Below, piece after piece: positions 1 to 64,000 of a stretch of DNA of 64,000 nucleotides. The position numbers were made by a program, and so were the translations under genes. Positions within the stretch are counted from its first letter, which is position 1, and each line of letters starts with the position of its first letter. The stretch is from Bacteroidales bacterium (GTDB taxonomy: Bacteria > Bacteroidota > Bacteroidia > Bacteroidales > Marinilabiliaceae): NCBI GenBank assembly GCA_024401355.1, contig JAKSLF010000008.1, positions 32,389 through 96,388 on the forward strand. The letters run 5' to 3'. The notes below the pieces were generated by a model. That model was not told the origin of the DNA. It did not search any database and worked only from the letters and a program-made list of their open reading frames with translations.

Positions 1-436
1 TAGTGAGCCAACGCTTATTGGAGAAAGTAAACTCGAGCTTATTGCGATACTTGCGATTTTCCTTTGAGGCGAGAATAGGCATTTGTTCAGGGAGCTCGAC
101 CTTGCCGATGCGGCGAAGATTCTGGAGCACCTCACGAGCCTTGAACTCGAGCTGCTTCTCGTATGGTATGCTTTGCCATTTACAGCCACCACAGACACCG
201 AAGTGTTTGCAGAAAGGCTCGACACGCATGTCGGAATATTTATGGAAGAAAACGGCGTCGCCCTCGTAGTAAGAGGAACGCTTTTTAGTCACCTGTATGT
301 CGACAACATCGCCAGGCACAGCGCCATTGACGAAGACCACGCGGTCGTCCACGCGGCAAAGAGCCTTACCTTCGGCTGCGACGTCGGTCACTTCGACGTT
401 GAGGAGGAGAGGCTTATTATTTCTAGATCTGCCCAC
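1..436 (-). CDS. rlmD: 23S rRNA (uracil-C5)-methyltransferase, RlmD/RumA family, 5' part only
   Basis: The minus strand encodes the N-terminal 145 residues of an RlmD/RumA-like m5U methyltransferase; the rest lies beyond the left edge. A TRAM-like RNA-binding domain (about residues 8-60, with VFVNGAVPGDVVDIQVTKK) is followed by the iron-sulfur cysteine motif CKHFGVCGGCKW (about 80-91) and the start of the central domain (ENRKYRNKLEFTFSN). These are standard family landmarks. No ATG is available: an in-frame TAA lies just upstream, so translation most likely starts at GTG 434-436 (MGRSRNNKP...), which matches where homologues begin. A good TAnnTTTG promoter element sits 30 bases upstream. The family methylates a uridine of 23S rRNA using S-adenosylmethionine; which uridine cannot be told from this fragment. 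Confidence 0.85.
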   Translation of the reverse strand, partial: MGRSRNNKPLLLNVEVTDVAAEGKALCRVDDRVVFVNGAVPGDVVDIQVTKKRSSYYEGDAVFFHKYSDMRVEPFCKHFGVCGGCKWQSIPYEKQLEFKAREVLQNLRRIGKVELPEQMPILASKENRKYRNKLEFTFSNKRWLT

Positions 437-465
437 TTTAAAGAGTCGTTATATAATTATAGGTA

Positions 466-473
466 CAAAGTTA
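466..473 (-). promoter_or_regulatory. -7 promoter element of rlmD
   Basis: Read on the minus strand this is TAACTTTG, a perfect match to the Bacteroidota -7 consensus TAnnTTTG, 30 bases before the GTG start. A second match (TACCTTTG) lies at 605-612 on the same strand. Confidence 0.6.
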
Positions 474-549
474 CGGAAACCTTTTGGATTAATCGAAAAC
501 TGGCGGTTGATAATTGCTAACAAAAGTTAAGAAAAAAGGCAAAAAACGA

Positions 550-830
550 GTTTGACAACTTTGACCATGACCATTGTTAAAGTGAGTTAAAAAAAAGTAT
601 ATTACAAAGGTAAAGTAAGGGTATAGTAAGGGTACGGTAAGGTTATCTTATCCCTCCGTTAAAATGAAGTCGAAACAAGTAGAGTCAAAAGCAAAAGATA
701 GTTAAATCGCAATCAAATAAATACACATATATTAACAAACGAAATTGGCATTTTAAGAGTAAAGGGAACGAAACGTTTGGAGCATAACGCAGAAAAAGTA
801 GAATGGTCGCGGTCAAAGTGGTCAAAGTTG
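550..830. repeat. inverted pair of GGTCAAAG-type elements
   Basis: GGTCGCGGTCAAAGTGGTC at 805-823, continued by CAAAGTTG, has an inverted counterpart at 550-572 whose minus strand reads GGTCATGGTCAAAGTTGTC. Each copy contains two or three direct GGTCA(A) half-sites. The span given covers both copies; the 230 bp between them are not repetitive in this way apart from the 11-bp array. Confidence 0.5.
615..647. repeat. three tandem 11-bp repeats
   Basis: GTAAGGGTATA, GTAAGGGTACG and GTAAGGTTATC follow each other without gaps (615-625, 626-636, 637-647). A related pair occurs at 37291-37312. The 11-bp period is close to one helical turn, as in some protein-binding arrays; the function is unknown. 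Confidence 0.7.
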
Positions 831-1037
831 AAATTACGGGTAACAAGGAGGCAAAAAGAGAATTTTGCAACATACGAATAACAAATTTCACAAATAATAG
901 ACAATCGAAATAACAAAAAGAGAAAAAAATTGGAAAGCGGAGATTACAATCCAAACGTTTGCGCAATTTAGTATTATTCTAAAGAATACAAGCATAACAC
1001 TAAATATCAATCAATTATGAGCCAAGAGTATAGAAAT

Positions 1038-1053
1038 ACGTTATTTATAACGT
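1038..1053. repeat. inverted repeat upstream of the rnf promoter
   Basis: ACGTTAT-TT-ATAACGT has perfect 7-bp arms, flanked by further AAA/TTT symmetry. It lies 44 bp upstream of the rnf -7 element and could be an operator. Confidence 0.5.
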
Positions 1054-1096
1054 GTTTAAATTGAAAACAAGTGTTCCATAATTGAAACGGGAGTTA

Positions 1097-1104
1097 TAAT
1101 TTTG
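1097..1104 (+). promoter_or_regulatory. -7 promoter element of the rnf operon
   Basis: TAATTTTG matches TAnnTTTG and lies 41 bases before the rseC ATG. No other good match is seen between it and the coding start. Confidence 0.6.
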
Positions 1105-1145
1105 ACGTAAATTTACAAGGCCAAGTAAGGCACAAGACCGACACA

Positions 1146-1565
1146 ATGGGAAACGACAAGAGCATAGAGCACGAAGGCATCGTGAGAGCTATCGAAGGGC
1201 GTAATGTGAAAGTAGAGATACTGAGCAAATCGGCCTGTTCGGGATGTTCGGCACGTTCGTTATGTTCGTCGTCGGAGCAGAAAGTGAAGGAGATAGACGT
1301 AGAAACGAGTGAGGGAGAGAGATATGAAGTGGGAGAGAATGTGACAGTTGTAGGCATGGAATCGATGGGATTGATAGCAGTAATGATATGCTATGTTGTA
1401 CCGGTGGTGCTGATGGTGGCGACGATGGGAGTGCTAACGCGAATGGGGAATGAAGACACGATAGTGGGCCTTGCGGGTCTGGGTGTTCTTGTTCCTTATT
1501 TTATTATAGTATATCTCATGAGAGAAAGATTAGGTAGACGCTTCAAATTCAAAATCAAAAAATAA
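1146..1565 (+). CDS. rseC: RseC/SoxR-reducing-system family membrane protein
   Basis: This 139-residue protein opens the Rnf operon. It has the RseC layout: a short cytoplasmic N-terminus with EGIVRAIEGRNVKVEI, a cysteine motif CSGCSARSLC (C31, C34, C40), then two hydrophobic segments (about 75-97 and 104-123) and a basic tail ending KFKIKK. RseC-family proteins accompany Rnf operons in many bacteria, and in gamma-proteobacteria they take part with Rsx/Rnf in reducing SoxR; here the position supports a role in assembling or tuning the Rnf complex. The gap to rnfB is 24 bases, so the genes are almost certainly cotranscribed. Confidence 0.88.
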   Translation: MGNDKSIEHEGIVRAIEGRNVKVEILSKSACSGCSARSLCSSSEQKVKEIDVETSEGERYEVGENVTVVGMESMGLIAVMICYVVPVVLMVATMGVLTRMGNEDTIVGLAGLGVLVPYFIIVYLMRERLGRRFKFKIKK

Positions 1566-1589
1566 AAAACAAAAAACTAAAAGAATAAT

Positions 1590-2543
1590 ATGGAAGCTGT
1601 TTTAATAACGATTGCAGTGTTGGCTTCGCTGGGCTTAACGGCAGCGTTTATACTTTATTTTGTATCGCAGAAATTCAAGGTCTATGAGGACCCAAAGATT
1701 GGCGAGGTAGAAGAAGTGTTGCCGGGTGCCAACTGTGGCGGATGCGGTTTTGCGGGATGCCATGCGATGGCTGAGGCATTGGCCAAGGCGGACGACATCT
1801 CGGGACTAGTATGTCCGGTAGGTGGTTCGGCAGTCATGAGCCAAGTGGCGACAATACTTGGCAAGAGCGTTGCAGAGTCGGCTCCAAAAGTGGCAGTAGT
1901 GCGTTGTGCAGGCTGCACGGTAGGCGAATCGGCAAACCGTCAGAAGACATTGGACTATGACGGAGCGAAATCGTGTGCGATAGCATCGACACATTTTGCA
2001 GGTGACACAGCATGTTCATACGGATGTCTTGGACTTGGAGACTGTGTAAAAGTGTGCCAGTTCAATGCGATCAAGGTGAACGAGGCGACAGGACTAGCAG
2101 AAGTGGACGAAGCGAAATGTGTTGCATGTGGAGCATGTGCGAAGGCATGTCCGAAGCAGATAATCGAGATACGCTACAAGGGCCGAGTAGTAAAAGACGT
2201 AGCACGCCGAGTATGGGTAAGCTGCGTGAACAAGGACAAAGGAGCAGTAGCGATGAAGGCATGCAAGGCATCGTGCATAGGATGCGGCAAGTGTGCGAAA
2301 GTGTGCAAGTTTGAAGCAATCACAGTAGAGAACAATGTTGCTCACATCGACATGGAGAAGTGCAAGGCCTGTGGCTTGTGCATGAACGAGTGTCCAAAGA
2401 ATGCAATAGTAGCGACATTCCCAGCTCCACCAAAGCCAGCTCCTAAACCAGCGGCAGTTGAGGCGACAGGAACAGCCATTCCGAAACCTGCAGAACAACC
2501 GAAGCCAGTAGAGGTACCGGTACAGGCAGACAAACAACAATAA
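1590..2543 (+). CDS. rnfB: Rnf complex electron-transport subunit RnfB
   Basis: RnfB is the ferredoxin-facing, multi-cluster subunit of the Rnf ferredoxin:NAD+ oxidoreductase. The N-terminus is one membrane helix (about 4-26). The RnfB 4Fe-4S domain follows with C49, C52, C57 and C75 (GANCGGCGFAGCHAM). A cysteine-rich middle part (CSYGCLGLGDCVKVC) and further ferredoxin motifs (CVACGACAKACP, CIGCGKCAKVC, CKACGLCMNECP) supply the remaining clusters. The last 45 residues are a Pro/Ala/Lys linker-like tail, probably disordered. Length (317) is longer than the roughly 190-residue proteobacterial RnfB because of the extra clusters, as is usual in Bacteroidota. Confidence 0.96.
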   Translation: MEAVLITIAVLASLGLTAAFILYFVSQKFKVYEDPKIGEVEEVLPGANCGGCGFAGCHAMAEALAKADDISGLVCPVGGSAVMSQVATILGKSVAESAPKVAVVRCAGCTVGESANRQKTLDYDGAKSCAIASTHFAGDTACSYGCLGLGDCVKVCQFNAIKVNEATGLAEVDEAKCVACGACAKACPKQIIEIRYKGRVVKDVARRVWVSCVNKDKGAVAMKACKASCIGCGKCAKVCKFEAITVENNVAHIDMEKCKACGLCMNECPKNAIVATFPAPPKPAPKPAAVEATGTAIPKPAEQPKPVEVPVQADKQQ

Positions 2544-2561
2544 AGATTAATCGAGGAACTT

Positions 2562-3941
2562 ATGTTGAAGACATTTAAAATAGGCGGCATACATCCAGAG
2601 GAGAACAAACTCTCGGCAGGAAGTGCACTCAAGCAGTTCCAATTGCCAGCCGACATCAAGGAAGTCAAGATACCTGTAGCTCAGCATATCGGTGCTCCAG
2701 CCCAGCCAGTTGTCGCAGTAGGTGATGACGTAAAAGTTGGTCAGGTAATAGCTCAGGCAGGAGGATTTGTTTCAGCAAACATACATTCACCATTCTCGGG
2801 CAAGGTTAAGAAAATAGAAGCCACAACAGGCGACGACGGAAAACCAGCCATGATGATAACGATCGCGATTGAGGGCGACGAATGGGTAGAGACAATAGAC
2901 CGTTCGACAGGCATCAAGCGTGAGATTACCCTCTCGGCAGAAGAGATCGTGAAGAAGATTGGCGAGATGGGTATCGTAGGCATGGGTGGTGCACGCTTCC
3001 CTGCACAGGTGAAACTTGCTGTAAAGCCTGGTCAGGCACAGGCGCTCATCATCAATGGTGTGGAATGTGAGCCATACTTGACAGCAGACCACCGACTGAT
3101 GCTCGAGAAGAGTGAGGAAGTGCTTATAGGCATCAAGATACTGATGAAAGCCATTGGCGTAACAGAAGCATACATTGGCATCGAGAACAACAAGAAAGAT
3201 GCGATAGAGTTGTTGACAAAACTGTCGGCAGGATATCCAGGCATCAAAGTACAGCCACTGAAGATGAAATATCCTCAGGGCGGTGAGAAGCAGTTGATAG
3301 ACGCATGTATCGGACGTCAGGTGGCAAGTGGTGCACTACCTATATCAGTTGGTGCAGTAGTGCAGAACGTAGGTACAGCATTTGCAGTATATGAGGCAGT
3401 ACAGAAGAACAAGCCACTGATAGAGCGAGTAGTTTGCGTCACAGGCAAGCCATTGCAGAATCCATCGAACTTCTGGGCAAGAATAGGCACACCAGTCAAG
3501 GCTCTCATCGAAGCGGCCGGCGGAATGCCAGAAGACTGTGCGAAGGTGATTGGTGGTGGTCCGATGATGGGCCGAGCATTTGCGACACTCGACGTACCAA
3601 TTCACAAGGGATCGTCGGGTATATTGCTGATGAACAACCAGGAATCGAAGCGAGGCGAGATAGCGAACTGCATCAGATGTGCTAAGTGCGTGTCGGTATG
3701 TCCGATGGGTCTTGAGCCATTCTTGCTGTCGAAAGTATCGGCAAAGCAGCTTTGGGACATGGCAGAGGAGAATCACATCGCCGACTGTATAGAGTGTGGT
3801 TCATGTAGCTTCACATGTCCATCGAACCGTCCACTCCTCGACTACATCAGAAGAGGCAAGAGCACAGTGATGGGCATCATGAGGGCTCGTGCGGCAGCAG
3901 CCAAAGCAGCGGCAGAAGCAGCAGAAGCAAAGAAAAACTAA
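2562..3941 (+). CDS. rnfC: Rnf complex subunit RnfC
   Basis: RnfC is the peripheral NADH/FMN-binding subunit of Rnf, related to NuoF. The 459 residues show the N-terminal barrel-sandwich region (HPEENKLSAGSA, then IGAPAQPVVAVGDDVKVGQ), the flavin/NADH fold with GMGGARFPAQVKL and INGVECEPYLTADHRLM, a SLBB-like segment and two C-terminal 4Fe-4S motifs (CIRCAKCVSVCP and CIECGSCSFTCP). The end is an Ala/Lys helix (RARAAAAKAAAEAAEAKKN). It begins 18 bases after rnfB, and the order rnfB-C-D-G-E-A is the typical one. Confidence 0.97.
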   Translation: MLKTFKIGGIHPEENKLSAGSALKQFQLPADIKEVKIPVAQHIGAPAQPVVAVGDDVKVGQVIAQAGGFVSANIHSPFSGKVKKIEATTGDDGKPAMMITIAIEGDEWVETIDRSTGIKREITLSAEEIVKKIGEMGIVGMGGARFPAQVKLAVKPGQAQALIINGVECEPYLTADHRLMLEKSEEVLIGIKILMKAIGVTEAYIGIENNKKDAIELLTKLSAGYPGIKVQPLKMKYPQGGEKQLIDACIGRQVASGALPISVGAVVQNVGTAFAVYEAVQKNKPLIERVVCVTGKPLQNPSNFWARIGTPVKALIEAAGGMPEDCAKVIGGGPMMGRAFATLDVPIHKGSSGILLMNNQESKRGEIANCIRCAKCVSVCPMGLEPFLLSKVSAKQLWDMAEENHIADCIECGSCSFTCPSNRPLLDYIRRGKSTVMGIMRARAAAAKAAAEAAEAKKN

Positions 3942-3962
3942 AACAGAAAACAGATAATCACA

Positions 3963-4922
3963 ATGAATAATTTAACCATAGCACCATCACCACATGTGCA
4001 TAGCAGCGACTCAGTGAAGCGCAACATGTATTTGGTTGTCGCAGCTCTGCTTCCGGCCCTGATTGCATCGGTGTATTATTTTGGATTGGGCGCCCTATCG
4101 GTAGTTGTAACATCGATAGTATCGTGCGTACTGATAGAGTTTCTCATACAGAAATTTGTCCTAAAAGTGCCAACGACCATAACAGATGGTTCGGCAGCAG
4201 TAACAGGTCTCATCTTATCGTTCAACCTGCCAGCAGGACTTCCATTGTGGATAGTAGTTGTTGGTGCGCTAGTAGCGATAGGCATAGGCAAGATGACCTT
4301 TGGTGGTCTTGGCCAGAACATAGCGAACCCAGCAATATTGGGACGAGTATTCCTGCTTGTCTCATTCCCAGCACAGATGACCACATGGCCAGTGCCACAA
4401 GGAGCTGACGGTGCGACAGGTGCGACACCACTCGGACTGTTGAAAGAAGGTGGTGTAGGTGCACTTGCAAACATACCGACATCGGACCTTTTGTTTGGAA
4501 ACATTGGCGGTTCGCTTGGTGAGATTTCGGCGCTTCTGCTTATCATTGGTGGAATAATCCTGCTGGTGACAAGAGTGATTACATGGCACATACCAGTGAG
4601 CATACTTGCGACAGTAGCGATCTTTGCTGGCTTGATGTGGGGCGTTGACCCAACGCAGTATGCAGATCCATTGTTTCACATATTGACAGGTGGTATGCTT
4701 CTGGGTGCAATATTCATGGCAACCGACTACGTAACATCACCAATGTCGCATTCGGGCATGATAGTATATGGTGTAGGCATTGGCCTTATAACAATGCTCA
4801 TCCGTACATTCGGAGCATATCCGGAAGGAATGTCATTCGCTATTCTGATAATGAATATCGTGACACCACTTATCAACACCTATTGCAAACCTAAACGATT
4901 CGGGGAGGTAGTAAAGAAATGA
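3963..4922 (+). CDS. rnfD: Rnf complex membrane subunit RnfD
   Basis: RnfD is an integral membrane flavoprotein of the Rnf complex. The 319-residue protein has about nine hydrophobic segments after a soluble N-terminus of 25 residues. The stretch GADGATGATPLGLLKE contains the (S/T)GAT-type site where the family carries covalent FMN through a phosphoester-threonyl bond. The stop codon overlaps the rnfG start (ATGA), which suggests translational coupling. Confidence 0.96.
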   Translation: MNNLTIAPSPHVHSSDSVKRNMYLVVAALLPALIASVYYFGLGALSVVVTSIVSCVLIEFLIQKFVLKVPTTITDGSAAVTGLILSFNLPAGLPLWIVVVGALVAIGIGKMTFGGLGQNIANPAILGRVFLLVSFPAQMTTWPVPQGADGATGATPLGLLKEGGVGALANIPTSDLLFGNIGGSLGEISALLLIIGGIILLVTRVITWHIPVSILATVAIFAGLMWGVDPTQYADPLFHILTGGMLLGAIFMATDYVTSPMSHSGMIVYGVGIGLITMLIRTFGAYPEGMSFAILIMNIVTPLINTYCKPKRFGEVVKK

Positions 4923-5650
4923 AAAAGCTAGAATCAACATTGCCAAACATGCTGGCAGTCCTAACATGCATCTGCATCATAGCAGCAGCACTCCTCGGCA
5001 TGATGAACGAGGTCACTAAAGACCCTATCGCCCAGATAGAGCAGAAGAACCTCGAAGAAGGCATCAAGAAAGTGATATTGGGAGCCAATGCGAGTGGCGA
5101 CCTCACGGTGAGCAAGATAGACACCATCGTCGAAGACAAGCAGGTATATATAGTATATACTGCAGAGCAGAACGGCAAGGAACTTGGCAAGGCAGTAAAA
5201 ACTGCAGTACAGGGATTCTCGCCAGACTTGACAGTGCTTACAGGCTTTGATGCCGAAGGCAACGTGATGGGCTATGAGATATTGAAGCATGGTGAAACTC
5301 CAGGACTTGGTGCACAGGCTCCAGAGTGGTTCAAGGACAAGGAGAACAATCCGAAGAGCTACATCATCGGAATGAATCCTGGCAAGAACAAGATGACAGT
5401 GAGCAAAGACGGCGGTGAGATAGACGCCATCACAGCATCAACAATCACCAGCCGTGCATTCTTGAAAGCTATCAACATGGAATATAACACCCTCTTCAAG
5501 GGCAACGCCGAGACAGGTGCGACAAAAAAAGCCGAGCCAGCATCATGCGACTCGACAGCAGTTGCGACAAACGACTCGACAGCCGTAGCAGAAAAAGAAG
5601 CTCAGCAAGGCGGTGCATTAACTATCAAGGTAGTTGAAGTAGAAGAATAA
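4919..5650 (+). CDS. rnfG: Rnf complex flavoprotein subunit RnfG
   Basis: RnfG is a membrane-anchored subunit with an FMN-binding domain. One N-terminal helix (about 9-27) anchors a soluble domain; the flavinylation region reads GGEIDAITASTITSRAF, so the usual SGAT-like motif appears as TAST, with the acceptor threonine kept. GAQAPEWFKDK and the GETPGLGAQ segment are other family landmarks. The last 45 residues form a low-complexity tail rich in Ser/Thr/Ala (CDSTAVATNDSTAVAEKE) not needed for the fold. The start overlaps rnfD by four bases. Confidence 0.94.
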   Translation: MKKLESTLPNMLAVLTCICIIAAALLGMMNEVTKDPIAQIEQKNLEEGIKKVILGANASGDLTVSKIDTIVEDKQVYIVYTAEQNGKELGKAVKTAVQGFSPDLTVLTGFDAEGNVMGYEILKHGETPGLGAQAPEWFKDKENNPKSYIIGMNPGKNKMTVSKDGGEIDAITASTITSRAFLKAINMEYNTLFKGNAETGATKKAEPASCDSTAVATNDSTAVAEKEAQQGGALTIKVVEVEE

Positions 5651-5682
5651 AAGGGTTACTCAACCAAAAAAAGAACTAGAAA

Positions 5683-6264
5683 ATGAATAAGTTTAAGATA
5701 ATACTCAACGGACTTGTCAAGGAGAACCCTACATTTGTACTTCTCCTCGGTATGTGTCCGACACTTGGTACGACAACGTCGGCCATCAATGGTATGGGTA
5801 TGGGACTTGCGACGACATTCGTACTCATCTGTTCGAACGTCGTATTGTCATCAATAAAGAAGATAGTGCCAGACATGGTGCGCATACCATCGTTCATCGT
5901 GGTTATCGCAACATTCGTGACAGTGCTCCAGATGCTGATGCAGGCATATATGCCATCGCTTTATGCATCGCTCGGTCTCTTCATTCCACTGATTGTTGTG
6001 AACTGTATCGTGCTTGGCCGTGCAGAGGCATTCGCAGTAAAGAACACACCATTCGACTCTATGCTTGACGGCATTGGCATGGGTTTGGGCTTCACCATAG
6101 CGCTCACATTGCTTGGTGCCTGCCGTGAGTTGCTCGGTTCGGGCAACATCTTTGGTATCGACCTGTGGAGCAAGGAGTATGGAGCACTGGCATTCGTGCT
6201 TGCACCAGGAGCCTTCATAGTATTGGGCTACCTCATCGCCATCGTCAACAAACTCCGTAATTAA
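5683..6264 (+). CDS. rnfE: Rnf complex membrane subunit RnfE
   Basis: RnfE (RsxE) is one of two homologous six-helix membrane subunits of the Rnf complex. The family landmarks NPTFVLLLGMCPTLGTTTSA, VLSSIKKIVPDMVRIPSFIV and CIVLGRAEAFAVKN are all present. Length (193) is close to the family norm. It follows rnfG after 32 bases and precedes rnfA by 22. Confidence 0.96.
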   Translation: MNKFKIILNGLVKENPTFVLLLGMCPTLGTTTSAINGMGMGLATTFVLICSNVVLSSIKKIVPDMVRIPSFIVVIATFVTVLQMLMQAYMPSLYASLGLFIPLIVVNCIVLGRAEAFAVKNTPFDSMLDGIGMGLGFTIALTLLGACRELLGSGNIFGIDLWSKEYGALAFVLAPGAFIVLGYLIAIVNKLRN

Positions 6265-6286
6265 TTAAACTCAAAAGAAAAGAATT

Positions 6287-6880
6287 ATGGAATATATACT
6301 TATAGTCATATCGGCAATCTTCGTCAACAACGTTGTATTGTCGCAGTTCCTCGGCATTTGCCCTTTCCTTGGAGTTTCAAAGAAGGTGAGCACAGCCGCA
6401 GGCATGGGTGCAGCAGTAACATTCGTGCTGACACTTGCCACAATCGTGACATACCTAGTACAGAAGTGCATACTTGAACCATTCGACCTCAAGTATCTGC
6501 AGACAATAGCATTCATCCTCATCATCGCAGCCCTTGTGCAGATGGTAGAGATCATACTCAAGAAAGTGTCGCCATCGCTCTATCAGGCACTTGGTGTATT
6601 CTTGCCACTTATCACAACAAACTGCTGTATCCTTGGTGTAGCAATAATGGTAGGTGACGGAACATACAACGCGATGGGTCTTGAGCCAACATTGTTGAGT
6701 GGTGTAGTTTATGCAATAGCAACAGCCATAGGCTTTGCACTTGCCCTCATCCTCTTCGCAGGTGTACGCGAGCATCTCGAACTCATGGATATTCCAGAGG
6801 GAATGAAAGGCATGCCAATAGCACTCATCGTGGCAGGCATCATGGCCTTGGCATTCATCGGATTCTCGGGTCTGGTATAA
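6287..6880 (+). CDS. rnfA: Rnf complex membrane subunit RnfA
   Basis: RnfA (RsxA) is the partner of RnfE in the membrane core of the complex. It shows VNNVVLSQFLGICPFLGVSK near the N-terminus, where the paired cysteines of RnfA/RnfE are thought to hold an intramembrane iron-sulfur centre, and LPLITTNCCILGVAI in the middle. Six hydrophobic helices span the 197 residues. It is the last gene of the operon; a strong terminator starts 26 bases downstream. Confidence 0.96.
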   Translation: MEYILIVISAIFVNNVVLSQFLGICPFLGVSKKVSTAAGMGAAVTFVLTLATIVTYLVQKCILEPFDLKYLQTIAFILIIAALVQMVEIILKKVSPSLYQALGVFLPLITTNCCILGVAIMVGDGTYNAMGLEPTLLSGVVYAIATAIGFALALILFAGVREHLELMDIPEGMKGMPIALIVAGIMALAFIGFSGLV

Positions 6881-6905
6881 AACGACAAAAGAATAAGAAG
6901 AAAAA

Positions 6906-6936
6906 AGAGGCGTTGCGATGTGACGTCTCTTTTTTT
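6906..6936 (+). terminator. Rho-independent terminator of the rnf operon
   Basis: AGAGGCGT (6906-6913) pairs with ACGTCTCT (6923-6930) with one G-U pair and is followed by a run of seven T. It separates the rnf genes from the downstream DUF6057 operon. Confidence 0.9.
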
Positions 6937-6939
6937 GTA

Positions 6940-6947
6940 TATATTTG
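6940..6947 (+). promoter_or_regulatory. -7 promoter element of the DUF6057 operon
   Basis: TATATTTG matches TAnnTTTG directly behind the rnf terminator. It overlaps the TTG at 6945 that would be the most upstream start, so translation must begin further down, at ATG 6981. Confidence 0.7.
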
Positions 6948-6980
6948 CGCTACGGAATCTTACCTCTGAATATAAAACTG

Positions 6981-8795
6981 ATGAATAACCTTTTTCACAA
7001 AATCACAACAGCCATATTTGCAATCATTGTATTCGCATTCTGGCTGGTTGGTCACCCTGAGGCATTGTCATTTCAAGAGCAATACCAGATGTTTCTGCTC
7101 ACGAAAGGATATTTCGCTGAAAGGATGGCTGTAGCCGGCGGACTAGCAGACTACGTGGCCGAATTCCTGACCCAGATGTACTACTTTCCTGCATTGGGTG
7201 CGGGCATACTGGCAATTGTTATCACACTGATACAAATAAGCACATGGACATTAGCCAAGAGAACTGGTGGTAAGGGAATGCCTGACACGCACTATGCGTT
7301 GAGCTTCATCCCGGCAATAATGACATTGTGCCTGATGGGTGACGAAAACATGATGCTGGAATTTGCGGTAGCAACACTGATGGTCTTAGGTGCGACGATA
7401 GGTTATACATACGTCAGGGAATATCAATGGGCAGTACATCTAGCAGCAATACCACTACTCTACTGGCTTGCCGGACCTATAGTAATTATATATATTATAG
7501 CGACAGCCATTTATGACATTAGGATGCGTGGGACAGGCAAAGCCGTTGTTGGAGGGATAGCATTGGGCATTGTCATTTGGATAGCAACAATGACAATAGC
7601 AGCCATGACATGGCTCGTGCAGTACACACCGACCGACATAGCCTTTGGAATAAACTACAACCGTCTGAGACAAGTGGTTCCACCAATGATGATAGCAACT
7701 GAAGCTGCGACAGCACTTATACCACTTGTGATAGCACTGATGCCACAGATGAAGTCGACGGTGGTACTAACAGTAGAATGGGTAATAATAGCCATAGCAG
7801 GAATAGCCGGAGTGGAAGCAAGCTATGACAAAGCAAAATATAGCACCATAGAATACGATTACCTCGTAAGAAGCGAGAGGTGGGATGCGATAATAGAGAA
7901 AGCCAAGAAAGACAGACCACAAAACGACATGGATCGCGTCTGCATAAACCTTGCGCTTGAGATGAGAGGAGAATTGCTGGAGAGAATGTTTGAATTCAAC
8001 CAGAATGGAGCGAAAGGATTGCTTGCGCCAGCAAAACGAGACCAGTTGACATGCCTTTCGACAGCTGAAGTATTCTACAGACTTGGCATGGTCAACGAAG
8101 CACAGAAATATTTCTTTGACATACAGGAATCGATAATAAATTGCCGCAAAAGCAGCCGATGCACAAAGAGGATCATAGAGACAATGATCGTGAACGGTCG
8201 CTACGAAGTGGCAAGGAAATACATCGACAGATTGAAGAACACCATGTTCTATGCAGGATGGGCAAAGAATGCGGAGAAATATCTATACAACGAAGAGGCA
8301 GTCAACACACATCCGATATGGGGACGCATGAGGCAGCTGAGATACAAAAACGACTTCTTGGGGAACTACTACGAAATGGACAAGATGCTGGGAATGCTAT
8401 ACCTAACCAACACAACTAACAGGATGGCCTTTGAATATTTCGTTGCACAAAACCTACTGCTGAGAAACATGAAAGGCGTATACAGCGCCATACCATGGTT
8501 CATAGAACAAAAATACGCGCAGACGCCACGTCACATAGAAGAAGCCATAAGCATGATATGGTCGCAAGGTCACTCAAGTTTTGACGGAATGCCTATAGAG
8601 GTGAGCCAACAGACAAAGAACGACCTGATGAGATTTGCCAAGATATACTCGACAAATCCGAAGGACAGACAACTGGAACAGGATAATTGGAAGAAGACAT
8701 ATTGGCACTACTGCCTAATTGAAAAGCCACGTGAGAATGTGGACGGCAAGAGTGGTGCAACAAGCCTAAACAGCGACGAAGAACAAAAAAGGTAA
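6981..8795 (+). CDS. DUF6057-family membrane protein, copy 1
   Basis: This 604-residue protein resembles DUF6057 proteins of Bacteroidota, whose function is not established. After a short N-terminus it has about eight or nine hydrophobic segments (residues 7-290), with the family-like region EALSFQEQYQMF and a stretch around GLADYVAEFLTQMYYFPALG. The C-terminal half is soluble and helical (YDYLVRSERWDAII, then INLALEMRGELLERMFEF and FYRLGMVNEAQKYFFDI), which looks like TPR-type repeats. I chose ATG 6981 because the longer TTG start overlaps the promoter. It is the first gene of a five-gene operon and has a paralogue of the same length at 10873. Confidence 0.8.
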   Translation: MNNLFHKITTAIFAIIVFAFWLVGHPEALSFQEQYQMFLLTKGYFAERMAVAGGLADYVAEFLTQMYYFPALGAGILAIVITLIQISTWTLAKRTGGKGMPDTHYALSFIPAIMTLCLMGDENMMLEFAVATLMVLGATIGYTYVREYQWAVHLAAIPLLYWLAGPIVIIYIIATAIYDIRMRGTGKAVVGGIALGIVIWIATMTIAAMTWLVQYTPTDIAFGINYNRLRQVVPPMMIATEAATALIPLVIALMPQMKSTVVLTVEWVIIAIAGIAGVEASYDKAKYSTIEYDYLVRSERWDAIIEKAKKDRPQNDMDRVCINLALEMRGELLERMFEFNQNGAKGLLAPAKRDQLTCLSTAEVFYRLGMVNEAQKYFFDIQESIINCRKSSRCTKRIIETMIVNGRYEVARKYIDRLKNTMFYAGWAKNAEKYLYNEEAVNTHPIWGRMRQLRYKNDFLGNYYEMDKMLGMLYLTNTTNRMAFEYFVAQNLLLRNMKGVYSAIPWFIEQKYAQTPRHIEEAISMIWSQGHSSFDGMPIEVSQQTKNDLMRFAKIYSTNPKDRQLEQDNWKKTYWHYCLIEKPRENVDGKSGATSLNSDEEQKR

Positions 8796-8810
8796 CAGGA
8801 GGAGAGAAAG

Positions 8811-10268
8811 ATGAATTACATAAAATATATAGCCATAATGGCAATAGCTACTGCCTGTACCGAACATCCGGAAAATGCAATGAAGCTGACAAGTGAGCCA
8901 CCAATATATCCAGACTATAAAGGCGTAACAATACCAGCAGGCATAGCACCAATGAACTTCAACATAGACGGAGCGGAAATAGTTGACGTCAGTGTAAAGG
9001 GGAGCATAGTCGGAGAGATGCATGCGAATGGCGAATGGGCCGACTTTGACATAGAAGAATGGCATAATATAACGGAACAGAACAAAGGTGGTGACCTAGT
9101 ATTCAGAGTATCGGCCAAGAATGACGGGAAGTGGGTTGAATATGCAGACTTCAAGATGCACGTAAGCAACGACCCACTTGACGACTACGGACTGACATAC
9201 AGGAAACTGGCTCCAGGATATGAAGTATTCAGCGACATAGGCAACTACCAGCGTGACATACACACATTTGACGAAGAAGCCATACTGGCAAGCACAGCAG
9301 TGCCAGGACAATGCATGTCGTGTCATACTGCGAATCGGACAAATCCTCGCCAACTGACAGTACACCTGAGAGGCAAACATGCAGCCACACTGGTTCAGAT
9401 AGACGGGAAACGCACATGGCTGACGACCAAGACGGACTCGACAATATGCAACTGCATGTATCCGTATTGGCATCCATCGGGCAACTATTGCGCCTACTCG
9501 CTCAACAAAGTGCACCAGAGCTTCTATGTCGGGAACAAACGTTTTATAGAAGTATTTGACGATGCCTCAGACGCGACAATACTCGACGTCAGGACCAACG
9601 AACTTATACTCTCGCCACTGCTGCAGACCAAAGACTGCGAAACATATCCGACATTCTCGGCAGACGGCAAGACAATATACTACTGCACATCCAAGGCACA
9701 CAGAGTGCCAGCCGAATGTGAAAAGATGCGCTACGACCTATGCACTATAGACTTCGATGCAGAAAGCGGACGCGTAGGCAACACAGTGGATACGATACTA
9801 AAAGTGTCGGATAAAGGGCACAGCATAACCTTTCCTCGTCCGTCATACGATGGCAAATACTTGATGTACTGCTTATCAGACTTCGGCTATTTTCCGATAG
9901 ACCATAAGGAGAGTGACCTATGGCTGATGGACCTTAGAAGTGGCGAGACAAGAGCTATAGATGAAGTGAACAGTGAAGACACCGAGAGCTTCCACAATTG
10001 GAGTTCGAACTCTCACTGGTTTGTCTTCAGTAGCCGACGCGAAGACGGACAATATAGTCTGCTCTACATCGCCAACATCGACAGCGAAGGTAACATAGGC
10101 AAGCCATTTGTCATGCCACAGCGTAACCCAAGAGAATATTACCGAGCATCACTCCACTCATATAACGTACCTGACTTCACGCTGACAAAAGTTGAACTCG
10201 ACGCAAGAGCGGCATACGAGGAAGTGTTCTCGGATGAAAGAATACAAGTAGGAATAAAGAAACAATAA
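8811..10268 (+). CDS. TolB-like beta-propeller lipoprotein with CxxCH motif, copy 1
   Basis: This 485-residue protein starts with a lipoprotein-like signal (IAIMAIATAC), so it probably sits in the periplasm or outer membrane. Residues 30-130 form an N-terminal beta domain (IYPDYKGVTIPAGIAPMNF). A CxxCH motif (GQCMSCHTANRT, about 165-176) follows, the signature of covalent heme c attachment. The rest has WD40-like PD40/TolB repeats: YPYWHPSGNYCAYS, YPTFSADGKTIYYC, FPRPSYDGKYLMYC and HNWSSNSHWFVFSSRREDG. Function is unknown; some database entries for such proteins mention cytochrome c, but I have no proof that heme binds. It begins 15 bases after the DUF6057 gene. Confidence 0.8.
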   Translation: MNYIKYIAIMAIATACTEHPENAMKLTSEPPIYPDYKGVTIPAGIAPMNFNIDGAEIVDVSVKGSIVGEMHANGEWADFDIEEWHNITEQNKGGDLVFRVSAKNDGKWVEYADFKMHVSNDPLDDYGLTYRKLAPGYEVFSDIGNYQRDIHTFDEEAILASTAVPGQCMSCHTANRTNPRQLTVHLRGKHAATLVQIDGKRTWLTTKTDSTICNCMYPYWHPSGNYCAYSLNKVHQSFYVGNKRFIEVFDDASDATILDVRTNELILSPLLQTKDCETYPTFSADGKTIYYCTSKAHRVPAECEKMRYDLCTIDFDAESGRVGNTVDTILKVSDKGHSITFPRPSYDGKYLMYCLSDFGYFPIDHKESDLWLMDLRSGETRAIDEVNSEDTESFHNWSSNSHWFVFSSRREDGQYSLLYIANIDSEGNIGKPFVMPQRNPREYYRASLHSYNVPDFTLTKVELDARAAYEEVFSDERIQVGIKKQ

Positions 10269-10281
10269 GAAAACAGACAAC

Positions 10282-10863
10282 ATGAACATCATAAGCAAAA
10301 CATTAGCAGCCATAGCATGCATCGCGGCTCTCACAGCATGCACCAAGAACCAAGAATGCAGAATACACGGCACAGTGCCGTCAGACCAATATGATGACAA
10401 ATACATATTTCTGGTCCCTATCTATAAACCAGATAGTGTTGGCGTTGATTCGGTCAAAATAAAAGGCAGAACATTCGAATTTGTAACCGAGAAGAACATC
10501 GTGGCAGACATACGCCTTGGGTACAGATACAGATTTGGCACACAGAATCTGCTGATTGTAACCGAACCAGGCGACGTATATGCCGAAATAGATTCAATAA
10601 GCAAAGGATGGGGCACGCCACAGAACGACTATCTACAGGAGTGGAAAGAGAACACCGAATCAAAGACAAAAGCAATCAGAGCCTTGACAAAAGCAATCAA
10701 CGCAGCCAAGGCCGCTGATGACAACCAGTCGGTTGACGAATTGAGGCACCAGGTACAGGAGATACAGGGCAGTTACATGGAAAAAACAATGAAACTGAAA
10801 GAGACACTCAAAGAGGGACCACTATTCGATTTTCTCGACAAGATATATCCATCAAAGCAATAG
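10282..10863 (+). CDS. DUF4369-like lipoprotein
   Basis: This 193-residue protein has a lipoprotein signal (AACIAALTAC), then a beta-rich domain that resembles the DUF4369 domain found in front of TlpA-type thioredoxins in Bacteroidota: CRIHGTVPSDQYDDKYIFLV, DSVKIKGRTFEF, LLIVTEPGDVYAEIDS and the GT-N-Y element GWGTPQNDYLQEW. The C-terminal third is a charged helix, and there is no thioredoxin domain or CxxC pair. It sits between the two DUF6057/propeller pairs, 13 bases after the first propeller and 9 before the second DUF6057 gene, so it probably acts with them in the envelope. Confidence 0.75.
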   Translation: MNIISKTLAAIACIAALTACTKNQECRIHGTVPSDQYDDKYIFLVPIYKPDSVGVDSVKIKGRTFEFVTEKNIVADIRLGYRYRFGTQNLLIVTEPGDVYAEIDSISKGWGTPQNDYLQEWKENTESKTKAIRALTKAINAAKAADDNQSVDELRHQVQEIQGSYMEKTMKLKETLKEGPLFDFLDKIYPSKQ

Positions 10864-10872
10864 GACAAAGCA

Positions 10873-12687
10873 ATGAAAAACATTGTAGGCAAATATTGGC
10901 AAAGTCTGTTGACACTGACATTTGGAATAGGAGTATTCATATTCTGGTATATCCTTTATCCGTATGCTCTCTCATTCCAGGAGGAACTGCAGTTGTTCAT
11001 CTATGACAGCCAGTATCTGATAGAAAGACTGGGCTATTCGGGAGGCGTATCGGTATACATAGCCGAGTTCCTAACCCAGTTCTACACATCACTTACGGCA
11101 GGCGCCATAATACTGGCAGTCATATTTGTCATACTGCAACAACTGACATGGAAAGTTGCGAAAAATGAGGGGGCAGACGACAGGCACTACCCTCTCTCGT
11201 TTGTGCCTGCAGTATTCTTGCTATACAGCATGGGTGACGAGAATATACTGCTGGGGTTGGTTGTTGCTACAATAATTGCATTGTCAGTCAACCTGCTATA
11301 CACAAAGATAGAAACAAATAGATGGAAGATTGCGGCTATTGCCATTGGTCTGCCTATTCTTTTTTGGATAGCAAGTTCGGCCGCATACATAACAGTTGGA
11401 TATATAATAATTAGGGAGATAAGAAAGAATGGAATCAACAAGGAGAGCATATTACTCAGCATAGGCTTGATAATCTACATGATAGCGATTATCATTGTGT
11501 GCTATAGAATGTCTCCATACCAGTTCTACAGAGTGGCGTCCGGCATCAACTTCTACAGATACAGACATATCGTAAGCAAAGCAGAGATTGCCATACTGCT
11601 AATATTTACAATTACTCCAGCAATAGCAGGCTTCATTACAAAATGGCAAAATGAGAAGTGCGTCTCTGCAAGCAAGAACAATAGCAAGACGAAAGGGAAC
11701 AATTGGATAACTCGCACAGAAACATTGGAAGCCATAGCCATAGCGCTATGCTGCATATTCGTCGTCAGAACTGGATATGACGAGAGGAAGTATGACATCA
11801 TGGAATACGACATGCTGCTGCGAAGACATTCATGGGATAAAATAATAGAGAAAGCAGAAAAGAAGCAGGCTACATCTCCAACAGAAGTAAGCACAATAAA
11901 TTTTGCACTGGCCATGGAAGGCCGCCTGACAGACAGGATGTTTGAATTCTACCAGAAGAACTCTGAAGGTCTCATGCCGCTATACAAGCGAGAACTGACA
12001 TCGACACTAATGGCCAACGAGATATACTTCCGCATAGGAATGATAAATACGGCACAACGATTTGCATTTGAGTCACTAGAGTCAATCCCCAACCACCAGA
12101 AAAGCGGAAGAATCATGAGGCGACTTGTAGAAACCAACATGATCAATGGTCAGTATGAGGTGGCAGAAAAATACATCAAAATATTGAAAAAAACATTTGC
12201 ATATCGCAGATGGGCTAACGAGATGGAAGGATATCTCTATAACGACGAAAAAATAGACAAGCATCCGTTCTATGGCGAAATGAGACGATTCAGAGTGACA
12301 GAGGACTTCCTCTATAGCGACAACGAAATGGACCAAATGCTGGGACTGCTATTTATGCATAACAACGACAACAGAATGGCTCTTGAATATCTGCTGGCAT
12401 GTGAACTTCTAACAAAAGATATTGGTCACTTCATGGAGTACTACCCTCTCACCAGCAATCTGAAAGGATATCCTACTGTTCCTCCTAGGTCATTCCAGGA
12501 AGCCATGATATATGCATGGATTAACCAAGGAAAGAAAATACAGGATTGTCCGTGGCCTGTCAGTGACTTTGTCAAACAGAACATGGCTAAGTTTGGCCAG
12601 ATATACATGGCTGACAAAAACAGCCAACAGTTACAGGAAGGATATTTTGCAACCTCATACTGGAACTACCTATTTTTTGAAAGATGA
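10873..12687 (+). CDS. DUF6057-family membrane protein, copy 2
   Basis: This paralogue of the gene at 6981 has the same length (604 residues) and layout: membrane helices in the first 300 residues, beginning with LTFGIGVFIFWYILY and YALSFQEELQLFIYD, then a soluble helical half with YDMLLRRHSWDKIIEKAEK, INFALAMEGRLTDRMFEF and EIYFRIGMINTAQRFAF. The matching phrases (YLNNEEA/YLYNDEK, HPIWGRM/HPFYGEM, MDKMLGML/MDQMLGLL) show common descent but clear divergence, so the duplication is old. It ends in a 4-base overlap (ATGA) with the second propeller gene. Confidence 0.8.
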   Translation: MKNIVGKYWQSLLTLTFGIGVFIFWYILYPYALSFQEELQLFIYDSQYLIERLGYSGGVSVYIAEFLTQFYTSLTAGAIILAVIFVILQQLTWKVAKNEGADDRHYPLSFVPAVFLLYSMGDENILLGLVVATIIALSVNLLYTKIETNRWKIAAIAIGLPILFWIASSAAYITVGYIIIREIRKNGINKESILLSIGLIIYMIAIIIVCYRMSPYQFYRVASGINFYRYRHIVSKAEIAILLIFTITPAIAGFITKWQNEKCVSASKNNSKTKGNNWITRTETLEAIAIALCCIFVVRTGYDERKYDIMEYDMLLRRHSWDKIIEKAEKKQATSPTEVSTINFALAMEGRLTDRMFEFYQKNSEGLMPLYKRELTSTLMANEIYFRIGMINTAQRFAFESLESIPNHQKSGRIMRRLVETNMINGQYEVAEKYIKILKKTFAYRRWANEMEGYLYNDEKIDKHPFYGEMRRFRVTEDFLYSDNEMDQMLGLLFMHNNDNRMALEYLLACELLTKDIGHFMEYYPLTSNLKGYPTVPPRSFQEAMIYAWINQGKKIQDCPWPVSDFVKQNMAKFGQIYMADKNSQQLQEGYFATSYWNYLFFER

Positions 12688-14183
12688 TGACAAGAAAACA
12701 TAGCAATATAGGCATCGCAATGTGCGCAGCCGCACTGATGATGACAATGACAATGTGTAGCGAGACTCCACAGAACATAAAGGACGTCAATGCCGAGGCA
12801 AAGATATATCCCGACTACGCAGGAGTCACAATACCATCCAACATAGCACCACTGAACTTCTGTATCGACAACGATAGTGTGACATGCCTAGACGTCACAA
12901 TAAAAGGCTCAAAAGGTGGGGAAATCGAGTCGAACGGCCAGTATACAGACTTTGACGTTGATGAATGGCACAAGCTATGCGAGGCCAACAAAGGAGACAG
13001 TCTGACTGTCAGCGTAATAGCCAAGAAGAATGACATCTGGACAAAGTACAAGGATTTCAGCATATACATAAGCGATGACACGATGGAAGCTTATGGACTA
13101 ACATACCGACGTATAGCTCCAGGCTATGAAGTATACGGTCACATGGGAATATACCAGCGTAACTTGTCCAACTTTGAAGAAGAGTCAATAATGGACAATA
13201 ACGAAGTGTATGGAGCATGCTTCAACTGCCATACAGGCAACAAGACTAGCAACCAAGACTATCTGTTCCATGTCCGTGGCGACAACGCAGCTACTATAGT
13301 GAACCACAATGGGAAGACCGACATACTGAATACAAAGACCGACAAGACTATCGGTTCACTTGTCTACCCGTACTGGCATCCTGATGGACGTTATGTTGCA
13401 TTCTCATCAAACACAACAAGACAGTCATTTCACATGACGAGAGACACTAGAATCGAAGTGTTTGACAACGAGTCTGACATCATGGTATATGACACAGAAA
13501 AACAAGAAATACTCTTCACTCCACTGACTAACAATACCGATTCGACTCTAGAGACCTTTCCTGCCTTTTCGGCCGACGGCAAAGATATATTCTTCTGCGC
13601 AGCATCGAGCAATTACAACCCGGCTTCGATGAAGGATCTGTGGTACGACTTGTGCAAGATTAGCTTCGATGCGGAAAAGAGAAGTTTCGGAAGCAAAGTA
13701 GATACCGTGATAAAAATGTCTACACATGGGAAGAGCATATCTCACCCACGTCCATCGTATGACGGACGCTACCTAATGTTCACAGTAAGCGATTTCGGAA
13801 CATTCCCTATATGGCATAAAGAGGCCGACTTATGGATGCTAGACCTTCAGACTGGCAAATACTGGCCAATGGACAATGCGAACAGCGACAATACTGACAG
13901 TTACCACAACTGGAGCATCGATTCGCACTGGTTTGTCTTCACAAGCCGCAGAGACGATGGATTATACACACGCCTATACATAGCGCATGTTGACAAAAAT
14001 GGCAAATCTAGCAAGCCATTCCTGCTGCCACAAAGAAATCCGAAAAGATATTATGACGCACTGCTAGACTCATATAATACTCCGGACTTCCTCATCGCAA
14101 AGATAAGCCAGAATCAGAAAGCCTTGGCTAGCAAACTGCTGTCACCGGAAAGGACGAACATTGAGGCTGTCAATGTAGAGTAG
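12684..14183 (+). CDS. TolB-like beta-propeller lipoprotein with CxxCH motif, copy 2
   Basis: This is the 499-residue paralogue of the gene at 8811. It has a hydrophobic signal ending at a likely lipid-modified cysteine (MMTMTMCSETP), the N-terminal beta domain (IYPDYAGVTIPSNIAPLNF), a conserved CxxCH motif (GACFNCHTGNKT) and the same propeller blades (YPYWHPDGRYVAFS, FPAFSADGKDIFFC, HPRPSYDGRYLMFT, HNWSIDSHWFVFTSRRDDG). Conservation of CxxCH and the following H-x-RG-x-x-AAT stretch in both copies suggests the motif is functional. It is the last gene of the operon and runs towards a convergent DUF554 gene 16 bases away. Confidence 0.8.
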   Translation: MMTRKHSNIGIAMCAAALMMTMTMCSETPQNIKDVNAEAKIYPDYAGVTIPSNIAPLNFCIDNDSVTCLDVTIKGSKGGEIESNGQYTDFDVDEWHKLCEANKGDSLTVSVIAKKNDIWTKYKDFSIYISDDTMEAYGLTYRRIAPGYEVYGHMGIYQRNLSNFEEESIMDNNEVYGACFNCHTGNKTSNQDYLFHVRGDNAATIVNHNGKTDILNTKTDKTIGSLVYPYWHPDGRYVAFSSNTTRQSFHMTRDTRIEVFDNESDIMVYDTEKQEILFTPLTNNTDSTLETFPAFSADGKDIFFCAASSNYNPASMKDLWYDLCKISFDAEKRSFGSKVDTVIKMSTHGKSISHPRPSYDGRYLMFTVSDFGTFPIWHKEADLWMLDLQTGKYWPMDNANSDNTDSYHNWSIDSHWFVFTSRRDDGLYTRLYIAHVDKNGKSSKPFLLPQRNPKRYYDALLDSYNTPDFLIAKISQNQKALASKLLSPERTNIEAVNVE

Positions 14184-14199
14184 GCAAATCTTGCCTATG

Positions 14200-14922
14200 T
14201 CAAGAGAAGAGAGCCTTGATAGAGAACCAGATTACAGGGACAAGAAGTGACGGCAGAAGATTAACCGTCTTGCAGTCCTTGATGGAAAGTATGGACAGCC
14301 CAGAACTGACAATGAGTACACCTCCGACAATGCTCAATTCTACACGCATCGGCTCTGGCATAGCCTCTCCAAAGAAATAAGCGATGTAATAGAACATAGC
14401 CTGCCAGCAGAATAATGCTGGAGCCGCGAGAAGCATTATCCATCCATACGAAGCAGAAAGAACGGCTGAAGTCACCAAATCCAATGTAGCATTGGTATAT
14501 AGATACGTATTTCCGGGTTCACTCAGCGCCCACCCTTGGCTTGGAGACAGACACGACAATACAGGTCCGACAATGCTGAAGGTGCCTATTGTGTACAGCA
14601 ATATACCCGTCACCAGTCCGTTTATGCTGTTGTTTTCCTTACCTGACTTGGCATTAAGTCTTGCATTCAAGCGGTCAATGCGACCGGAAAGATCGAGTTT
14701 CGTGCCCACAACACCTCCTATGGCTAGACTAAGGATAAACAGCACCGGATATTCACTCTTTGCCATGTTGGGCAATGCCGCATTGACTCCCAGTACAAGA
14801 CATGCCAGTCCGAGAGCATTAAAAAGAGCCGACTTGTACTTATCACCTATACCCTCACGGACAATGGCGCCAAAGGCTCCTCCAACAAGTATTGTACATG
14901 TATTTACTATCGTCCCTAACAT
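14200..14922 (-). CDS. DUF554 family membrane protein
   Basis: The 240 residues match the DUF554 (YdfK-like) family of small integral membrane proteins of unknown function. Seven or so hydrophobic segments are visible. Family landmarks include the N-terminal LGTIVNTCTILVGGAFGAIV, a GVVGTKLDL element and the IGTFSIVGPVLS segment. The gene lies 15 bases downstream of the serine hydrolase on the same strand and may share its transcript. Confidence 0.88.
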   Translation of the reverse strand: MLGTIVNTCTILVGGAFGAIVREGIGDKYKSALFNALGLACLVLGVNAALPNMAKSEYPVLFILSLAIGGVVGTKLDLSGRIDRLNARLNAKSGKENNSINGLVTGILLYTIGTFSIVGPVLSCLSPSQGWALSEPGNTYLYTNATLDLVTSAVLSASYGWIMLLAAPALFCWQAMFYYIAYFFGEAMPEPMRVELSIVGGVLIVSSGLSILSIKDCKTVNLLPSLLVPVIWFSIKALFS

Positions 14923-14937
14923 AATACGATCATTTTT

Positions 14938-16041
14938 TTAGAGGGCTGGCAAGAGATATTGCCAGATAATCTCCATATATGGCTGATAAAGCGATGATGA
15001 CGTGGTAAGAACCAATACAGCATCTTTCTTTGGGAATACCATAATATACTGTCCGGCGTAGCCATCGGCACGGAATCCCTCACCATTGCGAGTGACCCAC
15101 ATCTGATAGCCATAGCCTTGAGCCCATTCGTTGTTATCCTTGTTGATGCCAACCTTCTCAAGATCCTCGAAACGAGTGCCAGACGGAGCTGAAGGCACCT
15201 GATATTTTGACATTTCTTCAAGCCACTGCGATGAGACTAACTGATGGTCGTTCCACTTTCCATGCTGAATAAAGAGTTGACCCATCTTGGCCATATCTTC
15301 TGTTGTCAGGTGCAGACCCCAACCGCCACAGCAGATGCCCTGAGGACTTTCGTCCCATTCTGGTCGTGCAATATGAAGTGGCTGGAAGAGACGGGTATCG
15401 AGATAGTCAATAAGTTTTTCTCCAGTAGCTTTCTGAATGATAGCAGAAAGCATATATGTGCCAAAAGAATTGTAGAGGAAATAATCACCCGGTTTATGTT
15501 CAACTGGCCATGCGAGGAAACTCTTCACCCAATTGACATCAGGAGAATCGACATTATCAGGGTCTAGGAAGCGAGATATCTGTGGTTCGGTGTCATGTCC
15601 ACAGGTCATCGTCAGCAGGTCGCGAACAGTCATGGCAGCAAGATTGTCGCTTACTGTTTCAGGAAGCAAATCAGGGAAGAACGAGACAACCTTATCATCG
15701 AGTTTGAGCTTGTTTTCATCGATAGCCATACCTATGGCTGTGGCAGTAAAGGTCTTGCTGACCGAATACATTAGATGTGGAGTCTGAGGGGTATGCCCAT
15801 TATACCAACGCTCAAGAAGTACCTGACCGTGCTTGATTACCATAATGCTATGAAGAGAAATGGAGTCAGGGGCTACTGGCTGCGTTTGTGTAGCGTGGTA
15901 GAACGAATCTACTGCGGCCTCCAGCGAAGGAACCGATTCGCCACGAGGAAGGCTTATAATATCGTCACTCTGTGTCTGTGGTTTGTTGCAACCGACTATC
16001 ATCAATGTTGTCAGGAATGCATAAGAGAATATTTTCTTCAT
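14938..16041 (-). CDS. serine hydrolase, beta-lactamase class C/PBP4* family lipoprotein
   Basis: A 367-residue periplasmic lipoprotein: starting at ATG 16041 gives MKKIFSYAFLTTLMIVGC with a proper lipobox, whereas the upstream in-frame ATG at 16074 would add residues in front of the signal. The class C beta-lactamase fold is shown by the catalytic S-x-x-K (MYSVSKTFTATAIG), the Y-x-N motif (LYNSFGTYML) and a late GYAGQYIMVFP segment in place of KTG. Proteins of this group act as esterases or D-aminopeptidases rather than antibiotic-degrading enzymes in most cases; the substrate here is unknown. Confidence 0.87.
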   Translation of the reverse strand: MKKIFSYAFLTTLMIVGCNKPQTQSDDIISLPRGESVPSLEAAVDSFYHATQTQPVAPDSISLHSIMVIKHGQVLLERWYNGHTPQTPHLMYSVSKTFTATAIGMAIDENKLKLDDKVVSFFPDLLPETVSDNLAAMTVRDLLTMTCGHDTEPQISRFLDPDNVDSPDVNWVKSFLAWPVEHKPGDYFLYNSFGTYMLSAIIQKATGEKLIDYLDTRLFQPLHIARPEWDESPQGICCGGWGLHLTTEDMAKMGQLFIQHGKWNDHQLVSSQWLEEMSKYQVPSAPSGTRFEDLEKVGINKDNNEWAQGYGYQMWVTRNGEGFRADGYAGQYIMVFPKKDAVLVLTTSSSLYQPYMEIIWQYLLPAL

Positions 16042-16065
16042 AGTAAAAATGGTTATTAGATATGA

Positions 16066-16098
16066 GATAAGCATTGCTCAAATATGGCAATGCTTATC
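16066..16098 (-). terminator. strong hairpin downstream of asnA
   Basis: GATAAGCATTGC (16066-16077) pairs perfectly with GCAATGCTTATC (16087-16098) around a 9-base loop. There is no T run, so it may be a weak terminator, an RNA-stabilising 3' end or an operator for the serine hydrolase gene that follows. Confidence 0.55.
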
Positions 16099-16120
16099 CA
16101 GATATTCAAGTATTCAAATG

Positions 16121-17158
16121 TTAGATCAATGGAATGTTGTTCTCCGAACAAGTCTTGCGCATGTCGTCTGGCCAGATGCTAGCCTGAATTTCACCGATAT
16201 GAGCCTTGCGGAGGTAGAACATGCAGAGACGGCTTTGACCAATGCCACCACCTATTGAGAGAGGCAGAGAACCTTCGAGAAGGCGCTTGTGGAAATAGAG
16301 TTCCTTGCGCTGTTCCTGTCCCTTAATCTTGAGCTGACGTTCGAGCGAATCTTTGTCTACGCGTATACCCATAGAACTGATTTCGAATGAACGCTCGAGC
16401 ACAGGATTCCAAATGAGGATATCACCATTGAGTCCCTTGAAGCCATCAGAGTTTTCTGTAGACCAGTCATCATAGTCTGGAGCACGGCCGTCATGAGGTT
16501 CGCCATTGCTCAACTCGCCACCTATTCCCATGATAAAGACTGCACCATAAGCCTTAGCAGCCTTGTCTTCACGCTCTTTTGGAGTGAGATTTGGATATAG
16601 ACGGAGAAGTTCTTCAGCATGTACGAAATGAATATCGTCTGGCAACTGAGGAACCAACTGTGGATAACGCTCGAAAACCACATATTCTGTGCGCTTGATA
16701 GCACCATAGATACGGCGAACCACCTGCTTTAGGAAATCAATGCTACGCTGCTCCTTGCTAATTGTCATTTCCCAGTCCCACTGGTCAACATAAAGAGAAT
16801 GTATATTGTCGAGTTCCTCATCAGAACGGATTGCGTTCATATCTGTATAGATGCCGTATCCCTCTTCGATAGAATAGTCGGCAAGAATCATACGCTTCCA
16901 CTTTGCAAGAGAATGAACAACCTCAGCCTTCTGGTCGGCCAAATCCTTAATAGGGAAGGTAACAGGACGTTCTACACCATTAAGGTCGTCATTGAGGCCA
17001 GTACCCTTCATAACAAAGAGCGGTGCAGTCACACGGCGAAGGCGGAGTTCAGCTGCAAGATTGTGCTGAAAGAAATCTTTGATAAACTGAATGCCGAGCT
17101 CAGTCTGGCGCAAATCGAGTGCTGGTTTATAGCCCTTGGGTATGAATAACTTTCCCAT
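16121..17158 (-). CDS. asnA: aspartate--ammonia ligase (asparagine synthetase A)
   Basis: AsnA makes asparagine from aspartate, ammonia and ATP in the cytoplasm. The 345 residues cover the full family with LRRVTAPLFVMKGTGLNDDL near the N-terminus, the VERPVTFPI segment, the YVDQWDWEMTI stretch, DDWSTENSDGFKGLNGD, the ISSMGIRVD block and the class-II-synthetase-like end GGGIGQSRLCMF. Length is about 15 residues more than the E. coli enzyme. It has its own promoter at 17246-17253. Confidence 0.96.
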   Translation of the reverse strand: MGKLFIPKGYKPALDLRQTELGIQFIKDFFQHNLAAELRLRRVTAPLFVMKGTGLNDDLNGVERPVTFPIKDLADQKAEVVHSLAKWKRMILADYSIEEGYGIYTDMNAIRSDEELDNIHSLYVDQWDWEMTISKEQRSIDFLKQVVRRIYGAIKRTEYVVFERYPQLVPQLPDDIHFVHAEELLRLYPNLTPKEREDKAAKAYGAVFIMGIGGELSNGEPHDGRAPDYDDWSTENSDGFKGLNGDILIWNPVLERSFEISSMGIRVDKDSLERQLKIKGQEQRKELYFHKRLLEGSLPLSIGGGIGQSRLCMFYLRKAHIGEIQASIWPDDMRKTCSENNIPLI

Positions 17159-17245
17159 GATTATTTATAGTAATTTGTATTGTTCTACTTAATGTTCAAA
17201 AGTCAGTTCAACTTAGACATTTTAAATTCTAAGTCCAAAACGACG

Positions 17246-17253
17246 CAAATGTA
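17246..17253 (-). promoter_or_regulatory. -7 promoter element of asnA
   Basis: Minus-strand TACATTTG followed by C matches the Bacteroidota -7 consensus and lies 88 bases before the asnA start. Confidence 0.6.
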
Positions 17254-17320
17254 TTACTTTTTTATTTTATAAACACGAAAAATCGAGTTTTTTTCTCGTT
17301 ATAATTATAAAATCCGTAAT

Positions 17321-17346
17321 TAAGCATACAAAAATGCTTATATTTG
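17321..17346 (+). promoter_or_regulatory. promoter with overlapping inverted repeat
   Basis: TATATTTG (17339-17346) is a perfect -7 element for the gene at 17436. An inverted repeat with 7-bp arms, TAAGCAT (17321-17327) and ATGCTTA (17334-17340), overlaps its first two bases, so a protein bound there would probably block or alter transcription. Confidence 0.6.
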
Positions 17347-17435
17347 CAAAGTTTGATGTAGAAAAATACAAAACAACAAAGACAACCCTAACAATGATGG
17401 GGTGATAATTCAAAAAAAACTAAAATAGAATTGTA

Positions 17436-17999
17436 ATGGACGCACAACAGATAGCTTTTCTCGATCAATACGAGCAAAATTTGACAGACAACATGATATC
17501 TGCAAGTAGGTCGAATCAATATTTTGACGGTGTAATTCTGGAGACTCCCGACATTGATGACAAATGGAAAGAGATGTCAGCAGCCTACGTTGCCGATGCT
17601 GTCAAGGAAATTGCAAACTATCCTCAGGTCGCATTAGGCTGGGCTATGTATATGGGCATGGCTGTGGCTCAGATGTGGGATCAGGACTGGGAGAAATATG
17701 CGTCACGCAATGATATATATGAATCAATAAGAGACAAGCGAGGATTTGACTACCTCGATGAAGTGGTGCGTAGTGAGATACTCGGACTGGAAGGTACCGA
17801 CTTCAAAAAGGCTGAAAACATGGTCAGAGAATATTCGCAGATGGCTCTTGACGCTATAAGACACGAACAGATTGAGCCACAAAGTCCGTTGGCTTTCTAT
17901 GTCTACGCACGAAGCATAAAGGTGCTCTATAAGATAGGTGCAGCGATATGGCTGTCACAACTTGGCTACAAGATGTCTACAGAAATGAACAACAACTAA
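17436..17999 (+). CDS. conserved hypothetical protein
   Basis: I do not recognise a named family. The 187-residue product has no signal peptide. It is acidic and helical, with a central semi-hydrophobic stretch (VALGWAMYMGMAVAQMWDQD) and aromatic-acidic elements (DWEKYASRNDIYE, GFDYLDEVV), and ends in another hydrophobic helix (VLYKIGAAIWLSQLGY). It has its own promoter, and its stop codon overlaps the convergent gene at 17996 by four bases. Confidence 0.75.
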   Translation: MDAQQIAFLDQYEQNLTDNMISASRSNQYFDGVILETPDIDDKWKEMSAAYVADAVKEIANYPQVALGWAMYMGMAVAQMWDQDWEKYASRNDIYESIRDKRGFDYLDEVVRSEILGLEGTDFKKAENMVREYSQMALDAIRHEQIEPQSPLAFYVYARSIKVLYKIGAAIWLSQLGYKMSTEMNNN

Positions 18000-18865
18000 A
18001 GTCTTGCTTTAACTTCACGTATTTCCGCTGAAACTGGATAGGCCTCTGTGATATTACCCATCCTCCAGATGTTCCAGTAGAGTCCGCTCAGACCTTCATC
18101 ATCCTTGAGGTTCAACATATAACGAATGTCACTCATAAAGCAACGGTATGTAACATCTCCAACGCCACTGACAGGTATATAGCGACATGGTATCTCAGCC
18201 TCCATTATATCGGCCAAAGAACATATTATACCTATGCTCCAGTTATCCATCGACATGATTTTGCCATTGTCATCAAGCGCGGTCAGTTCACCTTCTGCCC
18301 TATAGTTGAATTCTACTATGGCATCGTCAGAGAATCCATCAAACTGTTCAGCTGATATAAAACCATTCACAACTTCAAGTTGTTTAGGCTCTGCATAACG
18401 CACCTTATGTGCAAGATATGCATCGGCTATACGAACAGACCCCACACGGCTACTCTGAATATATATTTCGCGTATATGCGATTTATTTTCTTCATCCAAA
18501 TCTGCACGAAGAGTCATTTTCTTGTCCACTACAGGAGAGACAACCCAAGTGGAAACATCTGTATTAGTATACTGAATAGACATGCCTATCTTGGTTATTC
18601 CATCACTAATGCTGTCTATCTCGACCACTACTCTGTCGTAGTCACGAAAGTCTGCCGATGTTCCTTTCTGGCCGTCATCGCCATACCACCATCCATGGCC
18701 AACCCACTTATCATTAAAGGTAATCACATTGGTTGTCGAGTCATAGCTGCTGTTCCATCCGAAGGTCATGTCGCCCAGCTGCAATCGTTCGGGCTTCTCG
18801 CACGACGTGAACGCCATCAGCAACGATACTATCGGGAATAATATGGCAAACCTATAAACACTCAT
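17996..18865 (-). CDS. lipoprotein of unknown function
   Basis: The 289-residue product begins with a signal and lipobox (SLLMAFTSCEKP). The rest is beta-rich and resembles the carbohydrate-binding-like domains that Bacteroidota place on surface lipoproteins, with DYDRVVVEIDS and paired beta segments, but I cannot assign a family. The stop overlaps that of the convergent 17436 gene. Confidence 0.75.
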   Translation of the reverse strand: MSVYRFAILFPIVSLLMAFTSCEKPERLQLGDMTFGWNSSYDSTTNVITFNDKWVGHGWWYGDDGQKGTSADFRDYDRVVVEIDSISDGITKIGMSIQYTNTDVSTWVVSPVVDKKMTLRADLDEENKSHIREIYIQSSRVGSVRIADAYLAHKVRYAEPKQLEVVNGFISAEQFDGFSDDAIVEFNYRAEGELTALDDNGKIMSMDNWSIGIICSLADIMEAEIPCRYIPVSGVGDVTYRCFMSDIRYMLNLKDDEGLSGLYWNIWRMGNITEAYPVSAEIREVKARL

Positions 18866-18924
18866 ATTTGATATCTATTCTGTTTTATGGGACAAATCTA
18901 CAACCAAATGACGAAAAAAACAAA

Positions 18925-18962
18925 TAAAAAAAGCGAATGATGTACTAAAAACACCATTCGCT
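18925..18962 (-). terminator. terminator of the DUF3078 gene
   Basis: On the minus strand AGCGAATG (18962-18955) pairs with CATTCGCT (18939-18932) around a 15-base loop, followed by a T-rich tract (complement of 18925-18931). Confidence 0.85.
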
Positions 18963-19025
18963 GATATATTCAACAACGGTAACTTGTCAAACTATCCGAC
19001 ATGACAAGTCATGTTGTCCGTACTA

Positions 19026-19958
19026 TTACCAATGGAATGCAAGACCGAAGCCGAAGAGTTCCTTGAACTGGAGGCGAGCACCACGTGTACGTGTACCAAC
19101 CTGAGTTTCGCCATTCTCATCAACAAATGAGTATGCTTCCTTGTACTTGATATCATCATCGAAGAGGATGTTGAACTTGAGGATAGCAGTGAGCCAGTCG
19201 TTGACATGGAGGTTAAAGCCTGTCTCAGCATCGATATCGATATGCTCAGGATGATCCAAGAGGTTAGAGAATGCTGTAGCAGTAAGGAAGTAGTCGACAT
19301 TCTTCACAAGGTTCTTCTTGTCAACTGTCATCTTAGCTGTTGCACCATACTCGAAACGAGCCTTCTTGCCAGCATCCAAACCATAGTCAGTCGAGAAGTC
19401 TGTGTCTGTTACAATTGTGGTACGGCCAGTGAGAGGCGAGATGTAGAGCGAGAATACATCTGATGGCTTGTAGAGCATACCGATTGACACATTGAGGTAG
19501 GCTGGAGCCATGAACTTTGATACGGTGTCTACGATAGCCGAACCATCATACTTGTAACCATAAGCAAACTGTGTCTTGAAGTCAAAGAGAGCAGAATAGA
19601 ACCACTTGTGCTTGTAGGCGTTGTAGCCAAAGTTTGAAGTAAGCTGCAATTTATCTTCAGACTTCTGTACGTCTTCGCTCTTGTACTTTGTAAGACCATA
19701 TCCCATATCGAGGGTGTTGTCCCATGTAACCTGCTCTGTCTTGAGGTTAGCGAATGTCTTGAAAAGGAATGTACCTGTTACCGAGTTCTTACCACCGGCA
19801 GCCCAGTTCTTAAATGAGATCTGGTTGAAAGTGAACGAACCGTTACCACCTGTCTTCCATGCCTTTTCTGGTGCAGGAGCTGCTTCTGGTGCAGCATCCT
19901 GGGCAAAAGCGCCAGTAGTGAAAGCAGCGAGAATTGCTGCAAAGATGAATTTCTTCAT
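19026..19958 (-). CDS. DUF3078 outer-membrane protein
   Basis: A 310-residue protein with a Sec signal (MKKFIFAAILAAFTTGAFAQ) and the DUF3078 hallmark early in the mature part (WKTGGNGSFTFNQISFKNWA, then AAGGKNSVTG). The body is alternating aromatic and polar beta strands and the chain ends in a terminal aromatic (GFGLAFHW), as expected of an outer-membrane beta-barrel. The role of the family is not known. A strong terminator follows, so it is probably transcribed alone. Confidence 0.9.
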   Translation of the reverse strand: MKKFIFAAILAAFTTGAFAQDAAPEAAPAPEKAWKTGGNGSFTFNQISFKNWAAGGKNSVTGTFLFKTFANLKTEQVTWDNTLDMGYGLTKYKSEDVQKSEDKLQLTSNFGYNAYKHKWFYSALFDFKTQFAYGYKYDGSAIVDTVSKFMAPAYLNVSIGMLYKPSDVFSLYISPLTGRTTIVTDTDFSTDYGLDAGKKARFEYGATAKMTVDKKNLVKNVDYFLTATAFSNLLDHPEHIDIDAETGFNLHVNDWLTAILKFNILFDDDIKYKEAYSFVDENGETQVGTRTRGARLQFKELFGFGLAFHW

Positions 19959-20020
19959 TGTTGTTCTGTTGAGGTTTAATTTATAGATATTGTTATTATT
20001 TTCCTAAAATGAATCAACTT

Positions 20021-20848
20021 CTACTTGTTGATTATATGAATGTCGCGTTGCGGAAACGGAATGGATATTCCCTGGGCGTCAAACTCCTTCTTGACAAATT
20101 CATTCATATAGAAGAATACTGCCCAATAGTCCTCCGAACGCACCCACACACGCACTACGATATTAACGCTGCTGTCGGCCAAACCGCTGACGGCCATGAA
20201 TGGCTCGTGTCCGGCGTCTGACAATATTTTGTTGTTACGTCCGATGACTGCTCGAATGGCTGCATACGCCTTGTCAATGTCATCACCATATCCGATGCCG
20301 AAGGTGAAGTCCACACGACGATCTGGCTGCTTCGAGTAGTTGACAAGCGAACCCGTTGAAAGTCCGCCGTTAGGTATTACAACTACTTTATTGTCACCAG
20401 TGGTGAGTATTGTGTTGAATATCTGTACTTCCTTCACTACTCCCGAGAAGCCCTGGGCTTCGATGAAGTCACCGACACGGAATGGCTTGAAGACGAGTAT
20501 CATCATGCCACCTGCAAAGTTCTGCAGTGTACCCGAGAATGCCATACCAACTGCCAAGCCCGCTGCACCAAGTATTGCAACAAACGACGTCATCGGTATT
20601 CCGACATACGAAATTGTCGAGACTATGAGAAGTGTCTTCAGTCCCCAGTTAATGATGCTGACAACAAAAGGCGTAAGTGTCGAGTCCACCTTACGTATTT
20701 CAAGCATTCGCCTTGTCGCTGCCGTGATTCGCTTGATCAGCCAGAATCCGACGACGAGCATCAAAACGGCAACTATCAGCATCTTACCATAGGCGAGAAT
20801 GGTAGGCAGCATTGAAATGAAAAAATCCTTGATGTTAAAGTTTTCCAT
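20021..20848 (-). CDS. small-conductance mechanosensitive channel, MscS family
   Basis: The 275-residue protein has the classical MscS plan: three N-terminal membrane helices, the last being the pore-lining one with GAAGLAVGMAFSGTLQNFAG, then the conserved KPFRVGDFIEAQGFSGVVKE beta domain and a C-terminal alpha/beta domain. Such channels open under membrane tension and let osmolytes escape on hypo-osmotic shock. The order of Gly and Ala residues in the pore helix is intact, so it should be functional. Confidence 0.95.
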   Translation of the reverse strand: MENFNIKDFFISMLPTILAYGKMLIVAVLMLVVGFWLIKRITAATRRMLEIRKVDSTLTPFVVSIINWGLKTLLIVSTISYVGIPMTSFVAILGAAGLAVGMAFSGTLQNFAGGMMILVFKPFRVGDFIEAQGFSGVVKEVQIFNTILTTGDNKVVVIPNGGLSTGSLVNYSKQPDRRVDFTFGIGYGDDIDKAYAAIRAVIGRNNKILSDAGHEPFMAVSGLADSSVNIVVRVWVRSEDYWAVFFYMNEFVKKEFDAQGISIPFPQRDIHIINK

Positions 20849-20902
20849 ATATAATATGTTTGTTTTGTCGTTTTAAAGCACAAGCACTATCAAGTACTTC
20901 TT

Positions 20903-20917
20903 TCACTATTATAGTGA
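20903..20917. repeat. 15-bp palindrome between mscS and the HAD gene
   Basis: TCACTAT-T-ATAGTGA has perfect 7-bp arms, followed at 20922-20936 by a second partial hairpin (AGCC...GGTT type). It lies 55 bases upstream of the mscS start and 35 downstream of the HAD stop, so it may be an operator or part of a transcript end. Confidence 0.4.
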
Positions 20918-20951
20918 CATGTAGCCTAAAAGGTTACGTTTTTAGCAAATA

Positions 20952-21557
20952 TTAAACGTATATTTGATAGTAGGGCTTTACGTCAACATACATCATTCCT
21001 GCACGACGTGCTGCTTCAAAGCCCGGTTCTGCATCCTCAAACACTTCACACAATGACGGGTCAACGCCCATTCGCTCGGCACACAACAGGAAGGTGTCGG
21101 GATGAGGCTTGTGGTTGGAAACGTCATCGGCACTCACTATGCAGTCGAACTTTTCAAGCAGTCCAACATTGCGGAGCATTCGTATTGCACGTGAAGTATC
21201 GCTACCCGTGCCGACGGCCATCGGAATGCGACCATAGTTCTCATTTACCACGTTGACAACTGGGTCGATTATGGCTACATCGTCGACATGCTGATAGACA
21301 TAGTTCTGCTTGAGATCCACTATCTGCTGTGGTGTCGCTGGCGTCGAATATTTATCAATGAGTATCTGGGCTATTTCAAGAGCAGCCTTTCCGGCATTCG
21401 AAAAGAAGAAATCATGGTCCACTTCGGTTCCAAAATGTCGGAACGATGACAGCCATCCTGCCCAATGCATAGGCATGCTGTCCATGAGAGTACCATCGAG
21501 GTCAAATATGAGAGCCTTGGCTCGTGAGTCGGCACGTAATATGTTATTTTCTGCCAT
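20952..21557 (-). CDS. HAD-superfamily hydrolase, beta-phosphoglucomutase/phosphatase-like
   Basis: The 201-residue protein has all HAD motifs: nucleophile motif I (ALIFDLDGTLMDSMPMHW), motif II threonine or serine around VGTGSDTSRAIRML, and motif III/IV (KPHPDTFLLCAERM, CEVFEDAEPGFEAARRAG). The helical cap between motifs I and II is of the C1 type found in beta-phosphoglucomutases and sugar-phosphate phosphatases. The exact substrate cannot be read from the sequence. Confidence 0.9.
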   Translation of the reverse strand: MAENNILRADSRAKALIFDLDGTLMDSMPMHWAGWLSSFRHFGTEVDHDFFFSNAGKAALEIAQILIDKYSTPATPQQIVDLKQNYVYQHVDDVAIIDPVVNVVNENYGRIPMAVGTGSDTSRAIRMLRNVGLLEKFDCIVSADDVSNHKPHPDTFLLCAERMGVDPSLCEVFEDAEPGFEAARRAGMMYVDVKPYYQIYV

Positions 21558-21586
21558 CGATTAGTTGTTGTTTGTCTATTTCACGA

Positions 21587-21594
21587 CAAAATTA
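21587..21594 (-). promoter_or_regulatory. -7 promoter element of the HAD gene
   Basis: Minus-strand TAATTTTG, 30 bases before the start at 21557; it faces the gluQ promoter 24 bases away. Confidence 0.6.
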
Positions 21595-21617
21595 ATCTAA
21601 AATTGCGATATGATGGC

Positions 21618-21625
21618 TAAATTTG
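21618..21625 (+). promoter_or_regulatory. -7 promoter element of gluQ
   Basis: TAAATTTG followed by C matches the consensus, 31 bases before the ATG at 21656. Confidence 0.6.
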
Positions 21626-21655
21626 CGTTGTTTTAGGTTTTATTAAAGTTTAAGC

Positions 21656-22588
21656 ATGACAGACATGATAACGAGAGGCCGTTTTGCCCCATCACCAAGC
21701 GGAAGAATGCACTTGGGGAACATATACTCGGCATTGTTGTCGTATGTTTCGGCAAAGCATAAAAATGGAGAATGGATCATACGCATCGAGGACCTCGACC
21801 GCCAGCGATGCAAGAGAGAGTATGCCGACAAGGTTATCGACGACCTTCATTGGATGGGGATGCGGAGCGACGCCGAGATTGTCTATCAAAGCGATAGGGA
21901 TGCTATATATGAGGCTGCTCTATCGAAGCTCAGCGACAAGGGGCTGACCTACGGATGCTACTGCCGACGGGCCGACATTCTGTCAGCTCGGGCCCCTCAC
22001 GAGTCAGACGGACGTGTGGTCTATAGTGGCAGATGCAGACACTTGTCTGATGCTGAGCGGTTGGTCATGGAAGCTGAGAGGAAACCTGCTACAAGAGTGA
22101 TTGTTGCCGATAAGACTATTGACTTTACCGACGGACACTACGGTCACCAGAGCATGAATCTGGCATGCGATTGCGGCGACTTCATTGTCAGACGGGCGGA
22201 TGGCAATTTTGCCTACCAGCTGGCTGTTGTTGTCGACGATGCCGAGCAGGGCGTGACTGAAGTTGTGAGAGGAAGAGACCTCATGGATTCATCACATCAG
22301 CAGATATATCTCTACAATATGTTGGGTTACGATGTTCCACAATTCTATCATCTGCCACTATTGATGTCTGAGACTGGTCACCGACTGGCCAAGAGAGATG
22401 CCTGCACCGACATGGGATTCTTAAGGGAAGCGTATACAAAGGAAGGCCTCATTGGCCACATTATGTTTTTAGCAGGAGTCATAGACCGCGATGAACCTTT
22501 GACGCTTAACGAGGCTGTTGACATGTTCGACTGGGAGAATGTCAGAAAGGACTCAGGAATAACTATTTCTAGCCAAGAATTGGCGTAA
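21656..22588 (+). CDS. gluQ: glutamyl-queuosine tRNA(Asp) synthetase
   Basis: GluQ-RS is a truncated glutamyl-tRNA synthetase that attaches glutamate to queuosine at position 34 of tRNA-Asp. The 310 residues contain only the catalytic part and no anticodon-binding domain. FAPSPSGRMHLGNIYSAL is the HIGH-region signature, RIEDLDRQRC the second class I block, and the zinc site is suggested by CYCRR and YSGRCRH (about residues 101-127). The KMSKS-like loop reads RLAKRDACTD. A full-length GltX for translation must lie outside the window. It has its own promoter and converges on the phosphatase gene at 22602. Confidence 0.92.
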   Translation: MTDMITRGRFAPSPSGRMHLGNIYSALLSYVSAKHKNGEWIIRIEDLDRQRCKREYADKVIDDLHWMGMRSDAEIVYQSDRDAIYEAALSKLSDKGLTYGCYCRRADILSARAPHESDGRVVYSGRCRHLSDAERLVMEAERKPATRVIVADKTIDFTDGHYGHQSMNLACDCGDFIVRRADGNFAYQLAVVVDDAEQGVTEVVRGRDLMDSSHQQIYLYNMLGYDVPQFYHLPLLMSETGHRLAKRDACTDMGFLREAYTKEGLIGHIMFLAGVIDRDEPLTLNEAVDMFDWENVRKDSGITISSQELA

Positions 22589-22601
22589 GCCACCAATCAC
22601 T

Positions 22602-24893
22602 TTACAGGCGTATGCCTACCATGATATTGTCGTCGGTCTGCTCTGATTCGTATGGTGTACCCACACGACGCCACGCATCGACCTCTGTCTTGATACGTAC
22701 CAGCTGTTCTTGACATGGCAGTTGGTTGATTTCGTCAAGGAGATTCCTGAGCCTGCGGGCTGAGTACTTCACTTCCTTGCCACGTTGCTGGTCATAACCG
22801 AACTGGTCTACTATGCCATCTGAAAACATATAGAGCATGTCACCTTGCGAAAAAGGCAGTTCATGGTCAGTGAACGGTGCATCGACCGACATATCACCTC
22901 CTATAGGCATGCGGTCACCATCTATTTTACTGAACACACCTTCATGATATATGTATAGCGGACGGAAGGCTCCGGCATAGTGAATTGTCTGCGTATCATT
23001 GTCTACGATGACCAGTCCCAGGTCCATGCCATCACGGTTGCCCGTTTCTTCGCTATGCTGATGCAGGGCATCGCGTAGCATCGTTCGCAGGTCATCAAGA
23101 AAACGTCCAGCTGAGATTCGCATCGCATCATTGCTACCTGATTTCTGCTGCAGACTGCTTTCCATGCCAAAGCGTGCTACAATTTCATTAAGCAAACTCA
23201 CGCCCAGCATCGACACGAAGGCGCCAGGCACTCCATGACCCGTACAGTCGGCAACGACCATCAGCTGCCTATTGGCTCCCTGGTGCACCCAGTAGAAGTC
23301 GCCGCTGACAATATCCTTCGGACGGAAAAAGACAAAATGATCACCAAACACTTCGTCAAGATATCTCGACGTCGGCATGGCCGCATTCTGTATGAGGCTT
23401 GCATAGCTTATGCTATCGGTAATCTGAGAATGAGCAGTCGACAACAGATCTCGCTGATGTTCCAGGTCGTCATTAATGGCCAATATCTCCTCTTTCTGCT
23501 GTTCGAGTTCACAATTTTTCTCATCGAGCAAGCGGTTGGCATTGCGGCTCTTGATAAAGTTGATAACGACAAGGACAAGGATGACCACCACAGCTATAAT
23601 GACAATGAACATCATCTTCGCATTGGCCTTGTATTGCAGTTCCCTTTCGAGGTTTTCACGCTCACGGGCCTGCATCTCGACATTGAAACGGGTCTCCGCC
23701 ATGTTGGTGGCGGACTTGGCAGCAAAGTCATTCTGTCGGTTTTTTCTATACCAGCGATGAAACTGAGTTTTGCTCTCAAAGGCTTTCTTGTACTGACCCT
23801 TCATGCTGTATAGTTCCGAATACCATGCGTATGTATCTTCCATCTCCATGCCATGGTTAGCTACGTCGCCAGAGTAGGCACTAAACAGCGAGTCGAGATA
23901 GGTCTCTGCCTCCGCATAACGCTTCACCTTTATGAGCCATGCCAGGCGCGAGTTCTTATACATGTCAAGCAGCGAATCAAATCCGTTGTTCACGCAGATG
24001 GCATACGATTCATCCAGCAGTACCCGGCACGAGTCAAGGAGCTCTGTCTCACGCTCGGGCTGAAGCTCCGACAACTCTGTGTAGTCCTGTACGATATATA
24101 TGTCACACTTTGCTACATCAAACACCTCATTCACCGATTGCGACATTTGGCGCGACACATAGAAGTAGTCGAGACTGCGTATGAGGTATTCCATGTTTTC
24201 CGCTACAGGGTCCAGGTCATAACGGCTTCCATACGACCCACCTAAAAGGAAGTACGATTCGGCCAAGGTTCCAATATCATTACCATTGCGGCATAGATTT
24301 AGCGTTGTGGTTGCATACTCATCCGCCACATCAAACATATCGTTATTCAAGGCGTTGATGGCCATGTTGTTCATGACTCTGGCCATGCGGATGGTGTCTG
24401 ACAGCTGGCTATATAGCTTGTAGGCTTTATTATAATAGCCGTCGGCTGTCAACGCATCGGCACGCATGCCGTATGCCGAACCTAGCGACGAATTGAATCG
24501 CGCCATCATGCGTTTATCATCAAGAGCATGCGCTATGGCCAGTCCCTCAAAGCACAAGTCACAGCATTTATCATATTCACATTGGTAGTAGTAGCAGTCT
24601 TCCAAACAGTCACATGCCAGCATCTCATATCTTTTGTTTTCCACATCTCGTGCTTCATCATGCAGGAGCTTGGAATAATAAAATGACGAGTCGACATTCT
24701 GATTGAGATATTCATGCGACAACTGATACAGCAACGACAGCCTAGTCGTGTCATTCTGCCCAATGCGCGAACTGTTGAGCATACTCTTCAAACTGTCGAT
24801 AGCCGATGACATCTCATTGCCGGCATCTGCTGATACTGAGCAGCACATTGCGGCAAAAACGAGAACATACGATTCTATCTTCTTCAACAGCAT
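22602..24893 (-). CDS. TPR-containing SpoIIE-type serine phosphatase
   Basis: A 763-residue membrane protein that combines a periplasmic tetratricopeptide sensor with a cytoplasmic PP2C-like phosphatase. ATG 24893 gives a proper signal (MLLKKIESYVLVFAAMCC); the ATG at 24923 overlaps the promoter. Residues about 35-390 are TPR helices (YYSKLLHDEA, YNKAYKLYSQL). A membrane helix (MMFIVIIAVVVILVLVVINF) and a coiled coil with NCELEQQKEEILAINDDLEH lead to the phosphatase: FFRPKDIVSGDFYWV, VVADCTGHGVPGAFVSMLG, MYMFSDGIVDQFG and the DDN end (TDDNIMVGIRL). Such proteins often control partner-switching regulators; no anti-sigma partner is visible here. Confidence 0.9.
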   Translation of the reverse strand: MLLKKIESYVLVFAAMCCSVSADAGNEMSSAIDSLKSMLNSSRIGQNDTTRLSLLYQLSHEYLNQNVDSSFYYSKLLHDEARDVENKRYEMLACDCLEDCYYYQCEYDKCCDLCFEGLAIAHALDDKRMMARFNSSLGSAYGMRADALTADGYYNKAYKLYSQLSDTIRMARVMNNMAINALNNDMFDVADEYATTTLNLCRNGNDIGTLAESYFLLGGSYGSRYDLDPVAENMEYLIRSLDYFYVSRQMSQSVNEVFDVAKCDIYIVQDYTELSELQPERETELLDSCRVLLDESYAICVNNGFDSLLDMYKNSRLAWLIKVKRYAEAETYLDSLFSAYSGDVANHGMEMEDTYAWYSELYSMKGQYKKAFESKTQFHRWYRKNRQNDFAAKSATNMAETRFNVEMQARERENLERELQYKANAKMMFIVIIAVVVILVLVVINFIKSRNANRLLDEKNCELEQQKEEILAINDDLEHQRDLLSTAHSQITDSISYASLIQNAAMPTSRYLDEVFGDHFVFFRPKDIVSGDFYWVHQGANRQLMVVADCTGHGVPGAFVSMLGVSLLNEIVARFGMESSLQQKSGSNDAMRISAGRFLDDLRTMLRDALHQHSEETGNRDGMDLGLVIVDNDTQTIHYAGAFRPLYIYHEGVFSKIDGDRMPIGGDMSVDAPFTDHELPFSQGDMLYMFSDGIVDQFGYDQQRGKEVKYSARRLRNLLDEINQLPCQEQLVRIKTEVDAWRRVGTPYESEQTDDNIMVGIRL

Positions 24894-24920
24894 CGGATTG
24901 TCATTTGTATTTACACCTTG

Positions 24921-24928
24921 CAAATATA
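24921..24928 (-). promoter_or_regulatory. -7 promoter element of the TPR-SpoIIE gene
   Basis: Minus-strand TATATTTG, about 28 bases before ATG 24893; it overlaps the alternative start at 24923 and so rules that start out if it is used. Confidence 0.65.
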
Positions 24929-24992
24929 CAAAAAAGTGACTACAATGAAGTGATTATGCTTCATTTTTCAGCATAAGGACACTATATGGAAA

Positions 24993-25568
24993 TCAGATGT
25001 CGCGCAAATCGACATAACCATTGAGGACGGCATATATTGTCAGTCCGGATACAGATTTGGTATGTAATTTATCTTGTATATTTTTGCGGTGGCTGATGAC
25101 GGTTGTCAGACCGATGTTGAGGGTCTCGGCTATCTCCTTGTTCATGAAGCCACGCGCTATGAGGGCCAGAACCTCTATTTCACGTGGCGAAAGTTCATCT
25201 TCGCTCCTGAGCGTTGCGTTGGGATTGCTGTGGTGTCCCTGCTCAAGAATGTTCAGCAGCGAGCAGATGATGCCTTTTTCGTTTTGCGACACATCGACCG
25301 ACATGGCATTGACCACCCTACCCTCGCCCGACGCAAGAACTATGACACGGTGGCCTAGGCGGACAAAGAAGTCGACATACTCGAGGTATATGCGCTCCGA
25401 AACGAATGTATGCACAAACATCTCGGGTGTATCGTCAACATATTGGGCGAACGAGGTGAATATGCGTACAGCAACGTCGGGCACCGCATCGGCAAGGATG
25501 CTCCGCAGGCCTATGGCGGCCAGGGTATCATTGTCGAGTATGGCGATTTCCAATGTCTGTCTATTCAT
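24993..25568 (-). CDS. LuxR-type transcriptional regulator with degenerate receiver domain
   Basis: The 191-residue protein has a receiver-like N-terminal domain (EIAILDNDTLAAIGLRSIL) and a C-terminal LuxR/FixJ DNA-binding domain (LSPREIEVLALIARGFMNKE, IAETLNIGLTTVISHRKNIQ). Where the phospho-acceptor aspartate of a response regulator is expected (end of the third strand), the sequence reads PEMFVHTFVS, with no aspartate, so control by phosphorylation looks unlikely. The start touches the HIT gene end by one base, so both are probably cotranscribed. The TPR-SpoIIE gene follows but has its own promoter. Confidence 0.88.
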   Translation of the reverse strand: MNRQTLEIAILDNDTLAAIGLRSILADAVPDVAVRIFTSFAQYVDDTPEMFVHTFVSERIYLEYVDFFVRLGHRVIVLASGEGRVVNAMSVDVSQNEKGIICSLLNILEQGHHSNPNATLRSEDELSPREIEVLALIARGFMNKEIAETLNIGLTTVISHRKNIQDKLHTKSVSGLTIYAVLNGYVDLRDI

Positions 25569-25993
25569 TAAAGATATTTCTTGATCTCACTTATCATTGC
25601 GCTGTATTCCTCGTCGGTGAGGTACACTTTGCCCGGATTCATCTGGAACACCCCACCGTAGTCAGGTCCGTCGACATATTTAGGTGCAAGGTGGAAATGA
25701 AGATGAGAGAGCTTGTCGGAGTATGCTCCATAGTTGATCTTCTCAGGATGGAACGCCTTGTCCATAGCACGTGTGACGCGTGTAACGTCGGCCATGAATG
25801 CATTGCGCTCTTCATCTGTGAGTTCGAAGAGGTCACTCACGTGCTTGTCGTATGCCACGAGGCAACGTCCGCGATAGGTCTGCTCCTTGAAGAGGAATAC
25901 TCGCGACACGCTGAGGTGTGCTATTTCAATCATCAGATTGTGAAGTGTCTCATTGTTCTGACAATAGAGACAGTTTTGTGGATCGCTGTACAT
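25568..25993 (-). CDS. HIT family protein
   Basis: A 141-residue member of the histidine-triad superfamily of nucleotide hydrolases and transferases. The catalytic HxHxHxx appears as HLHFHLAPKY, preceded by SDKLS, and an N-terminal zinc-type pair CLYC is present in the first 12 residues. RGRCLVAYDKHVSDLFEL is the usual nucleotide-loop region. Substrates of such proteins are nucleoside phosphoramidates or dinucleoside polyphosphates; the real one is unknown. It overlaps the LuxR gene by one base. Confidence 0.92.
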   Translation of the reverse strand: MYSDPQNCLYCQNNETLHNLMIEIAHLSVSRVFLFKEQTYRGRCLVAYDKHVSDLFELTDEERNAFMADVTRVTRAMDKAFHPEKINYGAYSDKLSHLHFHLAPKYVDGPDYGGVFQMNPGKVYLTDEEYSAMISEIKKYL

Positions 25994-26026
25994 TTTAAAT
26001 TGATAATTAAGAGTTAATATTTTTCG

Positions 26027-26797
26027 TCAGTCATCATTGTCACCTGCCAGCTCCTTGCGCAGTCGGCGTCCCATGGGAAGGAACATCCAGAACGAGATAA
26101 AACCGCCGATGGATGCACAGACAAAAGACAACAGATAGGCCATTGTCATTTCTATCGAGTTTTTGGTCACACCGATGCCGAGCCACTTGAAGACCTGCCT
26201 GATAATGTTTTTTATGGAGACGCGGAAAACCTTAACGCCTTGCCCTGCAGCCCAGCGCCCGGCCCATCCGATGCCTCGTTTTGCATTTTTCGACACCTGG
26301 TGCTTGATGAGCGTGCCGTCCATGCGCACGGCAACAACAGCCAACGTCTCATAATTGAAGTGTGCATTGTCGTAGTCGGCTTTTCTCTTGTAGAGGATAT
26401 ACAGTTCCTGCGAGACGACAAACACCTGCATCTGGAAGTAGATGATGTCGACAATGAGCAGCGGCCAGGTAATCCAGCTGAGCGGCAACATTGTCAGCAA
26501 GGTGCACACTCCGGCAAGGAAGGCGTGGTATCGTATGCGGCGACGCGCCACCCGGTCTACAGCTTCGCGCCCGACGACTTCAAATGGTGACGTATCGAAC
26601 ATGCGTTGCAGACCTTCTTGGTCAAGATGGAAGTGACGTCGATTCATCTTGACGATGAAATCATCCGGATTCTTGTTGTAGGTATGCATTATCTTGAGTC
26701 CCAAAACCTTCTGCATCGCGACGTCATAGATGTGCATGCCCCAATCGACAATCTGCATCACCTTATCTTTTATATGTTGGTACACCATGTTCATCAA
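26027..26797 (-). CDS. membrane protein of unknown function
   Basis: The 256-residue product is not one I recognise. It has a charged N-terminal part (MNRRHFHLDQEGLQRMF), a pair of membrane helices near the middle (AFLAGVCTLLTMLPLSWITW and PLLIVDIIYFQMQVFVV), a basic amphipathic stretch with Gly-rich segments (AKRGIGWAGRWAAGQGVKVF) and a further hydrophobic region near the C-terminus (MAYLLSFVCASIGGFISFWM). The Gly-rich stretch is reminiscent of EcsC-like proteins but too weak for an assignment. A promoter lies at 26831-26838. Confidence 0.7.
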   Translation of the reverse strand: MMNMVYQHIKDKVMQIVDWGMHIYDVAMQKVLGLKIMHTYNKNPDDFIVKMNRRHFHLDQEGLQRMFDTSPFEVVGREAVDRVARRRIRYHAFLAGVCTLLTMLPLSWITWPLLIVDIIYFQMQVFVVSQELYILYKRKADYDNAHFNYETLAVVAVRMDGTLIKHQVSKNAKRGIGWAGRWAAGQGVKVFRVSIKNIIRQVFKWLGIGVTKNSIEMTMAYLLSFVCASIGGFISFWMFLPMGRRLRKELAGDNDD

Positions 26798-26830
26798 TCC
26801 AGCATAGACAGCCTATACAATATCAATACG

Positions 26831-26838
26831 CAAATATA
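26831..26838 (-). promoter_or_regulatory. -7 promoter element of the 26027 membrane-protein gene
   Basis: Minus-strand TATATTTG followed by C, 34 bases before the start at 26797. Confidence 0.6.
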
Positions 26839-26925
26839 TTTCATTGTCTTGAAAAATTTGTAACTTGCAAGCGAATAAATTCGTTATTCAATATAAAAGG
26901 ACAAAAAGTCATATATAAAAAGATT

Positions 26926-27834
26926 ATGGACTACACTCACTATGCGGCAATTGACATAGGGTCGAATGCAGTAAGGCTGCTTATCAAGCGCCTTGAAAAC
27001 CCAACAAAGGGGCTCTTCTCGAAGGTGGTAACTCTGCGTGTACCTCTTCGCCTAGGTCAGGATGCATTCACGGCTGGCGAGATTTCTGAGAAGAAGTCAA
27101 ACGACCTGAAGGACCTCATCAGGGCCTACGCTATAGTGATGAAGATGTATGACATCAAGAAGGGCAATTACCGTTGCTGTGCGACAGCCGCCATGAGGGA
27201 GGCACGGAACGGCAGACAGGTGCTCGAATGGATAAGCAAGACCACCGACGTCAAAATCGACCTTATATCAGGCACCGAGGAGGCTGCAATCGTCTACAAC
27301 TCACACATCCAGCAGATGGACAACGGGCCACGCAATCTAGTCTTTGTCGATGTTGGCGGAGGCAGCACAGAGGTGAGCCATATCGAAGACGGTGAACTCA
27401 AGAGTACCAAATCTTACCCGATAGGCACTCTGAGGATGCTGAGTGGCGGTGTCGACGAGGGCGAGAAAGACGAACTGCGCAGAGACATGGAACTGCTGGG
27501 AGTCGACTGCGATGCCGAGCATTCAGGCATTGTCATTGTCGGAGCAGGAGGAAACATCAACAAGCTATATGAGTTGGCCGAAATTGAAAAACGTGTAGAA
27601 AAGAGTCTCACGAGGGATGTCCTACTTGAAATGTACGACGAGATGAGATCCATGAGCGTCGAGCAACGAGCCGAAAAGTACAACTTGAAGCCCGACCGTG
27701 CCGACGTTATTGTTCCGGCTGCCGAACTGTTCCTACTTATCGCCGATGCAGTAGGAGCCGATACTATCGAAGTGCCTTCTACTAGTCTGGCCGACGGAAT
27801 AATTGACGATATATATAGGCGACAAAGCGAATAG
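26926..27834 (+). CDS. Ppx/GppA family phosphatase
   Basis: The 302-residue protein belongs to the exopolyphosphatase/guanosine-pentaphosphatase family of the ASKHA fold. The phosphate-binding loop near the start (YAAIDIGSNAVRLLIKRLE), the GGGSTEVSHIEDG motif and the VGAGGNINKLYELAE motif are clear. It has only the two N-terminal domains and lacks the C-terminal HD-like region of the long E. coli forms, as is normal for the short family members. It could degrade polyphosphate or pppGpp; the sequence does not decide between them. Confidence 0.93.
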   Translation: MDYTHYAAIDIGSNAVRLLIKRLENPTKGLFSKVVTLRVPLRLGQDAFTAGEISEKKSNDLKDLIRAYAIVMKMYDIKKGNYRCCATAAMREARNGRQVLEWISKTTDVKIDLISGTEEAAIVYNSHIQQMDNGPRNLVFVDVGGGSTEVSHIEDGELKSTKSYPIGTLRMLSGGVDEGEKDELRRDMELLGVDCDAEHSGIVIVGAGGNINKLYELAEIEKRVEKSLTRDVLLEMYDEMRSMSVEQRAEKYNLKPDRADVIVPAAELFLLIADAVGADTIEVPSTSLADGIIDDIYRRQSE

Positions 27835-27902
27835 AAAGAAAAAAATGGTAACAAAATGCCCTTATTTGGATGCTTGCGAAAAAAATATTGAGGAATTATT
27901 AT

Positions 27903-27910
27903 TACTTTTG
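27903..27910 (+). promoter_or_regulatory. -7 promoter element directly before the amidase start
   Basis: TACTTTTG ends only 8 bases before the ATG at 27919, so the transcript would have a leader of only a few bases or none. Confidence 0.6.
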
Positions 27911-27918
27911 CGCCGCAA

Positions 27919-28917
27919 ATGAGCCTTAGATTCCTCATATTATCCATATTGACGTTGTTAGCGACCACATTCGCTTCAGCGTTGCCTGCACCCTCGGACA
28001 CTCTAACGACAGACGTACCGAAGGCTGGCGAAGGCATAGGAACATTCCTCCTGCGCAAAGGGCTCGACCCCTCGGTCTACAAAGCAGACTTCATCAAGAT
28101 GAACAAAGACAAGCTCGGCAAGGACAACACGCTGAAGCTTGGTGTAAAATACAACATTCCACAAAAGCCTAAGGACGACGTCAAGGTCGAGCCTCTGCTG
28201 GGCAACGACAATAAGTTCGTTAAAATCGAAAACCATAGTCTCAAGGGGGCAGTCTACTATCTGGTTAGCGGGCACGGAGGTCCCGACCCAGGAGCAATGT
28301 CCAAACTCAACGGGCATGACTTGTGCGAAGACGAATACGCCTACGACATCATGCTACGACTGGCCCGACAACTCCTTGCCTGGGATGCAACAGTTCATAT
28401 CATCATCGAAGACAAGGACGACGGCATCAGAGACGATGCCTACCTGGCTTACGACAACCACGAGACCTGCGGAGGCAAGGAGATTCCACTCGACCAAATT
28501 CAACGACTCAAGCAAAGGTGCGAGGTGATTAATGAGTACTACAAGAACGAGCGATCTAAATATTGCAGAGCAATCTTTATGCACCTCGACAGCCGTTCCG
28601 AAAAGGAGCGCATCGACATTTTCCTCTACCACTATATGAAGAGTACACGAGGCGAAAGCCTTGCCAAGACCATGAGAAACAAGTTTGACGAGAAATACAA
28701 GCAGCATCAGCCTAACCGTGGATTTTCCGGCACTGTGAGTGAGAGAAACCTCTACGTCTTGAAAATGTCCAATCCCGCTGCCGTCTTCCTCGAACTGGGC
28801 AACATACAGAATCCTAAAGACCAGCAGAGATTCATCCTCTCGTCCAACAGAGAGGCTGTGGCACGATGGATGGCCGAGGGCATCCTCGAGGAATACAAAA
28901 ACAGCAAGACTCGATAA
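27919..28917 (+). CDS. N-acetylmuramoyl-L-alanine amidase (Amidase_3)
   Basis: A 332-residue exported zinc amidase that cleaves the bond between muramic acid and the stem peptide. The N-terminus is a signal peptide (RFLILSILTLLATTFASA), then a LysM-like segment (GEGIGTFLLRKGLDPSVYKA ... LKLGVKYNIP). The amidase domain starts near residue 110 with SGHGGPDPGAM, the zinc-binding glutamate in CEDEYAYDI, the third ligand probably in FMHLDSR, and the catalytic glutamate in AVFLELGNIQNP. No downstream ATG fits the signal peptide, so the start next to the promoter is likely correct. Confidence 0.9.
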   Translation: MSLRFLILSILTLLATTFASALPAPSDTLTTDVPKAGEGIGTFLLRKGLDPSVYKADFIKMNKDKLGKDNTLKLGVKYNIPQKPKDDVKVEPLLGNDNKFVKIENHSLKGAVYYLVSGHGGPDPGAMSKLNGHDLCEDEYAYDIMLRLARQLLAWDATVHIIIEDKDDGIRDDAYLAYDNHETCGGKEIPLDQIQRLKQRCEVINEYYKNERSKYCRAIFMHLDSRSEKERIDIFLYHYMKSTRGESLAKTMRNKFDEKYKQHQPNRGFSGTVSERNLYVLKMSNPAAVFLELGNIQNPKDQQRFILSSNREAVARWMAEGILEEYKNSKTR

Positions 28918-29050
28918 ATACTTTTTAAGCAATAGCTGATACTATTTTATCACAAAGTAGTATTTTCGTGGCATGTGCACCACTATTATCAGAAAAAATA
29001 TATTAACTTCGATGCTGAAATGTAAAAAACCATTAACCAAAATTACTAAA

Positions 29051-30793
29051 ATGGCATTTAAGACAAAGAAAAAGGAACTGATGAAAACAGCAGTATTAGC
29101 AGGAGCATTTGCTGCTGCTTCTATGCTGACCCTTACGTCATGCAATGAGACAGAGACCCAATCGGCCAGCAAGGTAGAAATTTTCATCGACCAATGCGGC
29201 TATTTCCCTAAATCGCCTAAAGCTGCGCTAATCAACGGCAAGGCAAAGAACTTCAAGCTGATCAACGACAATGGAGATATTGTCTATGAAGGTAAGGCTG
29301 CTGCAGCTCAGTACTATGCCGAGTCTGACCAAACATACAAGAAGATGGATTTCTCCGACCTGCAAACAGCAGGCACATATACATTGGTTGTCGACGACAC
29401 CATTAAGTCGATGCCAATACATATCGGTGCGAATATCTACGACGATGTTGCTACCAAGGCTGTCAAGGCGTTCTACTACAACAGAGCATCTATGGAGATT
29501 AAGGAAGAGTTTGGTGGCAAGTGGGCCCGTAAGGCCGGACACCCAGACACCAACGTGCTGGTTCACAAGTCAGCTGCCAGCGCTGCTCGTCCAGAAGGCA
29601 CAGTCATTTCAGGTCCTGGCGGATGGTACGATGCCGGCGACTACAATAAATATATAGTAAATAGCGGTATTTCCACCTATACGATGCTTCTGACAACCAA
29701 GCTCTACGAGAAGAAGGCTGTCAGCACTTCGCTCAACATTCCAGAAACAGGCAACCTTTTGCCAGACATTCTCGACGAGACCCTCTACAACCTCAGGTGG
29801 ATGCTCACCATGCAGGACCCTAACGACGGTGGCGTATACCACAAGTTGACCGTTTTGAGCTTCGAGGACTTCATCATGCCAGACCAGTGCCAGAAGCAGC
29901 GCTATGTCGTTGCCAAGGGCACAGCTGCAGCTCTCGACTTCGCCGCAACAATGGCATTTGCTTCACGCATGTTGCCACACTATGACGAAGCAGGTGAGAT
30001 GAAAGCTCTTGCCGACAGCTGCATAAAGGCAGCAACCAAGGCCTACAACTGGGCAAGAAAGAACCCTGACGTGAAGTTCAGAAACCCAGAAGACGTATCA
30101 ACAGGTGAATATGGCGACTGGATGCTCAACGACGAATGGTTCTGGGCAGCCAACGAGATGTGGCTCACTACAAAGGACGCACAATATGCAAAGGATGCAG
30201 AGGCCCACAAGGCCAAGATGACCATTCCAACATGGGGCGATGTCGGATCATTGGGATATATCTCAATGGCTCTCGAAGGCTCCGGCATGAACGAGACAGC
30301 AGCCAAAGAGAAAGTATTGACCCTGGCCGACAGCCTGCTCGTCAACGAGAGTGTTTCGCCAATCTACCTCTCTATGCAGAACTATGAATGGGGCAGCAAC
30401 TCTACTGTGGCCAACTGCGGTCTTGTCAAGATGATAGCCTACAGACTCACCGGCGATGAGAAATATTTCAACTCAGCACAAAACGACCTTCACTACATCC
30501 TTGGCAGAAACCCACTCGGCGTATGCTTCGTGACAGGTGTAGGTGTCAAGTCTACTCGCAATCCACACCACCGTCCATCGGCTGCCGACGGCATCGATGA
30601 CCCTGTGCCTGGATTCCTCAGCGGAGGTCCTAACATCGCAGTCATGACCGACTGTGGCGACGACACTAGCAACCGCAGCCAGTACCCTGCCATCTCCTAT
30701 GCTGACGAAACATGCAGCTATTCAACCAACGAAATTGCCATAAACTGGAACGCTCCGCTCGTCTTCCTAACATGGAGCATTTCTGAGATGTAA
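29051..30793 (+). CDS. glycoside hydrolase family 9 (endoglucanase-like) lipoprotein
   Basis: The 580-residue protein is a GH9 beta-1,4-glucanase-type enzyme. ATG 29051 gives a signal with a lipobox (AAASMLTLTSC); a longer frame from 28973 only adds unlikely residues. An N-terminal immunoglobulin-like domain (FIDQCGYFPKSPKAALI) precedes the (alpha/alpha)6 catalytic domain: GGWYDAGDYNKYIVNSG holds the catalytic aspartates, ILGRNPLGVCFVTGVG and NPHHRPS the histidine motif, and YSTNEIAINWNAPLVF the acid glutamate. The enzyme should act at the cell surface or in the periplasm on beta-glucans or related oligosaccharides. No SusC/D genes are next to it. Confidence 0.93.
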   Translation: MAFKTKKKELMKTAVLAGAFAAASMLTLTSCNETETQSASKVEIFIDQCGYFPKSPKAALINGKAKNFKLINDNGDIVYEGKAAAAQYYAESDQTYKKMDFSDLQTAGTYTLVVDDTIKSMPIHIGANIYDDVATKAVKAFYYNRASMEIKEEFGGKWARKAGHPDTNVLVHKSAASAARPEGTVISGPGGWYDAGDYNKYIVNSGISTYTMLLTTKLYEKKAVSTSLNIPETGNLLPDILDETLYNLRWMLTMQDPNDGGVYHKLTVLSFEDFIMPDQCQKQRYVVAKGTAAALDFAATMAFASRMLPHYDEAGEMKALADSCIKAATKAYNWARKNPDVKFRNPEDVSTGEYGDWMLNDEWFWAANEMWLTTKDAQYAKDAEAHKAKMTIPTWGDVGSLGYISMALEGSGMNETAAKEKVLTLADSLLVNESVSPIYLSMQNYEWGSNSTVANCGLVKMIAYRLTGDEKYFNSAQNDLHYILGRNPLGVCFVTGVGVKSTRNPHHRPSAADGIDDPVPGFLSGGPNIAVMTDCGDDTSNRSQYPAISYADETCSYSTNEIAINWNAPLVFLTWSISEM

Positions 30794-30868
30794 GACCTTT
30801 TAAGATTATTTGTACATTATAGAGAGTAGAAATAGTTCTCGGATAGTAATTATTCGAAGAATTATTTC

Positions 30869-30876
30869 TACTTTTG
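30869..30876 (+). promoter_or_regulatory. -7 promoter element of the THUMP methyltransferase gene
   Basis: TACTTTTG followed by C, 52 bases before the start codon at 30929. Confidence 0.6.
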
Positions 30877-30928
30877 CCTTGTTGAATAAAAAGGACAACA
30901 AAGCAATAAAAAACTAAAGAAGATAACC

Positions 30929-32047
30929 TTGAAACTTATTGTAAAAACCCTATGTGGAGCAGAGGAGCTGCTCAGCAAGGAATTGGAGCAGTTAGGAGCG
31001 ACCAACATCACAGCACAGCGCAGAGCTGTCAACTGCGAAATCGAAGACAAGAGAATGCTCTATCGTATCAACCTCTGGAGCCGTTTTGCACTGCGCACTC
31101 TCGTACCAGTTGTTGAATTCACCGCAGAGACCGACAAAGACATCTACGACGCCATATATGCCTACGACTGGCAGAAGATCATCTCGCCTGAGAAGTCTAT
31201 CTTGATCGACCACATTTCGTTCTCATCAAAATTTAACGATTCACAGTACTTGGCTTTCAAGGCCAAGGACGCCATTGTCGACAAGATTCGCGACAAGATG
31301 GGTGCACGTCCTTACGTCAACACCGAGGATCCAGACATCATGCTCAACATCCATGCTACCGACGACGGCATCACACTCTCTCTCGACGCTAGCGGTTCTT
31401 CTCTCAACCGACGTGGATACAGAAACACCACAACACCTGCAATGACCAACGAAGTGCTCGCTGCAGCATTGGTAGAACTCTCTGGATGGACTCCCGACAT
31501 GGCTCTCATCGACCCTATGTGCGGAAGCGGCACCATCTGCATCGAGGCTGCCATGAAGGCACAGAACATCGCGCCAAACCTCTACAGGAAAGAGGTCTTT
31601 GGCTTTGTAAACTGGTCAGACTTCGACGACATAATCTGGAAAGAGCTCAAGCAGGAAGCAATGGATGTCAAGAACAAGACAAGACTCACCATCATAGGAG
31701 CCGACATCGACCCAGACATGCTCGACGTGGCGAAACTATCGACTCTCGAATTGGGGCTCAACACCGATGTTCGCATCATGCGCAAGGGATTCCGCGAGAT
31801 GGAACGTACCACTGAGGAAGGAGTTATCATCACCGTTCCACCTTTCACACAGGAAGAAGGCAAGCGACCTCTCGACGACCTCTACAAGGAACTCACATAC
31901 TTCCTCTCTCGCAAGTTCCCTGATCACGACGCATGGATCTATAGCACAAACCTGAAGGCTCTGCGTGCTATCGAATACCGTTCGGAACAGAAATACGAAA
32001 TCTTCAACGGGTCGCAGGAAGGCAATTTCAACCTCTACCCTTTCTAA
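30929..32047 (+). CDS. THUMP-domain class I RNA methyltransferase, RlmL-N-like
   Basis: A 372-residue protein with an N-terminal THUMP RNA-binding domain (about 1-150, LCGAEELLSKELEQLGA) and a Rossmann methyltransferase domain of the UPF0020 type (LIDPMCGSGTICIEAAMKAQ, IGADIDPDMLDVAKLS). The family methylates guanine N2 of 23S rRNA, like RlmL. The motif IV that normally reads NPPY appears here as VPPF (GVIITVPPF), so the base-binding asparagine is missing. Start: there is no ATG in frame upstream and TTG 30929 is the first usable codon. Confidence 0.85.
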   Translation: MKLIVKTLCGAEELLSKELEQLGATNITAQRRAVNCEIEDKRMLYRINLWSRFALRTLVPVVEFTAETDKDIYDAIYAYDWQKIISPEKSILIDHISFSSKFNDSQYLAFKAKDAIVDKIRDKMGARPYVNTEDPDIMLNIHATDDGITLSLDASGSSLNRRGYRNTTTPAMTNEVLAAALVELSGWTPDMALIDPMCGSGTICIEAAMKAQNIAPNLYRKEVFGFVNWSDFDDIIWKELKQEAMDVKNKTRLTIIGADIDPDMLDVAKLSTLELGLNTDVRIMRKGFREMERTTEEGVIITVPPFTQEEGKRPLDDLYKELTYFLSRKFPDHDAWIYSTNLKALRAIEYRSEQKYEIFNGSQEGNFNLYPF

Positions 32048-32077
32048 GGAGATATTGACTAACATATAAAAAACAAC

Positions 32078-32103
32078 GGCAGGCTCATGACACATGGTCT
32101 GCC
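32078..32103 (+). other. hairpin in the proS leader
   Basis: GGCAGGC (32078-32084) can pair with GTCTGCC (32097-32103), one G-U pair, around a 12-base loop, 20 bases before ATG 32123. No T run follows. It may affect proS expression or mean nothing. Confidence 0.35.
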
Positions 32104-32122
32104 TCACAAAAATATTATTAAG

Positions 32123-33616
32123 ATGGCAAAAGAACTCAAGGAGATGACTTCTCGTTCAGAGAACTACTCTCAGTGGTATAACGACTTGGTTGTGAAGGCC
32201 GACCTCGCTGAGCAGTCGGCTGTGCGTGGATGTATGGTAATCAAGCCATACGGCTATGCTATTTGGGAAAAGATGCAGCGCGTGCTCGACGACATGTTCA
32301 AGCAGACAGGTGTGCAGAACGCCTATTTCCCACTGCTTATCCCTAAGTCGTTCCTCTGCAAGGAGGCCGAGCATGTTGAGGGATTCGCAAAGGAATGTGC
32401 CGTAGTGACACACTACCGACTCAAGAATGACCCAAACGGCAACGGTGTCGTAGTTGACCCTGAGGCTCGCCTTGAGGAAGAGCTTATCGTTCGTCCTACT
32501 TCCGAGACAATCATCTGGAACACTTATAAAAACTGGATTCACTCATGGAGAGACCTTCCACTCCTCTGCAACCAGTGGTGTAACGTTATGCGCTGGGAGA
32601 TGCGCACACGACTTTTCCTCCGCACATCAGAGTTCCTCTGGCAGGAGGGACACACTGCTCACGCAACAAGCGAAGAGGCAGCTGCAAAGGCTATGGAAAT
32701 GATCAACGTCTATGGCGACTTCGCAGAAAACTGGATGGCAGTGCCTGTAATCAAGGGTCCTAAGAGCCCTAACGAGCGCTTTGCCGGTGCGGTGGACACC
32801 TTCACCATCGAGGCTATGATGCAGGACGGAAAGGCTCTTCAGGCTGGCACATCACACTTCCTCGGACAGAACTTCGCCAAGGCATTTGACGTAACATACG
32901 TCAACAAGGAGAACAAGGAGGAGTATGTATGGGCTACTTCATGGGGTGTTTCTACACGTCTGATGGGTGCTCTCATCATGACTCACTCAGACGACAACGG
33001 ACTCGTTCTTCCTCCAAAATTGGCTCCTATTCAGGTTGTCATCGTGCCTATCTTCAAGAAGGCCGAAGAACTTGCTGCTATCGACGCAAAGGTTGCAGAA
33101 TGGACCAAGGCTCTCCGTGCAAAGGGCATCAGCGTAAAATATGACAACGCCGACAACAAGCGCCCTGGCTTCAAATTCTCTGAATATGAGCTGAAGGGCA
33201 TTCCAGTTCGTCTTGCACTCGGTGCACGCGACATGGAGAACGGCACAATCGAAGTTATGCGTCGTGACACCTTGACAAAGGAGACAGTCAGCCAGGAGGG
33301 CATCGTAGAATATGTAGAGAACCTGCTGAACGACATTCAGGACAACATCTTTGCCAAGGCTAAGGCTATGCGCGACGGATACATCCGCCGTGTTGACACA
33401 TGGGACGAATTTAAGGTTGAGATCGAGAAGGGCGGCTTCCTCCTCTGCCACTGGGACGGCACTACCGAAACAGAAGAGCGCATCAAGGACGAGACAAAGG
33501 CCACTATCCGATGCATACCTTTCGAGGCTATGGACCCTGAAGACCTCAAGCCAGGCGTCGACATGGTAACAGGCAAGCCATCGGCAAGAAGAGTTCTCTT
33601 CGCCCGTTCATACTAA
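32123..33616 (+). CDS. proS: prolyl-tRNA synthetase, eukaryote/archaeon-like type
   Basis: ProS charges tRNA-Pro. The 497 residues (starting at [20 protein letters not shown]) are of the shorter archaeal/eukaryotic type without the bacterial editing insertion, as usual in Bacteroidota. The class II motifs are visible: motif 1 around [16 protein letters not shown], motif 2 in [10 protein letters not shown] and [20 protein letters not shown], with [12 protein letters not shown] next to it, and motif 3 in [19 protein letters not shown]. The C-terminal domain with [10 protein letters not shown] is of the eukaryote-type and ends in -RSY. The 12-residue longer frame from 32087 is not needed. Confidence 0.97.
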
Positions 33617-33622
33617 AAAATG

Positions 33623-33697
33623 TGTGGAGGCAACTATGCGTCCACAATCCCGATAACAAGAGAAACGTGGTTCCTATCGGACCGCGTTTCTTTTTTA
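33623..33697 (+). terminator. two hairpins ending the proS transcript
   Basis: A short hairpin TGTGGA/TCCACA (33623-33628, 33641-33646) is followed by a strong one, GAAACGTGG (33662-33670) with CCGCGTTTC (33682-33690), running into a T tract to 33696. Confidence 0.85.
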
Positions 33698-33719
33698 CGA
33701 CAATAAACACAGACATAAT

Positions 33720-34094
33720 ATGGCAAGATATATTATTCCTATTGTGATGCTCGTCATCTCCAACATCTTCATGACGATTGCATGGTACGGGCACCTCAAG
33801 CTCCAGAAGATGAACATCATCACCGACCACACCCCACTCTATGTGGTCATCCTCATCTCATGGCTCATGGCACTCATTGAATATGCCTTCCAGGTACCGG
33901 CCAACCGCATGGGATTCATCGACAACGGCGGACCATTCAACCTCATGCAGCTCAAGATTATACAGGAGGTCATCACGCTGGCAGTCTTCACCATCTACAC
34001 CATGTTCATATTTGGCGGACAGACGCTCCAATGGAATCACGTGGCAGCTTTCGTATGCCTCATCATGGCTGTTGTCTTCGTCTTCTGGAAATAA
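33720..34094 (+). CDS. DUF486 (DMT-like) family membrane protein
   Basis: A 124-residue four-helix membrane protein of the DUF486 family, related to small drug/metabolite transporters. Landmarks are YGHLK near residue 23, AFQVPANRMG, and the end FVCLIMAVVFVFWK. The substrate is unknown. It begins 23 bases after the proS terminator T tract. Confidence 0.88.
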   Translation: MARYIIPIVMLVISNIFMTIAWYGHLKLQKMNIITDHTPLYVVILISWLMALIEYAFQVPANRMGFIDNGGPFNLMQLKIIQEVITLAVFTIYTMFIFGGQTLQWNHVAAFVCLIMAVVFVFWK

Positions 34095-34155
34095 AAGGGA
34101 GCACCACAGCGCAAAAAAAATGAGGTAAAAATATACAAGCGAAAGAAAAAGATGA

Positions 34156-34163
34156 TATATTTG
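34156..34163 (+). promoter_or_regulatory. -7 promoter element of ssrA
   Basis: TATATTTG followed by C. Transcription would begin about 28 bases before the mature tmRNA, which leaves a leader to be removed by RNase P. Confidence 0.7.
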
Positions 34164-34197
34164 CAGCCACATATCACTCAATGAGGTGAAATACTAT

Positions 34198-34598
34198 GGG
34201 GTTGACATGGATTTGACAGCATTGCCAAGAGGTATGTAAGCATGCAGAGCGTCGGTATGCCGGCTCTTTAATCTCGGGTATCAAACTATAACTGGCGAAA
34301 CTTCTTATGCTCTCGCTGCTTAATCGAATAATAGTAGATTAGCTTTATCACTCGCTTAGAGCTTGTGACGAGACGTCCCGCAAAAAGCCTTATCCACGAG
34401 GCGTTTTGATCTTGGGGCGCAGGAAAATCGGGGATAGTCAGAGATGTGCTCCTTGTCGATGGCGAAATCTTAAAGAGCTAAGGGTTGGTTCGGGCGTCTG
34501 CTCCCACGCCAATCACGAAAACCAATAGCGGAATAAGCATGTAGAAAGCATATTGCTTCTTTGACTGGACCGGGGTTCGATCCCCCGCAGCTCCACCA
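34198..34598 (+). ncRNA. ssrA: transfer-messenger RNA (tmRNA)
   Basis: The 401-nt tmRNA frees stalled ribosomes and tags the unfinished protein. The 5' end GGGGTTGAC (34198-34206) pairs with the 3' end CAGCTCC of the tRNA-like domain, which ends in encoded ACCA, as usual (7-bp acceptor stem with two wobble pairs). The T arm is CGGGG-TTCGATC-CCCCG. The tag frame starts at GGC 34294 and reads GETSYALAA followed by TAA at 34321-34323, with an A donated by alanyl-tmRNA before it. The gene is on the plus strand with its own promoter and terminator. Confidence 0.97.
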
Positions 34599-34605
34599 AA
34601 AACAA

Positions 34606-34637
34606 AAGCAACAGTCGAAAGATTGTTGCTTTTTTTG
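34606..34637 (+). terminator. Rho-independent terminator of ssrA
   Basis: AGCAACA (34607-34613) pairs with TGTTGCT (34624-34630), followed by seven T. Confidence 0.9.
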
Positions 34638-34653
34638 TAATACGCAGACAGAG

Positions 34654-35940
34654 TCAGTTATGTACGGTGTCATTAATCAACAGCCATTTCCATACTGGCA
34701 CAACATTGATAATCATATCAGCAGTCTCTATGGTCTCCTCCTCATCATAAGTAATAATATAAGCGGATGACAATGGAATGTATTCATTAAGACTCAACAA
34801 AGCTTTAACCTCTCTTTGTCGAGTTTCCTGTTCTCTGATACTATAGGATACCTGATAGGCTACTTGTGATTCACAAAGATAGAAGTCAACTTCTATATTG
34901 TGATTATAATAAGTCAACTCTTGCTTGTACTTACGTCTCAATGCAATAGCTACAATATTTTCGAGTAGTGATGTTTTGACATCCGACAGGAAAAGTGATA
35001 TAAAGCCATTGTCTGTAAAATAGTATTTTCTTGTTGACACCTTCTCTTGTAGCTTTGAGGCAAAGTTCTCTATAGAAAACATCAGCCAAGTCTCTTGAAG
35101 GTACTGACAATAATCGGCAACAGTCTCCTGCTTGGTTTTTAAACCAGCAGATGATATCAGTGATGCAGTCCGGTTATATGACAGAGGTTGCTTAATGCTC
35201 TCTGCCATCTTACGAATAAGCATACGCATTGTTTTATCGTTGCGTATCGAGTAACGTGCTATCAGATCACCAAAGTATATCTTATTAAAAAGGCTACTAA
35301 GCCATTCACGCTTATATATAGTATCTTTAGTTATAACCTCAGGAAGCCCACCCATATTGAAATATGGTTCAAAATTACGGATGATATCAGTACAGGATGT
35401 ATATTGCCAATTGGGTTTCAATTCCATGTGTTCCAATTTGAGATATTCGGCGAATGAAAACGGAAACACCTCTTTTATATAATATCTACCTCCTAAAGTT
35501 GTGGCAATTTCGCTACTCAGCATTTTCGCATTACTGCCAGTGACAAAAACGCGGTAACCTGTATCAACCAGTCGTCTTGCGAACTTTTCCCATCCATCAA
35601 CTATCTGTATTTCATCAAGGAAAAATATAGGTTTATGGGCATACAATTCTTCATAGGCGAGCTTGATAGTATCCAAATCTGTCACCTCAAGATTTGCTAC
35701 ACGATCATCTTCAAAATTAAAGAACAATATCTCATCGGGATTATGTCCCAGAGCTATGTAGTGGTGTACACACTGATATAAGAGATATGATTTTCCAGCT
35801 CTACGCATCCCCACAAACACGTGATTACCATCAAAATCAACATCTATGTCTCTTTCTATATATTGAACCTCGCACACGAACTGTTGATATTCAACTATCA
35901 GTTTTTTTGCAAACAACTTATCAAGCATAGCTTTTACCAT
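34654..35940 (-). CDS. AAA family ATPase with DUF4143 C-terminal domain
   Basis: The 428 residues have an AAA_14 ATPase domain with Walker A GMRRAGKS (44-51) and Walker B FFLDEIQ (106-112), followed by the DUF4143 domain with a PD-(D/E)XK-like core (near YYFTDNGF, and EVDFYLCESQVAYQVSYS). Such proteins are common, mobile and of unknown role. The gene lies next to ssrA, in the opposite direction, and its promoter is preceded by three regularly spaced palindromes. Confidence 0.9.
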   Translation of the reverse strand: MVKAMLDKLFAKKLIVEYQQFVCEVQYIERDIDVDFDGNHVFVGMRRAGKSYLLYQCVHHYIALGHNPDEILFFNFEDDRVANLEVTDLDTIKLAYEELYAHKPIFFLDEIQIVDGWEKFARRLVDTGYRVFVTGSNAKMLSSEIATTLGGRYYIKEVFPFSFAEYLKLEHMELKPNWQYTSCTDIIRNFEPYFNMGGLPEVITKDTIYKREWLSSLFNKIYFGDLIARYSIRNDKTMRMLIRKMAESIKQPLSYNRTASLISSAGLKTKQETVADYCQYLQETWLMFSIENFASKLQEKVSTRKYYFTDNGFISLFLSDVKTSLLENIVAIALRRKYKQELTYYNHNIEVDFYLCESQVAYQVSYSIREQETRQREVKALLSLNEYIPLSSAYIITYDEEETIETADMIINVVPVWKWLLINDTVHN

Positions 35941-35952
35941 TTATTATGTATG

Positions 35953-35960
35953 CAAAAATA
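35953..35960 (-). promoter_or_regulatory. -7 promoter element of the AAA-DUF4143 gene
   Basis: Minus-strand TATTTTTG, 12 bases before the ATG at 35940; the leader would be very short. The palindrome array begins 6 bases upstream. Confidence 0.6.
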
Positions 35961-35965
35961 CTACT

Positions 35966-36050
35966 TTTCCCTTATAAAGGAAACTTTTTCGTGATTTGTT
36001 TCCTTTATAAAGGAAACTTTTAGGCAGTTTATCTCCTCTATAAAGGAGAT
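35966..36050. repeat. three palindromes spaced exactly 33 bp
   Basis: Copy 1 (35966-35983) TTTCCCTTA/TAAAGGAAA has one mismatch; copy 2 (35998-36017) GTTTCCTTTATAAAGGAAAC is perfect; copy 3 (36031-36050) ATCTCCTCTATAAAGGAGAT has one mismatch. All share the core TATAAAGGA and their centres are 33 bp apart both times, separated by about 13-bp spacers. They lie just upstream of the ATPase promoter and just after the stop codon of the GT2 gene, so they look like operator or binding sites rather than coding sequence. Confidence 0.85.
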
Positions 36051-36054
36051 TGGG

Positions 36055-36960
36055 TTACTGAGCAGACGACGTCAAGCGTTCACTTATATATGCTTTTATC
36101 TTCTCGTCATCGAAATTGAGGCTTTTCTTGAGTTCGTATATTTTGGCATCGACGAGATATCGGTACCAGAAGCCTTGCAGGATATACCATCGGTGGTTAA
36201 AGTCGAGGAAGCCGAGGAAGAGGAAGTAGCGGACGAAGAAGTTGAGGAAAGGACGGATGTAGAGTGGCATACGGGCATAGCGTATTTTCAGCCAACGCTT
36301 ACGTTCGGCACCATTGCCAAATAACTTGGCCTCTACCTCGTTGGATTTATCGTCCATATCGTAGGCCATGGCAAGCATGTTGAATGCTTCACGATCGGCA
36401 TAGCGTGTATGCTTGTCAGTCCACCAAGTAAGGGAGTTGAGATTTTCGTCAGTTTGATCACCATCGATAGATATAGTGCGACCATCGGTTATAATCAGGT
36501 GCTCGTCCATCGGCTTGTTTTCACTCATGCCATGTCCCTTGCGTATAATCTTTATCTGCTGTGCAGGATACCAGCCACCATGCTTGAGTGGTTTACCGAG
36601 AAAGATTATCTTCTTGTTGACATAGATGCCATTTACATCACTATCACACGTAGCAATAGCTTCCTTGACCTTTTCACCTAAAGGATGCTCGATATATTCA
36701 TCTGCGTCGATACGCCAAATCCAGTCGCCAGAAATATGCAGATTTTCTATAGCCCAATTGAACTGCTGAGCCTGATGAATGAATTCATGCTGAACAAACG
36801 TGGCTCCTAAAGACTGAGCGATCTCGCCTGTGTGGTCAGTACTATAACTGTCTACAACAATAACTTCGTTGCATACACTACTAATTGAACGAATACATCG
36901 TTCGATATGTATTTCCTCATTCTTGGTGAGGATGATGGCTGTTATAGTTGGACTTGACAT
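36055..36960 (-). CDS. glycosyltransferase family 2
   Basis: The 301-residue GT-A enzyme starts at MSSPTITAIILTKNEE; longer frames overlap the promoter. The DxD-type motif is DADEYIEHPL, and WAIENLHISGDWIW and MAYDMDDKSNEVEA follow. It resembles the waaE/kdtX-like group that adds sugars to lipopolysaccharide core; whether it works for the polysaccharide cluster further right is unknown, since a VirE module lies between. Its promoter is at 37024-37031. Confidence 0.87.
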   Translation of the reverse strand: MSSPTITAIILTKNEEIHIERCIRSISSVCNEVIVVDSYSTDHTGEIAQSLGATFVQHEFIHQAQQFNWAIENLHISGDWIWRIDADEYIEHPLGEKVKEAIATCDSDVNGIYVNKKIIFLGKPLKHGGWYPAQQIKIIRKGHGMSENKPMDEHLIITDGRTISIDGDQTDENLNSLTWWTDKHTRYADREAFNMLAMAYDMDDKSNEVEAKLFGNGAERKRWLKIRYARMPLYIRPFLNFFVRYFLFLGFLDFNHRWYILQGFWYRYLVDAKIYELKKSLNFDDEKIKAYISERLTSSAQ

Positions 36961-37023
36961 GAACAAAACTAATAAAATGGTGAATACTGCGTATAAATAT
37001 GGAAGCATACGACCATGGTTGTA

Positions 37024-37031
37024 CAAAGGTA
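37024..37031 (-). promoter_or_regulatory. -7 promoter element of the GT2 gene
   Basis: Minus-strand TACCTTTG, 64 bases before the chosen start 36960 and overlapping the more distal start at 37026. Confidence 0.55.
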
Positions 37032-37290
37032 TATTATTATAGCGAATTAATGGTTGTTTTGTTTCAAAAAAAGGGGAGCGTAACAGTTTAATATTATCGG
37101 GTTATAATAAATTCAGGAGTGAAAGATGAGGATGGAGAGTTCAAGATGGATGCGAATATATTATATATATACTTAATAATAAAATAGTTAGCATATAATA
37201 ATATAGAATAAGTGTTATTGTTATGTGGTAACAAAAATAACTGTTACAACTGTTACGGTGCAATTGATGGATGGTAAGCATAGGTATTAA

Positions 37291-37312
37291 GTAAGGGTAA
37301 AGTAAGGTTAAA
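37291..37312. repeat. two tandem 11-bp repeats
   Basis: GTAAGGGTAAA (37291-37301) and GTAAGGTTAAA (37302-37312), the same family as the array at 615-647. They lie 3' of the small gene at 37329. Confidence 0.65.
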
Positions 37313-37328
37313 GTGGAAGGAGGCAAGG

Positions 37329-37649
37329 TTAGATGTCGATGAATGATAGATCGTATTTCCATGCATGGGCGGCACCGATTCGTTCTTCACGGACTTCGAC
37401 AATGGGGAAAGAATGTTTGAGTCGGTTGAGAAGAGTTCTGATGGTAGCGAGGCTAGTGAATGGTTCCTTCCTATCAAGGAACTCGAAGAAAATTTCTGAG
37501 ACGGTGCAACACTCATCGACGGAAGGGTTTGCGATGTGCTCCAAAGCGCGATGCCATAAAAATGCCACAAGTTGCTGGGTCTTTGATGTACCCCATTCTC
37601 TGACACTAATGTACTGATTGTCGTTGATTGTTATACTTATTGTTTTCAT
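37329..37649 (-). CDS. small hypothetical protein
   Basis: Starting at ATG 37649 gives 106 residues (MKTISITINDNQYISVREWG...). The composition is ordinary for a soluble protein, with helices around TQQLVAFLWHRALEHI and SLATIRTLLNRLKHSF, which could be a winged-helix-like fold, but I cannot name a family. No neighbour on the same strand suggests a partner. It is divergent from the 98-residue gene of the VirE module and could be its regulator. Confidence 0.5.
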   Translation of the reverse strand: MKTISITINDNQYISVREWGTSKTQQLVAFLWHRALEHIANPSVDECCTVSEIFFEFLDRKEPFTSLATIRTLLNRLKHSFPIVEVREERIGAAHAWKYDLSFIDI

Positions 37650-37720
37650 GCCCCAAATTTCGGACAAACCCAAGGAACAAGTGTAACACAATGTGTAACG
37701 GTTAGTATTTGCGGAGGATA

Positions 37721-37728
37721 TAGTTTTG
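37721..37728 (+). promoter_or_regulatory. -7 promoter element of the VirE module
   Basis: TAGTTTTG followed by C. The sequence from the -7 element onward (TTTGCGTCATCGAAAT) recurs at the promoter at 40613. Confidence 0.6.
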
Positions 37729-37774
37729 CGTCATCGAAATAGTTCGATAATTAAAACCGTAAAAAAAAGAAAGT

Positions 37775-38071
37775 ATGAAAAAGCAACAAGCGAATGCAGA
37801 GAATCTCAATGACTGCAAGATGTTCCGTAAGATCAAGAATCAGATCAAGTCGCTTAATGACGACCTGACACCAATAGAGAAACGTATAAAGAACACGATG
37901 ATAAACAACAACATAGATGTATTGACCGACGAAGACAACGTGAAAGTGGCAGAAATAAAGAAGATAATATCGATAAGATTTGACGAGAAGAGGTGGAAGG
38001 AGCAGAATCCAGGATGGGAGAATGGCGAATATGCCAAGGCGAGCGAGTCGTACACCCTAAGAATATTGTAA
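37775..38071 (+). CDS. small hypothetical protein of the VirE module
   Basis: The 98-residue protein is charged and helical (FRKIKNQIKSLNDDLTPIEK) and has no signal peptide. I do not recognise a family. It has its own promoter and precedes the VirE/DUF3987 gene by 33 bases, so it is probably part of the same unit. Confidence 0.7.
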   Translation: MKKQQANAENLNDCKMFRKIKNQIKSLNDDLTPIEKRIKNTMINNNIDVLTDEDNVKVAEIKKIISIRFDEKRWKEQNPGWENGEYAKASESYTLRIL

Positions 38072-38104
38072 CAGCCAGAACCAAGAACAAACAATAAAAA
38101 AGAT

Positions 38105-40342
38105 ATGTTTGGAATAGCAGAATCGCTATATGGGCCTGTACACAGGGGCACATTAGAAGAATTGTCGGCCCTGAGAGAGTCGAAACGAGTGAAAGAGCTG
38201 TGCGAAAGGGCGGAACGAGGAGATGACGGTGCGAAGAAGATGCTACCAGTGTGGACGCCATCATGTGCAGAATTCAAGGGGAACCGTCGTTTGTCGGCGA
38301 ATGCTATAGCTCCGACGGGAAGGCTGATGCTGGACTTTGACCAGAAGGGGCATTCGCAGGAGATATTGACGAGATGCAAGAGTCTGCAGGAAGAAGGCAA
38401 ATGGGACATACTGCTTGTAGAGGAGTCGGCACGTCGTGGAACGCATGTACTGATCACCCTACCCCATGGGATGACAGCGAAACAGGCACAAAAGGAGTTT
38501 TCGGCAGATGTAGGTTTTGAAGCAGATCCGTCGCTGAAGGATATTGCCAGATGTATATATATCGTGCCACAGGACCATGTGTTGATGGACAGGATGGGAT
38601 GTGGGGAGAAGGCACAACAGACAATTAACAAGGCACAAGACACAGTAGACAAATATTCGCAAGGCACATCAGCTTTGCAGTCAAAATTGACAATTGACGA
38701 GGTACCAAGGGCCAAGGAGAATGAAGTTGGTGAGGCGACGGAGCGAGGGCTAAGGATATTTGACAAGGCGAGGGAGATAGCTGGGCTAAACGATGTGGAT
38801 ATAGATGAGAGGGAGTCGCATAGCAGGCATAATAACCTAACATCGATATTGTCGATAGGAATATGCAGGCTAATGAAGAAAGAAGAGATGAAGGGAGTGG
38901 TAAGGAAGCGGATGCCGGGATATGCGGAAGAGCATGACTGCATGACGCTGATAGATGATTTCTATAACAATTACACGCAGATGAATGCTCCGATGTCGCG
39001 CGAGTTGAGACGTGTGCTGAGTGAAACGGCGGAGACAAACAGCAAGAGACAACTGGGACCATGTGAGATGGACAGCATGGAGGGGCCGTCAGAGGTGCAT
39101 ACGTTGATGCCGAAGCGGCTGCCTAGCCTAATAGAGCTGCTAGTGAGCAAAACACCAGAGGAGTATAGGGAGGCAGTAGCGTGTGCGGTATTTCCTCCGC
39201 TGGGGGCACATCTGTGTGGTGTAAAATTCAGGTATATAGACAATGTGGACCATGAAGCGACCCTAATGAATGTGCTAATGGCGCCGACGGGTTCGGGGAA
39301 GAGCTGTGTAAACGCACCAATAAATGCGATAATGAAAGACATAAGGGTACGAGACAGAGAGAATCTGGCACGAGAGCGAGAGTGGAAGAAGCAGATGTCG
39401 GCAAAGATGCAGTCGAAGGAAGGAGTAGTGAGACCAGACGACATAATAGTGCAGGAGGTGGACCCGGACATGACGAATGCAGCATTTGTGTTGCGTCTGA
39501 GTGAGGCGAAGGGGCATTTTCTATATGCGATGATGAATGAGATAGAACAATTTGACTCGTTGAAAACGAGCAGCCGAAGCATGGCACAGTTTCAGATAAT
39601 GTGTCTATCATTTGACCCAGACAACCAATATGGGCAGACGCGAGTAGGAATAGGTTCGATATGTGAGCGAGTGACGATAAGGTTTAACTGGAATGCGTCG
39701 ACGACGATAAAGAAGGGGAAGAGTTACTTTGCTAATGTGCTGACAGACGGGCCTGTGTCACGAATAAACTTCTCGACCCTAGCAGAACGTCCGATAGGTG
39801 CTCCGCTACCGGTATTTGGGATATATGACAAGAAGTTTGACGATGATTTGGCGGAGTATATAGAGCGTCTAAACAATGCTCATGGGAGGATAAGATGCGA
39901 GGAGGCGGAGATGCTGGCAGCAGAGATGCTAGAGGAGGACCAGAAGATAGCGATATCGATGCAGAGCAGGACATACGAGAATCTGTCACGAAGAGCAAAT
40001 GTGATAGCCTACCTGAAGGGGATGGTGCTGTATGTGGCCGAAGGGATGAGATGGAGCAGGGAGATAGAGGACTTTGTGAGATGGAGCAAACGAAGAGACA
40101 TGGAGCTGAAGATGGAGTTTTTTGGTGAGAGCATAGAGGAGGCCGAGCGGAACGAGGGTCATCAGATACGACGCGGTCCGCGCAACATGCTATCGCTGAT
40201 GCCAGAAATGTTCAGCACGGAGGAATTTGTAAGAGTGTATAGACACCAAGGGATGATGGGTGATGCGCAATCGCTGCTGAGGATGTGGAAGAAACGAGGG
40301 CTGATAGATGGCACGCCAGAGAGATGGCAAAAAAGCATATAA
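38105..40342 (+). CDS. VirE N-terminal/BT4734-like and DUF3987 domain protein
   Basis: A 745-residue protein of the type found next to capsule loci in Bacteroides. The N-terminal third is a BT4734-like VirE domain, with SANAIAPTGRLMLDFDQKGH and LLVEESARRGTHVLI. The middle is a VirE-type linker domain. The C-terminal half is DUF3987, a helicase/primase-associated ATPase-like domain, with a Walker A APTGSGKS near residue 393-400, then NEIEQFDSLK and DPDNQYGQTRVG. The coding strand is unusually rich in purines and in AGG, AGA and ATA codons, unlike the core genes around it, which suggests transfer. Its biological role is not established. Confidence 0.88.
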   Translation: MFGIAESLYGPVHRGTLEELSALRESKRVKELCERAERGDDGAKKMLPVWTPSCAEFKGNRRLSANAIAPTGRLMLDFDQKGHSQEILTRCKSLQEEGKWDILLVEESARRGTHVLITLPHGMTAKQAQKEFSADVGFEADPSLKDIARCIYIVPQDHVLMDRMGCGEKAQQTINKAQDTVDKYSQGTSALQSKLTIDEVPRAKENEVGEATERGLRIFDKAREIAGLNDVDIDERESHSRHNNLTSILSIGICRLMKKEEMKGVVRKRMPGYAEEHDCMTLIDDFYNNYTQMNAPMSRELRRVLSETAETNSKRQLGPCEMDSMEGPSEVHTLMPKRLPSLIELLVSKTPEEYREAVACAVFPPLGAHLCGVKFRYIDNVDHEATLMNVLMAPTGSGKSCVNAPINAIMKDIRVRDRENLAREREWKKQMSAKMQSKEGVVRPDDIIVQEVDPDMTNAAFVLRLSEAKGHFLYAMMNEIEQFDSLKTSSRSMAQFQIMCLSFDPDNQYGQTRVGIGSICERVTIRFNWNASTTIKKGKSYFANVLTDGPVSRINFSTLAERPIGAPLPVFGIYDKKFDDDLAEYIERLNNAHGRIRCEEAEMLAAEMLEEDQKIAISMQSRTYENLSRRANVIAYLKGMVLYVAEGMRWSREIEDFVRWSKRRDMELKMEFFGESIEEAERNEGHQIRRGPRNMLSLMPEMFSTEEFVRVYRHQGMMGDAQSLLRMWKKRGLIDGTPERWQKSI

Positions 40343-40344
40343 TA

Positions 40345-40545
40345 ATGACTAAAAAAAGAAGAAAGATGAAAGCAATGACAGTAACGCAATTGGCGGCAGC
40401 AGCAGGAGTGTCGCGCCGCACGATGAACAGATGGATGAAGATGGTGAAGGATGAGATGCGAAAGCATGGATATAGGGAGGGGATGTATTGCCTGCCGCCG
40501 AGTGTGGTGAAGTTTCTGGTGGAGCATTACAGCATAGAGGTGTGA
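40345..40545 (+). CDS. DUF4248-like small DNA-binding protein
   Basis: The 66-residue product starts at ATG 40345, two bases after the VirE/DUF3987 stop. It contains a helix-turn-helix-like segment (MTVTQLAAAAGVSRRTMNRW) and the DUF4248-like end GYREGMYCLPPSVVKFLVEHY. DUF4248 proteins regularly accompany VirE/DUF3987 genes in Bacteroidota, which supports the call. The role is unknown. Confidence 0.75.
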   Translation: MTKKRRKMKAMTVTQLAAAAGVSRRTMNRWMKMVKDEMRKHGYREGMYCLPPSVVKFLVEHYSIEV

Positions 40546-40612
40546 GTGAGAAAAAGCGGGAATAATTGGGACGATGTGGGTGGAAGTGCGACAGTGGGCT
40601 GGAGAGGGGGTG

Positions 40613-40620
40613 TAACTTTG
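40613..40620 (+). promoter_or_regulatory. -7 promoter element before the 40720 gene
   Basis: TAACTTTG followed by C, 100 bases before the ATG; downstream bases resemble those behind the 37721 promoter. Confidence 0.6.
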
Positions 40621-40719
40621 CATCAACGAAATGAGACGCATGATACGGAATAGAATCCTAGGTAGTTTCGATATGCGGCTGATTCGGAGTAAGGTAGTAT
40701 TAACTAAAAACAGAAAAAG

Positions 40720-41031
40720 ATGGCAAAGATCAAACCAATGGCTCTTATAGAGAGCATGAGCGGCAAAGTGTGTCAGGATTCAGATGTGTATTTCACCAGG
40801 CGTCACGGGAAGACCTTCACGGGCAAAATGTGTAATCCGCACAGAGGTGATCCGACGGTGAGTCAGAAAAGTGTGCAGGACAAGTTCCGACAGACGGCAG
40901 CGAGAGTAAAGACCGTGCTCAAGAGTGGTCCGGGCAATGACAGTTATGACGAACTTGTAGAAGGGTTCAAGAATCAGGACAAGTATCCGACACTGTGGGG
41001 ATATGCTTTTGCACAGATATGGAAGGATTAA
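40720..41031 (+). CDS. small hypothetical protein of the VirE module
   Basis: The 103-residue protein is basic and soluble. Its opening KIKPMALIESMSGKVCQDSD and the SQKSVQDKFRQTAARVK stretch recall small proteins of Bacteroidota mobile and phage-like regions, but I cannot assign a family. In the usual Bacteroides module an HU-like protein occupies this position. Confidence 0.65.
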   Translation: MAKIKPMALIESMSGKVCQDSDVYFTRRHGKTFTGKMCNPHRGDPTVSQKSVQDKFRQTAARVKTVLKSGPGNDSYDELVEGFKNQDKYPTLWGYAFAQIWKD

Positions 41032-41096
41032 GGTAACGCTTCCACCAACAGGGGAACAGATAATTTGGTAGAATAAACTATTAATGGTATAAAGAC

Positions 41097-41237
41097 ATGG
41101 AAAGAAAAGAGATAGTGAAGAAGATTTTAAACATGCTTGTAACAGTGATCACGGCGGTGGTCACGACCCTTGGCACGACATCGTGCGTAGTAGATGTGCA
41201 CCCTCCGGCGAGTCTGACGCCAGTGTACGCTAACTGA
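41097..41237 (+). CDS. smalltalk-like small lipoprotein
   Basis: This 46-residue reading frame is MERKEIVKKILNMLVTVITA followed by VVTTLGTTSCVVD and a Pro-containing tail. The basic start, single hydrophobic stretch and TTLGTTSC match the smalltalk protein type, which in Bacteroides lies beside an HU-like gene and an N-acetylmuramoyl-L-alanine amidase. No such amidase follows here. A strong terminator comes 19 bases later. Confidence 0.75.
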   Translation: MERKEIVKKILNMLVTVITAVVTTLGTTSCVVDVHPPASLTPVYAN

Positions 41238-41255
41238 TGAGAAGGAGTAAAATGC

Positions 41256-41291
41256 AAAGACACCCAAGGATAGGCTTGGGTGTCTTTTTTT
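41256..41291 (+). terminator. Rho-independent terminator of the VirE module
   Basis: AAAGACACCCAAG (41256-41268) pairs with CTTGGGTGTCTTT (41275-41287) around a 6-base loop and runs into T; it ends the plus-strand module. Confidence 0.93.
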
Positions 41292-41309
41292 ATCATCAAG
41301 AATTATAAT

Positions 41310-41510
41310 TTATAGGCTCTTCAGCTTGCACTCCAATTTCAAGCCCAAAACATTCAGTATAGTTTGTAATGTATTGATGGAAGGATTACCAGTACCGCGC
41401 TCTATGGAAACAAGCGTATTAATACTGACACCAGCTAAATCAGCCAGTGTCTGTTGATTAATCTTCAGTTCATTGCGCCTGTTTTTTATTACTTCACCTA
41501 TCTCACTCAT
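41310..41510 (-). CDS. XRE/HipB-like helix-turn-helix regulator
   Basis: The 66-residue protein is a Cro/CI-type DNA-binding domain: IKNRRNELKINQQTLADLAG, VSINTLVSIERGTGNPS and the HipB-like end VLGLKLECKL. It follows a HipS-like gene on the same strand, so the pair resembles a HipBST antitoxin set with the order of genes changed. It probably represses the shared operator-promoter region. Confidence 0.9.
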   Translation of the reverse strand: MSEIGEVIKNRRNELKINQQTLADLAGVSINTLVSIERGTGNPSINTLQTILNVLGLKLECKLKSL

Positions 41511-41615
41511 TTCTTAACGTTGCTCTGCGGTATTTGAAACTCATTTTATAGCTGTATTTTAGTTTATCAGAAAGGAACGAATTGTTAATTAACATTAATT
41601 CTGTCATGTGCATAG

Positions 41616-41939
41616 CTATCTAATAGGCTCAACCGTAACAGCGCCAATAGTATCATATTGGGCAGTTTCCAGCAATATGCCGAAATCATCCTCTACATCT
41701 ATGTGAAGTAATTCAGACTGCATCTTTCTGTTTGCACCTTCTGACAACATATTGAAGAAGAATGGAAATAATACAACGGACTGGTATTCTTTTGTAGATG
41801 TTGGCATAGCTAGACACACTGGTGTGACATCTATGTCATGTAAGTAATCTTCATCATAGCAAAAACGATAATCGTTTGCACTAACCTCAGTCAATATACC
41901 TGCAAATTTTTTATGTACGAACACCTTACACTGCCTCAT
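41616..41939 (-). CDS. HipA N-terminal-subdomain protein (HipS-like)
   Basis: The 107 residues match the N-terminal subdomain of HipA: VFVHKKFAGILTEV, then MLSEGANRKMQSEL. In HipBST systems this domain is a separate protein, HipS, which acts as antitoxin of the kinase HipT. No HipT-like gene follows; the next gene on the strand is the HipB-like regulator. A promoter at 41969 and operator copies lie in front. Confidence 0.85.
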   Translation of the reverse strand: MRQCKVFVHKKFAGILTEVSANDYRFCYDEDYLHDIDVTPVCLAMPTSTKEYQSVVLFPFFFNMLSEGANRKMQSELLHIDVEDDFGILLETAQYDTIGAVTVEPIR

Positions 41940-41941
41940 AT

Positions 41942-42023
41942 AATTACCAATATATTGTGATTATGCAGCAAATATACGACACAAAACGATTAAACGCAAG
42001 GAAATTACCAATATATTGTGATT
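41942..42023 (-). promoter_or_regulatory. promoter framed by duplicated operator sites
   Basis: AATTACCAATATATTGTGATT occurs identically at 41942-41962 and 42003-42023, 61 bp apart. Each holds a CAATATATTG palindrome. The -7 element TATATTTG (minus strand, 41969-41976) lies between them; one site covers the leader, the other the -33 region. This looks like autoregulation by the HipB-like protein. Confidence 0.75.
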
Positions 42024-42047
42024 TTAAAACCTTGTCTTCATCGAATT

Positions 42048-42078
42048 ACGCTTCGGAGCGTTACGCCTCGAGGCGTAA
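42048..42078. repeat. tandem hairpins upstream of the HipS-like gene
   Basis: ACGCT-TCGG-AGCGT (42048-42061) and a perfect 18-bp palindrome TTACGCCTCGAGGCGTAA (42061-42078) stand next to each other, 3' of the polysaccharide cluster. No T run follows on the minus strand, so termination is only possible. Confidence 0.5.
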
Positions 42079-42100
42079 TTTAAAACTTCCCTTTATCCTT

Positions 42101-42127
42101 GTAACAACGTAACAGTTTTTTCTTCTG
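42101..42127. repeat. GTAACA-GTAACAG-T6 element, copy at cluster end
   Basis: GTAACAACGTAACAGTTTTT followed by TCTTCTG lies just after the stop of the last polysaccharide gene. Similar copies occur at 37239-37257 (minus strand), 60947-60971 and 62237-62261. Confidence 0.5.
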
Positions 42128-42682
42128 CTATCTATCCTCCATCACTCGTTTCTTCAACACCCTGGCTGGATTGCCGCCGACGATAGTCCAAGGGGCGACG
42201 TCTTTGTAGACAGAGGCTGTGGCACCGACGATGGCACCTTGGCCGACTTCCACTCCCATGCCGATGAAGGCCTTAGTCCCCACCCAGGCATCGTGACCGA
42301 TAGTAATAGGTGCGACAATGAGACCACCATCCGCCGTATTTCTTCTGTCAGTACGATGACCAGCTGTGCAGAGATAAGAATATTGAGATACCGTAGCATT
42401 CGCGGCAAGGCGCACCACAGCCTGATTGTAGCAGATGACATCAGGGCCTAGGCAACTACCCTCTCCCATCACAAGATTCCAAGGAGCCCATATCTTGACC
42501 GAAGGATAGACATTCGCACCTTTAGCCAAATGTGCACCAAACAATCGCAGAACCAATCGTCTCCATCCAGAAAAGACATTACCGACAAAAGGCTTGAAAA
42601 GAAAAAAAGACGTCACTATCCATATAGCACGTCTGACCTTGTTGCCAATAGACAAATGTCCAGTCTCAATTACCTCATTCAT
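42128..42682 (-). CDS. WcaF-like left-handed beta-helix acetyltransferase
   Basis: The 184 residues (from MNEVIETGHLSIGN) show a hexapeptide-repeat fold close to the WcaF family of colanic acid biosynthesis acetyltransferases: NVYPSVKIWAPWNLVMGEGS, LCTAGHRTDRRNTADGGLI, APITIGHDAWVGTKAFIGMG and VGGNPARVLKKRV. It transfers an acetyl group from acetyl-CoA to a sugar of the polysaccharide. A longer start at 42715 would overlap the upstream gene by 22 bases, so I preferred 42682. It is the last gene of the cluster. Confidence 0.88.
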   Translation of the reverse strand: MNEVIETGHLSIGNKVRRAIWIVTSFFLFKPFVGNVFSGWRRLVLRLFGAHLAKGANVYPSVKIWAPWNLVMGEGSCLGPDVICYNQAVVRLAANATVSQYSYLCTAGHRTDRRNTADGGLIVAPITIGHDAWVGTKAFIGMGVEVGQGAIVGATASVYKDVAPWTIVGGNPARVLKKRVMEDR

Positions 42683-42693
42683 AATTATATCAT

Positions 42694-43806
42694 CTAATTC
42701 GACTTCATAACCCACTTATACATCTCGATATACTCCTTGCCAACAGTCTTTGCTCCATATCGCCTCTCCACCAACTGTCTTCCATTTCTTCCCATCTGCT
42801 CAAGTTCAGCATCAGTTTTGGCAATCAATTCACGCAAGGCATTAACGAGAGGACCTGTACCAATATTGATCCACCAACCACACCCCGACGTTTGTAATTC
42901 AACCCAAGGAGTACCCATAGTAGTAACCACAGGAAGACCTGTTGCCAAAGCTTCAGCTACGACAATACCGAAATTCTCTGAATAAGTTGGAAGTATGAGA
43001 GCATCCGACTGAAGGAAAAAATTCCACTTGTTATCATCATAAACACCATCGTGAAAAACAACGACATCATCAACTTTCAACTGGCGAGCCAATTTAATTA
43101 GTTCCTGCTTCTGTCCTTTCTGCTCTATATCACTATCACCAACAATATCAACAACATACCCCTTCATCTCAACACGCATTTCCGCAACAGCCTCAATGAT
43201 ATGTCTAATGCCTTTCTTTTCGTGTATACGTCCTAGATATAGTAAATGCTTAGATTTTGTCCAGTTATCTTTGAAAGGTATAGAATCGACATTTATAGCA
43301 TTAGGGACGACACTGATATTGTGATTGAAATTGAGTTGCAAAAAGTTGTTCATCTCTCCAGCTGAAGTTGCATGTATCATATCGGCCTTCCGTATGGCTC
43401 GCTTCTGATATAGCAACAAAGCGGGTAATTTTTTGGTCCAATAGTGTCGTTGTAAAATCCATGGCTCGAGCATGCCATGTGGAGTATAGACAACTTTATA
43501 ACCTGCTTCTTTTGCCCAAATGGCCGTTAGCGCACTCGTAGGTATCCAGCATGAGTTGCTATGAAAAACATCTGGATCTACACGATGCAGAACATCGAGA
43601 AACTCTCGTTTTGTACTCAGGGTCGGAAAATATCTTACAGAGATATAATGGATTTCGCAGTTATCAACAGGCATTTCGTCGTCAGTATGGCAAGTGACAA
43701 TATGCAAGTCGACATTACTGTCAAGCGACTTAGCCAGAATCTGTATATAACTTAAAACACCACCACTGGACTTGTCTATATCAGGAAGATAATGAAGTAT
43801 TTTCAT
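42694..43806 (-). CDS. glycosyltransferase, GT4 family
   Basis: A 370-residue GT-B enzyme. The N-terminal domain begins MKILHYLPDIDKSSGGVLSY, and VVYTPHGMLEPW marks the middle. The C-terminal donor-binding domain has LLYLGRIHEKKGIRHIIEAV and ALILPTYSENFGIVVAEALA, with the E-x7-E of the family. It lies 11 bases before the acetyltransferase and 11 after the next glycosyltransferase, so the genes are cotranscribed. Donor and acceptor sugars are unknown. Confidence 0.9.
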   Translation of the reverse strand: MKILHYLPDIDKSSGGVLSYIQILAKSLDSNVDLHIVTCHTDDEMPVDNCEIHYISVRYFPTLSTKREFLDVLHRVDPDVFHSNSCWIPTSALTAIWAKEAGYKVVYTPHGMLEPWILQRHYWTKKLPALLLYQKRAIRKADMIHATSAGEMNNFLQLNFNHNISVVPNAINVDSIPFKDNWTKSKHLLYLGRIHEKKGIRHIIEAVAEMRVEMKGYVVDIVGDSDIEQKGQKQELIKLARQLKVDDVVVFHDGVYDDNKWNFFLQSDALILPTYSENFGIVVAEALATGLPVVTTMGTPWVELQTSGCGWWINIGTGPLVNALRELIAKTDAELEQMGRNGRQLVERRYGAKTVGKEYIEMYKWVMKSN

Positions 43807-43817
43807 TAGTAAAAAAA

Positions 43818-44948
43818 TCAGAGATATATAAACTCAGGCTTTTCACCCTTATCTAATATCCAATCATACATCTGTTTAATCTTGGTGGCAACTGCCGCTA
43901 CCGAATATCTTTCTTCCATTAGTTTTCTCCCTCTTTCTCCCATTTGCTTCAATTCATCCGTATTGGTCTTCATCGCCTTTCTTATTGCTTCTGTTATATC
44001 ACTCTGGTTGTATCGGACCCACCATCCACAATGCTGCGTATTAAGCTCCTCCCAAGGCGAACCTGTTGTTGCCATACACGGTATTTTTCTCACAAGACCC
44101 TCAAGAATAACATTACCGAGATTTTCGAATTCACTTGGCATAGCGAGAATAGAGCAAGATGCCAATGCTTCATTCTTTTCTTTGCCAGACAGGAAGCCAG
44201 CAAACTTCACGTTAGTAACACCTAGTCTCTCAGCTTCCTTTCTTAAATAAGCCTCGTATTCATTATCTCCACCACCAATGATAAGCAATTCTGCTTTTTT
44301 CGCTTCATCACCTATCTCTGCAAAAGCTCTTATCAGCCCCTCAACATTCTTTCGTGGAGACAACCTTCCGAGGTATCCGACTCTGAACACATCATCCCTC
44401 TTTTGTTCACTATAATCCACTATTTCCACTGGATTAGGAACAACAGCCATGGGCGATGTCACACCTAGGTCACGACAATGCTTCATTTCTTCCATGCACG
44501 TCACATGCACGCAAGCGGCTTTATTTAGATCATCCCTCAAACGCCACCACAAAGAAAACTTCTTTGCGAATTTACTAGACTTCGCAATATCCTGTGGATA
44601 GAGCATACCACGAGGAGTTATTATGTAAGGCTTCCCCTTTTCTTTGGCCACATCAACCAAAGCATAAGTCGGATAAAGCCAAACACCCTGTGCATGGTAT
44701 ATGTCATAATCACCAGCAGCCCTTAAATCTCTCTTATACACAGGAGAGTATTCAAACGCATCAAATATAGGTTGTGGCGTAAAATGAACAGGAATATCAT
44801 TACCTCGCATCTTACCATTAGGTCCAAGACAAAAAGATATCACTTCTGCATCAACACCTAAATTCCTTAACCCAAGAACTGCAAGATAAGTGCTCATTGC
44901 AGGTCCGCCATTGTTGACGTCTAATGTGCCGGAATGTAGAACTTTCAT
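43818..44948 (-). CDS. glycosyltransferase, GT4 family
   Basis: A 376-residue GT-B enzyme with MKVLHSGTLDVNNGGPAMST at the start, YIITPRGMLYPQDIAKSS in the middle, VGYLGRLSPRKNVEGLIRAF and ILAMPSEFENLGNVILEGL in the donor domain. The longer start at 44963 would overlap the inserted ATPase gene, so 44948 is preferred. Its first 66 bases are duplicated at 46386-46451, on the other side of that ATPase gene. Confidence 0.9.
   Translation of the reverse strand: MKVLHSGTLDVNNGGPAMSTYLAVLGLRNLGVDAEVISFCLGPNGKMRGNDIPVHFTPQPIFDAFEYSPVYKRDLRAAGDYDIYHAQGVWLYPTYALVDVAKEKGKPYIITPRGMLYPQDIAKSSKFAKKFSLWWRLRDDLNKAACVHVTCMEEMKHCRDLGVTSPMAVVPNPVEIVDYSEQKRDDVFRVGYLGRLSPRKNVEGLIRAFAEIGDEAKKAELLIIGGGDNEYEAYLRKEAERLGVTNVKFAGFLSGKEKNEALASCSILAMPSEFENLGNVILEGLVRKIPCMATTGSPWEELNTQHCGWWVRYNQSDITEAIRKAMKTNTDELKQMGERGRKLMEERYSVAAVATKIKQMYDWILDKGEKPEFIYL
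44883..44948. repeat. 66-bp direct repeat, copy A (start of the GT4 gene)
   Basis: This copy is the 5' end of the glycosyltransferase gene at 43818-44948. Its other copy at 46386-46451 differs in only a few positions (for example gcaggtccg against gaagggcca). Confidence 0.85.
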
Positions 44949-44949
44949 T

Positions 44950-46329
44950 TTAATGCGTGTCATTTGAATTCAAAATGCTTTTCCCTTTTTCAGTTAAATA
45001 GTACATTTGACCTCTATGATGTGGATTGTCTGGATATAAAAGAGTCAAAAGTCCATCTGTAAACAATGGGACAACAATAGTCTTGTTGAAGCTTTTTCTG
45101 TCTTTATAACCAGAATATGCAATCATGTCAGCAAATGATATTTTTCTTTCGCCTATGTAATTTATTATTTCCAGAATAGTTTTCTTTCTTACCTTATCCA
45201 CATTTTCTTGTGGGGTTTCTTGTGGGGTTTCTTGTGGGGTTTCTTGTGGGGTATAAAAGGGAATTATTACACGTATAAAATTAGTCATAAACTGATAACT
45301 TGCTCGGCTATAATGCTTCATTATCAGAGGCATCCCCGACCCTAACGCTTCGACCATCTCAACATCACGGAAGACTCGCATCAATTCCTTGTTACGTGGA
45401 CTTGAAACACCAGAGAAGAATTCATCCTGCGTCAATCCCTGTGGCAAAGATCCCGATGAAGTTATTTCTATACGGTCACTAAACAGTTCAAACTTAGGAG
45501 GCACTTCATTAGAATAGTCGTTATGAACCATCGCATTAATAACTATTTCTCGCATTGCACGCTCATTCCACAAGGAAACATCTTCTCGGAATGGATATTT
45601 TTTTTGTGTAGATGTTATATTTTCAATGCGTAACCTCTCTAATACGGCGTCTGTGGCCTTTAGCAACGAACAATATCCATATTCATTATTAGCAATCAGT
45701 TCACATCTGTCTTTTCCTGCATATTTGGCAACTTTGATGGACATGGCGTTTTCATCAGCCAGTAGATATGCCACATAGTTATACCTTCCGTCATCTGTCA
45801 GCAACTGGAGTGAACGGGCAAAATTGTCATTAAGATGTAACTCCTTGCTATTATAATAAATCATAAGTTGACGGAATTGGAGTTTCTGCTCTGGAGAAGG
45901 GACATTGCGCAAAGTATGTCGAAGACGTCTGGAAAAGAGGTCCTCAATCACTTCGCGCCTCATTGGTTGTGCTGCAGTGCCAACACGCAAGAAACATCCA
46001 TTTTCTGTCATGCCATATTTTTGCCAGTAGTATGGTTTCTCGGTTCCTGACGCAATAAAAATTCTTATCACATCGATGTCTTCAATACGTTCGACAGACA
46101 CATCAAACAGTCCTAATGGTGAAGGTTGAATGTTTCTAAGGATACGGTCTTTTATTTTTAACATATCCCCATCAATATCCTTGACACCAACAGGTATTCC
46201 ATATTTGTCAATGCCTATAAAAATCGTTCCTCCTTCTTTGTAGTTAAGAAAAGCTATTACCTCCTTTTCCAAATCCAATTCGGAAGTCAACTCTCGCTTA
46301 AACTCTATTCTATTGGTCTCAGTCATCAC
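44950..46329 (-). CDS. AlbA_2/Schlafen-type ATP-binding protein
   Basis: A 459-residue protein with an N-terminal Schlafen AlbA_2 domain (ETNRIEFKRELTSELDLEKE, IAFLNYKEGGTIFIGIDKYG), a central region and a GHKL-like ATPase-type part (EIVINAMVHNDYSNEV, then VEALGSGMPLIMKHY). Four TPQE repeats (about residues 360-375) form a linker to a C-terminal winged helix (ILEIINYIGERKISFADMIA). Proteins of this group are putative transcription regulators, usually mobile. It lies among glycosyltransferase genes but has its own promoter and no apparent role in glycan synthesis. Confidence 0.85.
   Translation of the reverse strand: MMTETNRIEFKRELTSELDLEKEVIAFLNYKEGGTIFIGIDKYGIPVGVKDIDGDMLKIKDRILRNIQPSPLGLFDVSVERIEDIDVIRIFIASGTEKPYYWQKYGMTENGCFLRVGTAAQPMRREVIEDLFSRRLRHTLRNVPSPEQKLQFRQLMIYYNSKELHLNDNFARSLQLLTDDGRYNYVAYLLADENAMSIKVAKYAGKDRCELIANNEYGYCSLLKATDAVLERLRIENITSTQKKYPFREDVSLWNERAMREIVINAMVHNDYSNEVPPKFELFSDRIEITSSGSLPQGLTQDEFFSGVSSPRNKELMRVFRDVEMVEALGSGMPLIMKHYSRASYQFMTNFIRVIIPFYTPQETPQETPQETPQENVDKVRKKTILEIINYIGERKISFADMIAYSGYKDRKSFNKTIVVPLFTDGLLTLLYPDNPHHRGQMYYLTEKGKSILNSNDTH
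45204..45251 (-). repeat. four tandem 12-bp repeats in the AlbA_2 gene
   Basis: TTTCTTGTGGGG occurs four times without gaps (plus strand) and encodes TPQE repeats on the minus strand. Since 12 is a multiple of three, changes in copy number keep the frame. Confidence 0.9.
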
Positions 46330-46361
46330 AATTAACTATGTACGCTAAAACATAATGTCGC

Positions 46362-46369
46362 CAAACGTA
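46362..46369 (-). promoter_or_regulatory. -7 promoter element of the AlbA_2 gene
   Basis: Minus-strand TACGTTTG, 33 bases before the start at 46329 and inside the inserted segment, so the cassette carries its own promoter. Confidence 0.55.
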
Positions 46370-46385
46370 GTGTTGATTACATTGT

Positions 46386-46451
46386 AAGATAAATGCTCAT
46401 TGAAGGGCCACCATTGTTGACGTCTAATGTGCCGGAATGTAGAACTTTCAT
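46386..46451 (-). pseudogene. 66-bp duplicate of a glycosyltransferase gene start, copy B
   Basis: On the minus strand this reads MKVLHSGTLDVNNGGP and a few more codons, almost as in the functional gene at 44948, but it breaks off after about 22 codons. It overlaps the stop of the gene at 46448. It marks the original position of the gene before the AlbA_2 gene came in. Confidence 0.8.
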
Positions 46452-47575
46452 ATTATCCAAGGTCTTTTTACATCTTTACCTGATAGACAATCCACCATAT
46501 ATGTAGCGACAGCCTTTCCTCCTAGAGAATCTACAGCCCAATCCTGTCTTCGTTTCCTATTAAAACGAATTCCATTCCTTTCACTTATAATTTTTTTTAG
46601 GGCAGACAATAGTTCGGCCATGTTCCTACGATGAAATACTATTCCATTACTATTATTACTCAAAGCATCAGAAGCACCAGCTGCATCACTACATATCACA
46701 TATAAGCCAGCTAATAACGCCTCATTAACAACAGCGCCCCATCCATCATAAACACTTGGAAGAATCAAAACATCTTGTTCTTCAAATTCTTTGACTATTT
46801 TCGAATTAGGGACAACCCCCATAAAATCAACGTTTTTCAAATTCTTATTTCGCACATAATCTTCCAACATTTGTCTATCTGGTCCATCTCCCATTATCAC
46901 TATTCGAATATCATTTTGTTCATCTAAACTCAAAGCATAATCCGCTTCAAGGATTATCTTTACATTTTTCCACCATGATAATCCGCCTACATAACACAAT
47001 CGCAAAGGTTCATCAGTCGAAATAGTCAAACTATATTGTAAATCTTTATACTCAGTACAATAGCAAAACGGATAAACTTTCCACGAATAAACACTATTTA
47101 GATAATCAACAGCCTCCCCTCCCATAGCGAAAGCACAATCAACATGTTTTGCAAATTTTCTGTCTTGAAAGTAAAACCGTATTTTATGCAACCACAAAGG
47201 TTTTCCATTCGCACAACCGAAAGCAAAAGTATTTGGTCGTTCTTGAATTATAGCTCGTTTAATACTATAGTTCAGACTTCTCTTAAATATATCAAAAACA
47301 TATGGGAACGCACGAATTCCAGAAAACAAATGCCATGATTTCTCTGGATTCTTTGAAAGAATATTTTCAATTATATCTTCAGAAGGATATAAGAATATAT
47401 TTACCTTGTCAATTCCCTTTATCGAATATGGATCCCAACCTAGTTTTTTTCTCTGTTCACTAATTTCGCGTTCAGCAACAACTATCAGCTCTTCTACTCT
47501 TTCATCATCCACCATCTTTACTATGTATGGCATTTGATGAATGCTAAGATTATTTAACCAAAATACTATTCGCAT
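46448..47575 (-). CDS. glycosyltransferase, GT4-like
   Basis: The 375-residue enzyme starts at MRIVFWLNNLSIHQMPYIVK; the longer start at 47602 also overlaps the upstream gene. The donor domain has LCYVGGLSWWKNVKIILEAD, RIVIMGDGPDRQMLEDYV and VLILPSVYDGWGAVVNEALL. The C-terminus carries RPWII and the stop overlaps the relic at 46451. Start and upstream gene end overlap by 26 bases. Sugar specificity is unknown. Confidence 0.85.
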   Translation of the reverse strand: MRIVFWLNNLSIHQMPYIVKMVDDERVEELIVVAEREISEQRKKLGWDPYSIKGIDKVNIFLYPSEDIIENILSKNPEKSWHLFSGIRAFPYVFDIFKRSLNYSIKRAIIQERPNTFAFGCANGKPLWLHKIRFYFQDRKFAKHVDCAFAMGGEAVDYLNSVYSWKVYPFCYCTEYKDLQYSLTISTDEPLRLCYVGGLSWWKNVKIILEADYALSLDEQNDIRIVIMGDGPDRQMLEDYVRNKNLKNVDFMGVVPNSKIVKEFEEQDVLILPSVYDGWGAVVNEALLAGLYVICSDAAGASDALSNNSNGIVFHRRNMAELLSALKKIISERNGIRFNRKRRQDWAVDSLGGKAVATYMVDCLSGKDVKRPWII

Positions 47576-48560
47576 ATTTTTTATAGACGTATAGATAATC
47601 AAAAGATATTTGTTTTATGGAATACTTCTGAGCATTTAACAATCCAAGACTAACATATCTATCCCAATTAAAAATAGCTTCGACAAACCCTTTTCTAATT
47701 GATTCTATGTTACTTGGGGCTACCAATATTGCACCTCCACCAGCAACTTCTTTCATAGGAGACACATCACTAGTGACTACAACACGTCCTATTGCTTGAC
47801 CTTCGAGGATAGGGACTCCAAAACCTTCATACAATGATGGCAAACTGACAATATCGCAATTAATGTACTCGGCTAATAATTCTTCATCTGAAATTCCCAC
47901 TTTGTTTTCATAATCAACATCACATTGGGTGAGTAATGCCTTATGCTTATCATTCAATGGACCAATAATAACTAATCGACAATTAAGGCCACGCAACGAC
48001 TCTATAACTCTTTCGATATTCTTGTTTGACTTAGTGCCTACTTGAAGAATTACCGGCTTATCACGATTAATAGTTTTAGGAGTATACTCGAATTCACATC
48101 CTACTGGATCATTAACCACACAGATCTTAGACTTTACATTTACTAGTGATTCTACTTCTGATTTGGTCTTTTCTGATATACAAACTATTTGATCTGCATA
48201 TTTCAAAGTATTTATCCAGAGCAGCTTTTTCCACAATGCCCTCAATTTTTTATCTCGATGATTAGTGTAGAAACCCAGGTCATGAACCGTCACCACAATC
48301 TTAGCACCTAATTTTTTTATGAATGGTATCAGGTAGTGCTCAGAGCCTGTAATATGTACTATATCATATTTACCTGATTTTACAGCATCCCTTGTTGCAA
48401 GAATGTTTTTTACCAATCCGCTAATAGAATAGTCAGGAATGGGCATATAAAAAGAATCAACACTGCCAGTTAGCTTTCGTATTTCATCCTCGATAGGACG
48501 GAAGACTTTACCTATTGATATCCCCATTTTGGGATGACGATAGAGATATAAAATATTCAT
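47550..48560 (-). CDS. glycosyltransferase, GT4 family
   Basis: A 336-residue GT-B enzyme: MNILYLYRHPKMGISIGKVF at the start, KIVVTVHDLGFYTNHRDKKL in the middle, and QVGTKSNKNIERVIESLRGL with IVSLPSLYEGFGVPILEGQA in the donor domain. It shares one base with the upstream gene (48560), typical of a compact operon. Confidence 0.9.
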   Translation of the reverse strand: MNILYLYRHPKMGISIGKVFRPIEDEIRKLTGSVDSFYMPIPDYSISGLVKNILATRDAVKSGKYDIVHITGSEHYLIPFIKKLGAKIVVTVHDLGFYTNHRDKKLRALWKKLLWINTLKYADQIVCISEKTKSEVESLVNVKSKICVVNDPVGCEFEYTPKTINRDKPVILQVGTKSNKNIERVIESLRGLNCRLVIIGPLNDKHKALLTQCDVDYENKVGISDEELLAEYINCDIVSLPSLYEGFGVPILEGQAIGRVVVTSDVSPMKEVAGGGAILVAPSNIESIRKGFVEAIFNWDRYVSLGLLNAQKYSIKQISFDYLYVYKKYANSILVK

Positions 48561-49813
48561 TAAAAACTTTTATTTGCAGAAAGGAAAGTTTTTATAGATG
48601 TCGTCAATTCTTCCTCATATTTATCCCAAGGACGTTTTGCGGCGGTTACTCTTGCTGATTCGCCTAAAGATTTGAGACAAGAAGGATTACGTAGCACCGA
48701 TTCAATTATTCGCTTTATTGGCGCACTTGAACCTGCTTCGACTATCCATCCATCGACTTCATTTGTAATTATATCAGGTCCGCAAGTTCGATCTGTCACA
48801 ATAGCAGGCGTCCCTTGACTCATAGCTTCCGAAACGACTAAACCAAAACCTTCGAATAACGAAGGAAACAATAAAATATCACTTTGGGCCATTATGCTTA
48901 ACACCTCATCATGAGATTTAGTCCCAAGATAATTAACTTTGGAGAGTTCTTCTTTAAGTAACGAGCATTCATCTATCTTACCACTACCTATTACCGTAAG
49001 TTCTACCTTATCTTCTAAGCCTTTTATGGAATCAAAAACATAAGCAATGCCTTTTCTTTGCGTCAACCCTCCAACATATAATAGTTTTAACTTTCTTTTT
49101 TCTAATGGCAAATAAATTCTTTCGTTGTTTACCGGTGGAAATCCATAAGGAATAACTTCAATATTAGATAATTGGCCAGGATATGAATCTAGAGTTTTTT
49201 TTGTAAAAGAACTTGCGACAAAAATGAGGTCAGCCATAGCTAACTCTTCATCCTTTCTTTTGAGTTTTGCACAAGAGTCTTCAAAGCCGACCATTGTCAC
49301 AGCCCAATCAGGATGTTTTTCTACCTCTTCCCCCAACATACGTCTCATTTCACGCCAATAACCAATCGGTTCTTCAAACAAACATTTCACACCATGTTTT
49401 TTCGCTTCTTTAAATGTTTCATTTGCTATGTCCTCACAACAATAAACTGCATTTACATCTTTATAGTGTGTTGATAAATGTTTTGCTGTTTTTTTATCTA
49501 TATAACAACATTCTTTATAACCACAGAATATTCCTGTCTCATGTTTACATAAAAAACCGAGTTTAATTTTGGGCAATATTACACGTAGCAGTCCGACAAC
49601 AGGATGAACGATTGTATAGTTTTTTAAAATATCATCAAAAGTTCTTTTCCTGAAATCATGTAAAGGACCAAACAAAAACTTATAATACCAACTTGATTTA
49701 AACATTGCTATACTGATATGAAACGAGTGTAGCATACCAGCTTTACATATTCCATTTACTGCACTACGCGAATTCTGATTACCACCAGCATGAGAAAAAA
49801 CTATCATTGTCAA
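48560..49813 (-). CDS. glycosyltransferase, GT4 family
   Basis: A 417-residue GT-B enzyme. The N-terminal half includes SHAGGNQNSRSAVNGICKA and CLFEEPIGYWREMRRMLGEE. The donor domain has LLYVGGLTQRKGIAYVFDS, VELTVIGSGKIDECSLL and ILLFPSLFEGFGLVVSEAMS, with a glutamate pair for catalysis and donor binding. Glycosyltransferases on both sides. Specificity unknown. Confidence 0.9.
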   Translation of the reverse strand: MTMIVFSHAGGNQNSRSAVNGICKAGMLHSFHISIAMFKSSWYYKFLFGPLHDFRKRTFDDILKNYTIVHPVVGLLRVILPKIKLGFLCKHETGIFCGYKECCYIDKKTAKHLSTHYKDVNAVYCCEDIANETFKEAKKHGVKCLFEEPIGYWREMRRMLGEEVEKHPDWAVTMVGFEDSCAKLKRKDEELAMADLIFVASSFTKKTLDSYPGQLSNIEVIPYGFPPVNNERIYLPLEKRKLKLLYVGGLTQRKGIAYVFDSIKGLEDKVELTVIGSGKIDECSLLKEELSKVNYLGTKSHDEVLSIMAQSDILLFPSLFEGFGLVVSEAMSQGTPAIVTDRTCGPDIITNEVDGWIVEAGSSAPIKRIIESVLRNPSCLKSLGESARVTAAKRPWDKYEEELTTSIKTFLSANKSF

Positions 49814-49816
49814 ATA

Positions 49817-50956
49817 TTAGAGATTGTTAAACGCTGCTAACCATTTGCTTTCAAAGTTCACTCTATCAATTCCCAATTCCTGAATTGAATTAAATGAATT
49901 CACATTATGATCACTTAATAAGTCTCTATTATCATAATACCACTCCAAGCCTTCCAACAAGGCATCTGTTGTTTTTTCACAACAAACGAACCCATCCTTT
50001 TTATGAGTAATAAGTTCTGGCATACCACCAGAAGGGAAAATAATACAAGGTTTCCCAAATTTCTTTGCCTCAACAATCACATTACCTAAAGGCTCTTCTT
50101 TTACTGACGGAACGCACAAAACATCAATATTATTGAAAAACAATTCAACATCTTCAATCTCATCCAATAACACAATATTAGAGCTATCCCCCATTATATT
50201 CCTTATTTTATTAGGAGCCCTTTTACTATATTTCAGACTACCAGCCATATATAGCAAGCAATCAGAATTTTTTTTTAACTGTTTAAAAGCTGACACCAAC
50301 TCTATGACTCCTTTGTGCAATCCGATTTGTCCTATATATCCAAACGTAATTCCATTCTGTTTCCTATTCTTATATAAAGACGATTCATCTTTGCCTATTG
50401 TATTTCGAGTCGGAGGGTAATTATATATTATCACATCTTTTAAAGATACTCTTCCAGTTGCTTCAACTCTATTTTTTATAAACTTTGATATACATACAAA
50501 AGTATCAACTTTATTAATGCAAAATGATTTCCATATAAATCTATTTAGAAAACGTAACGTTCTTCCTTCATATGAGGGTGCGTCACCGATCCTATATATA
50601 ACCTTACCTTTGAATGACATAAAGGCAAAATACATATCATCAATAGTCATCTCACTATTGACAAACAATATATCTGCTTTTTCTTTTCTGAATATCTCCT
50701 TTAATTCTTTATTTGACCTATATATTTTCTTTAACAACTGCCATTTAGACAATGTTCTGTCATGCCTATCTGCAAAATCAAATTCAATAACTCTAAAAGA
50801 TTCTACAGCCTTGCGCAGTTTGTCATCAGCCTTATCACTTAATACGATGGTGATATCATAATCACCGGTATCACGAAGAAGGTTATAAACCTCAATATTT
50901 GACCTCTCTTTCCCGTAAAGAACTGTACTAGCCAATATACATAAAATTTTTTTCAC
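49817..50956 (-). CDS. glycosyltransferase, GT4 family
   Basis: A 379-residue GT-B enzyme with MKKILCILASTVLYGKERSN at the start, GYIGQIGLHKGVIELVSAFK and VLCVPSVKEEPLGNVIVEAK in the donor domain, and GFVCCEKTTDALLEGLEWY near the end. Its start overlaps the polymerase gene end by 29 bases. The coding sequence is very AT-rich. Confidence 0.9.
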   Translation of the reverse strand: MKKILCILASTVLYGKERSNIEVYNLLRDTGDYDITIVLSDKADDKLRKAVESFRVIEFDFADRHDRTLSKWQLLKKIYRSNKELKEIFRKEKADILFVNSEMTIDDMYFAFMSFKGKVIYRIGDAPSYEGRTLRFLNRFIWKSFCINKVDTFVCISKFIKNRVEATGRVSLKDVIIYNYPPTRNTIGKDESSLYKNRKQNGITFGYIGQIGLHKGVIELVSAFKQLKKNSDCLLYMAGSLKYSKRAPNKIRNIMGDSSNIVLLDEIEDVELFFNNIDVLCVPSVKEEPLGNVIVEAKKFGKPCIIFPSGGMPELITHKKDGFVCCEKTTDALLEGLEWYYDNRDLLSDHNVNSFNSIQELGIDRVNFESKWLAAFNNL

Positions 50957-52298
50957 GGCAAACCTTTTTTGTCAACCCAATTATAAACATAATAAACAAC
51001 AATAACACAAAACATCTCATCTCTGCCTGAATAAAATCAGATATAGTACCATCAATAGAATACTCTATTCTATCAAACAAAGGGAAAACAGAAACTAAGA
51101 TAATATGAGTTATATATTTATTGTTTATTAATCTTTGGTTCAATCTTATAAAGTAATCATATATAGTTATAATAAATATATAATATATTGAAGCAAGCAA
51201 AGGAGCCATCAAGCGATTTTCCACAATTGCTGCTAAAAGGACAGAATCTGCAATATCATTGTATGTTCCCAACTTTCTAGTAATTAAACCTTGACTACCA
51301 TATTTTGATTTACTAGGATAAATAATTTTAGGTATGCCAAACGAAATAGCCTCGCTAATAACCTCTCCATTACCATAATATTTTTTTTCGAATGCTAATA
51401 CAGAAATTTGATACACATTCCAAACACGAGTCGATACGTTATCCGTTTGCTCCATATCAACTTCATTATTACCTACAGCTTTCAATCCATTAGATAATAT
51501 ACTCACAACACCTGTTTCGCCTTCTCTAATAGAACTCTTTCTAACTTTTCTAACTCCCGTAATCAATGGGAAAATTGTGGAAATAGTCAATAATAGAATA
51601 AGGGCCACTTTAAAAAGATCTATTAAACGAATCCTATCTTTCAAAATCGAATACAAAATTATTGCAACAAACGTCATAGAATCGAGCATATAGGTTCGAG
51701 CTTGCAACAACAACAATAAAAACTCTATTATTGCCAATGTATATAATACCAACCTAACACGTTTGTTACTAATAGAAACTGTTGATATAGTTATCAGTAA
51801 TGCTATTAACAACCTGATTGTATGTTTGAATCCTGTAATAAAAATCAGTAATTCATTACGAGATATTTTTCTTCCTTGATATCTTGCCAAATCACCATCA
51901 TGTTCAAATGCATACTGTTGAACATAAAATTGAATAATTACCAAGGCTATAATAATTACAATCGTGGATGTTTGTACAACATAGCGTTCTGAGATTAATC
52001 TAATAACTTGAGACAAGTTTAATAATGGTATTTTATTTCTAAAAAACAAATCAAAAGCTATTAATATATAGAGGAAAGAATTTAATACAATAAAAAACCA
52101 AAATTGCAGTTGGAAATCTTCTCGCACCTCAATATATAATATATCATCAGTATTAAAAAGCAAAGGGATTAGGCTATGGTATACAGTATGCATAACAATA
52201 GTCAAATCAATAAAAGTCAAATCTTGCCTTCTATTAACTTTGTTAATTGTATACATACTAGGCAATAAAGAAAGAAAAGCAAATGTCTTTATCCACAT
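50928..52298 (-). CDS. O-antigen/oligosaccharide-repeat polymerase (Wzy-like) membrane protein
   Basis: The 456-residue protein has about ten to twelve hydrophobic segments and a large loop near residues 250-320 (RKSSIREGETGVVSILSNG), the layout of Wzy polymerases that join lipid-linked repeat units in the periplasm. Wzy proteins are poorly conserved, so the call rests on topology and position between flippase and glycosyltransferase genes. Confidence 0.75.
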   Translation of the reverse strand: MWIKTFAFLSLLPSMYTINKVNRRQDLTFIDLTIVMHTVYHSLIPLLFNTDDILYIEVREDFQLQFWFFIVLNSFLYILIAFDLFFRNKIPLLNLSQVIRLISERYVVQTSTIVIIIALVIIQFYVQQYAFEHDGDLARYQGRKISRNELLIFITGFKHTIRLLIALLITISTVSISNKRVRLVLYTLAIIEFLLLLLQARTYMLDSMTFVAIILYSILKDRIRLIDLFKVALILLLTISTIFPLITGVRKVRKSSIREGETGVVSILSNGLKAVGNNEVDMEQTDNVSTRVWNVYQISVLAFEKKYYGNGEVISEAISFGIPKIIYPSKSKYGSQGLITRKLGTYNDIADSVLLAAIVENRLMAPLLASIYYIFIITIYDYFIRLNQRLINNKYITHIILVSVFPLFDRIEYSIDGTISDFIQAEMRCFVLLLFIMFIIGLTKKVCREKNFMYIG

Positions 52299-52342
52299 GA
52301 AATTATAACGACTATTATATAATACTTTTAATCACAAATAAT

Positions 52343-53482
52343 TCATGACCAAACATCTATCCACATTTTTTTTGTCGCATTCTGCACATCTAGAATACTA
52401 ACTTTAAGTTCCTCTCTTATTTTTGCATTATTACTGATTGCTATAAACTCATTTACTCTACTAATAGATCCATTTACATCATCCAAAGAAAGCACACAAT
52501 CTTTTTGCCCATAGTCATTGAATAATTCGACATATTTATGGCTCCAACTTGTTGCTAAACAAGGAACACAAGAATTGAGGGCAGAAGCAACACCATGGAA
52601 ACGAGATGACACAACTAAATATGCACTAGAAATAAGACCTTTTATCTCCAAAGCATTCAGTCCCTCTACAACCTCAATTGTTCCATTTAAGGCCGCAGAA
52701 CAATCTTTGGCTAAATACGCGTCTTTTTTTCCTTCATGACATAATAAATAGACTTTTTTACCTAATTTTTGAGAGCAAGAGATAATCTGAGACATAAAAG
52801 AAATATAGTTTTCAAAGGAGACAACCCCCTTGTCTATCATTCTCATATTGGGAATGACACAAACCTCATTTTTTAAATATTCATATTTCTTTGGGAAAAC
52901 GCCATGAACAAATGATGTAAAGTCTGTCTTTATCTTTACTTTATTCATATCGACTATTTCGGATTCCTTGATATAATTATAAGAAACCTTTTCCCTCGGA
53001 AATATTAAATCTGCATATTTATTTATTATCTCAAACGCATTCTTTGTATTGGGAAGCTGTATGGGGCCAAATGCTTGAGGAAGAAATACAATCTTTGCAT
53101 TCTCCTTTTTATACGCTTCAAGAGTTTCTTTCCACTTGTTTACTTGATTAACACTCAACTTCCACTGATCAGAAAAATGGAATCCAACAGCATTAAGATA
53201 ATAATCACAGCCATTTACAGCCTTAGGCTTTATTCTAACTGATGGAAGATGTAGTTTTTTCAGAAACCAATTTACATGGAGTTTGTTTATTATCCTCTGA
53301 AGTTGATTTATTTTCTTAATTTTTAAAGTTGTCTTTAGATAATTATTTTTTGTTTTAACACGATCTGCTTCTATATATACCTCTGCTTCTGGAAATTTTT
53401 TTTCAATTTCTTGCAAAATAGCATATATCATTAACTCAGATCCCTTATTTGTTGTTTCAACTCCAGATAACGCTATTTTCAT
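52343..53482 (-). CDS. polysaccharide pyruvyl transferase family protein
   Basis: The 379 residues match the polysaccharide pyruvyl transferase (PS_pyruv_trans, CsaB-like) fold: MKIALSGVETTNKGSELMIY at the start, IVFLPQAFGPIQLPNTKNAF in the middle and YLVVSSRFHGVASALNSCVP with the conserved HG. Members attach ketal pyruvate to sugars, and some family members have other transferase functions. A second member is at 57099. Confidence 0.88.
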   Translation of the reverse strand: MKIALSGVETTNKGSELMIYAILQEIEKKFPEAEVYIEADRVKTKNNYLKTTLKIKKINQLQRIINKLHVNWFLKKLHLPSVRIKPKAVNGCDYYLNAVGFHFSDQWKLSVNQVNKWKETLEAYKKENAKIVFLPQAFGPIQLPNTKNAFEIINKYADLIFPREKVSYNYIKESEIVDMNKVKIKTDFTSFVHGVFPKKYEYLKNEVCVIPNMRMIDKGVVSFENYISFMSQIISCSQKLGKKVYLLCHEGKKDAYLAKDCSAALNGTIEVVEGLNALEIKGLISSAYLVVSSRFHGVASALNSCVPCLATSWSHKYVELFNDYGQKDCVLSLDDVNGSISRVNEFIAISNNAKIREELKVSILDVQNATKKMWIDVWS

Positions 53483-53492
53483 ATATCAAATA

Positions 53493-54749
53493 TTAATGTT
53501 TAAAAATACCCATTATTTTTGCTTTGCATCCTTTAGCGTATGACAATAACATTGCTTTTTTCACAATCCTCTTTGCAAATTTAATAATTTCCTCTTTTGA
53601 ACGTCTTTCGCTATTTATAAATGAAATTATCGTTTTTATCTCTCCGTTAACAGATGTCAAATCATTATTATTTACTTTTACTAATGCATCACTATATTTT
53701 TTTGTTGACAGGCGCCGTTGATTAATATTTTGTCCATTTATTGCCTCTAACAAATCAGCCTCATTAAGTTTCAAATATTTATCATTAATGCAATGATTAA
53801 CCAAATCTTGTCCTTTCTCCGTCCTTACCATTACCAAAGAATCACCATCTTCTTTGTCCACACCAGACATCTTCCACGGATCTCCCAATGTAATATCTGA
53901 AAATATGTTTAATTTATCAACACAAGTTCGACACTTTGGTGGCGTAAACATTTCTTTAAGAGAGAATCTATATATGTTAGATAATTCTACATAATTCCCC
54001 ATTTTATCATATATGGTAATCGGAGCATTTGCATATCTATTCTTAGATATCCCATCTATTTTTTTTGATTTCCACCCTATCTTTATACCGATTAAATTTG
54101 AAGCATATTCTTTGTACACATTTTGTATAATGCTACACATCGATCTATCACAGACCAAACCTAACTTATAAGTAATATTAGAATATTCATGTAGATTAAT
54201 CTGTATTGATTGCAGGGCTTCTATATGGCAAGGCAAACCAACGATTGCCACTGATTTAAATTGTTTTATATCATTTAAGACAGACAAAAGTTCTATCTGA
54301 GTATAGTTAGATTTTTGAGTTTCATACAACTCACTAGCACATTTTACAATAAAAGGATGAACTTGTGGCGTTTCACCATATTCCATTTTACTTACTAATG
54401 CGCAATCTATACGATTGGTGTCAAAGAGATATTTTAGCAATGCAGTACACACGCCACCACTCTGTGCATTTTCATATATCCTAATGTCAGTTGCTCTACC
54501 TACATACGTAGTTCTAATATGGCCTACAAACTTATCACTAATTCCTTCTATCAAATTATTAAAATTTGCCGAAGGACATACTTGGCGACATATTCCACAA
54601 TCAATACATTTTTCTTCATCTATTAGTGCATACTTTCTCCCTATAGTTGTCTCAGAATATGTTATAGCATTCTTAGGACAAACTGAAAAACATGCTCCAC
54701 AAGCAGAACACAAATACGAATCAGAAATATTATGTATAGATTTCTTCAT
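53493..54749 (-). CDS. iron-sulfur protein, F420-hydrogenase/dehydrogenase beta-subunit family
   Basis: The 418-residue protein carries two 4Fe-4S motifs at the N-terminus (CSACGACFSVCPKNAI and CIDCGICRQVCPS) followed by the FrhB-like domain (AQSGGVCTALLKYLFDTNRI, LVMVRTEKGQDL). Such genes recur next to pyruvyl transferases in bacterial surface-polysaccharide clusters, where they are thought to reduce or modify a precursor; F420 use is not implied. It overlaps the flippase end by four bases. Confidence 0.87.
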   Translation of the reverse strand: MKKSIHNISDSYLCSACGACFSVCPKNAITYSETTIGRKYALIDEEKCIDCGICRQVCPSANFNNLIEGISDKFVGHIRTTYVGRATDIRIYENAQSGGVCTALLKYLFDTNRIDCALVSKMEYGETPQVHPFIVKCASELYETQKSNYTQIELLSVLNDIKQFKSVAIVGLPCHIEALQSIQINLHEYSNITYKLGLVCDRSMCSIIQNVYKEYASNLIGIKIGWKSKKIDGISKNRYANAPITIYDKMGNYVELSNIYRFSLKEMFTPPKCRTCVDKLNIFSDITLGDPWKMSGVDKEDGDSLVMVRTEKGQDLVNHCINDKYLKLNEADLLEAINGQNINQRRLSTKKYSDALVKVNNNDLTSVNGEIKTIISFINSERRSKEEIIKFAKRIVKKAMLLSYAKGCKAKIMGIFKH

Positions 54750-56284
54750 CCCTTTATCTTTGTTTTAATACTTGCAATTTTTGTTAGTATCATCTGTTTT
54801 TCGATGGAATTGCAGTACATAAGCCATGTAATTATAATCGATAATACAACACACAAAACAAAATATGCAACAAACATAACTATTGAATTCACTACGAAAC
54901 AACTACTTATACATATATTAACCAACATTATTAAACAATAGTAGATGGAAGAACGTAGTATAATAACAAAAACAAAATCTTTCACATTTAAATTAATCAT
55001 GCCTTTAAGAAGAATAATTCTTGCAGACAAGCATACCATTTCTATAACTATTGCCACAAAATAGACGCTAGTAGGCTGACATCCTATTCTAAGCAAAATG
55101 TAATCTACAGGTAAAGTCAATAGTTTTATTCCGCCCACAATTATTTGATAATTTCGGATATTACCTGTTGCCAACATTGCGGTAATCAATGGTTTAGAAA
55201 AAACATTTAATAATGAATAAATGATTGATAATTGTGTAAAAGCAACAACATATTCTGGCGGATTTTCCAACCATATATTTAGAAGAAACTCTGTATTAAA
55301 AAGAACAGGCGTTGAAAGTATAGCAAACAAACAAAACGATAACTTTATACCTGCATATATCACCTTCATCATATATTCATGTTCTCCAGCTGCATATGAT
55401 TTCGTGATTTGCGGATTCAAGGCTGTCATGAAGTTTGTAATAAAATTAAGCATACTATTTGTTGCGTGCGTAGCTAATCCTCTTGCCGCATTTACAGATG
55501 GAAAGAAAAATGTACTCAACATAATGCTAACACCAGACCCTTGTAGAAGTCCTGCTCCACTTCCAATATAATTCCATCCAGCGAACGCAAACATTTTTTT
55601 TGTCAAATTCTTGTCAAAAGAAAAACAAAACTTACACTCCTCAAAATGTCTCTTGCAATACCACCCATATTGTAGTCTAACGATCAACGCCAACAAACAC
55701 ATTAATGCAGCATATATTATAAGTTTATCACATCCAACTCTACCTATAACACTCGCTATAAATAACTTACCCAAACCATCCCAAACGCTTATGAACGCGA
55801 AAGCAGACATTTTTTCATGTGCAACAATCGCAGCATCATACGGAATACTAATAAGCTTAAAACAAAATGTTACTATAGTAAATTGAAACACCCACATTGC
55901 TGCCCCTAATCGCTCTTCTGGTATTTCCATCTTATGATTAATGAACCAGCCACCTATCAGTTCTCCTATTATGATAACTATTAAACATGTAATTATTTGT
56001 ATGGAAACAGCGGCAGAAAATGTCTTTCGAAGTTGTTCAGAATCATCGCTACCTAATTCAAAGGTAATAAATCGACTGATTGCAGCAGAAAGACTTCCAC
56101 TAATGAGAGAAAAAGACGCAACTATACTTCCTATAACAGAATATATACCATAATCTTCAACACCTAAATTTCCAAGTATAACCCTGCTTGTATACAAATT
56201 GACAAACATCAGAACAAGCATTCTAATGTAAAGCACCAATGTATTTTTTACTATAGTACCGCCCCTACTTGAACCCATTATCAC
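54746..56284 (-). CDS. polysaccharide flippase, Wzx family
   Basis: The 512-residue protein has about 12-14 membrane helices and the polysaccharide transport (PST) family pattern, with NTLVLYIRMLVLMFVNLYTSRVILG at the start region (spread over the first helix), NLGVEDYGIYSVIGSIVASF and LNPQITKSYAAGEHEYMMK. It should move lipid-linked repeat units across the inner membrane, in partnership with the polymerase at 50928. It is 16 bases after the LicD gene at 56301. Confidence 0.9.
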   Translation of the reverse strand: MIMGSSRGGTIVKNTLVLYIRMLVLMFVNLYTSRVILGNLGVEDYGIYSVIGSIVASFSLISGSLSAAISRFITFELGSDDSEQLRKTFSAAVSIQIITCLIVIIIGELIGGWFINHKMEIPEERLGAAMWVFQFTIVTFCFKLISIPYDAAIVAHEKMSAFAFISVWDGLGKLFIASVIGRVGCDKLIIYAALMCLLALIVRLQYGWYCKRHFEECKFCFSFDKNLTKKMFAFAGWNYIGSGAGLLQGSGVSIMLSTFFFPSVNAARGLATHATNSMLNFITNFMTALNPQITKSYAAGEHEYMMKVIYAGIKLSFCLFAILSTPVLFNTEFLLNIWLENPPEYVVAFTQLSIIYSLLNVFSKPLITAMLATGNIRNYQIIVGGIKLLTLPVDYILLRIGCQPTSVYFVAIVIEMVCLSARIILLKGMINLNVKDFVFVIILRSSIYYCLIMLVNICISSCFVVNSIVMFVAYFVLCVVLSIIITWLMYCNSIEKQMILTKIASIKTKIKG

Positions 56285-56300
56285 AACGTCATTAAATAGT

Positions 56301-57095
56301 TTATTCTTTCCAGAATGTAGGACAACTATGCCTTGGAACTCTCTTTTCTACTGGTGGCGGAGTCATATAATCGCCATATATACTAGATAAGTATGCATGA
56401 TAGTTTTCAATACATTTAATATTATAGCCTTCAAAAGGCATGTCAATATATTTAAGAAAAACAGACGTGTCAACAATTTCACGTTCCCATCCATACACAG
56501 GATTTGTAATCGAAGCAGCAGACCTCGTTTCTCCAAAACGATATTTGTTCATATAATCATAGAAGTCTCCCAATAATGCAAATCTTGACCGTGGAGTCAT
56601 AATCTGTTTTACTATGTATTTAAAAAAACCTAATATGGGTCGAGTTGTTTGCTTAAAACAATGTCTCTTTCTTATAATCAAGTCACACTTATGGTTAAAT
56701 GTGTCAAAAAAAGACTTTTCACAATTGTCAGGGACCCCGTCTATAGGGAAAATGTCTACATATAAACCATAAGACCGTTTTACATGATGATATACAGTTC
56801 TATTATCATACACCTTTGCAAATCTAGAATGGCAAACATTATCTGTCACAAAACTAGATACCACATAATTTGGATTAGCTCCTTCATATCCTCTAATAAA
56901 CCTCTCATAGTCTGGTCTAGGCATACAAATATCAATGTCATCGTCCCATGGAATAAATCCTTTATGACGAACAGCACCCAACAATGAACCTCCGAACAAG
57001 GAGTATCTTATATTGTTTTTTCTACAAAAAACATCAATGTCTAAAAGAATATTTAAAGCAACATCCTTTTTCTCTTGTTCTGTTAACGCCTTCAT
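56301..57095 (-). CDS. LicD family phosphotransferase
   Basis: A 264-residue LicD protein. The nucleotidyltransferase-like active site is RYSLFGGSLLGAVRHKGFIP and WDDDIDICMPRPDYERF, with the DDD motif. The family transfers phosphocholine or other phospho-alcohols from CDP carriers to glycans. It is a paralogue of the LicD at 60025. With the CTP-using enzyme at 59307 this suggests a CDP-polyol decoration. Confidence 0.92.
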   Translation of the reverse strand: MKALTEQEKKDVALNILLDIDVFCRKNNIRYSLFGGSLLGAVRHKGFIPWDDDIDICMPRPDYERFIRGYEGANPNYVVSSFVTDNVCHSRFAKVYDNRTVYHHVKRSYGLYVDIFPIDGVPDNCEKSFFDTFNHKCDLIIRKRHCFKQTTRPILGFFKYIVKQIMTPRSRFALLGDFYDYMNKYRFGETRSAASITNPVYGWEREIVDTSVFLKYIDMPFEGYNIKCIENYHAYLSSIYGDYMTPPPVEKRVPRHSCPTFWKE

Positions 57096-57098
57096 TTT

Positions 57099-58271
57099 TT
57101 ATAAACATCTATTACTTCCAATGCTAGACAAACAAATACTTTTTTTTATCATGTCTATCGCATTATTTTCTAATTTTGTTCTAAGAGTATCATCATAACC
57201 TTCTTGTACGCTCTTTAATAACAATTCTATAGCTTGCTCTGCATCAAGCTCATCAAGTTCCATACAACAATACTCTTTATTAATGTTCTTCATCCAAAAT
57301 TTTATTTTGTCACACCAATTGATTGCAACTGCAGGAACATTATACGAATATGCGACTATGCAACTATGCATTCTAGCTGTTATTATACCTCTAAATTGAC
57401 TTATTACTGACATAAGACTCTCAGTAGAAGTAGGTATAACAACATTTATCTTTCTTCCAAGACTTGATTCTATGTCAGAAATTATATCCCCATCGGATGC
57501 TAATCCATTTGAGAAGAAACAATATTCGACACCTTTCTTCTCCAAAGAAATTGCTAACTGACAATAAAAATCAACCAAGTAGTTTGGAGGATAATTTAAC
57601 TGATAGTCTTTAAATATAGATTTCCTTATTAATCCGATTCCAATACACTCTGTTTTAGGACTATTAATATTGAATAATTTAGAACAAAATATAACAGGAT
57701 CAACAACCTTCGCTATTGATGCACACGATTGGGAATTCAAATAATTCTTTCGTAAAACTTCTATATCATCTCTTGTTGATATAAATTTCACATTGGGGTA
57801 AGATAAATACTTTGTAAACACAAGACATCTTACATTACTGCTATCATATCCTTCAATTCCTACTGCATTAATTACTACAGGGACCTTATGTCGACTCGCA
57901 GACTTAATAAAACTTGAAATACCTAAACAATAATCATGAAATTTGTAATGAATAATACCTCCTCCTGCAATTATCGCTTTATCTTGTCCCTTTATATAGT
58001 AGTCCATTAATAAAGAACTTAAGTGAACCCGCATTTCATACAGAAACTTTAAATTCACCTTTCTGTTCAGCCTATTTAACAAACCACATGTTTTCTTAAT
58101 AAAAAAATAATATGGAGACCTTGGCATAAACTGAGAAAATTTACGAAGATTCACAAATTTCCATTCTATCGCATCATCTTCATATTTGTCATATAACGCT
58201 TTTACGGTTTCACATATCAACGGATCACCCAAGTTTGAATCTGTATGTAGACCAAGTAATGCTATCTTCAT
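57099..58271 (-). CDS. polysaccharide pyruvyl transferase family protein
   Basis: The 390-residue protein starts at MKIALLGLHTDSNLGDPLIC; an upstream start at 58298 would overlap the epimerase gene. The family core is present: AIIAGGGIIHYKFHDYC, KVPVVINAVGIEGYDSSNVR and GIITARMHSCIVAYSYNVPA. Its relation to the paralogue at 52343 is distant, so the two probably modify different sugars. Confidence 0.85.
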   Translation of the reverse strand: MKIALLGLHTDSNLGDPLICETVKALYDKYEDDAIEWKFVNLRKFSQFMPRSPYYFFIKKTCGLLNRLNRKVNLKFLYEMRVHLSSLLMDYYIKGQDKAIIAGGGIIHYKFHDYCLGISSFIKSASRHKVPVVINAVGIEGYDSSNVRCLVFTKYLSYPNVKFISTRDDIEVLRKNYLNSQSCASIAKVVDPVIFCSKLFNINSPKTECIGIGLIRKSIFKDYQLNYPPNYLVDFYCQLAISLEKKGVEYCFFSNGLASDGDIISDIESSLGRKINVVIPTSTESLMSVISQFRGIITARMHSCIVAYSYNVPAVAINWCDKIKFWMKNINKEYCCMELDELDAEQAIELLLKSVQEGYDDTLRTKLENNAIDMIKKSICLSSIGSNRCL

Positions 58272-58272
58272 A

Positions 58273-59295
58273 TTATAAACGATTACAACATTCTGCAATA
58301 ACCTTTGTTAGTTTAATATGCATAGTATCACGCACATACCATCCCAATGCATTCAATTTCTGAATCGAAAAAACAGACTTCGTCACCTTATTGTAACCAG
58401 CCTTCTCTAAATTTGAAGGAACATCCAAAACGACCTTTTTTCCACCTATTGCAGCTACCATTTCAGCAAGCTGCTTGATAGTTATATTGGACGTTTCATC
58501 AGCAATATTATATGCCTGACCATTCTCGCCTTTTAATAATACATACAACAAGGCAGAGGCACAATCAACAACATAGCACCACGACCGGAATTGCTCACCA
58601 GTACTCTTCATAACTATATCTTCACCTCTAAGTACATTACGGATAAACTGAGCATAAACGCGATTGTCAGACTCAGTAAATCTCGGGCCATACGTGTGTG
58701 ATGGTCTAGCAATAACCGTTTCAATACCATACTCAACACCATACGAAACGCAGAGTGTTTCAGCTGCACGTTTTGACGAAGGATAACATGAACGAGGTAA
58801 AGTACAATCGACATAGCCACTGTAGTCCTCGGTAAAAACTCGTCCGTCCCCCTCCCCATACACTTCACCAGAAGAAACATACAGCAACCTTTTCAAACTA
58901 TGAGACATTCCATACTCCATCAAATTCACTACTCCATCAATATTAGACTTGATAACCTCAACGGGTTTGGCAGCGAAAAAATTAGGAGAGGCATTACTAG
59001 CCGCATGAATTATATAGTGGAAATCTATAACAGAATCCAAGGGCTCGGTAACATCGGCCTTGATAAAACGGAAGCGAGGGTTATCCCAATAATCTGCAAA
59101 AAGTGAGTGCGCACGGTCTTCATTTCTACCACTAGCATAAACGACATAATCAGCAGAAGACCTATTTAAAAGGACTTCAACCAAACAAGAGCCTATCAAG
59201 CCAGTGGCTCCAGCAATCAATATGTTGCAACCACTTAGCTTTTCCCATGGTAAGTTTAAACTTGCGACTGCTTTTATATCATCAATATAAGCCAT
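58273..59295 (-). CDS. NAD-dependent epimerase/dehydratase
   Basis: An extended short-chain dehydrogenase of 340 residues. The nucleotide-binding loop is LIAGATGLIGSCLVEVL, the catalytic serine lies in LYVSSGEVYGEGDG and the Y-x-x-x-K in YPSSKRAAE. Similar enzymes act on nucleotide sugars as epimerases, dehydratases or decarboxylases. Between the cytidylyltransferase and the pyruvyl transferase it most likely prepares the activated unit used by the LicD proteins, which is inference. Confidence 0.88.
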   Translation of the reverse strand: MAYIDDIKAVASLNLPWEKLSGCNILIAGATGLIGSCLVEVLLNRSSADYVVYASGRNEDRAHSLFADYWDNPRFRFIKADVTEPLDSVIDFHYIIHAASNASPNFFAAKPVEVIKSNIDGVVNLMEYGMSHSLKRLLYVSSGEVYGEGDGRVFTEDYSGYVDCTLPRSCYPSSKRAAETLCVSYGVEYGIETVIARPSHTYGPRFTESDNRVYAQFIRNVLRGEDIVMKSTGEQFRSWCYVVDCASALLYVLLKGENGQAYNIADETSNITIKQLAEMVAAIGGKKVVLDVPSNLEKAGYNKVTKSVFSIQKLNALGWYVRDTMHIKLTKVIAECCNRL

Positions 59296-59306
59296 GAGAT
59301 ACTATT

Positions 59307-60023
59307 TTATTTCAACCATTCTTCCTTGCTAGTATGCATAAGAGCCTTCAGAATCTCTAAATCCTCAACAGTTGTTATCTTTATATTTTTCTCAGAGCCT
59401 GGCACTATATGCATCTCCCTGCCGCCTATTTCAGCAACCAAAGTACATGATGCGACACTATCGACAATACCTTTTTCTTTAGCTTCCTCGTGTACAGCAA
59501 TAATATTTTTCAATTTAAATGTTTGAGGAGTTTGAGTTCTAACAAGCAAATCTCTTGGGATACTCGTGGTTGAAACAAATCCATCTTCGCTCTCGAGGAT
59601 TGCTTCTCGGCACTTTATTCCTGTTATTGCATATCCATAAGCATTGCATATAGCAATATTAGACGAAATTATTTCCTGACTAAGCAATGGGCGGACAGAA
59701 TCATGGATTAAAACCAAATCATTGTCAGCGTAACCATCATCCTTAAGACCATAGATGCCATTATGAATTGATTCCATCCCCGAGGTTCCACCTGGATAGA
59801 TATGTTTAAGTTTGGTAATATTAAACTGATTTGCATACGCCTGTAAGATAGGCTGCCACCCATTCAAACAGACAACTGCAATGACATCAATATCAGGATG
59901 TTGCTGAAAACATCTCATTGTATGAACAATAACAGGACAACCATCAACATGCATAAACTGTTTAGGAATATCCTGGCCCATTCTATTCCCTGAGCCGCCT
60001 GCAATTATAAGAGCTATATTCAT
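59307..60023 (-). CDS. IspD/TarI family cytidylyltransferase
   Basis: The 238 residues have the IspD fold: IIAGGSGNRMGQDIPKQFMH is the CTP-binding loop, LIHDSVRPLLS and SVASCTLVAEIGG are further landmarks. In this setting, between two LicD genes and an epimerase, the TarI-type role (D-ribitol 5-phosphate to CDP-ribitol, or a similar polyol) is more likely than isoprenoid synthesis; a separate core ispD must be elsewhere. Confidence 0.88.
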   Translation of the reverse strand: MNIALIIAGGSGNRMGQDIPKQFMHVDGCPVIVHTMRCFQQHPDIDVIAVVCLNGWQPILQAYANQFNITKLKHIYPGGTSGMESIHNGIYGLKDDGYADNDLVLIHDSVRPLLSQEIISSNIAICNAYGYAITGIKCREAILESEDGFVSTTSIPRDLLVRTQTPQTFKLKNIIAVHEEAKEKGIVDSVASCTLVAEIGGREMHIVPGSEKNIKITTVEDLEILKALMHTSKEEWLK

Positions 60024-60024
60024 A

Positions 60025-60852
60025 TTATTTGTTTTTCCAATAGTATTTGTGTCCAGAATGACAAGGTACCCTTTTCTCTTCTGGAGGTAATTTCATATAA
60101 TCACCATATTGGCATCTTAACACATTATCATATCCAGATACTGAAAGAAATTCTTTGCCTTCGAATTCTACTGGTAGAAACTCTCGAAAGTCTGACAAAT
60201 TATAATGCAACTCCACCTGCGCATTCAAGCAACTTATGCCAGTAAGGTGATCCGTTGTTCCATACTTTATTCTTGAACAATATGCTTCATAATCCAAAGC
60301 ACAATCTATAATGTTTTTTACACCAACATGGTTTATAAATCTGTTTTTCAAGTATTTCAACAATCCCCATGGCCTATCAATATATCTTTGCCTATATGCA
60401 CATCTTTCAAAAAACTGTTTCCTATACAAATCCTTCGCGACAGAAAAAACTTTGTGCATCTCATTTGTATCATCAGGAGCTCCATCTATTGGAAAAATAT
60501 CTATCCACACACCAGTATCTACTCCTGAATGCCAAGGCAACTCAGTCCTTACAATGGTATCTTTATTATCACACAAACGTGAATATGCAATATATGAATT
60601 TCTCAGACGAGGAGAGTAAAGTATATAATCACCTTTAGATTCATACTCTCTACAAAATATTTCATAATCCGGCCTAGGCATCATTACGTCAACATCATCG
60701 TCCCATGGGATAAAACCCTTATGACGTATAGCACCGATCAAAGTTCCATAACCTAATGAATATCGGAGACCTTTCATTTTGCAGAAAGAATCGAACTCGG
60801 CCAATACACGCAAACTAACATTTTGAATTTCACTACATGAAAGCTCCTTCAT
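60025..60852 (-). CDS. LicD family phosphotransferase
   Basis: A 275-residue LicD protein and the first gene of the polysaccharide operon. The active site reads RYSLGYGTLIGAIRHKGFIP followed by WDDDVDVMMPRPDYEIF. It is a paralogue of the protein at 56301 (both end in a PPxEKRVPxHS stretch). Upstream I see no clear -7 consensus, so its promoter is not identified. Confidence 0.92.
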   Translation of the reverse strand: MKELSCSEIQNVSLRVLAEFDSFCKMKGLRYSLGYGTLIGAIRHKGFIPWDDDVDVMMPRPDYEIFCREYESKGDYILYSPRLRNSYIAYSRLCDNKDTIVRTELPWHSGVDTGVWIDIFPIDGAPDDTNEMHKVFSVAKDLYRKQFFERCAYRQRYIDRPWGLLKYLKNRFINHVGVKNIIDCALDYEAYCSRIKYGTTDHLTGISCLNAQVELHYNLSDFREFLPVEFEGKEFLSVSGYDNVLRCQYGDYMKLPPEEKRVPCHSGHKYYWKNK

Positions 60853-60946
60853 ATACTATCTTATATTATAAAATCATATACAGCAACTAATATCAAAGTG
60901 ATATATTTTGCATGTTATTATATATTTCCGATTAATTTTTGCGTAA

Positions 60947-61080
60947 CGTAACAGTGTAACAGTTTTTTCTGCGCTACTACTCTCCCCTTTCAAACCTATC
61001 AACTATATTCCAAACACTTTGCACCTTCTCTGCTCGAGGTATTCGAGATAATATTGGTGATGGAGTTCTGTGATTATTCA
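60947..61080. repeat. direct repeat copy 1: hipA 3' end and downstream element
   Basis: The sequence from CGTAACAGTGTAACAGTTTT through the hipA-like 3' end is a near-copy of 62237-62366, with small indels. Between the two copies lies the relA-like gene. Confidence 0.75.
61003..61080 (-). pseudogene. relic of the 3' end of a hipA-like gene
   Basis: The minus strand reads ITELHHQYYLEYLEQRRC then KVFGI and a stop, against ITELQHQFYLAYLEQRRC plus KVFGI in the intact gene at 62289. The reading frame is closed upstream by TGA, leaving only about 25 codons. It is a remnant of an extra copy of that gene. Confidence 0.8.
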
Positions 61081-61085
61081 GTTTT

Positions 61086-62105
61086 TTACTTTATAAACAT
61101 TTCGATAGCTTCAATAAACTCCTGAGAGTCGAGGAAGTAGCTAGGATATGCTTCGCGAAGTTCTATCATCTTTGCTACCGATGTAAGTAATACTGCCGTT
61201 GTGCTGTTGTCTATCTTACCCTCCATGCTGGTGAAGAGTTCCGTCGCTTTCTGCGCATCATTTTTGCCATATACTTTATACGTCAATCTTCTCTTGCTAT
61301 AGTCAATATATAGTACACATAGGGCATTGTCCTCATTGACAATAGAGTCTGTTGTTGCAGTTACACGCAGTGCCTTCAACTTGTCAAGAAATTTGCTTGA
61401 TGCGTCGAGACTATGATACTCTGCTAAGAAACGGTTTTTATCGTAATCTGCAAATGCTTCATTCACGTTGCTATTCTCAGTTCTCGCCAATATAGCACTA
61501 ACAAGTTTGAAAAAATGACGCCACTCAGGGTTGTCATCAGTATTTGCTTTGAGACTTGTTTTTACTATTACACCTGCAGTCTCTACAGCCATCGCCCACG
61601 AATGTTGCAGTCTAGTGCGTATTTGCAGCTCTATCTGCAGCCCATCGTAGTTAGTGTCTTCTGAATGGTACTTATATACGAAATGAATGCTCCGATAGCC
61701 ACTGCATTTAGGCGAAGATATGTAGTCATTAATCTTTGTCAGTTCAAAGCCCTCAAATGTTGCCTCACTAATAACTTTCGCTGCTACTTGCACACTACCG
61801 ACAGATGCAAACACATATCTGATGCCACCTATGTCTTGCAGTCCTCCCAAACGCATTTGTGGGTTAACCTCTAATTTTCCAAGTATGGAGGTCATACGCT
61901 TGATGCGCTGTGAACTAAATTCGAATGCGATATTATTGCTGACAAATAATGCGTTGAGCTGCACTTCGAGTTCCTTAAGTGGACGGAAATGCAACATACG
62001 CCAGTCATTAACACGAGCTAAAGCCTCCTCGTGAGAAAAGAAATCTGCCTCTTTGTCGCATAGGATTACTCCATCCTTATTCAATGAACTTCGAGTGTAT
62101 TTCAT
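61086..62105 (-). CDS. RelA/SpoT-domain protein (toxSAS-like)
   Basis: The 339-residue protein carries a single alarmone-synthetase domain (about residues 40-190) with RLGGLQDIGGIRYVF, then YISSPKCSGYRSIHFVYKY and IELQIRTRLQHSWAMAVE. There is no HD hydrolase and no TGS/ACT region, so it is not a housekeeping RelA/SpoT. The 150-residue C-terminal part (LREAYPSYFLDSQEFIEAI) could be a sensor or antitoxin part, as in CapRel-type fused toxSAS proteins, but I cannot show it. It could make (p)ppGpp-like nucleotides or pyrophosphorylate tRNA. Context: HipA-like and Fic genes. Confidence 0.85.
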   Translation of the reverse strand: MKYTRSSLNKDGVILCDKEADFFSHEEALARVNDWRMLHFRPLKELEVQLNALFVSNNIAFEFSSQRIKRMTSILGKLEVNPQMRLGGLQDIGGIRYVFASVGSVQVAAKVISEATFEGFELTKINDYISSPKCSGYRSIHFVYKYHSEDTNYDGLQIELQIRTRLQHSWAMAVETAGVIVKTSLKANTDDNPEWRHFFKLVSAILARTENSNVNEAFADYDKNRFLAEYHSLDASSKFLDKLKALRVTATTDSIVNEDNALCVLYIDYSKRRLTYKVYGKNDAQKATELFTSMEGKIDNSTTAVLLTSVAKMIELREAYPSYFLDSQEFIEAIEMFIK

Positions 62106-62149
62106 ATCACCACATATTTATTAAGCTATTCAAAGTTTTAGACACGATC

Positions 62150-62190
62150 TTCTCCGACAGACGTAATATCCACTGACGGTCATAGTCGTA
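62150..62190 (-). pseudogene. probable relic of a fic 3' end
   Basis: On the minus strand PSVDITSVGEDRV and a stop resembles SDIDAYITSVGEDG at the end of the Fic gene at 63494; the DNA string ACGTCTGTCGGAGAAGAT is identical. Only the last dozen codons are left. A second short frame overlaps but has no start codon. Confidence 0.55.
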
Positions 62191-62236
62191 AGCTATCTTG
62201 AGGTCGAGATTCTCCTCCTATTCTCCTCCTTCATCG

Positions 62237-62366
62237 CGTAACAGTGTAACAGTTTTTTCTGCCGCCATCTCCCTTTCAAATCTATCAACTATATTCCAAA
62301 CACTTTGCACCTTCTCTGCTCGAGATATGCGAGATAGAATTGGTGCTGTAGTTCTGTTATATATGG
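62237..62366. repeat. direct repeat copy 2: hipA 3' end and downstream element
   Basis: This is the copy belonging to the intact hipA-like gene; it includes its last 25 codons and the CGTAACAGTGTAACAGTTTT element. The other copy is at 60947-61080. Confidence 0.75.
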
Positions 62367-63206
62367 TGTTGATGATATAAGTGTTTTTATATCCAGTGCT
62401 TTTATTCGAGGTATTAACAGCGTGAGTGCTTCGTCAAGTTCTGAAGGATGATCACCTGCGATGAATTCGTGATAGGCTATCTTACGTCCATTGATCTTGA
62501 GCATGGAGCTGGGGAACGAATAGATGCGTGCATTCATTTCATCTTCATTGTCAAGACAGCGCTGCATGATATTATCATCGGCTTGAGGCAAAAGACAACT
62601 GCCACAATCAAATACAGGTGCCAGCTCTGCATGCCCATCTTCATCGACGAGGAATCCCCAATTGCCGTTATGACGGTCGAAATTGCCCAATAATGCATCA
62701 ACAACAAACATCTGCCAGAATCGTTTCTTTACAACTGTTGGATCTACAAAAGTCTGTTGTTCTATTGTGAGTAGCACATCATCGAGCTCAGTTCCTGTTC
62801 CTCCTGTTGCAGAATCTATCACTGTGTTCTTTATCGAGCAGAAATCCAATAGCCGTGTTCCTCTACATGTAAAATCTTTGCAAGCACAAACAATCTTTGT
62901 CTTGCCATTAACATGGATGCCAAGCTTGGTCTGCTGCGCCTCAACACCTAACATGCGGAATATGGTGCTGCCAAGGTGCTCTGAAATGCAGCTGTTGGAA
63001 TATGACTGATCGTTGGGCCTTGACGAGACATTAGGTGGAAATTTTAATATCCACACCTCACCATCATACCACACGGCAATCTTCTTGCCATTGGCACCAT
63101 TGTACGCTCGGCCCGGCACACGCTGACACAACGTAAAATCTATATTTCCCACACCTTCAGTCGTCACTTTATTTCTGCTTATCCATGTGCCACAAGTACT
63201 TGTCAC
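62289..63206 (-). CDS. HipA-like kinase domain protein (CtkA/HipT-like)
   Basis: The 305-residue protein matches the HipA kinase fold. The ATP-binding region is IAVWYDGEVWILKFPPNV, the catalytic loop NFDRHNGNWGFL with its aspartate and asparagine, and the Mg-binding motif APVFDCGSCL. HipA-like kinases are toxins that phosphorylate aminoacyl-tRNA synthetases or other proteins. The start is uncertain: ATG 63206 overlaps the upstream gene by 38 bases, while GTG 63152 begins closer to where homologues start and after its stop. No HipB gene is next to it. Confidence 0.82.
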   Translation of the reverse strand: MTSTCGTWISRNKVTTEGVGNIDFTLCQRVPGRAYNGANGKKIAVWYDGEVWILKFPPNVSSRPNDQSYSNSCISEHLGSTIFRMLGVEAQQTKLGIHVNGKTKIVCACKDFTCRGTRLLDFCSIKNTVIDSATGGTGTELDDVLLTIEQQTFVDPTVVKKRFWQMFVVDALLGNFDRHNGNWGFLVDEDGHAELAPVFDCGSCLLPQADDNIMQRCLDNEDEMNARIYSFPSSMLKINGRKIAYHEFIAGDHPSELDEALTLLIPRIKALDIKTLISSTPYITELQHQFYLAYLEQRRCKVFGI

Positions 63207-63399
63207 GAAGATACTGGGCGTGTTCGTGGCTTATGGCCTGGTCATCGATCTCAGCGCCATTGATAGACCCGTATAGTTCGCACCAGAGGCAGTCGAGCAA
63301 AGAACTCCCATTAGCAAGACCTTCCTTGTAGGCGTCGAGGTCGTGCTGCAGATAGCCTGGGAGGCCGTGCTCGTATGCTCTTTGCTGCTCTTCTGTCAT
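63169..63399 (-). CDS. small conserved protein upstream of the HipA-like gene
   Basis: A 76-residue acidic protein (EEQQRAYEHGLPGYLQHDLD, HEHAQYLRDKYLWHMDKQK) with no named domain that I can identify. It overlaps or abuts the HipA-like gene, so the two are likely co-expressed, and it might be its antitoxin or partner. It contains a CLWC pair of cysteines (DCLWCELYGSIN). Confidence 0.7.
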   Translation of the reverse strand: MTEEQQRAYEHGLPGYLQHDLDAYKEGLANGSSLLDCLWCELYGSINGAEIDDQAISHEHAQYLRDKYLWHMDKQK

Positions 63400-63493
63400 A
63401 TATTATATTCAAGAAATCTCACTACTTTCCAGGTGTCACATTCATCTCCACCTTCTCACACCAAACATTCCTTCTTCATCACTTCAATCTATC

Positions 63494-64000
63494 TCAATAG
63501 CGCGTGAGAATACCATCTTCTCCGACAGACGTTATATATGCATCAATATCGCTCTTCAGATGTCTGCAATGTAATTCCGTCATGCAATTGACTATCACCT
63601 CTAAGTTGTCCTCCTCGCGCGTATCTATCAGTGCTTGTATATATTCTGCCTTGTCTTCCTTGAGTACCTTCATCGGCAACATGCCAAACTCCATCTGCAA
63701 CAGATTCATCAATAGTCTGCATGTGCGGCCATTGCCATCTGCCCACGGATGAATGGTGACAAGTTCGAAATGTGCCCAGAAACTCAGTTCATATATTGAT
63801 GCAATATCACCAGGGGCAATGGCTTTTCGACGACGATTCAACTCGTCGCAGAAAGCGGAAACCTTCATCGGCACCTTTGTGAACGACATATACGATTTAC
63901 CTCCCAAACCAGCAGTGACATTCATCTTACGGAACTCACCCCTAGCCGCCGAAAAATCTCCCACTGCAGTATGGTATTCGGCACCAGTGCGTGCCATCAC
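63494..64000 (-). CDS. Fic/DOC family protein, C-terminal part (cut by the window edge)
   Basis: The last 168 or so codons of a Fic protein are present; the reading frame stays open at the right edge. The Fic motif reads HPWADGNGRTCRLLMN, the full HPxx(D/E)GNGR form, so the enzyme can transfer AMP or another nucleotide part to target hydroxyls. The preceding FELVTI and the C-terminal helices are normal. Its last residues (AYITSVGEDGILTRY) have a relic at 62150. It is probably the first gene of the hipA-like operon. Confidence 0.88.
   Translation of the reverse strand: MMARTGAEYHTAVGDFSAARGEFRKMNVTAGLGGKSYMSFTKVPMKVSAFCDELNRRRKAIAPGDIASIYELSFWAHFELVTIHPWADGNGRTCRLLMNLLQMEFGMLPMKVLKEDKAEYIQALIDTREEDNLEVIVNCMTELHCRHLKSDIDAYITSVGEDGILTRY

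Follow-up and report, generated by a model that had tools for sequence, protein, structure and literature searches.

Several described systems share individual features with the locus analysed here, which was found in a 64,000-nucleotide stretch of a Bacteroidales contig (the window). Pfam family DUF6057 (PF19529) has an entry that gives no function, and neither name was mentioned in the literature searches, in agreement with the sequence-only reading of this DNA, which had regarded the family as being without known function; the present analysis adds a regular propeller partner of this family. TolB of the Tol-Pal system is an exported propeller of the PD40 type, and hydrazine synthase as well as MauG-like di-heme proteins combine a propeller with CxxCH motifs and c-type heme. 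In the type IX secretion system (T9SS), PorE unites TPR, propeller and OmpA parts in one chain. Finally, SusCD-type loci are a frequent setting of the genes in question, which in many relatives follow SusC and SusD in the same orientation. Our tentative reading, to which we give slightly less than an even chance, is that a heme-c propeller is docked on a membrane-bound TPR protein, that this module is present in two copies and that it often accompanies SusCD loci.

The locus comprises five genes, all on the plus strand, in the order DUF6057, CxxCH propeller lipoprotein, DUF4369-like lipoprotein, DUF6057 and CxxCH propeller lipoprotein (the quintet). The first DUF6057 protein (6981-8795; 604 amino acids; PF19529 E 4e-153) is followed by a propeller lipoprotein of 485 amino acids (8811-10268; PD40 PF07676 E 8e-10), by the DUF4369-like lipoprotein of 193 amino acids between both pairs (10282-10863), by the second DUF6057 protein (10873-12687; PF19529 E 4e-166), which is likewise 604 amino acids long, and by a second propeller lipoprotein of 499 amino acids (12684-14183; PD40 PF07676 E 4e-9). 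The intergenic gaps amount to 15, 13, 9 and -4 bases, the last being an ATGA overlap of the second DUF6057 gene with its propeller gene. Hence, the earlier description of five tight genes with this order, these gaps, this overlap and two DUF6057 proteins of equal length is confirmed; judged from gene spacing, the quintet is probably cotranscribed. The middle gene scores 22.4 bits against PF14289 (DUF4369), and since this falls under the gathering cut-off of 25, the label "DUF4369-like" is a fair one. Upstream, a terminator-like hairpin with a 17-pair stem and a subsequent T run (6900-6936, plus strand) is located 3' of the rnf operon, followed by TATATTTGC (6940-6948, plus strand), which was detected in a pattern scan for TAnnTTTGY, presumably the -7 promoter element of Bacteroidetes/Bacteroidales. 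As this pattern is common in the window (50 occurrences observed versus 25.6 expected), a promoter at TATATTTGC upstream of the quintet is plausible; of the promoter after an rnf terminator that had been proposed for the quintet, the terminator-like hairpin is present and the promoter keeps this lower grade. A phage or defence origin was rejected, as scans with PHROGs and PADLOC gave no match at E 0.001, and mobile-element insertion was rejected, as flanking repeats of at least 20 bases were not found.

Pairing of DUF6057 with a propeller was assessed in two sets of loci. The named loci were picked by propeller and are the 80 best-ranked of 546 confirmed places; in them, a propeller gene is the next gene after 176 of the 178 assessable DUF6057 genes (3 more lie at contig ends). 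The second set was sampled from 48 of the 51 other DUF6057-positive genomes of the order (G630, G634, which is barely over the cut-off, and G681 being left out) and from two genomes of a draw across the phylum; 80 regions were sampled, one of which is L057, so 79 sampled loci are counted. Here, with 2 DUF6057 genes at contig ends left out (5 in both sets together), a same-strand propeller gene adjoins 76 of 84 assessable DUF6057 genes, 69 times downstream and 7 times upstream; the other 8 have no neighbouring propeller gene on the same strand, although a divergent one adjoins the DUF6057 gene of L190. Same-strand double pairs are rare in this set (3/79). In the named loci, a DUF4369-like gene fills the slot between two pairs in 48 of the best 80 of 546 loci. 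When these 48 related quintets were placed in trees together with the window quintet, the proteins of position 1 and position 2 formed two clades with none misplaced, for 98 propellers as well as for 91 DUF6057 proteins (7 under the length limit were left out), with support values of 0.99 and 0.98. Judged by these clean clades, the two versions of the pair are real and old, which bears out what had been claimed about them. Gut and rumen Bacteroidales hold an undescribed envelope protein pair with two old versions in one cluster. Tree distances of DUF6057 and propeller partners correlate with 0.92 and 0.94, those of the DUF4369-like protein follow the pairs with r 0.85-0.90, and correlations with SusD reach only 0.15-0.38. 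The DUF6057 protein of position 1 correlates with propeller 2 (0.92) as strongly as with propeller 1. Correlated trees are also produced by shared inheritance.

With 511.7 and 554.7 bits against PF19529 (gathering cut-off 29.8), both DUF6057 copies are full-length members of the family, and they share 36% identity with each other. In the genus of the window, a single genome can have as many as 9-10 matches to DUF6057, fragments being counted apart. From the phylum draw, only G078 and G039 were kept as DUF6057 genomes; weak PF19529 matches were dropped, six of ten inspected loci being FtsW-like and one GT-C-like by eye. According to an estimate from hydropathy and charge, DUF6057 would be an inner-membrane protein with about nine transmembrane helices and a cytoplasmic N-terminus, followed by a TPR-like solenoid of about 310 amino acids at the C-terminus in the periplasm. 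TPR-type Pfam matches are weak (TPR_12 in 7 of 65 DUF6057 members, best E 0.005), and Glu33 and Gln36 are invariant in the first outside loop. GT-C glycosyltransferases resemble this in topology, in loop residues and in a periplasmic C-terminal repeat domain. DUF6057 could thus be a GT-C type enzyme with periplasmic TPRs and the propeller its substrate or partner, and the GT-C-like weak match mentioned above (L026, E 4e-4) would fit as well. We consider this quite unlikely, as equally weak matches are FtsW-like, no GT-C family is among the listed Pfam matches of the 65 members at E 0.1, and a PDB profile search gave weak matches alone, the best being CbiQ (E 0.004). Alignments with hhalign against six GT-C sets yielded at most 1.0% probability with shallow target alignments, and the FtsW (0.3%) and CcsBA (0.1%) controls were at similarly meaningless levels; GT-C membership therefore finds no support, though the targets were shallow.

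The two propellers share 48% identity and carry the heme-attachment-type motifs CMSCH (residues 168-172; 9312-9326, plus strand) and CFNCH (13218-13232, plus strand), which were assigned from sequence and conservation. Among 266 propeller homologues of at least 430 amino acids, CxxCH is present in 265, its histidine in all 266, and exactly one such motif in 264. The alignment column of lipobox Cys16 is 98% cysteine in these homologues and a lipobox-like pattern is found in 209 of 266, gene starts being uncertain; by this conservation, the propeller is evidently an exported lipoprotein. It resembles TolB in being an exported PD40-type propeller with weak profile similarity, but scores of 23.9 and 23.5 bits are far below the TIGR02800 cut-off of 343, and lipobox, CxxCH and a DUF6057 partner set it apart. 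Likewise, no match to the hydrazine synthase NCBIfam models was obtained, and the single CxxCH together with a lipobox differs from the di-heme proteins. PorE and PorW are reminiscent of the quintet through a TPR-type part and a propeller lipoprotein in the Bacteroidota envelope, and the quintet might be imagined as their counterpart, an accessory of secretion or of outer-membrane assembly, the more so as Por_Secre_tail occurs in 4 of 76 neighbours and a GldM-like protein in one. Yet the quintet encodes separate chains, a membrane-embedded repeat protein and a CxxCH motif, with no OmpA match by Pfam, which leaves this idea very improbable.

In our preferred reading, the propeller would be a TolB-type PD40 lipoprotein with one covalent c-type heme, and the TPR domain may dock it, as adjacency and parallel evolution suggest. 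No second universal histidine or methionine was found in the propeller alignment, so the heme would more likely be five-coordinate or Tyr-ligated, which would suit ligand sensing or small-molecule redox chemistry more than a plain electron carrier. The missing universal distal ligand equally suits the same architecture without heme, in which CxxCH would be a metal (e.g. zinc) site or a structural disulphide and the module a periplasmic scaffold or ligand sensor for SusCD operons. So does the natural variant L219, in which both CxxCH cysteines are lost and the histidine is kept, and so does G615, a genome of 99% completeness with an intact CxxCH propeller and no match to PF01578 (cytochrome c assembly) or ResB; the ResB test is insensitive, because its model missed a Bacteroides control that PF01578 detects. 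Against a heme-free module speak the presence of CxxCH in 265 of 266 exported propellers and the recurrence of di-heme proteins and CcsBA via a chorismatase-like gene, and we regard it as the less probable case, albeit one of some weight.

Cytochrome c assembly genes (PF01578) occur in 48 of 52 DUF6057 genomes versus 268 of 341 others (p 0.02), a weak enrichment which is not significant among near-complete genomes (40/43 vs 229/282, p 0.08); CcsBA is present in the window genome. The chorismatase-like family PF21168, of RidA fold, was found in 23 of 52 DUF6057 genomes versus 11 of 341 others (p 4e-15, uncorrected for phylogeny). Its gene sometimes adjoins DUF6057, such cases stemming mainly from loci chosen for DUF6057; the window genome also has a chorismatase-like gene (L265, 7894-9063). 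In 20 of the 25 PF21168 loci away from DUF6057, of which six had already been seen near PF01578 beforehand, a CxxCH protein lies within three genes in 10, an assembly gene in 4 and either of them in 12; for control genes, a CxxCH neighbour was counted in 94 of 655. Hydrazine synthase-type and MauG-like di-heme CxxCH propellers both occur beside the chorismatase-like gene.

The neighbouring rnfBCDGEA operon (1590-6880, plus strand, named from sequence) is judged to be outside the module. The sequence-only reading had considered a redox link to Rnf, and the quintet might indeed be a redox partner of this complex, given the direct adjacency in the window, three other congeners in which a DUF6057 gene and rnf are no more than 20 kb apart, and L184, the one locus among the 79 sampled that has rnf upstream, at a distance of about 5 kb. 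However, DUF6057 directly follows rnfA in none of 13 assessable congeners (the region of L287 ran into a contig end), and rnf was not found within up to 9 kb on either side of the 80 named loci. In G689 and G695, other genes separate DUF6057 from rnf, in the former an asnA-like gene with the DUF6057 pair convergent to rnf, and rnf-type matches in L208 were read as Nqr, because a neighbour was read as NqrF. Moreover, each of the 15 genomes of the genus that were searched has rnfA, even the two without a DUF6057 match. An Rnf partnership is hence very unlikely, and the position beside rnf looks like a local accident. From the envelope machine that had been proposed, a membrane protein with TPR-like repeats and a redox-motif lipoprotein in two versions are retained, and the Rnf link falls away. 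Another DUF6057-propeller pair of the window genome lies between sufD and sufS. This arrangement is found in 0 of 13 congeners: sufS directly follows sufD in 12 of the 13 other congeners with a sufD match, and the thirteenth (L311) has an unlabelled gene after sufD which is not DUF6057. Coupling to suf was rejected, as the suf-embedded pair is confined to the window genome.

SusC and SusD were located within six genes upstream in 31 of the 48 related quintets among the best 80 of 546 loci, 8 of the 48 having less than 4.5 kb upstream to inspect; no such pair was seen in the remaining 17, and SusC and SusD are absent from the window. The labels denote similarity to the window genome's own copies. 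In the sampled loci, SusC-type and SusD-type neighbours occur in 24 of 79 each, and L036, another pair of the window genome, belongs to a same-strand cluster with both. The module may often serve SusCD-type loci: in about two thirds of related quintets it follows genes for SusC, SusD and, in most cases, a surface lipoprotein, and it may be an accessory that handles or senses SusCD imports or periplasmic redox conditions during import. The more specific proposal that the docked heme-c propeller performs periplasmic redox chemistry on a SusCD-imported or chorismate-derived compound appears unlikely. Differences from known parts of polysaccharide utilization loci are that none of the quintet genes is a recognised CAZyme, transporter or regulator by Pfam, that the tree of SusD shows little agreement with those of the quintet, and that the window copy lacks SusCD. 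Should the more specific proposal be true, a c-type cytochrome module would be tied to glycan uptake in gut Bacteroidales, a link for which the literature searches gave no report. With the heme confirmed, polysaccharide utilization loci would gain a c-type cytochrome among their parts. An envelope module without function in the literature searched has many members where rumen and gut bacteria encode their nutrient uptake. SusC/SusD, glycoside hydrolases and the chorismatase-like protein recur among its neighbours. The glycoside hydrolases present among the neighbours, of which a Pfam tally covered 145 of 153 with the 25 commonest families listed, include GH2, GH10, GH28, GH43, GH115 and GH5. 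Two pairs (L070 and L121) stand behind a GH10 xylanase gene, and the closest tree relative of the suf-embedded propeller is likewise located behind such a gene on the same strand.

The five genes at window positions 6981-14183, 3' of the rnfBCDGEA operon, were confirmed as the sequence-only reading had described them, with gaps of 15, 13, 9 and -4 bases. In a Pfam scan, the two large membrane proteins match DUF6057 (PF19529) over its full length; each lipoprotein has PD40 repeats and a single CxxCH, and the middle gene is DUF4369-like with a score under the cut-off. Between rnf and this quintet lie a hairpin that resembles a terminator (6900-6936) and, at 6940-6948, a -7-type element. The gene order, pairing, paralogy, motif and context of the quintet are matters of direct observation. 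In the window genome, all six DUF6057 proteins and all six propellers occur in pairs. Likewise, in 79 sampled regions around DUF6057 matches (77 from an order-level draw, two from a phylum draw), a propeller is the next gene on the same strand for 69 of 84 assessable DUF6057 genes, lies upstream for 7 and is missing as a same-strand neighbour for 8. The DUF6057-propeller pair is thus a unit. Above the cut-off, DUF6057 is found in 52/393 genomes of the order and 3/296 of the phylum draw, the own genome being counted in each.

The pair had also been proposed to be kept in two versions, and this holds. Among the best 80 of 546 confirmed places, chosen by propeller similarity and mainly from rumen and gut Prevotella and Bacteroidales (the named loci), 48 show the exact order DUF6057-propeller-DUF4369-DUF6057-propeller. 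Trees built from 98 propellers and from 91 DUF6057 proteins, those of the window among them, place positions 1 and 2 in clean clades without a single misplaced member (support 0.994 and 0.984); the two versions are old. Tree distances are common to the quintet genes (r 0.74 to 0.94), whereas those of the neighbouring SusD agree with them at r of only 0.15 to 0.39. Same-strand double pairs are scarce among the sampled loci (3/79; L151, L153 and L212).

The suggested connection to Rnf, on the other hand, did not hold up. While rnfA was found in all 15 genus genomes searched, it is directly followed by DUF6057 in the window genome only; 13 others have a different gene there, and one has a contig end. 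Congener G686 (rnfA 96% identical) has there a homologue, at 75% identity, of the 14938-16074 gene, which in the window stands past the quintet and is read from the opposite strand. Congener G689 has there a homologue of the window's asnA-like gene (16121-17158), faced by a DUF6057-propeller pair. The region has therefore been rearranged. No rnf genes are labelled in the covered stretches around the 80 named loci (best 80 of 546). Judged from gene order, the Rnf link appears to be local, although DUF6057 lies <20 kb from rnf in three further congeners and sampled locus L184 has rnf ~5 kb upstream. Genes named by eye as DUF554-like, serine-hydrolase-like and asnA-like occupy window positions 14200-17158; the latter two are antiparallel to rnf here and parallel to it in G686 (hydrolase) and G689 (asnA). 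Another pair of the own genome sits between sufD and sufS (L037:6547-9578, contig C31; 3 to 28 bases to its neighbours) and is absent there in the 13 congeners with a sufD match; the nearest tree relative of its propeller is encoded in L070, after a gene for a GH10 xylanase.

In relatives, SusC and SusD both occur within six genes upstream on the same strand in 31/48 quintets (from the best 80 of 546 loci), eight of the 48 having <4.5 kb upstream to inspect. A lipoprotein of ~500 aa, mostly between SusD and the first pair, is present in 49 of these 80 best loci; one member scanned had no Pfam match at E 0.001. A family assigned to GH5 from one scanned member adjoins the cassette in 12 of the same loci, seven with a full quintet, as a plain tally. 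Among sampled loci, SusD-type and SusC-type neighbours each occur in 24/79, and a plain tally of neighbours includes GH2, GH10, GH28, GH43, GH115, esterases and two-component sensor parts. A literature search at the level of listings yielded nothing relevant to propeller cytochromes encoded within utilization loci, and no mention of DUF6057 or PF19529 was found in the literature searched.

CxxCH is kept in 265 of 266 propellers of at least 430 aa and its His in all 266; the sole exception (L219:7656-9167) has lost both Cys. The lipobox Cys16 is 98% conserved and Tyr36, Tyr130 and Tyr217 ~99%; a second universal His or Met is absent from these propellers, His395 reaching 97%. The cytochrome c assembly family PF01578 occurs in 48/52 DUF6057 genomes vs 268/341 others, a weak enrichment (p 0.02; p 0.08 among near-complete genomes) with G615 as a counterexample. 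For DUF6057, hydropathy averaged over 65 members gives eight peaks; nine TM helices are estimated, N-in and with the TPR-like domain outside, the 150-178 stretch being read as two short helices, and this nine-helix reading gives alternating charges. We infer heme, docking, sidedness and a role in uptake for the module. An identity of the propeller with TolB was rejected by NCBIfam scan and a PorE-like quintet on domain layout; DUF6057 is not shown by its sequence to be a GT-C protein. Propeller variants with CGNCH and an N-terminal membrane anchor occur beside a chorismatase-like gene (L253:2167-3915, L262:1315-3042), with no DUF6057 labelled in the covered stretch; judged by eye, the fully read L253 variant ends in a TPR-like tail.

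A recurrent neighbour of the pair is a RidA-fold relative of the FkbO/Hyg5 chorismatases; its BLAST cluster lies within three genes in 13/79 sampled and 10/80 named loci (best 80 of 546). The chorismatase-like family PF21168 occurs in 23/52 DUF6057 genomes vs 11/341 others (p 4e-15 without phylogenetic correction), and in nine of those 23, counted from coordinates, it lies <10 kb from a DUF6057 gene. Arg185, Tyr197, Arg204, Arg367 and Glu373, among others, are invariant in 17 members. The own-genome protein has no PF21168 match and scores only 37 bits against a chorismatase model with a cut-off of 325; the chorismatase activity is therefore putative. Its gene clusters with porin-like (by eye), imelysin, di-heme oxidoreductase (DHOR) and CcsBA genes (L265:7894-16124, contig C69) and adjoins a 1812-aa putative lipoprotein without NCBIfam match (L265:2347-7785). 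Of 20 loci examined in which PF21168 is not near DUF6057, 12 encode a CxxCH protein or have a CcsBA-type gene no more than three genes away, and one such neighbour resembles hydrazine synthase beta-gamma (NF052342, E 6e-31, far under the cut-off). Two Bacteroidales loci (L246:3581-13708, L248:5933-16297) combine such a propeller/di-heme protein, its likeness scanned in L246 only, with a chorismatase-like protein, some loci of this type also having a large CxxCH protein and CcsBA; similar CxxCH proteins of ~590-620 aa occur in L249, L255, L258, L260 and L261.
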